The notes under the pieces were generated by a model. That model did not search any database and had not been told where the DNA came from. It worked only from the letters and a program-made list of their open reading frames with translations. Source: a virus. Taken from it: a DNA stretch of 24,093 bases. Below, in pieces: positions 1 through 24,093 of this stretch. Every line of letters starts with the position of its first letter. Within the stretch, counting starts at the first letter, position 1. The translations under genes were made by a program, and so were the position numbers. The DNA lies in the IMG/VR virus record IMGVR_UViG_3300048067_000013, positions 1 to 24,093 of that record; one strand, written 5' to 3'.

Positions 1-128
1 ACCCTGACGATCTTCTGGAAGCACTACAAATCTCTGCGGAGGAGCTACTGGACAGATTTGAGGATAAACTCATACGCAAACTAGATGGTTTTCAGGAGGA
101 GCTAGAGGAGGAAGAATATGCAGAATGA
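1..128 (+). CDS. C-terminal part of a small acidic phage protein (5' end outside window)
   Basis: An open frame enters the window at base 3 and stops with TGA at 126-128, giving 41 visible C-terminal residues. It is very acidic and helical: a LLEALQISAEELLDRFED stretch followed by a Glu-rich end (EELEEEEYAE). Short proteins with this kind of ending often lie upstream of DUF3310 genes in T7-like phages, but no function can be assigned. It overlaps the next gene by 11 bp, and the Shine-Dalgarno site of that gene lies inside it, which suggests translational coupling in a + strand operon. The start codon is not in the window. Confidence 0.7.
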   Translation, partial: PDDLLEALQISAEELLDRFEDKLIRKLDGFQEELEEEEYAE

Positions 129-501
129 ATGGAACATGACTGAAGACGACTGTGCAAAGTTTGAAAAAGACTGTGAGAAGCTACGTAAGAACTGTCAGGA
201 AAGCAGGTCCATAGACGACATTACTACAGAGGAGTGGGACAGGATGTCTAAGACATTCACAGGAAAACTGTACCACCCTCAGGACAAGCACGATCCTGTG
301 GCACAACCAGATCACTACAACAAGGGAGCTATTGAGGCCATTGAAGCAATCAAGGCGTCTATGCACCCACAAGAATACAAGGGATACCTCAAGGGTAACT
401 GTCTGAAGTACCTGTGGCGTTACGAGTACAAGAACGGCGTAGAGGATCTACGGAAGGCTCGTGTCTACCTAGAGTGGTTAATCAAGGAGGTTGCCTTGTG
501 A
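118..501 (+). CDS. DUF3310 family phage protein
   Basis: A 127-residue protein. Residues 63-124 carry the DUF3310 signature: PDHYNKGAIEAIEAI, then NCLKYLWRY, then a KNGVEDLRKARVYLEWLI helix. Members of this family are widespread in phages. Some are named nucleotide kinase because of a relation to T7 gp1.7, but no P-loop is visible here, so a catalytic role is not claimed. The first 60 residues are charged and contain three cysteines (12, 19, 26). The ATG at 118 has AGGAGG six bases upstream at 106-111. The stop codon overlaps the GTG start of the next gene by 3 bases. Sitting directly before a ribonucleotide reductase fits a role around nucleotide metabolism, but that is inference. Confidence 0.85.
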   Translation: MQNEWNMTEDDCAKFEKDCEKLRKNCQESRSIDDITTEEWDRMSKTFTGKLYHPQDKHDPVAQPDHYNKGAIEAIEAIKASMHPQEYKGYLKGNCLKYLWRYEYKNGVEDLRKARVYLEWLIKEVAL

Positions 502-755
502 AGATCATAGAAGGTAAGTTTGGGACAAAGACAGAAGAAAAGGAGATAACAACGGCTGAGTTTCTGACTGCGTTTGCAGCTAAGGCTCAGATACAGGAGA
601 CTGAAGGTAACAAACCTAAGGTGGTAGTGGTAATGTACGAGGACGGTCAGATGTTTGAAGTAGCGTCCAACGAACAGTACCCTGATGGGGTGTACATGCT
701 ACTACAGTTAGCAGCACAAGCAATCATTAACGAAACGCTAGGAGTAACAGAATAG
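498..755 (+). CDS. Small phage protein of unknown function, GTG start
   Basis: An 85-residue protein beginning (V/M)KIIEGKFGTKTEE. The open frame extends upstream to 414, but the GTG at 498 is the better start: AAGGAGG lies at 484-490, seven bases upstream, and the GTG overlaps the TGA of the DUF3310 gene. It has a mixed alpha/beta look: a short strand, a helix TTAEFLTAFAAKAQ, a strand KVVVVMYEDGQMFEV, and a C-terminal helix YMLLQLAAQAIINETLG. There are no cysteines, signal peptide or membrane segment. I do not recognise the family. It ends immediately before the ribonucleotide reductase ATG with no spacer, so the two are very probably co-translated. Confidence 0.75.
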   Translation: MKIIEGKFGTKTEEKEITTAEFLTAFAAKAQIQETEGNKPKVVVVMYEDGQMFEVASNEQYPDGVYMLLQLAAQAIINETLGVTE

Positions 756-2627
756 ATGGACGCATATCAACAGTACATACACAAGTCACGGTACGCTAGG
801 TACTTGCCAGAGGAGCAACGCCGGGAGACTTGGGAAGAAACAGTAAACAGGTACATCAACTTTTGGGTAGACCGTGGACACCTCAACGACTTTGACGTAT
901 CAGAGATATTCAAGGCAGTCCATGACCTAGACGTAATGCCCAGCATGAGGGCGCTGATGACTGCAGGAGACGCACTGGAGCGTGACAACGTAGCAGGGTT
1001 TAACTGTAGCTACCTACCCATAGACCACCCTAAGGCGTTTGACGAACTCATGTACGTACTCCTGTGTGGTACAGGCGTGGGCTTCAGTGTCGAGCGGCAG
1101 TACATACAGAAGTTACCGGAAGTTGCGGAGGAGTTTCATGCAACCGATACAGTTATTAATGTTGCGGATTCAAAGATCGGATGGGCGAAATCGTTTAGGG
1201 AACTGGTATCACTGTTGTATACAGGTCAAGTTCCCCAATGGGACATTAGTAGAGTACGACCTGCAGGTGCCGCACTCAAGACTTTCGGAGGTCGTGCAAG
1301 TGGTCCAGAACCTCTCGTTGATCTCTTCAAGTTTACAGTTGAACTCTTTAAGACAGCATCTGGACGAAAACTTAGCTCCATTGAATGCCACGATCTTTGC
1401 TGTAAGATTGCTCAAATCGTCGTCGTCGGAGGAGTCAGGAGAAGCGCCCTGATCTCACTGTCCAACCTAACGGACGACAGGCTCCGGAGATGCAAGCATG
1501 GACAGTGGTACATAGATGAACCCCAGCGTGGTCTGGCGAATAACTCAGCGTGTTACACAGAGAAGCCAGACTTTGAAGCCTTTCTCAACGAGTGGACTAG
1601 CTTATATGAATCTAAATCTGGCGAACGAGGTGTCTTTAGCAGAGTGGCAAGTCAAAAGCAAGCTGCAAAAAATGAACGTAGAGATGCTACCTACGATTTT
1701 GGAACTAATCCATGCAGCGAAATCATCCTCAGACCCTACCAGTTCTGCAATCTTTCAGAGGTTGTTGTTAGGCCACAGGATACACTCGCAAGTCTCAAAC
1801 GAAAAGTTAGGGTTGCAACTATCCTTGGGACTCTTCAGGCCACCCTCACCAACTTCCGATATCTCAGAAATATTTGGAAACTAAACACACAGGAAGAGGC
1901 ACTGCTAGGTGTATCCTTGACAGGCATCATGGACCATCCAATGCTGTCAGGTAGAGGAGACAAGGCCAAGCTGAAGAAGTGGCTTACGGAGATGAGGGAG
2001 GAAGCAATTGAAGTTAACGAGCAGTGGGCAGAGAAACTGGGTATCAACGCTTCTACCGCTATTACTGCGGTCAAGCCTAGCGGCACTGTTAGTCAGTTGG
2101 TCGATAGCGCTAGTGGTATCCATCCTCGTTATAGTGCACAATACATACGCAGAGTACGTGCAGATGCTAGAGATCCACTTTGTAGCGTCCTAGAGGCCGC
2201 AGGAGTGCCTGTGGAGGACGATGCGATGTCACCCAGTACTAGGGTATTCTCCTTCCCTATTGCGTCTCCTGAGGGCGCTGTGACAGCCTCAGACATGGGT
2301 GCTATGGAACAGTTGGATCTGTGGGAGATATATCAGGACTACTGGTGTGAGCACAAGCCGTCCATGACTTGCTACTACAGGGACAACGAGTTTCTGGAGG
2401 TGGGACAGTGGCTGTACAACAAGTTTGATAAGGTCAGTGGTATCTCTTTTCTGCCTTACTCAGACCACACGTACCAGCAGGCACCTTATGAGCCTGTGGA
2501 CAAGGCCACCCTCAAGTCGCTACAGAAGGGCTTTCCGACCCAGATTGATTGGGACATTAATGAAGCCTCTGATATGACTGAGGGTAGCCAGCAGTTAGCC
2601 TGTACAGGTAACAACTGTGAACTATGA
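756..2627 (+). CDS. nrdJ: Class II (adenosylcobalamin-dependent) ribonucleotide reductase
   Basis: A 623-residue enzyme predicted to reduce ribonucleotides to deoxyribonucleotides in the host cytoplasm, feeding phage DNA synthesis. By comparison with the monomeric Lactobacillus-type enzyme, the key residues are present. Cys84 in FNCSY and Cys331 in FCNL would be the reducing pair. Cys320 in NPCSEI would be the thiyl-radical cysteine, with Asn318 and Glu322 in the active site. The C-terminal swinging pair is Cys616/Cys621 (CTGNNC) with the four-residue spacing of that enzyme class. LLCGTGVGFSVE (102-113) and AVKPSGTVSQL (438-448) are further conserved motifs. It is shorter than the roughly 740-residue bacterial enzyme but has no gap at a catalytic site, and no intein. 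The absence of a beta subunit gene next to it agrees with class II. Its stop codon overlaps the convergent - strand gene. Codon choice looks patchy along the gene. Confidence 0.95.
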   Translation: MDAYQQYIHKSRYARYLPEEQRRETWEETVNRYINFWVDRGHLNDFDVSEIFKAVHDLDVMPSMRALMTAGDALERDNVAGFNCSYLPIDHPKAFDELMYVLLCGTGVGFSVERQYIQKLPEVAEEFHATDTVINVADSKIGWAKSFRELVSLLYTGQVPQWDISRVRPAGAALKTFGGRASGPEPLVDLFKFTVELFKTASGRKLSSIECHDLCCKIAQIVVVGGVRRSALISLSNLTDDRLRRCKHGQWYIDEPQRGLANNSACYTEKPDFEAFLNEWTSLYESKSGERGVFSRVASQKQAAKNERRDATYDFGTNPCSEIILRPYQFCNLSEVVVRPQDTLASLKRKVRVATILGTLQATLTNFRYLRNIWKLNTQEEALLGVSLTGIMDHPMLSGRGDKAKLKKWLTEMREEAIEVNEQWAEKLGINASTAITAVKPSGTVSQLVDSASGIHPRYSAQYIRRVRADARDPLCSVLEAAGVPVEDDAMSPSTRVFSFPIASPEGAVTASDMGAMEQLDLWEIYQDYWCEHKPSMTCYYRDNEFLEVGQWLYNKFDKVSGISFLPYSDHTYQQAPYEPVDKATLKSLQKGFPTQIDWDINEASDMTEGSQQLACTGNNCEL

Positions 2628-2813
2628 CATGAAGAATATGGAGTAACCGTTAGACTTACCTACGTCCTCTGGCTTATCTTTAGGGTCATGGGACGTAGGT
2701 ATTCCTTCAGCTTGCATCTTCTTGATGCGTTCCTTTGACTTCTGGCACATACTGTGGTAGTCAATGGATGTGTAGCTTACTGTGTGGTCTTTGTGGTTAT
2801 TATTCTTTTTCAT
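2622..2813 (-). CDS. Small hypothetical protein at the 3' end of the late region
   Basis: A 63-residue, Lys-rich, hydrophilic protein starting MKKNNNHKDH and ending SNGYSIFFMS. I chose the ATG at 2813 rather than the upstream alternative at 2834: AGGAAGG lies seven bases before it, and it overlaps the end of the previous late gene by 14 bp, as is usual in this region. Its stop codon at 2622-2624 lies inside the last sense codon of the oppositely oriented ribonucleotide reductase gene. A perfect 10-bp inverted repeat (2658-2667 and 2691-2700) lies within the coding sequence. No family is recognised. Confidence is moderate because the protein is short and has no clear domain. Confidence 0.6.
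   Translation of the reverse strand: MKKNNNHKDHTVSYTSIDYHSMCQKSKERIKKMQAEGIPTSHDPKDKPEDVGKSNGYSIFFMS
2658..2700. repeat. Perfect 10-bp inverted repeat at the convergent junction
   Basis: ACCTACGTCC at 2658-2667 is exactly repeated in inverted form, GGACGTAGGT, at 2691-2700, with a 23-base loop. It lies just beyond the end of the ribonucleotide reductase gene on + strand transcripts and near the end of the last - strand gene. No U-run follows on either strand, so it is not a standard factor-independent terminator. It could protect or end convergent transcripts, but that is inference. Confidence 0.6.
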
Positions 2814-4371
2814 TTGTTGCCCTTCCTGTTTCAATTAACGCACCAGCCGTTATTAACTCAGCGCCTCTTTGTCTATTAGCTTCTGCAGCTACTAATTTAG
2901 GTGACGCTTCAGCCATGACTATTTCTTCTAAAAGCTCTTTGTTCAAAGGCCTCTCTCCACGACCCTTAGCCTTCTCATACAGCGGTGCTTCCTTACCTAG
3001 CTGCTTTCTATGCCTGTAAACATTACCTGTCATCGGTGGCGTTGCTGCAAGCAGCCTAGAGTCAAGAAGCTGTGTACCTGTGGCTCTTCCTCCGCTTAAT
3101 TTGGTTGCAATTTTGTCCAAGAGTTTTTCAAAAAAGTTATGCTCATCGGACACAACAGTCATGTACTTACCGGACGGAAACAGTTTAGTAATATAATTTA
3201 CACCGCCCTCAGTAATAGCACTACCCGTGAACGACCCAGTAACCCAGATTCCGTTCTCCCTTACATCATCAATGGTTGCGCTTTTAGGATGAAACTTCCA
3301 CTTAGCGCCATCTTCTAGTTTCTGCAGTTGTTTATAAAGGTCTTCTGTTGTTAGCGTACCTTCAGCCTTCTTCAACACCTGATACATAGAGGAAACGTAG
3401 CCTCCGCTTTTCATAGCATCTTGAAAGTGCATCCCTGTGTTTATGTTGTCTGGTGTCTTCATAAACAATAAAGGCTTCTGGTTAGATTCTTTAAACGCTG
3501 TTTTGACACCACCCTCAGGCGAAGTCCAGACTGCTCCAATGTGTTCTTCAATTATGTTTAACTCTTGGTCAGTCATTCGGATCTTTCTACCATCTACTGT
3601 GCCTTGTAGATTCTCAGCCCTAACGGTGTCACGATAGGCTCCCGGATAGTACGCCATGTAATCAGAAACGCCCGAAGCTCTCATCACATCATTTACGGCG
3701 GGAGCAACATCACCTACACGATCCGCTTGTTTTCCGATATGGCTCATGTATTGAACCTGTGCAAAAGCCTTACGAACCTCTCCTTCAGCAAGCTCCCTAG
3801 CAATTATACCTTGTCCAGCAATTCCCTGTTCTCTGTAAAGCGCACGTTTTTCAGGGCTAATAGCCATGTCTACAATATTTTTCATCGCGTCCATGCTCCA
3901 CCCAGCAAAGCCCGTAGCCTTTTTACGCGCACCTACCGCCTCTGCTGCGTTCTGCGGTCCTCGTCCGATAGCTTCCCCAGCTTTTGCTACCATTTCATCA
4001 AAAACAGTAATTGTTTTATCTATTGGTCCATACCAGTTTGGAATGTAGTTTGATAGGGCGGCAGTGAACATACCCTTACCAGACTCAGGCAGTGCCTGCT
4101 CCAGAATCTCTTTACCGCCTTTAAAAAACTTACTAATACCAGCAAAGGGTATAAAATTGAGAGGGTCAAAGACCATAGACGCTGCCGCTTCTGCATCTTT
4201 TTCTGTTACGGTAGGCCTGAGTGTTCCTGCACTCCCTCTTGATCTGGGAATCTGAATAGGAATTGTCTGCTCAAACTCAGGAATACCGAATTTTTCTGAG
4301 TCGCCAGATACAGTCTCCCTAAGAGTTTCTAAAGGAACATCAAAAACATCAAATAGAGACTCTTCAGCCAT
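2800..4371 (-). CDS. Putative internal virion / ejection-type structural protein
   Basis: A 523-residue protein beginning MAEESLFDVFDVP. The open frame could start at a TTG at 4398, but the ATG at 4371 has GAGG nine bases upstream and overlaps the upstream stop by 8 bp, so I use it. Residues roughly 60-130 hold hydrophobic helices (FDPLNFIPFAGISKFFKGG); the middle is mixed alpha/beta, and the C-terminal 90 residues are charged and helical. I recognise no enzyme motif. Its place at the end of the structural operon, after the tail proteins and next to three other large helical proteins, is where podoviruses encode internal core or ejected proteins. That is the basis of the call. The exact function is unknown. 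Confidence 0.55.
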   Translation of the reverse strand: MAEESLFDVFDVPLETLRETVSGDSEKFGIPEFEQTIPIQIPRSRGSAGTLRPTVTEKDAEAAASMVFDPLNFIPFAGISKFFKGGKEILEQALPESGKGMFTAALSNYIPNWYGPIDKTITVFDEMVAKAGEAIGRGPQNAAEAVGARKKATGFAGWSMDAMKNIVDMAISPEKRALYREQGIAGQGIIARELAEGEVRKAFAQVQYMSHIGKQADRVGDVAPAVNDVMRASGVSDYMAYYPGAYRDTVRAENLQGTVDGRKIRMTDQELNIIEEHIGAVWTSPEGGVKTAFKESNQKPLLFMKTPDNINTGMHFQDAMKSGGYVSSMYQVLKKAEGTLTTEDLYKQLQKLEDGAKWKFHPKSATIDDVRENGIWVTGSFTGSAITEGGVNYITKLFPSGKYMTVVSDEHNFFEKLLDKIATKLSGGRATGTQLLDSRLLAATPPMTGNVYRHRKQLGKEAPLYEKAKGRGERPLNKELLEEIVMAEASPKLVAAEANRQRGAELITAGALIETGRATNEKE

Positions 4372-6022
4372 TCGTGGTGTCCTCGTATTCTCTCTCAAGT
4401 TTGGCAGCAGCGGCTTCTAAAGCTACCCACGCGGCCTCCTTAGACTTTAACAAAGATGCTTTCCTTTCCGGATCTTTTATTCTTTTAAGAGCTTTGTTTA
4501 TTTCGTTTTTAACATCTCGCAAAGCATAAGCAACTTTTGCTCTACCCTTCGCAGGAAGTTCTGCTTTCATTGCGCGTCTTAGCATAATAACAGGAGAGGC
4601 AATTACAGAATAACCTAAGGCAAGCGGTATATTAAGAAGCTGACCCCCAGCGCGTTCTCCAATTAACTTTTCTAGTCCAAGTTCTACAGCTAGTCGTCCG
4701 GGCGCAGTAGACGCTTCTTTTGCTGCCTTTATTGCTACTCCATCATATACAGATAAAACACGAGACATTTTTGCAAATATTTGTTCTCCTTCTGGAACAG
4801 AGGAAAATATACTTTTGTTCACCGCGTTTCTAACTGCTTTGGCAAATAAAATATCTGCGTCAGTTTTTGACGTTCCTAAATCAATTCCTGTTCTTTCCAT
4901 ATCAGCATCAAAACGTCTACGAGCCTGTATAATACCCTCTACAGAATTTCCTTGCTCTTCTACATGTATCATTAATTGGCTTACTAATTCTTTAACTCTT
5001 TTTTTCATAGATTTAGGAGTTGAAGTAAAAATAGCAGGGTTGTCAGAAAGCATCTGACTAACTTCCCTAGCAACATTTTGCCGCAATATAGTAACATCTA
5101 CAGGATCTGTAACCTTTCTGCTTAGTCCTATGATACGATCATCTAGTTTATCTAAGTATGTTAACATACTATTAAAATTTGTTTGAAGAGTTTTGTTTCC
5201 TCTAACACCGGCCCTACGTAATTCGTCCACAACTTCTAATTGGTCAGCATCAGCTAGTTGTTTTTGTACGCCTAGAATACCTTGAGGGTCAGTGACTAAT
5301 TCTGTTTGCTTTGCTGTTCTACCTCCCGGTTTTGAATATGCAATATTATAAACATCCTTATCAATTCCCTCAAGAGGTTGAGTAACATTGCGTAAACCAA
5401 CTTTTTCTATTTTTAAAGGCCTTAAGTCAGGACTAAAGTTTTTAACAATATTTCTAGGAACCCCGAAAAAAATGTCAGCAAAACCAGCAAAGTTTGCGGC
5501 CTCATTCGGATACGTCTCAGAAAACTCTTTCCACGCCTGCTCTCCTTTAGCTAAAGCAGACAAACCCGCTTGACCTGTTTCAGAATTTAGCGCTTCCACA
5601 AACTTTTGTTTTGCCGCTTCTTCCATGTCATCAGGAAAAAGCATACCAAACGATTCTTCTGCGCCAACAACTACGGCGTTTGCAGCCATATCAACAGCCA
5701 TAGACACTGGATTACTTATTGTTTGTAAAATAACAGAGGGTACGTTTGTCGCTCCCGGAGTTGCTATACGTTCAAAAGTTCCTGCCTGTCTTTCTACCGC
5801 CTTTTCATACGGTTGTTTTATAACTCTTTCAAATATTCCTTCTTCATCAGGCTCTGGTACAATTTCTAGGTTATCTCTGGCTACTTTTAGTTTTTCTCTA
5901 GCAACATCAATGCCATTTCTAGCAGACTCTACAGAAAAGCTCCCTAAGTCTTTACTAGGCGTGACTATTCCTAAACGCTGTCGTTCTTCTTCAAGTCTTT
6001 TTCTCGCAGCTTCAGCAGACAT
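4364..6022 (-). CDS. Putative internal virion protein, long helical
   Basis: A 552-residue protein starting MSAEAARKRLEEERQRLG. The frame is open further upstream, but the ATG at 6022 has GGAGG five bases upstream and sits one base after the stop of the preceding gene. The N-terminus is charged and probably coiled coil (about 1-70). The middle is rich in Ala, Asn and charged helices. A 20-residue hydrophobic stretch (LLNIPLALGYSVIAS..., about 462-481) could enter a membrane, and a Lys-rich helical tail follows. The composition and position suit a phage core or ejection protein; no catalytic motif is seen. The gene is clearly more AT-rich than the head genes: 21 of 60 bases are G or C at 4801-4860, against 32 of 60 at 23041-23100 in the portal gene. 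It may have a separate origin. Confidence 0.6.
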   Translation of the reverse strand: MSAEAARKRLEEERQRLGIVTPSKDLGSFSVESARNGIDVAREKLKVARDNLEIVPEPDEEGIFERVIKQPYEKAVERQAGTFERIATPGATNVPSVILQTISNPVSMAVDMAANAVVVGAEESFGMLFPDDMEEAAKQKFVEALNSETGQAGLSALAKGEQAWKEFSETYPNEAANFAGFADIFFGVPRNIVKNFSPDLRPLKIEKVGLRNVTQPLEGIDKDVYNIAYSKPGGRTAKQTELVTDPQGILGVQKQLADADQLEVVDELRRAGVRGNKTLQTNFNSMLTYLDKLDDRIIGLSRKVTDPVDVTILRQNVAREVSQMLSDNPAIFTSTPKSMKKRVKELVSQLMIHVEEQGNSVEGIIQARRRFDADMERTGIDLGTSKTDADILFAKAVRNAVNKSIFSSVPEGEQIFAKMSRVLSVYDGVAIKAAKEASTAPGRLAVELGLEKLIGERAGGQLLNIPLALGYSVIASPVIMLRRAMKAELPAKGRAKVAYALRDVKNEINKALKRIKDPERKASLLKSKEAAWVALEAAAAKLEREYEDTTNG

Positions 6023-6023
6023 A

Positions 6024-7247
6024 TTAGCCTCCGTAAGGAATAAACGCTTCTTTGTTTCTGTCGTAAATAAACTCTTTACCGCCGGGAGCAAAATAATAAA
6101 CCTCACCACCTTCTTTAATATATCCTGCTTCAATGTAAGTAGCATCATTAAAATTAATTACATCAATGGGGTTTTCTCCTGATGCAATTCTTCTAGTCGC
6201 TACTAATTTTTCTTCTATTTTATTTAGAAGTTCTCTTTGTCTTTCTACTGTCAGACCGGTGTTTAATTTAGCTAGGTTTCCCTGTAAAGCAGAAAATTCA
6301 ATTTGTGTAACTTGACCTAACCCAGTACCACGAGATCCGTATTTAGCGGCTTCTTGTTTCATTCTATTAATTTCGTCTAAAGCCTCTCTACCAGCAATAG
6401 TAACATAACTGCTTGTCATAAGCTCGTGAGAAGGGCTTCCTGAAATCATAGATGTTATTGATCCAGACACTCCTCCCGGATCTACCCCAAAATAAGTCTC
6501 GTTAAGTAACTTTTTTGCTTCTCTAACTGTAGACAGTGTTTGCATAGTGCTGTTTATTACATAATTTCTAGCACCCGCTTCTTCTTCGGCATCTCCTTCT
6601 GTTTCAATTCTGTTAACAAGATCAGTACCTTCAAATACAAATAATTCATCCTCTACAACCTGTATTTTAACAGAGGGTGTTTTTTCAGCCTCCTTCTTAA
6701 AAGGCCTCTCGTAGATAACCTCTCCTGTCTGCTCGTCTACAATAGCACCGCCCGGAGAAACATTTGCGGTCTGGCGTTGTGGCCCCTTAGACATAGCAAC
6801 GCCTGCGTTGTACGCCGACATAATATCTGCTTGCGTACCACCTTGTGCCAAAACAGACGAAACAGCGCTCCTTAAATCAGGCTTTTTATCGCTCTGCAAA
6901 GGAACTCCGCGTGCTGCCGCTTGTGTAATCGCAGTTAGGCCACCCTGTATACCTCTCTGTTGCCCTGCGGTTTCTTTAGCAGTAGCCTGAGTAGCAGCAG
7001 TAGTAAACGCTTGAGCAGCGTCTGTGTTACCTTTGGCACGATACTCATTGGCAAGCTGCTGTAGCTTCGCAGGGTTATTCGCGTGTTGCTGTAGCAACTC
7101 CTGTATCTCTGCTTGGCTTCTCTGTGTAGCTCGTTGTTCCAGCATACGACGCGGAGCACCGCCAATAGCACGACCAACCTGACCTAACTCTTGCTGGTAT
7201 GCTGGGTTCAAAAGGCCTTTTAGCATCTGTTGTGAAAATCTAGCCAT
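6024..7247 (-). CDS. Putative internal virion structural protein
   Basis: A 407-residue protein on an ATG at 7247, with AGGAG ten bases upstream. The first 150 residues are Gln/Ala-rich helix (for example RSQAEIQELLQQHANNPAKL), resembling the helical N-terminus of phage internal proteins. About 150-215 is a linker with short strands (GGAIVDEQTGEVIYERP), then a second helical region to about 370. The end is Gly/Tyr-rich (GGEVYYFAPGGKEFIYDR), a short beta segment. No enzyme motif is evident. It belongs to the same late operon as its neighbours, 15 bases after the 368-residue gene and 1 base before the next. Base composition drops along the gene: 29 of 60 bases are G or C at 7021-7080 but 17 of 60 at 6181-6240. 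Confidence 0.6.
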   Translation of the reverse strand: MARFSQQMLKGLLNPAYQQELGQVGRAIGGAPRRMLEQRATQRSQAEIQELLQQHANNPAKLQQLANEYRAKGNTDAAQAFTTAATQATAKETAGQQRGIQGGLTAITQAAARGVPLQSDKKPDLRSAVSSVLAQGGTQADIMSAYNAGVAMSKGPQRQTANVSPGGAIVDEQTGEVIYERPFKKEAEKTPSVKIQVVEDELFVFEGTDLVNRIETEGDAEEEAGARNYVINSTMQTLSTVREAKKLLNETYFGVDPGGVSGSITSMISGSPSHELMTSSYVTIAGREALDEINRMKQEAAKYGSRGTGLGQVTQIEFSALQGNLAKLNTGLTVERQRELLNKIEEKLVATRRIASGENPIDVINFNDATYIEAGYIKEGGEVYYFAPGGKEFIYDRNKEAFIPYGG

Positions 7248-7262
7248 GATTAAATTTCTCCT

Positions 7263-8369
7263 TTAAGCTGTGGCGCCTGTGCTGCCTGTGCTACCACTAG
7301 CGTCATCTCCACCACCTACACCAAATAAATCAAAGATGTCTCCAAAGATTCCACCGCTTTTTTGTGCACCAAAGAGTCCACCTAAAACGCCAGTACCAAG
7401 GCTACCCAACAGATTAGCCTGAGCTTGCTCTGCTACCAACCTAGCCTCAAGACCACTCATCATTGTCTCACCGTACTGACCAGCGCCAAACAACTGTCCC
7501 TGCTGTTGCATCTGCTGATAAGGCATCATAGCCTGCTGTAGCTGCATCATCTGAGTCTGTGGTAGGTACGCAGCACCCATAGAACCAACACCTAAGTTTT
7601 GCTGTGCCGCCAGTTGTTGCAAGTCTGCCTGAGACAACTGACTACCCATGCCTGTAAACATCTGTGCCTGCTGTGCCAACTGTGCTTGTTCTGCCTGTGC
7701 TTGGCCCATAGCCTGTAGCATAGCTGAGTTTCTAGCTTCTGCTTGTGCTTTACCAAACGCTAGTTGCTCTGGTGTTCCACCAAACTGTGCAGTCTGTACA
7801 CCTAAGCGTCCCTGTGCAGCCAGACGCTCTTCCATTGCCTGAGCCTGTCGTTGCTCCTCAGGAGACTGTGCAGCCCTAATGCGCCCGTAGATGTCTTGCT
7901 CACGTTGAGCCATGTCAGTGTCGCGCAAGTCTGTCATCATGCCTCTACCCAAGCCAAACGCTTGTCCTGCAGCCGTTCGTCCTGCTTGTTGACCAAAAGG
8001 AGTACCAGCAAGCTGAGTTTGAGCACGAGTAAGCATAGACTGTTGGAACGCTTTCTCTTCGTCAGAAAGACCCATGCTTGTGCCTACGCCAGTAAAGTTA
8101 TCTTCGTCATCAAACTGAGGAGTTGCACCAAAGCTACCACCCATTGTAGACGCTACAGTAAACGGCTTAAACTGAGACATTCCTACGGCTTGTTGTGCTA
8201 ATCCGTAAGCACCGGGAACGTACATTTCCTTTCCTGAACGAGGATCAGTAAAGTAAGTTCCTGCTAATGACTGTTCACCAATGTCACTAAGACGGTTCAT
8301 AGCGCTTGCCGTAAGCAAACCGCCTCCTACACCGCCTATGCCTAATAAGGCTTTTAACCAATCTTCCAT
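7263..8369 (-). CDS. Gln/Met-rich putative internal virion protein
   Basis: A 368-residue protein that is unusually rich in Gln, Ala, Met and Gly. It opens with a hydrophobic glycine-rich segment (LLGIGGVGGGLLTAS, residues 9-23), followed by a middle with long Gln-rich helices (QAQAEQAQLAQQAQM, then QMMQLQQAMMPYQQMQQQGQ). It closes with a second Gly-rich hydrophobic part and a Gly/Ser/Thr tail. Both hydrophobic glycine zones could interact with membranes, as expected of a small ejected core protein, but this is inference. The ATG at 8369 shares its A with the TGA of the upstream gene, and GGAGG lies nine bases upstream. No known catalytic residues are visible. Confidence 0.6.
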   Translation of the reverse strand: MEDWLKALLGIGGVGGGLLTASAMNRLSDIGEQSLAGTYFTDPRSGKEMYVPGAYGLAQQAVGMSQFKPFTVASTMGGSFGATPQFDDEDNFTGVGTSMGLSDEEKAFQQSMLTRAQTQLAGTPFGQQAGRTAAGQAFGLGRGMMTDLRDTDMAQREQDIYGRIRAAQSPEEQRQAQAMEERLAAQGRLGVQTAQFGGTPEQLAFGKAQAEARNSAMLQAMGQAQAEQAQLAQQAQMFTGMGSQLSQADLQQLAAQQNLGVGSMGAAYLPQTQMMQLQQAMMPYQQMQQQGQLFGAGQYGETMMSGLEARLVAEQAQANLLGSLGTGVLGGLFGAQKSGGIFGDIFDLFGVGGGDDASGSTGSTGATA

Positions 8370-8602
8370 CAGTAAGTACCTCCGTCAATCGTCCCTGTAG
8401 ACAGAGTTCCTGTAAACGTCAAGTTAGGTATAGTAACAGTACCTGTAAACGTAGGTGAAGCTGTGTTCGCCTTGGTCGCAACAGCAACCGCAATAGCGTC
8501 AAACTCTGTGTTAAATTCAGTGCCTTGAATAATCTTGCCAGCATCTCCAGAAGGCAAACTATCCTTAGCAGCAAAGTTAGTTGTCTTTGTATAGTTGCTC
8601 AT
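8369..8602 (-). CDS. Small fibre-like structural protein ending in GTIDGGTY
   Basis: A 77-residue protein. Residues 7-42 (TNFAAKDSLPSGDAGKIIQG, then EFNTEFDAIAVAVA) resemble an N-terminal segment common in marine phage fibre proteins. The rest is a Thr/Gly beta-repeat (SPTFTGTVTIPNLTFTGTL) ending GTIDGGTY. That ending is almost the same as the C-terminus of the 366-residue fibre protein at 17910-19010 (GTINGGTY). The start is an ATG overlapping the upstream TGA by 4 bases (ATGA). No strong Shine-Dalgarno site is seen, so translation probably depends on coupling. It is likely a virion component attached to the tail. It is too short to be a full fibre and may be a truncated or minimal paralogue. 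Confidence 0.7.
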   Translation of the reverse strand: MSNYTKTTNFAAKDSLPSGDAGKIIQGTEFNTEFDAIAVAVATKANTASPTFTGTVTIPNLTFTGTLSTGTIDGGTY

Positions 8603-10164
8603 AGTGTTTTACCCATTAGTGCTAATACGTTAATTTCTTGGAGAGATAAAGCAAAACCGTTTATTTCTGACTCAAGACCAATAGTAATAATAGTGCCAGC
8701 GCCTGTAGTGTTAACAGGAGGTCTGGTTGTTGTTGCTCCTCCGGTAAACTCAGCAACTGTGTATTCTGAAGCTGCTTCGTTAAAGTAGAAGGGAGTCTGA
8801 TTACCTACCGTAAACTCTTGTGTACTGTACGATGTACCAAAGTCGTATGCCCACTTCATAAACACAGTAGCGCTGTTAGCACCAACCAGTGTAGGGCGTA
8901 GCTTTTTTAGGAACTTAAGTTTAGATGGATCACCAAACGTCAATCCGGGACTGTAGTACCTAAAGCGGTAACTGGAAGTCCTAATCGTACCTGAGTCGTT
9001 GTACTCATCTGCGTACCCTGCGTACTCACCTACGCCGTCCACAGTACCTACAAGGAGCGTACCATCGTTCTTTCTCTCGTAAGACTTAAACGGTGCAGAG
9101 GTCCAACGTGTGACTCTGTAAGCGTTGTTCTCTAGTTTACCCTTGAGATCAAAGCAGTACGTAGTTGATTTGTCTGGAAACGTAATGAGGTAAAAAGAGT
9201 TCTCAGGGCTGTACACAGACGCCGTTGGTGCAGTCCGTGTTTCAATCAAACTAATAATCTCAGATTTTATGTTTAAACTTAAGTCGGACAGCGGTAGTGA
9301 CTTTTCTTGTATAGTCCTACCAAAACTCCTCAAGCCGTTCTGAGACATAAACAACACATCAGTACCTATGTGCTGCACAGAGTTTCTACAGATGCACCCA
9401 ACGCCAGCAACGGTATCAGCCAAAGCCATAGTTGCTGGACTTACGGCGTTAGCGTACACGATGATACTGTGCTTACCTAAGATCAGCAGAGCGTTGTTGT
9501 GAGCAACCAGTGCCCGTACTTCGTCGTACCCATCAGGCCAAGCCTTAGATACATCTATAGAACCACTGGAGCCACCAGTGAAGTCTGTTCCTATCAGCAG
9601 GTCAGACCAGTATATAGTCTGTGTGTCTGCTGCGTTATCTACGATCCACAGTCTACCGTAAGCTGCTAGAGCCTCGTGGCAGTAGAAGTTACTATTAGTA
9701 GAACTGCCTGTTGCTGTGCCAAACGTCCTGAGTCCTGTCGCGTTGTCGTACACCAGAGGCTCTTGTCCACGCTGAAAGAAGTACGCCTTATCGTTAAAGT
9801 TTACAATCTTCCAGTTGTCTGCGCTGATCGTGTAAGAACCCGGAGTAATATCTGTCAGCGTGTCATCAGGATTAGTCGTCTGTGCAGTCTTAAATATCTT
9901 GTTGTTACCAGTGACAAAGACTTCCTCGTTACCTGCGTCATCGTAAAAGTGGTGCAGCTTAACAGCGTAATCAGCGCCCAGAGGTGTGTTAACAGCAGTC
10001 AACAAGTCTACACCCTTACGTGCAGCAATACGCCCACGCTTGTCAATCACAGCGTTATCAGCGATTTCAGCAAAAGACGGATCCTGTGCAATCGGAGAGT
10101 CTTCTGTGTTGACTCCTTTAAACGCAGGAGCAACTAAGTTAATACTTTGTAGCGGCTGTGCCAT
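8599..10164 (-). CDS. Putative tail nozzle / tail tubular-type protein
   Basis: A 521-residue, beta-rich protein. The N-terminus (APAFKGVNTEDSPIAQDPSF, then DNAVIDKRGRIAARKG) matches the usual start of podovirus tail proteins that follow the head-tail adaptor. The body has propeller-like strands, including WPDGYDEVRALVAHNNALLI followed by GKHSIIVYAN. By position and look it corresponds to the T7 gp12 or P22 gp10 role, forming the distal tube of the short tail. A family assignment would need a profile search. The ATG at 10164 has AGGAG eight bases upstream, eleven bases after the adaptor gene ends. No signal peptide or membrane segment is present. Confidence 0.65.
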   Translation of the reverse strand: MAQPLQSINLVAPAFKGVNTEDSPIAQDPSFAEIADNAVIDKRGRIAARKGVDLLTAVNTPLGADYAVKLHHFYDDAGNEEVFVTGNNKIFKTAQTTNPDDTLTDITPGSYTISADNWKIVNFNDKAYFFQRGQEPLVYDNATGLRTFGTATGSSTNSNFYCHEALAAYGRLWIVDNAADTQTIYWSDLLIGTDFTGGSSGSIDVSKAWPDGYDEVRALVAHNNALLILGKHSIIVYANAVSPATMALADTVAGVGCICRNSVQHIGTDVLFMSQNGLRSFGRTIQEKSLPLSDLSLNIKSEIISLIETRTAPTASVYSPENSFYLITFPDKSTTYCFDLKGKLENNAYRVTRWTSAPFKSYERKNDGTLLVGTVDGVGEYAGYADEYNDSGTIRTSSYRFRYYSPGLTFGDPSKLKFLKKLRPTLVGANSATVFMKWAYDFGTSYSTQEFTVGNQTPFYFNEAASEYTVAEFTGGATTTRPPVNTTGAGTIITIGLESEINGFALSLQEINVLALMGKTL

Positions 10165-10175
10165 ACGTCAGGCTC

Positions 10176-10823
10176 CTACGGAGTGTACCAGATGGTTTCT
10201 TCAGGGTGCTTCTGTGCGTCCAGAGCAATCGCGTCAGACAAAAACTTATCAGCAATACCAAAGTACTCAGGTGCTGATGTACCGCCTGTCTCGCCACGCT
10301 CACGAGCTAACAGAGCTATCGCTAGGTGTATCACGGGTTGACTAGGTATAATTAGTTCATCTGTGTCAGCACTCAACTCAGGGTTTCTAAGCGTACAGTT
10401 GAATCTTAGGTTGTACACACCGTCAGGCTTAGGATAAATGTCTACCTGAGTGTCACCACTAGAATCTACTCCGTTGTACGTGTAGTACTCAGGTGAGCCG
10501 CTGGGTGGTGATTGGTTCAAGTACTTATCGTTAAACCAGTGTTGAGTGTTGTACTGCATAAAAAGGTTTGAGGTGTCGTTAATTACGTCTAGTACCTTGA
10601 TCTTGTTTTGTGACCCAGTAAGTACGTAGTTAAAAATATCAGCAGACGTAGTTACAGTTAGGGTAGTCCTTAGTGCTGACCAATCCCAAGCATCCTCTAT
10701 CATCTTCTTAGCGTCGTTTACAAAATCACCCGTTAGTTTACTGTAGGTTGTATCTTGTACACTAGACACCTCGTTTTCACGTAAGCGCCTGAGGACGTTA
10801 TTTACTAAGTTTAAATATGTCAT
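10176..10823 (-). CDS. Putative head-tail adaptor (T7 gp11 / P22 gp4-like role)
   Basis: A 215-residue protein starting MTYLNLVNNVLRRLRENEV, an N-terminal helix typical of phage adaptor proteins that dock under the portal. After it come the helix FVNDAKKMIEDAWDWSALR and a beta sandwich-like middle (TLTVTTSADIFNYVLTG and following). The C-terminal helix (PVIHLAIALLARERGE) leads into a tail ending ETIWYTP. A TTG would extend the frame to 10841, but the ATG at 10823 fits the family start and lies one base beyond the stop of the preceding gene. A GAGG twelve bases upstream is the only Shine-Dalgarno candidate. Its partner would be the portal at 22037-24088 and the nozzle-like protein encoded next. 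Confidence 0.7.
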   Translation of the reverse strand: MTYLNLVNNVLRRLRENEVSSVQDTTYSKLTGDFVNDAKKMIEDAWDWSALRTTLTVTTSADIFNYVLTGSQNKIKVLDVINDTSNLFMQYNTQHWFNDKYLNQSPPSGSPEYYTYNGVDSSGDTQVDIYPKPDGVYNLRFNCTLRNPELSADTDELIIPSQPVIHLAIALLARERGETGGTSAPEYFGIADKFLSDAIALDAQKHPEETIWYTP

Positions 10824-10824
10824 C

Positions 10825-13800
10825 TTATGCCATGCCCTCAAACAAACTTCGTTTAATTATGTTGTCTAGTTCAGCCATGTAGTCCTTCTGTGCTGGTGCT
10901 GGAGGCTCTGGTACAGCCTGTGGTGTGTAACTTATGCCAGCTAAGAACGGATTAAACATTCCACCGCCGCCGCCACCGCCGCCACCGCCGGTTTCTGGAG
11001 GAGGAGGAGTAACGCCAACACAGGTGCCTTCTGCGTCCATCGACGAACCTTCAGGACACACTGTACAATCAGGGTAGTCAGTGGCTCCGTTGTCACAGGT
11101 TACTTCTTCACACTCGTCCCTTGTTTCAGCAAACGAACCGTCAGGACATTCTACCCAGCCACATTCTAAAGGATGAGCAGCGGCGTACTCTGGATCACTA
11201 CAGGGTGTAGGTTGGTCACAGTCTCCCAACGTAGGAGCCATAGTCCCGTCATCACACTCTACCCAACCACATATCAAAGCATTAGCAGAATCAGTGCAGT
11301 CTACTTCTTCACACTTGTCAGTCTCAGGGTTTATGCGTTGACCTGAAGGACACGTAACGCAGTCAGGGTAGTCTGTAGCTCCATTTTTACAAACGGGGTC
11401 TACACAATCAGGGCTTGATGAGGCAATCTGATCGTTGTATGCACAAGGAGCATCACAGAATATTTCTCCGTTTTGGGCTACAAACTCAACTTCACCATCA
11501 TCACACGGTCCCTGACAAAGCTCGTTACCTTCTGCGTACTGTGGGTCTTGACAAAGTGTTTCTATAAGAACACACTCATCGTAACCCTCTGGTCTGTCGT
11601 AGAGGTCTTTACACGGACCGCATTCACCCTCTTGTTCGTAATTTGTGGCATTAGGGTCTTGACAGGTTACTTCTGGTTCTATGTCTTTACACGGCGCGTC
11701 GTCTGGTCCGTACCCTTTTGCCTCATCAGCACACAGTTGCGCTATAGAAGTACACTCATCGTACCCTTCTGGTTTGTCATAGCCTTCGTCACAGCCTTCT
11801 TGTTCTTTTATTCCTTCACAGGCGTATCCGCTTTCTGAATACTGTGACCTTCTAACAACGCCGTTAGATGTCGGTTCACAGTTACTAAGAACAGTTGTAC
11901 ACGGTAGTCCTCTAGTTGGTTTACATTCGCCGTTTTCATCGTACACCCCAGAAACTGTAGACATAGGCGCGTCGGAACAACTTGGAGCGTAAAAAGCAGG
12001 AATCTCCATTGTACATTCCTCGCCCGGAGTTCCTGTGTCTGTGTCTGGGTCGTCTATAGGAGTGTAACCAAGACTAGGATTACAAGGATCATAAGAATAC
12101 GACTGACCTTCACTATCAACTACTATACCGTCTTTGTCGGGGTCATCGGGAGCCCACTGCTTTGTTTCTAATTCGTCTCCTTCTTCACACGTCTCGTCAG
12201 TTCCGGGGTCTTCTCCTTTGCTTACACATTTTTTCTCGCCTTCATCAAATTCAAAACCACTCTTACAAGGACCACAGCCACCATCGTCACCTTCAGGCGG
12301 GTCTGCGTTTTCATCGTTACACACTAACTCAGGAGCCGGTGTAAAGTACATAGAACTGGGGAGGTCGTTCGCACACGGGTCATAGGTAATTGAATCACCA
12401 CCGTAGAAAAAAGCACCATCTTGGTCAGTATCTTCAGGTAAATACTCAGGTGTATTACCGTTTGTACATTGACCTTCACTGACACTAGTACAGAAGCCTT
12501 CTGTGTTAAATTTTCCTTGGTTTGTAGTTGTAGAGTCTCCGGGATATTTATTAGGCTCCGCAAAACACGGTTGACCCGGTGTTACACACTCTCCACCAGC
12601 GATACCACCTCTGCGTACTTGATCCGGGTTGGGACACTTATCGTTATTGCCACCGTCCTTTAAATTCTCATTACAGTCGTCGTTTATGTGTTGATCGGGA
12701 GTAGTGCCATCCCCACAGTCATTACAGTCATCAAAGTCTACTGCATTGTTGTCACACGTATCGTTACCACCATCAGAACAATCGCCATCTAAAGGCTCTT
12801 CTTCTCCTGCTTTATCGGTTCCATCAGGACATACACATTTTTCTCCGTCCCAAACACCGTCTCCTATGCACTGTGGATCTTGTATTACATCACAGTCGTC
12901 AACGATTCCTTTAATTATACCGCCTGTTGTTTCTTGACCGCTTGAGTTTTCACCGCCAGTACAGTTTACGTATCCAGCGGTGACACAAGCATCTTGATTT
13001 TCGTTAAAGTAGTCTTCTTCTACACACTTAGTTTCGTCAAATGGGTCGCCACAAGATTCCCCTACCTTTACGTACTTACCTTCTCCGCAGTCTTGGTAGC
13101 CACATCTTTCAAAGTTGTCTGCATTAATCTCGCTTACATCTTCTGGGCAGTCTTCGTCAACAGGTGCAATAGGAAGGAGGTTTGTAATCTCTTCTTCTAG
13201 TTCTCCCCAGATCCAAGTAGCAGCATAAACACCAAAGATTCCTTTGAGCCAATCAACGATATCATTAACTTTAGTATCAGTTGCATCACCAAAAATTTCT
13301 TTAACTTTTTTAAGGACGGCGTCTTTCCAACCCTCTAGTGTTCCCGCAGGGTCTTCCATAAAATCACCGATGTCTTTTCCGATGCCCTTGAGAAACTCCT
13401 CAAAGTCGCGGTAGGTGCCTACATCAATTTCACCCATGCCCGGAAGTTGTGGTAAACCGGGTATACCTATTAAAACATTAAAGTTTACACAGTCTTTCCA
13501 GCAGTACGTGCCTTTATCTGGGTCTGCCTCTTGACAGGTTTTTAAGTCTTGACACTTCTCAGGAATACCTGCTTCTGCAATTTTGTCCCCGATTTTCTTA
13601 ATACATTCTAGAGGGTTTCCAGCGCAGTCTGTAATTACGTCTTTAAAGTCGTCGTAGATGCCCTTAGCAGTGTTAGCAATGTCCTCGCCTACTTCATCTA
13701 CATAATCTTGGAAAGACTTATCTATGCACTCTGGGTCATTTGGGTTAGCGTCACAGTCTACAACGCCGTCATCACCAGTATCACACTTTCCTGCTGAATC

Positions 13801-14556
13801 TACTGTTCCGGGAACTGACCCTTCAGTACACTCAGCACCTACAATAAAAGTACACTCTCCGTTTTCTATTTTTCCCGGTATTCCTACGGCATACTCACAA
13901 TCAGTACCGTCTGCAGGTTCTTCTGTTTCGTTACAGTTACCGTTTGTATCGTATTCTCCTTGCTTTCCGTCATCAGTTTGACACGGCTGACCCGCTGTAG
14001 GTCTTACGTCCCACCAGCTTCCGTCGTAACCACTGTTGTTGAGTATTCCTGCGAGAACTACGCTTCCTTGGAATTTTTCGTTTTCGCCACATTGAATTTC
14101 ATTAGCATTGGTAAGACATTTGATGCTGCCTCTAACTTCTTCTATGGCTTCGTCGTCGTATCCCTCTGCCTTAAGTATTTTTACTATGTCGTCCCAAGTC
14201 GTCGGGGTAGTACCGCCGTAAACAGTGTCTCTGAGGTAGTCGGAGTAGGCTGTTGACTCAGTTTCGCCATCGTCGTCGTACCCATAAACAGTATGTGGAT
14301 TACCGTCAGCATCTACAGCATAGAGGTCGTTTACTCCGTCACCGTTTAAGTCGCTTGCCTGCCAATCAACGGCACCTTCTGGCAAAGGCCCAAATATCTG
14401 TCTAAGGTATGCCTGTAGTGTTTTGTATTCTGGATTAGACGATCCCTGAGGACCAACGGTGTTAAAACCAGCAGCAATATACTGTTCAAGGAGTTCAACA
14501 ACACTTAAGTCGTCATCCAGCTCGTCGCCGTCTATAGAGTCAAAAGGATCAGCCAT
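10825..14556 (-). CDS. Giant cysteine-rich phage protein with internal repeats
   Basis: A 1243-residue acidic protein with about 80 cysteines, nearly all between residues 147 and 356 and between 470 and 1179. Residues 357-469 lack cysteine and are helical, with a hydrophobic patch (IVDWLKGIFGVYAATWIWG). Calcium-loop-like DxDxDG motifs occur at about 69-78 (DLNGDGVNDL), 709-714 and 805-810; the last two are each followed by a YDPC motif. Internal repeats include PEGYDEC (929-935 and 989-995), NGATDYPDC (1058-1066 and 1156-1164) and CGWVEC (1096-1101 and 1132-1137). The end has a Pro run, ten glycines (1190-1199) and a helical tail. It sits between the holin-like genes and the adaptor, so it is probably virion-associated or released at lysis. 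I do not recognise a family. EGF-like spacing is not exact. The ATG is 3 bases after the preceding stop. Confidence 0.75.
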   Translation of the reverse strand: MADPFDSIDGDELDDDLSVVELLEQYIAAGFNTVGPQGSSNPEYKTLQAYLRQIFGPLPEGAVDWQASDLNGDGVNDLYAVDADGNPHTVYGYDDDGETESTAYSDYLRDTVYGGTTPTTWDDIVKILKAEGYDDEAIEEVRGSIKCLTNANEIQCGENEKFQGSVVLAGILNNSGYDGSWWDVRPTAGQPCQTDDGKQGEYDTNGNCNETEEPADGTDCEYAVGIPGKIENGECTFIVGAECTEGSVPGTVDSAGKCDTGDDGVVDCDANPNDPECIDKSFQDYVDEVGEDIANTAKGIYDDFKDVITDCAGNPLECIKKIGDKIAEAGIPEKCQDLKTCQEADPDKGTYCWKDCVNFNVLIGIPGLPQLPGMGEIDVGTYRDFEEFLKGIGKDIGDFMEDPAGTLEGWKDAVLKKVKEIFGDATDTKVNDIVDWLKGIFGVYAATWIWGELEEEITNLLPIAPVDEDCPEDVSEINADNFERCGYQDCGEGKYVKVGESCGDPFDETKCVEEDYFNENQDACVTAGYVNCTGGENSSGQETTGGIIKGIVDDCDVIQDPQCIGDGVWDGEKCVCPDGTDKAGEEEPLDGDCSDGGNDTCDNNAVDFDDCNDCGDGTTPDQHINDDCNENLKDGGNNDKCPNPDQVRRGGIAGGECVTPGQPCFAEPNKYPGDSTTTNQGKFNTEGFCTSVSEGQCTNGNTPEYLPEDTDQDGAFFYGGDSITYDPCANDLPSSMYFTPAPELVCNDENADPPEGDDGGCGPCKSGFEFDEGEKKCVSKGEDPGTDETCEEGDELETKQWAPDDPDKDGIVVDSEGQSYSYDPCNPSLGYTPIDDPDTDTGTPGEECTMEIPAFYAPSCSDAPMSTVSGVYDENGECKPTRGLPCTTVLSNCEPTSNGVVRRSQYSESGYACEGIKEQEGCDEGYDKPEGYDECTSIAQLCADEAKGYGPDDAPCKDIEPEVTCQDPNATNYEQEGECGPCKDLYDRPEGYDECVLIETLCQDPQYAEGNELCQGPCDDGEVEFVAQNGEIFCDAPCAYNDQIASSSPDCVDPVCKNGATDYPDCVTCPSGQRINPETDKCEEVDCTDSANALICGWVECDDGTMAPTLGDCDQPTPCSDPEYAAAHPLECGWVECPDGSFAETRDECEEVTCDNGATDYPDCTVCPEGSSMDAEGTCVGVTPPPPETGGGGGGGGGGMFNPFLAGISYTPQAVPEPPAPAQKDYMAELDNIIKRSLFEGMA
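10960..10989 (-). repeat. GGN triplet run coding ten glycines
   Basis: Ten consecutive glycine codons, mainly GGC and GGT (CCACCGCCG-type on the + strand), code for residues 1190-1199 of the cysteine-rich protein. They follow a PPPPET linker and come before the helical C-terminal tail. A simple triplet run like this is prone to length change between relatives and probably acts as a flexible hinge. Confidence 0.8.
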
Positions 14557-14559
14557 AGC

Positions 14560-14937
14560 TTACTTACCACCCTTTAGCTGCATCAGCTTGTCAGCACCAC
14601 GTATACCAAAGCTGGCTGTGACTGCAACGTACAAAAGATATTGATACCACTCAGGCAGCTTCCCTAGTTCTGCAAAGGCAACGCCTACGCGACCAATGAT
14701 ATCAAGATCGTTCATACCTACGCCCCACATAATAGCTATTACAGGCGCACTCAGGACTACTGTGAACCACTCGTCTTTCCACGAGGATGCACTAGCCTGT
14801 GCCATGTGCTGTTCCCAAGATGCTGTGTTCTGTATTACTTGCATCTTAGCTACGTGTTTAGCTTGTGACTGCTCGTGACGATTGCTCATCCAAGTCTTAG
14901 CAAGTCCAGCAATAGGACTAATAAGGGCTTGCCACAC
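14560..14937 (-). CDS. Holin-like membrane protein, GTG start
   Basis: A 125-residue protein. Residues 1-56 are a helix with basic and Gln residues (SQAKHVAKMQVIQ) leading to SSWKDEWFTVV. Two hydrophobic segments follow, at about 57-74 (WFTVVLSAPVIAIMWGV) and about 96-113 (EWYQYLLYVAVTASFGIRG), and then a short Lys-rich tail. This pattern is frequent in marine phages and is often labelled holin-like; function is not proven. The start is GTG at 14937, three bases from the stop of the 57-residue gene, with AGAGG ten bases upstream. An internal ATG at residue 17 would remove a conserved-looking N-terminus. With the two genes before it, it forms a run of three membrane proteins, probably the lysis cassette. 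Confidence 0.65.
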   Translation of the reverse strand: MWQALISPIAGLAKTWMSNRHEQSQAKHVAKMQVIQNTASWEQHMAQASASSWKDEWFTVVLSAPVIAIMWGVGMNDLDIIGRVGVAFAELGKLPEWYQYLLYVAVTASFGIRGADKLMQLKGGK

Positions 14938-15111
14938 TTACGACTTACCTCTGTTACGCCAGCCTTGCACCGTGTCTGTTTCCCAAATGCGTATAGCTGT
15001 CCACACGAGTGTCAACAACGCAGCTAAGGAAGGCAATACGCCAGCCAAGGCACCAACACCAGTTGCTACAGAAACCGTATCCATTACCTCTTTCATACCT
15101 TGATCTGCCAT
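14938..15111 (-). CDS. 57-residue putative holin
   Basis: A small gene between the 155- and 125-residue membrane proteins. It starts at ATG 15111, two bases after the previous stop, with AAAGGTG about seven bases upstream, and ends with TAA at 14938-14940, directly against the next GTG. The protein begins MADQGMKEVMDTVSVATGVG. It has one hydrophobic helix at about 16-41 (ATGVGALAGVLPSLAALLTL plus VWTAI), then an amphipathic RIWETDTVQGW segment and a basic tail (RNRGKS). Size and topology fit a small phage holin, and similar short proteins are known in marine phages, often labelled holin. It would form lesions in the inner membrane at lysis. No endolysin is visible nearby. The tight packing of the three genes supports it being real. 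Confidence 0.7.
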   Translation of the reverse strand: MADQGMKEVMDTVSVATGVGALAGVLPSLAALLTLVWTAIRIWETDTVQGWRNRGKS

Positions 15112-15113
15112 CC

Positions 15114-15581
15114 TTATGCACCTTTGATAATTACTGTCGTGCCGTAAATAATACTGGCTGTTACGACAGCGGCTATAGATACAAGAAAAGTGTCTAGTAG
15201 CATACGTTGTCTCTTGCGTTGCTTGTAGATAACTTCTTCTCTTTGTGCTTTAATCTTACGCCTCAGCATTATCATCTCTTGATAAGTCTCGACACCGTAA
15301 GACCACACAATGAGTTCTCGTATCTGTTTCTCTTGCTCCTCTAGCTTTTTCTTAGCTATAACGCTGTTGAGTGCTTGTTGCTCTACGGTGTTACCGTCAA
15401 ATAACTTTTTAAATACACCGGGATTCTCAGCTTCTTTTTCTGCTTGTTTTATGTCAGACGCAAAGCTGTACCACTGCCCTAACTTCTGAGCAACGTGCTC
15501 AATCTCAGCACCTCTGTTTACTAGCGTCTGTACACCTTTGAAGGTTGTAGACGCCATAGCAATTAAAGAAAGAGGATCCAT
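15114..15581 (-). CDS. Coiled-coil protein with C-terminal membrane anchor
   Basis: A 155-residue protein starting MDPLSLIAMASTTFKGVQTL, a start seen in several marine phage proteins. About 42-130 is a charged helical coiled coil (for example KKKLEEQEKQIRELIVW, RRKIKAQREEVIYKQRKRQR). Residues 129-152 form one transmembrane helix (TFLVSIAAVVTASIIYGTTV). A cytoplasmic coiled coil with a C-terminal anchor could help time or localise lysis with the two membrane proteins encoded next, but that is inference. A link to tail assembly is not excluded. The ATG at 15581 follows the previous stop by 8 bases; the Shine-Dalgarno site is weak (GGTAAG), so coupling is likely. Confidence 0.65.
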   Translation of the reverse strand: MDPLSLIAMASTTFKGVQTLVNRGAEIEHVAQKLGQWYSFASDIKQAEKEAENPGVFKKLFDGNTVEQQALNSVIAKKKLEEQEKQIRELIVWSYGVETYQEMIMLRRKIKAQREEVIYKQRKRQRMLLDTFLVSIAAVVTASIIYGTTVIIKGA

Positions 15582-15589
15582 TCATTAGC

Positions 15590-15901
15590 TTACCAAGAAA
15601 TGCCAGTGCCAGACGTAGGTGTAGCAAGTTCAGCAATCTGTGCGTCAATAGCCGCTTCTGTAGCCGCTACTTTATCGTCACCCATTGCGGCCTTAGCCCA
15701 GCCAACAGCCGTGACTTCGGTAACATCAGCCCACTCGACAAATGACCCACTAGGAGCCTCAAGTCCTACAGTGCCGTAAGACGAGCCAGAATTATCTCCG
15801 TCAGTCTTTGAGCAACGCCAGTGTACGGTGTTGACTACGTTAGACAGACCGTCTTGTGAGACGGTGTAATCCATTGCTGATACAGTCCATGTGTGTGCCA
15901 T
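15590..15901 (-). CDS. Small beta-rich protein downstream of the tail fibre
   Basis: A 103-residue protein beginning MAHTWTVSAMDYTVSQDGLS. It has several predicted strands (NVVNTVHWRCS, SYGTVGLE, FVEWADVTEVT) and a C-terminal helix (KVAATEAAIDAQIAELA). Proteins like this recur in marine phages directly after fibre genes and may be fibre chaperones or tail decorations, but the function is not known. The ATG at 15901 has AGGAG eight bases upstream. It lies 14 bases after the fibre gene and 8 bases before the membrane gene, within the same operon. It has one cysteine, and no signal peptide or membrane segment. Confidence 0.65.
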   Translation of the reverse strand: MAHTWTVSAMDYTVSQDGLSNVVNTVHWRCSKTDGDNSGSSYGTVGLEAPSGSFVEWADVTEVTAVGWAKAAMGDDKVAATEAAIDAQIAELATPTSGTGISW

Positions 15902-15915
15902 AGTTTATTCTCCTT

Positions 15916-17910
15916 TTAACAAGCCATGAGAACGCAAGGAACACAATAGGAACCATCTGCGTAAGTACAAGTAACATTGGTTGAGGTGACTTTTGCAATA
16001 GTCTTAGATCGCACAATGTCGTCGTCTTGGGGTTTTGCTGTGCCATCGCCAGCAGACATAAGTAAATCGCCGCGCTGAACAGCGGTTCCTTGAGCAATGC
16101 GAATAATCATATCGCCTGTCATCGCTAAATAGTAATCAGAAAGATCATCTGAATTATCTTTAGCTACAAATACGCCAGCTACATTCACATCGCCTTCTAC
16201 ATCACTTACTTTTGTTTTGTTAAGCTGTTCGTTATCTTCATTGTCCCACTCGCACATTTCGTCAAGGTTAGACATTACAGTACCCTTATAGATTGCTGAA
16301 ACATCATCTGTATCTAATTGTGACCAGCGAGATAAATGACCGCCGTTATATGAAACAGTTGTTCCAGAAACAGAAATTGTCCCTTCTGTTGATCCATCCT
16401 GTAAAAAAGAAACTAAAGTGCCATCATCTGATGTTCTATTTATTATAAGTGGCTGAGCGCCTGATCTATTAGCGCGAACAAGGCCATCATTCCTAACTTG
16501 AACGCCAGCGTCAGAAGTGCTTAAGGTTTCCATGCCAACCAGCAAGTTGCCGCTGGCGTCGATACGCATACGCTCTGCACTAGCGCCGCCGCCAGAGTTG
16601 GTGTGAAACGTCATAAACGTACTACCGCCAGACGAATAAGAGCCAAGTGTTGCCTCACCCGAATCAGTTTCGTAGTGAGCCTGTAGCCCATTTACTGCCG
16701 GTGTTGTGTCAAATCCACTTGTTGTGCCTGCGACGGTAAGCTGTCCAGTGCTATTAATTCGCATAACTTCGCCAAGAGGATTCCCCCTTGTGTTTGTATT
16801 GTGCGTAAAAAACGACAAACCCATGTGATCTTGATCACTTGTCGTTTGAACAGGCACAATCATTGCTGAATTGTCATCACTACTGCCGCCAAATCTACCA
16901 AACGAAAGACCAGCGCCGTAAGCACCTACTCCTCCTGATGCCGCATCGTTATTGATGTGGATGCCGGTATGACCAGTGTTATAAACGCCGGTAGCATTAC
17001 CTGTGCCAAAAACAACCATACGGACGTTTGCAGGGCTATTGACTGTGCCACCTACCAAAACCTGTCCATTTTCTCTAATACGCATACGCTCTGTGTTGTT
17101 AGTGCCAAACAAAACGGTGCTGTTTGCTCTGTTCCATACATAAGCATCGCTTCCAGAACCCTGACCGTAGAAAGCAGAGGTAGAGCCAACGGTGTTGCCG
17201 TTACCTGCAAACTCCACTCCAGCACCTGTACTTGATCCAGCCGCTATATTTAAAAGCTCTGTGGCTGATGTTGTGCCTATAGATACTCTGCCAGAGCTAT
17301 CAATCGTAATCGCAGTGCTTGTGGCGTTATCGTCAATGCCTAACGATGTAAACGCCCCTTCTACAGTTAAATTATATTTCTGGCTTAAATGTCCTGCATC
17401 ATTCCACCTAGCAAACTCATTAAATGAACCACCACCATAACCACCTACCAAAAAAGAGGCATCAGCAGCATCGTTTCTGGCCCCAATATAACCATTGCCA
17501 TTGATGTTGCTAACTTGGGTGTACTGGTTAGTCCCATCAGAATCCTGCAATCGTATAAACGGAGTGGCGTCAGCAACAATTATGTCGCCAGAGGTAATGG
17601 TTCCTGCAAAAGTCGTATTCTGGCTTGAGTCAATCGTGATAGCCGTAGAGCTAGCGTTATCGTCGATGCCTGTGGAGGTGAACGTGGTGAAGGTGCCTGC
17701 GGCGGCGGAAGACCCGCCAATAACGGTGCCGTCAATAGTTCCTGCGTTGATGTCAATAGTACTTGGTGAAGTACCTATCTCAATTACAGAACCACCTGAG
17801 TCTTCTGTGTAGAGACGCTTATTAGTTAAGTCAAATGCGGGTTCACCTTGAACAAGATCACCAGTAGTAGGTGCTCCTGCGCCGTTCTTAAGTTTAATCG
17901 TTGTAGCCAT
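15916..17910 (-). CDS. Tail fibre protein with beta-repeats and conserved C-terminal domain
   Basis: A 664-residue protein that probably trimerises and contacts the host surface. Residues 1-65 (KLKNGAGAPTTGDLVQGEPA, then KRLYTEDSGG) look like a virion-attachment or start domain. Repeats follow: GIDDNA(S/T)STAITIDSS at 81-96 and 191-206, and three copies of a (G/E)(R/V)MRI...G-LLVG type motif, at about 274-287, 380-394 and 446-459. The last 140 residues hold a separate domain (SRWSQL, then GTVMSNLDEMCEW, KVSDVEGDVNVAGVF and GDLLMSAGDGTAKP) ending SYCVPCVLMAC, with all five cysteines in it. This C-terminal domain is common in marine phage fibres. No Ser/Lys dyad of an S74 self-cleaving chaperone is evident. 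The ATG at 17910 overlaps the previous TAA by one base, with GGGGGA eight bases upstream. Confidence 0.8.
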   Translation of the reverse strand: MATTIKLKNGAGAPTTGDLVQGEPAFDLTNKRLYTEDSGGSVIEIGTSPSTIDINAGTIDGTVIGGSSAAAGTFTTFTSTGIDDNASSTAITIDSSQNTTFAGTITSGDIIVADATPFIRLQDSDGTNQYTQVSNINGNGYIGARNDAADASFLVGGYGGGSFNEFARWNDAGHLSQKYNLTVEGAFTSLGIDDNATSTAITIDSSGRVSIGTTSATELLNIAAGSSTGAGVEFAGNGNTVGSTSAFYGQGSGSDAYVWNRANSTVLFGTNNTERMRIRENGQVLVGGTVNSPANVRMVVFGTGNATGVYNTGHTGIHINNDAASGGVGAYGAGLSFGRFGGSSDDNSAMIVPVQTTSDQDHMGLSFFTHNTNTRGNPLGEVMRINSTGQLTVAGTTSGFDTTPAVNGLQAHYETDSGEATLGSYSSGGSTFMTFHTNSGGGASAERMRIDASGNLLVGMETLSTSDAGVQVRNDGLVRANRSGAQPLIINRTSDDGTLVSFLQDGSTEGTISVSGTTVSYNGGHLSRWSQLDTDDVSAIYKGTVMSNLDEMCEWDNEDNEQLNKTKVSDVEGDVNVAGVFVAKDNSDDLSDYYLAMTGDMIIRIAQGTAVQRGDLLMSAGDGTAKPQDDDIVRSKTIAKVTSTNVTCTYADGSYCVPCVLMAC

Positions 17911-19010
17911 TAATAGGTTCCCCCGTTGATGGTTCCTGTTATTTCAAATCCGTTTAAGTCTAAGTTACCACCTAGTTGTGGCGTCGTGTCCCCTACTAGG
18001 TCTGGATTAATAGTCTGCCAAGCAGAACCATCGTAAATTCTAGTAGTATTATTTCCTGTGTTAAAGTACCAATCACCTGTTGTTACTGCATCACCATTAA
18101 GATCAACAGTAGGATTACTTGCTTGTGCACCTAAGTACAGTCCGTCAATAGCGTCCTTAGCGGCTTCAGCGGCTGTTGCAGATGTAGCTGCTGCAGTAGC
18201 ACTAGACGCCGCTGCAGTGGCGCTAGAGGCTGCATTAGTAGCGCTCGTTGATGCTTCTGACGCTTTTGTTGTTGCTGTTGTCGCACTGGTTGCTGCATTA
18301 GTAGCACTGGTGCTGGCTGCACTAGCTTGTGTCGTAGCTGTAGTAGCACTAGAGGCTGCTGATGTTGCACTAGAAGCTGCTGCAGTAGCACTAGAGGCTG
18401 CGTTAGTAGCCTGTGTAGTCGCTGTTGTTGCTTGTGTAGTTGCTGTTGTTGCACTAGTTGCTGCATTTGTTTCTGATGTTGCTGCGTTAGTTGCTGATGT
18501 CCCAGCGTTAGTTTCACTAGTTGCTGCGTTGGTTGCGCTAGTAGCTGAAGCAGTAGCACTGGTTGCAGAAGCAGTTGCGCTAGTTGACGCATTAGACTCA
18601 GACGTTGCTGAGTTAGTTGCGCTAGTAGCTGCTTCTGACGCTTTTGTTGTTGCTGTTGTAGCGCTAGAAGCTGCAGAGGTTGCGCTAGAGGCAGCATTAG
18701 TTTCGCTAGTTCCAGCGTTACTTTCGCTGGTTGAAGCTGCAGTAGCACTAGATGCAGCCGCTGTTGCGCTAGAAGCTGCGTTGGTTTCGCTAGTGCTTGC
18801 ATTAGATGCACTGGTTGCAGCATTTGTTGCGTTAGTAGCAACACTGGACTCACTAGCCGCAGCGTTGGTTGCACTGGTTGCTGCAGCAGTAGCCGATGCA
18901 GAAGCTTCGTTTGCTTTTGTAGTAGCAGTCTGGGCGTTCTGTGCTACCTGTGACGCATACGCATCCGTAGAGGCATCACCTGAACCACCGTCACCCCGAA
19001 AGATAGGCAT
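17910..19010 (-). CDS. Fibre protein with Ala/Ser/Thr heptad repeats
   Basis: A 366-residue protein. After a short N-terminus (MPIFRGDGGSGDASTDAYAS), residues 20-287 are almost only Ala, Ser, Thr and Asn in seven-residue units (ATSATNA, ASSATAA). This is the low-complexity repeat of phage tail-fibre repeat proteins, expected to form a thin trimeric helical or coiled shaft. A globular end follows: LYLGAQASNPTVDLNGDA, WYFNTGN, then IYDGSAWQTI, ending GTINGGTY. The ATG at 19010 has AGGAG six bases upstream and is the first gene after the terminator that follows the capsid gene. It probably forms a fibre or whisker working with the 664-residue fibre encoded next. Reading frames on the opposite strand here are shadows of the repeat. 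Confidence 0.8.
   Translation of the reverse strand: MPIFRGDGGSGDASTDAYASQVAQNAQTATTKANEASASATAAATSATNAAASESSVATNATNAATSASNASTSETNAASSATAAASSATAASTSESNAGTSETNAASSATSAASSATTATTKASEAATSATNSATSESNASTSATASATSATASATSATNAATSETNAGTSATNAATSETNAATSATTATTQATTATTQATNAASSATAAASSATSAASSATTATTQASAASTSATNAATSATTATTKASEASTSATNAASSATAAASSATAAATSATAAEAAKDAIDGLYLGAQASNPTVDLNGDAVTTGDWYFNTGNNTTRIYDGSAWQTINPDLVGDTTPQLGGNLDLNGFEITGTINGGTY
18150..18953 (-). repeat. Degenerate tandem repeat coding for Ala/Ser/Thr heptads
   Basis: About 800 bases of imperfect 21-base units coding for seven-residue Ala/Ser/Thr/Asn blocks. A larger unit is also visible: the segment TATTKA(N/S)EA occurs at residues 28-36, 119-127 and 246-253 of the fibre protein, so blocks of roughly 90-125 residues have duplicated. 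Such repeats change length easily by recombination. Confidence 0.8.
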
Positions 19011-19043
19011 AGACTACTCCTAAGAAAACAAACAAGGAAAGAG

Positions 19044-19066
19044 AAAAAGGGGCCATTGCTGACCCC
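19044..19066 (-). terminator. Factor-independent terminator after the capsid gene
   Basis: Reading the - strand, GGGGTC (19066-19061), loop AGCAAT, then GGCCCC (19054-19049) form a 6-bp stem with one G-U pair. TTTTTCTCTTT follows. It lies 9 bases after the capsid stop codon and before the fibre gene. This is the only clear intrinsic terminator in the window and matches the place of T-phi in T7, which lets only part of the transcription continue into the tail genes. Confidence 0.8.
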
Positions 19067-19074
19067 CTAGAGTT

Positions 19075-20067
19075 TTACTCGTCAGCAACAGCGAGGATGA
19101 ATCCTGCTTCGGGACGGTAAGTCTCAACACCGTACAGAGTGTCAGCCGTGTACAGAGTAGAGAGGTACTCTTGCTTGTACTGGGTCTGAGAACGTACAGC
19201 CATTTGCTCTGCCATTACGAGAGCGTCTTTGTGGAAGAACAAGCAACCACGGGTATCAAGAGATGAAGCACCGTTCTCACCACCTGTCTCAATTACGGGA
19301 CAGTTGCTAGAAACGTATACGTCAACACCGTACAAGTTACCGATGAGTCCTGACTCAACACCACGACCACCTACAAAGTCAGAAGACACGTAGCGCTCAA
19401 TGCCCATGATTGACTTACGCGACGCAGGAGGAATAACGAGAACTCGTCCATCCATAGGTACGTCAGCGTCATCCATCAGCTTGATAGCTTCGCGGAATCC
19501 AAGATCCGTAAAGTTGTCGCCTGTAGCTACAGTATCCACTGCATAGGCAGAAATACCAGCAGCAGCGTTAAAGTAGTAGCTGTTGCTGTTTACCCAGTTA
19601 GCACCAGTAGCAGCAGGAGACTGAGTACGAGTACCGTCGCCAAAGCCAGTAGCAGCGTTGATGAGGTCAGTGTCTACCTTCAGAGCAAGCTGGTAGCCAG
19701 CGTCTTCGGTGTAGAACTGTCGCAGAGAAGACAGAGCCTGTACTTCTACGATGTCCTCAATGAGACGTGAGTACTCAAAGTGACGGTCAACAGTTACTTG
19801 CAACTCAGTTTCTAGGTTAGCTTGAATCGTAACTGCTACAGCTTCTGCCTTAGCAGATGCAGCACCACGGATGGGCTTAGGGATGTGAATAACGTCACCT
19901 TTCTTGCCAGACATAGCGAGACGCTTGACAAGAGGAGCCATCTTCAGGTTCTTTTGGTAAGCAGCGATTACTTCATCGCTCCAGATTTCTGGGATAAAAG
20001 TCCCAGCAGCAGTTTTGTCTACTACAGCATTAGCTGTAAAGTAAGTACCAGAGGTTTCACCAGCCAT
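19075..20067 (-). CDS. Major capsid protein
   Basis: A 330-residue protein, the likely shell subunit with HK97-type fold. The N-terminus (TYFTANAVVDKTAAGTFIPE, then IWSDEVIAAYQ) and the segment KKGDVIHIPKPIRG are typical of marine podovirus coat proteins. Later parts match too: HFEYSRLIEDIVEVQA, DDADVPMDGRVLVIPPASRK and VDVYVSSNCPV. It follows the scaffold gene by 17 bases and has AGGAG seven bases before its ATG at 20067. A strong terminator lies directly after its stop codon. The capsid gene is therefore the last member of a unit starting at the promoter at 21465-21493. There is no sign of a ribosomal frameshift extension as in T7 gene 10. Confidence 0.9.
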   Translation of the reverse strand: MAGETSGTYFTANAVVDKTAAGTFIPEIWSDEVIAAYQKNLKMAPLVKRLAMSGKKGDVIHIPKPIRGAASAKAEAVAVTIQANLETELQVTVDRHFEYSRLIEDIVEVQALSSLRQFYTEDAGYQLALKVDTDLINAATGFGDGTRTQSPAATGANWVNSNSYYFNAAAGISAYAVDTVATGDNFTDLGFREAIKLMDDADVPMDGRVLVIPPASRKSIMGIERYVSSDFVGGRGVESGLIGNLYGVDVYVSSNCPVIETGGENGASSLDTRGCLFFHKDALVMAEQMAVRSQTQYKQEYLSTLYTADTLYGVETYRPEAGFILAVADE

Positions 20068-20084
20068 TGTAATTCTCCTTTAGG

Positions 20085-20888
20085 CTATCGGACCCGACCC
20101 TCTGAATACGCTTTGAGTAGTTCGTCCGACATGGACTGATAGCGCTCTGGGTCGGTTCTCATAAGTTTAATAATGTCAGCACGACGATAAACCTTACGAC
20201 GAGATCCTTCTGCTGTTCCGCGAGCGTTGCCTGTTGATGCAGTCTTAACTGAACTCTTACGTGCTGCTTTTTCTGCTTGTGCAGTCTGTTGAACTACTTG
20301 GTTGCGCTCTTTCCAGAGGCTAAATAGCTCATTTGCAGAATCGTAATCGTACTGTTGGTCTGCCTGAACAAACAACTGTGTTCGGACTTTTGACCCTTTG
20401 ATCCACTCAGCAAACTTGGGGTCTTGCAGTATCTGTTCCATCTCAGGATGAGAGGACTTGAGTTGTGCAAGAGTAGCCTGTTGTTTGTACTGTTGTGTGT
20501 AAGCCTGTGCTTCTTTGATCTTAGGGTGGTTGTCTATAGCTCTACTAACAGCGGTCTTAGGATCGACAAAGAAATCTACATCGTCATCGTTATCATCTTG
20601 TTGTTGCTGTTGTTGAGGTGCTTGTTGGTCTGAGAGTTGTGTCTGGATGTAATCATCAACAACTTTACGTAACTCGCCAACTTCCGTACTCTGTTTACCT
20701 GAAAACTTCTCAAGTTCTTGGTGCATCTGTACGAGGTCTTCAACAGATTTACCTTGGTACTTTTCCGGAACTTCGGGCTGCTGAGGTTGTTCCTCTTCAG
20801 GAGTCTCTACAGTATCTTGTGTGTCGAGTTGGTCTGTTGCTTCTAATTCTTCTTCCTTACGCTCATCAATTAATGTTGCTCGTGACAT
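20085..20888 (-). CDS. Capsid assembly scaffold protein
   Basis: A 267-residue, very hydrophilic, helical protein. The first 120 residues are acidic with Gln/Glu/Pro stretches (EEEQPQQPEVPEKYQ) and an acidic run (DDNDDDVDFF, 98-107). A helical middle follows (QAYTQQYKQQATLAQLK, HPEMEQILQDPKFAEW). The C-terminus is basic (residues about 208-240, with RRKVYRRADIIKL) and is where scaffolds usually bind the coat protein. The location directly before the capsid gene and after the portal region, plus composition, supports the call. This corresponds to T7 gp9 in role. The ATG at 20888 has only a weak upstream GGGG; no membrane segment or catalytic motif is seen. Confidence 0.85.
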   Translation of the reverse strand: MSRATLIDERKEEELEATDQLDTQDTVETPEEEQPQQPEVPEKYQGKSVEDLVQMHQELEKFSGKQSTEVGELRKVVDDYIQTQLSDQQAPQQQQQQDDNDDDVDFFVDPKTAVSRAIDNHPKIKEAQAYTQQYKQQATLAQLKSSHPEMEQILQDPKFAEWIKGSKVRTQLFVQADQQYDYDSANELFSLWKERNQVVQQTAQAEKAARKSSVKTASTGNARGTAEGSRRKVYRRADIIKLMRTDPERYQSMSDELLKAYSEGRVR

Positions 20889-20944
20889 TCTAAACTTACC
20901 CCGCCTATTATTATTAGGTTATGGAGGATTAAATGGGAGTTGGC

Positions 20945-21169
20945 CTATGAGGTTTCCCGCGTGGTTTGCCCAGCCTTCTCGTGTTCACGTACCCACTTCA
21001 TGTGCCTGCCGGGGAAATCCCCAGAGGAACCATCAAGGATATGTGGAGTTGCTGATACAATCTTTGTAGCGTTAGCACCACATCCGCACCTACTGGATGT
21101 AGTCCCTGACTCTACAAATTCTTCAAAGGTATGTCCGTTAGTACAACGAAAGTCAAATACTTTAATCAT
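20945..21169 (-). CDS. Small zinc-ribbon protein (FmdB-like)
   Basis: A 74-residue protein. The N-terminal half is a zinc ribbon: Cys9 and His13 (FRCTNGHTFEEF), then Cys28 and Cys30 (RCGCG), in the FmdB-like pattern of C-x3-H or C with a second knuckle. The second half (HILDGSSGDFPGRHMKWVRE) is polar and helical. FmdB-like ribbons are common in phage head operons; their role is unproven. The ATG at 21169 overlaps the previous gene by 8 bp with only a weak GAAG-type Shine-Dalgarno site, so coupling is likely. The spacing Cys28-x-Cys30 is tighter than the usual CxxC and may affect metal binding. Confidence 0.7.
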   Translation of the reverse strand: MIKVFDFRCTNGHTFEEFVESGTTSSRCGCGANATKIVSATPHILDGSSGDFPGRHMKWVREHEKAGQTTRETS

Positions 21170-21410
21170 CTTCTTCTGGAGGCTTAGATGCCTCTTCGTA
21201 GTTAGTTGTAACGATAGTTTCCATGTTGATTAAGTGGGCTAATACGTTTAGTTGTCCCTTACGAAAGAACATATCGTCAGCATCTTTAGTTGCTTCTATA
21301 CTGTTAATCTGTAAAGCATTGTTGCCAAAGTCTTGCACAAGTTGCTTCCAGCCATCAGTAATAAAAAGACTAAAGTATGCGTCGTAGTACTGCTGTGTTT
21401 CTTGATCCAT
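21162..21410 (-). CDS. Small phage protein, first gene of the head-assembly unit
   Basis: An 82-residue protein starting MDQETQQYYDAYFSLFITDG, with the core pattern GWKQLVQDF, then FFRKGQLNVLAHLINMET. The end is acidic (PPEEDD). Similar short helical proteins appear near scaffold genes in marine podoviruses; I know no function. The ATG at 21410 has AGAGG seven bases upstream. It is the first gene behind the promoter at 21465-21493, with about a 48-base leader that begins with a potential hairpin. Its stop codon lies inside the start of the zinc-ribbon gene. Confidence 0.7.
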   Translation of the reverse strand: MDQETQQYYDAYFSLFITDGWKQLVQDFGNNALQINSIEATKDADDMFFRKGQLNVLAHLINMETIVTTNYEEASKPPEEDD

Positions 21411-21442
21411 CTTGAGGCCTCTTGGGTTGTCTCTGTTGTATT

Positions 21443-21462
21443 AAGTGTACCTAAGTACACCT
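21443..21462 (-). promoter_or_regulatory. Inverted repeat at the transcription start
   Basis: On the - strand this reads AGGTGTAC-TTAG-GTACACTT, an 8-bp stem with one G-U pair and a 4-base loop. The core GTGTAC / GTACAC pairs exactly. It lies just downstream of the -10 element and covers the expected start at about 21458. It may be an operator or a 5'-end mRNA hairpin; either reading is inference. Confidence 0.6.
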
Positions 21463-21464
21463 AT

Positions 21465-21493
21465 ATTATACCATACTTTTGACTAAAAGTCAA
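21465..21493 (-). promoter_or_regulatory. Near-consensus sigma70-type promoter for the head genes
   Basis: On the - strand: -35 TTGACT (21493-21488), a 17-base spacer, then -10 TATAAT (21470-21465), five and six of six consensus bases. The expected start is about 21458, leaving a leader of about 48 bases before the ATG at 21410. The 102-base gap between genes is the largest non-coding gap in the late region, which supports a real regulatory site. It implies transcription by the host RNA polymerase. Confidence 0.85.
21479..21493. promoter_or_regulatory. Palindrome overlapping the -35 element
   Basis: TTGACT-AAA-AGTCAA is a perfect 6-bp inverted repeat with a 3-base centre. Half of it is the -35 hexamer of the - strand promoter. 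It could be a binding site for a repressor or activator. It also places a TTGACT on the + strand, but no matching -10 is seen there. Confidence 0.55.
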
Positions 21494-21512
21494 GTATTAT
21501 TTTATGTAAATT

Positions 21513-21659
21513 TTACCGTTTCTTGGCTGTTTTCTTAGCTTTCTTAAAAGCAGAGGCCTTAGGAGCGCCTTTTGATCCCGGTTTACGCATAGTTTCACCT
21601 GATCCAGCCTTGATACGCTTGCGTTTGGCGTGTATGTTGCTGTATAGTCCCCTAGGCAT
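21513..21659 (-). CDS. 48-residue highly basic protein
   Basis: A small gene from ATG 21659, which shares its A with the TAA of the preceding gene, to TAA at 21513-21515. The protein starts MPRGLYSNIHAKRKRIKAGS and continues with METMRKPG-like and GAPKAS elements to a Lys-rich end (KKAKKTAKKR); 17 of 48 residues are Lys or Arg. Very similar short proteins recur in marine phage head regions, so I think it is real. It probably binds nucleic acid or an acidic partner, but this is inference. It is followed by a 102-base gap that holds the head promoter. Confidence 0.7.
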   Translation of the reverse strand: MPRGLYSNIHAKRKRIKAGSGETMRKPGSKGAPKASAFKKAKKTAKKR

Positions 21660-21736
21660 TATTTTTTAACCTTCTTCTTTTTCTTTTTAGGCGGTCTTCC
21701 TATTGTACTTCCGTATGTTCCTTTTCCTTTTGGCAT
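21659..21736 (-). CDS. 25-residue Lys-rich mini-protein
   Basis: A tiny gene from ATG 21736, with AAGGAG six bases upstream (a strong Shine-Dalgarno site), to TAA at 21659-21661. The protein reads MPKGKGTYGSTIGRPP and then almost only Lys to the end; 11 of 25 residues are Lys or Arg. Proteins starting MPKGKGTYGS are a recurring feature of marine phages. The role is unknown. Overlap of its stop with the next ATG, and the strong ribosome site, argue for a translated gene rather than chance. Confidence 0.65.
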   Translation of the reverse strand: MPKGKGTYGSTIGRPPKKKKKKVKK

Positions 21737-21746
21737 AGCTATCTCC

Positions 21747-22034
21747 TTACCATTTTACCTTGTTTGCCCAATAAGCCGCAGAACACTTCCCTTTGGCTAT
21801 GTTTTTAGCGTGACGAGCCTTAAAGGACTTACGCCTCGCCTTCTCCTTATCAGTCTTAGGACTCTTCCCAGCACCTGATACTCCTTGTTGTCCAAACCGG
21901 ATAGTCTTAACTTTACCGTCGTCACATTTAGCCACAACTACGTGTGACTTCGTGGGGTGACTAGGCGTCCTCTTTGGCTTGTTGTACCCCGACACGCCCG
22001 CTCTTGCTAGTCTTGGGTCTTTTTCCTTTGGCAT
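21747..22034 (-). CDS. Basic phage protein ending in SAAYWANKVKW
   Basis: A 95-residue, Lys-rich protein. Conserved-looking blocks are SGYNKPKRTPSHPTKSHVVV (15-34), KTIRFGQQG and a C-terminal RRKSFKARHAKNIAKGK followed by SAAYWANKVKW. This protein family is common in phages and some large viruses; the biochemical role is unknown. The basic character and place directly after the portal suggest a head-associated or DNA-binding protein (inference). The ATG at 22034 is 2 bases after the portal stop and has AGGAGG nine bases upstream. It is the first of three consecutive genes for small basic proteins that all begin MP(K/R). Confidence 0.8.
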   Translation of the reverse strand: MPKEKDPRLARAGVSGYNKPKRTPSHPTKSHVVVAKCDDGKVKTIRFGQQGVSGAGKSPKTDKEKARRKSFKARHAKNIAKGKCSAAYWANKVKW

Positions 22035-22185
22035 TATCAGAGTCCTCCTTCTGGCGCAGGCCCGACATTTGGTCCTCTAGGGCCACCACCTTGGCCTCTA
22101 GGGCTTCCAATTTGTTGAACTGGTCTTGGAACGCTTGGTTGATTTGCGTTAGGAACTGGTTCATTTCTGTTTGTGTCATTAGCAT
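21961..22185 (-). CDS. Candidate overprinted coiled-coil protein over the portal 3' end
   Basis: A 74-residue frame, shifted by one base from the portal, starting at ATG 22185 (AAGGA ten bases upstream) and ending at 21961 inside the next gene. Residues 12-43 form a regular 3-4 heptad series: L12, I15, F19, Q22, L26, L29, V33, L36, M40, L43. A Lys-rich tail follows. The portal frame over the same bases is Pro/Gly-rich and low complexity, so it may tolerate a second frame. No homologue can be checked here. An accidental frame is the main alternative, so confidence is limited. Confidence 0.45.
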   Translation of the reverse strand: MLMTQTEMNQFLTQINQAFQDQFNKLEALEAKVVALEDQMSGLRQKEDSDNAKGKRPKTSKSGRVGVQQAKEDA

Positions 22186-24088
22186 TAGGACGTTTTCCTT
22201 CTATCTGTCTTTCTTTCAGTAGGGCGTCTGCTACCTTCAGGCGGCGGTCAAACTCCTTGTCTTCTTGGTCCCCTTCCTTAAGATTTCTTGTGACTGCTTC
22301 CAGTTTCTCAATCTGTAGCTCTTCTGGTAGCAACTGTGTTTCCATAGCGTACTTAGATGCTCTAGCTTGCGACTCAGCAGCCTGTGCTTGTAGTGCTGAA
22401 GTTTGGCTCTGCTGAAACTCCATCTGAGTCTGTTGAGCCATCTGAGCCATCTGCTGTGCTTGAGGATCTGGCTGAGACGCCTGTTGCATAGACGCAATCA
22501 ACTCATCACGGTTACTCAGGTTCATGTTGTCGATGATGCTCTGAATCAACACAGGGTAAATTGGGCTGTCTTGCTTCATGGTCTGCAAGAGTTGTACCAA
22601 CTGAGTTACCTCGTATTCCCTAGCGATAATGCCTAGAGTAGACGTAGCGTTAAACTTGTAGTCAGCTACGGGGTAGTTTTCAGGATCAAACTGCATGTAC
22701 CTGTGTGCAGCCTTAGTTACAAACGGTAACAGAAACGACTGCTGGAAGTTAATCAGGGTGCGCTTATGGCGTTTAATAATAGCACCAAGAGACATAGAAA
22801 TACCAGCGGCAGTAGCTTCACCGTTAACAGTGCCAGCAATTCCTGCTGAATCAACCGCTCCTGTAGACTGCTGAACCATCTGCTGAAGCGCTTGTGCTTG
22901 TGCGAAAGTAATCTGACCAACTTGCCCAAAGTTAAATGGCTGTAGAACTTCACGAGGATCTCCGTTAGTTAGAATCATTTTGCCCGGACGTATTTCGGGT
23001 TTAGCACCACGAGGTAAACGTGTCGCGTCAATAGCAAGCATAGGATGAATCGTGAGGTTCAAGGCGTCAATACGTGCGCGTAGCTCTGTGTCCAGAGCCT
23101 TCTGTGAGTTGTAGCCCTTTTCGCATACACCACGACCCCAGAATCTTCCGGGAACTACGTCCCACGGGAACGCAACTACAGGCCTATCGCCCATCATGTA
23201 CGGATTAGCTTCAGCCTTTAGCAGTGTGCCACCGTTAGCAATAACTACGATAGCCTCAACGTACATGGACTCATCTTCTACGTCTACGTCCTCAGCCTCA
23301 AGCATCTCACGAGGTACTAGGCCGTAGTACTTTGTCAGACGTACCTTGTCGTCGTTGTAGATCGTTAGGTCTTGGTCAGGCTCTAGGTCTGTGTCAGGCG
23401 CAGCAGACTCAATGTAAGCGTCTCTGTACACGCCCTGCTCCTGTAGCAGTTCTACGGAGTGCTTAGACACAAACTCATCAATAGCCACACCCATAGCGTC
23501 TTCTACAGTCGTTGCTACAGGGTCTATTAAGAAGTTCTGAGGCAGTACTGGCTTGAGTTTAACAACGATTCTGTCAGTAATGTTTACACCTACAGCCTGC
23601 AACTGTCCTTCCATAATAGGCTGAGTAGCAGGAGCCATTTCCTTGATCTCCTCAAGAACTACCTCTCCTATACCTGTGCCAAACACAGCAGAGTTAATTA
23701 GGCACTCTGCAACAGCCTTACGTACCTTACAGTTCTCAAAGTCTTCTGTTAGCTTGTTACGGAGGTACTGTACGTCCTGACGGTCTTTGTCGTTAGTGTC
23801 GTCAGCGATGTCAAACCACTTACCTCTGCCAAACGTGGCTTCCTCTAGCTCTGCTACGTTAGACTCTACGGCCTGTTGTAGCGCAGGAGATATGATTCTG
23901 GAACGCTCTGATCCTCTCTGAGAATCTGCAGGATCCCACTGTCCTCTCCAGAGCCTGTAGTACTCTTCAAACTTTGCTTCGTAGTTTGACTCGTAGTGGT
24001 CACGCCAGTTTTCACACTTGGTCATCACCCACTCTTCCAGAGACTCTTCAATCATCAGAGGATCTGGGCTATAGATATCTTCTGCCAT
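22037..24088 (-). CDS. Portal (head-tail connector) protein
   Basis: A 683-residue protein that forms the ring through which DNA enters and leaves the head. The N-terminus (EEWVMTKCENWRDHYESNYE, then YRLWRGQWD) and the segment RSRIISPALQQAVESNVAEL are typical of podovirus portals. The core includes VFGTGIGEVVLEE, LPQNFLIDP and VPGRFWGRGVCEKGY. From about 430 the crown/wing helices begin, followed by a Gln-rich helix (AQQMAQMAQQTQMEFQQ). The last 50 residues are Pro/Gly/Asn-rich and disordered, and may carry an overprinted frame. The ATG at 24088 lies close to the window edge, so its ribosome site is not visible. It would pair with the adaptor at 10176-10823 and with terminase, which lies outside the window. 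Confidence 0.85.
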   Translation of the reverse strand: MAEDIYSPDPLMIEESLEEWVMTKCENWRDHYESNYEAKFEEYYRLWRGQWDPADSQRGSERSRIISPALQQAVESNVAELEEATFGRGKWFDIADDTNDKDRQDVQYLRNKLTEDFENCKVRKAVAECLINSAVFGTGIGEVVLEEIKEMAPATQPIMEGQLQAVGVNITDRIVVKLKPVLPQNFLIDPVATTVEDAMGVAIDEFVSKHSVELLQEQGVYRDAYIESAAPDTDLEPDQDLTIYNDDKVRLTKYYGLVPREMLEAEDVDVEDESMYVEAIVVIANGGTLLKAEANPYMMGDRPVVAFPWDVVPGRFWGRGVCEKGYNSQKALDTELRARIDALNLTIHPMLAIDATRLPRGAKPEIRPGKMILTNGDPREVLQPFNFGQVGQITFAQAQALQQMVQQSTGAVDSAGIAGTVNGEATAAGISMSLGAIIKRHKRTLINFQQSFLLPFVTKAAHRYMQFDPENYPVADYKFNATSTLGIIAREYEVTQLVQLLQTMKQDSPIYPVLIQSIIDNMNLSNRDELIASMQQASQPDPQAQQMAQMAQQTQMEFQQSQTSALQAQAAESQARASKYAMETQLLPEELQIEKLEAVTRNLKEGDQEDKEFDRRLKVADALLKERQIEGKRPNANDTNRNEPVPNANQPSVPRPVQQIGSPRGQGGGPRGPNVGPAPEGGL

Positions 24089-24093
24089 AGTAC

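Follow-up and report, generated by a model that had tools for sequence, protein, structure and literature searches.

We propose that the 80-cysteine protein encoded on the minus strand at positions 10825-14556 of the window, by which we mean the whole 24,093-base virus fragment analysed here, is a tail-associated and modular host-contact protein that is oxidised after lysis and docked by its C-terminus. This is the best reading of the data, with a probability of roughly 0.55, and we infer its virion and adhesin steps; taken separately, membership of the virion is probable, and a host-contact or adhesin role may be put at about even odds. A disulfide-stapled virion component is favoured because of the evidence for paired cysteines, the hypervariability of the protein and the co-segregation of its C-terminal tail with a candidate partner protein. 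An earlier note on this DNA had offered three ideas, namely a virion adhesin that becomes disulfide-bonded once lysis has occurred, a calcium-stabilised stalk and a metal-binding protein; the first is, in part, the best supported, receptor binding being putative. What was not visible to that reader is that the gene occupies an interchangeable slot that is sometimes filled by Cys-free proteins (products of this position are called slot proteins below).

The open reading frame of 1243 residues was correctly placed in the earlier note, which gave about 80 cysteines (there are exactly 80) and left the strand unstated. Cysteine makes up 6.4% of the protein, which also contains 155 Asp, 120 Glu and only 3 His and has a pI of about 4.05. 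The other late proteins checked in the window have 0-1% Cys, so this richness is specific to the slot gene, and the sole other window protein above 1% is the ribonucleotide reductase (2.3%). It is not a chance reading frame, as relatives occur in 20 contigs, the flanking gene order is conserved and intact frames recur. Judged by eye from the N-termini, the protein appears to lack a signal peptide.

Several parts can be recognized, all on the minus strand. The N-terminal domain (residues 1-145; 14122..14556) is Cys-free, exchangeable between relatives and modelled as a beta/alpha fold with pLDDT mostly 82-91 across residues 51-140. It is followed by a first Cys segment with 10 Cys (residues 146-281; 13714..14121) and by a conserved core (residues 282-470; 13147..13713) that is helical and carries the signature DCV...IPGLPxLPGM. 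This core is the one domain common to most Cys-rich members and to two Cys-free ones, L093 and L111. A second Cys arm (residues 471-1189; 10990..13146) consists of tandem modules with the patterns CxxC-x6-16-C, C-x8-14-C-x3,4-C-x8-12-C, NGATxxPDC and DxDxDG..YDPC. A poly-Gly hinge (residues 1190-1199; 10960..10989) marks the point at which tail type switches between the window and locus L044, and beyond it lies a C-terminal tail of type T1 (residues 1200-1243; 10828..10959) that ends in QKDYMAELDNIIKRSLFEGMA and is the proposed docking peptide. The repeated cassettes reported earlier are in place, with PEGYDEC at residues 929 and 989, NGATDYPDC at 1058 and 1156 and CGWVEC at 1096 and 1132, as is DPNATNY at 967-973 (11638..11658). 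Three D-x-D-x-DG loops had been claimed; two are DTDQDG (residues 709-714; 12415..12432) and DPDKDG (residues 805-810; 12127..12144), and the first is instead a D-x-N-x-DG calcium-type loop at 69-74 (14335..14352). A calcium-stabilised stalk is possible for the D-x-D-x-DG modules. In L005:1-2838, tandem Cys-module repeats (C-x-DGTTKK-x-DAEGTNC-x-EY) suggest recent expansion.

The statement that the function is undescribed holds in every library searched. Neither Pfam nor PHROGs gave a significant match to the whole protein, and Pfam, PHROGs and Foldseek revealed no recognised adhesin, beta-helix or S74 domain. Searches with tblastn of 50,697 phage records, using the whole protein, the core or one Cys-free slot protein as query, returned nothing useful, and no relative of the slot protein was found in 84,980 prokaryote genomes of GTDB. 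The Cys arm had no match in a PDB sequence search. A structure model of residues 1-517 (mean pLDDT 67) gave no Foldseek match below E 0.001 in BFVD or PDB. A PDB match of the core profile to polyubiquitin (28 positions, E 6e-4) was judged spurious, as no stretch passes alone. Relatives were found in IMG/VR, where the whole protein matched 20 contigs, the core 31 contigs and a wider core profile only one more. The nozzle gene was used as an anchor to reach further loci: at least 558 contigs carry it, 80 were examined, and wherever an examined contig extended far enough, the ORF directly preceding the adaptor was read as the slot.

The genes around the slot are conserved in order. The Cys gene adjoins a tail adaptor-like gene (phrog_10775; 10176..10841, minus strand) directly downstream, beyond which lies a nozzle or head-closure-like gene (phrog_5107 and phrog_578; 8599..10164, minus strand). 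In most loci the upstream neighbour is a gene for a small, probably membrane protein, holin-like by inference (phrog_2524; 14560..14937, minus strand, directly upstream in the window). DNA identity to relatives typically lies at 74-98% as far as roughly the start codon of the Cys gene; homology with many of them ends near this codon and resumes near the stop codon. Within the gene, single blocks are 80-95% identical, with recurrent edges near bases 808, 1510, 1786, 1912, 2305 and 2880. For example, the window and L009 share a major capsid protein (98%), p155 (100%), holin-like protein (100%) and adaptor (91%) with slot proteins only 35% identical, and the slot proteins of the window and L016 are 28% identical beside holin-like proteins at 99% and adaptors at 94%. 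By these alignments the Cys gene is a cassette slot with block-wise module swaps, and its product combines a hypervariable body with a conserved attachment end, as tail-fibre-type proteins do. No reverse transcriptase, such as a diversity-generating retroelement (DGR) would supply, was apparent among the ORFs of the window, itself a fragment.

The slot is not always filled by a Cys-rich protein. Fourteen distinct complete slot ORFs are without any Cys; examples are L072, L076, L110 and L119, which have long acidic or Thr/Gly repeats. In L093 and L111 the core can still be recognised although it contains zero Cys. Since many of the Cys-free proteins share the C-terminal peptide type of the window protein, the constant feature of the slot is the end peptide and not the Cys arm, and since Cys-free slot proteins exist at all, disulfides are not essential to the role of the slot. 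Three loci (L028, L029 and L030) have tandem slot ORFs, a Cys-rich one of 1092 amino acids and a Cys-free one of 226 amino acids with a T1-type tail.

A preference for even Cys numbers is an accepted indicator that disulfides are used (PMC3177088). In a first pass the Cys count was even in 24/24 complete relatives, with other residues even in 6 to 15 of 24. The wider set comprised 36 distinct complete ORFs with at least 10 Cys; after leaving out L112, whose frame is disrupted, all 35 intact ORFs (18-84 Cys) were even, with other residues even in about half. Two counts depend on the choice of start: L047 has 39 Cys from stop to stop and 38 from its ATG, the extra Cys preceding the start codon, and was counted as even, and L043, whose first ATG is far inside the ORF, has 52 or 50 Cys and is even both ways. 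These 35 are not 35 independent draws, as relatives share ancestry; about 20 different count values occur, so that many gains and losses have preserved parity. In L112 (2957-5534) the Cys-rich slot gene is split across two frames, by a sequencing error or because the gene is broken.

Parity also holds for parts of the protein. The number of Cys upstream of the core is even in 29/29 listed relatives, and in the core alignment the two columns of the pairs 67/79 and 138/152 either both have Cys or both lack it in 22/22 rows. The Cys columns 56/83 are invariant, and 30/37 co-occur in 21/22, the exception being L007, where the second Cys lies two columns along. Both the even-Cys bias and the paired gain and loss that mark a disulfide protein are present, and very probably the Cys modules become fully disulfide-paired. 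One alternative is that the protein binds or stores zinc or another metal via its Cys clusters, an idea suggested by 80 Cys, many of them in CxxC, and by D-x-D-x-DG loops that may bind calcium. However, the protein is strongly acidic and has just 3 His, the Pfam search gave no zinc-finger or metallothionein profile match, and Cys numbers change by twos: 18 of the 35 counts are 4n and 17 are 4n+2, not the multiples of four that Zn(Cys)4 sites would give. Paired gain and loss together with this split point to disulfides rather than Zn(Cys)4 sites, and we regard metal binding as very improbable.

An indication of where the protein might attach comes from its C-terminus. We distinguished two types of tail, T1 (DYMxxLNxxIxxSLFxGM) and T2 (GDPQLLxRxEFPITDYLAGLF), and in 52 loci examined how they relate to the genes nearby; the tail-type regexes were composed after viewing the sequences, and the ANOSIM on partner sequences is independent of the partner regex. 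Tail type was associated with the N-terminus of a 368-amino-acid protein encoded at 7263..8369 on the minus strand (ANOSIM R 0.858), 2.5 kb downstream of the slot gene with three genes between, and this protein, of N-terminal type A in the window, is the proposed docking partner. The three intervening genes lacked the association (adaptor -0.01, nozzle 0.01, s77 0.07), as did the holin-like gene (0.05), and R was 0.30 for the rest of the partner and 0.61 for the next gene. Type-B partners are found in 28/28 T2 loci versus 1/24 T1 loci. The nozzle tree requires 12 changes each for tail type and partner type, and among 9 phylogenetically independent pairs the partner tracks the tail in 8-9 and does the opposite in none (sign p 0.004-0.008). 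For example, L044 has a nozzle and an adaptor 98% and 96% identical to those of the window and a nearly identical arm up to the poly-Gly hinge, after which it carries a T2 tail, and its partner is of type B. As Cys-rich and Cys-free T1 loci alike have type-A partners, the rule tracks the tail and not Cys content. L076 is the single exception, combining a T1 tail with a partner of type B; the last residues of this tail, GMFTGNIE, resemble those of the T2 locus L078 (GMMTGNIV). From this co-segregation we infer that the T1 tail would physically dock to the type-A partner N-terminus.

Tail fibres and spikes carry Peptidase_S74 as a chaperone domain. This domain is found C-terminally in several partner relatives (E down to 5e-11) and not in the partner of the window, for which the structure model is poor (pLDDT 50). 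Loci L060, L020 and L086, alongside window positions 7263-8369, provide examples of the two-type N-terminus swap and of S74 relatives. The slot protein is co-inherited with the partner, whose own virion status rests on gene order and on the S74 domain of its relatives. Another possibility is that the slot protein never joins the virion and is released at lysis, for example to act as a decoy or in exclusion, in which case the tail motif would serve another interaction. The slot gene adjoins a holin-like gene, and a late-operon location alone is no proof of virion membership. We nevertheless consider release distinctly unlikely, since the partner that changes with tail type is a late protein encoded downstream, has S74-bearing relatives and lies beyond adaptor and nozzle genes that exchange freely.

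The partner could also be internal, as S74 occurs too in families named DNA ejection protein: partner relatives match one of these (phrog_4287, 5.5e-12). This would fit an internal or ejected slot protein that aids the passage of DNA across the envelope. In that case the core, and the hydrophobic middle part seen in Cys-free slot proteins, would act on membranes, the C-terminal tail would pack the protein onto a partner of the ejection type, and oxidation of the Cys arms would take place in the virion or periplasm. Some core members do have weak profile similarity to tape measure proteins (phrog_1535, best 9.7e-07 for one member and 8e-4 for the L093 core; phrog_991 in 9/14), and hydrophobic stretches rich in Gly and Ala occur in Cys-free slot proteins (hydropathy 2.0 in L119). 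These matches are local, weak and partly compositional, though, and the phage appears short-tailed; the best tape-measure match of the window protein itself is phrog_991 at 0.034, and its core is only mildly hydrophobic (maximum 19-residue mean 1.03). Conserved flanks around a hypervariable gene that swaps modules are seen more typically with host-contact proteins, and we consider an ejection role unlikely, if the most credible of the alternatives.

Under the preferred reading of a docked host-contact protein, the slot protein would be synthesised in the cytoplasm without a signal peptide, and a C-terminal peptide of about 44 residues behind the poly-Gly hinge would attach it to the short-tail particle, provided that this peptide matches the N-terminus of the proposed partner (7263-8369). 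Oxidation would follow lysis, and the Cys-rich arms, stapled by disulfides and perhaps binding Ca, would then form a bead-like extension in contact with the host surface. Phages may diversify the protein by exchanging whole modules; as the Cys of each module are even in number, none would be left unpaired by shuffling, and such an 'even-Cys module' grammar, if true, makes shuffling safe. More tentatively, and at somewhat less than even odds, the slot may represent a new class of virion protein in a common uncultured phage group, in which bodies as unlike as a disulfide chain with 80 Cys and acidic repeats without any take each other's place behind a partner-matched C-terminal dock.

Although the cytoplasm in which phage proteins are synthesised is reducing, the data suggest a strategy by which phages assemble host-contact proteins from cassettes locked by disulfides, usually a solution of animal extracellular proteins. 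The Cys modules do resemble EGF-like, TNFR and furin-type modules in their CxxC-x6-16-C spacing, acidity and Ca-type loops, but the six-Cys EGF pattern is not kept throughout and Pfam gave no EGF-family match (best TNFR_nem, E 5.2). Fibres and spikes with Peptidase_S74 (PF13884) share this domain with relatives of the proposed partner; unlike them, the slot protein lacks S74, and the end by which it appears to dock is the C-terminus, not the N-terminus. Unusually Cys-rich structural proteins are also found in Agrobacterium phage Milano, whose virion is extensively disulfide-bonded, which stabilises the particle (PMC10811340, PMC10491603). In Milano, a myovirus, Cys amounts to 2.1% and is spread across numerous structural proteins, with many inter-chain bonds in the mature particle, whereas the slot protein is one protein at 6.4% beside late neighbours at 0-1%, with a modular, swapped body. 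If the proposal is true, it is more disulfide-dense than any phage virion protein in the literature searched. That literature, which mostly excluded subscription journals, yielded no description of a single giant module-swapped Cys-rich phage protein. Co-segregation of tail and partner across unlinked intervening genes is a clean evolutionary test pointing to a docking pair, which could be tested with two short peptides in a group without a close cultured member in the records searched.

The source appears to be an uncultured marine or estuarine podovirus-like phage with a short tail, and the cultured-phage collection searched held no close member of its group. HMO-2011-type marine podoviruses (PMC9038755) likewise have a ribonucleotide reductase followed by a reverse-strand structural block. 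Portal similarity to them is distant, at only about 25% identity. HMO-2011 has no relative of the slot protein, and the gene before its tail protein encodes a 161-amino-acid hypothetical protein. The ribonucleotide reductase of the window (756-2627, plus strand) is about 62% identical to the nearest listed phage enzymes, from Roseobacter and Lentibacter phages, several of which are annotated as B12-dependent. The window also encodes a 74-amino-acid protein (20945-21169, minus strand) with a C-x-C zinc-ribbon-like motif that looks FmdB-like by eye.
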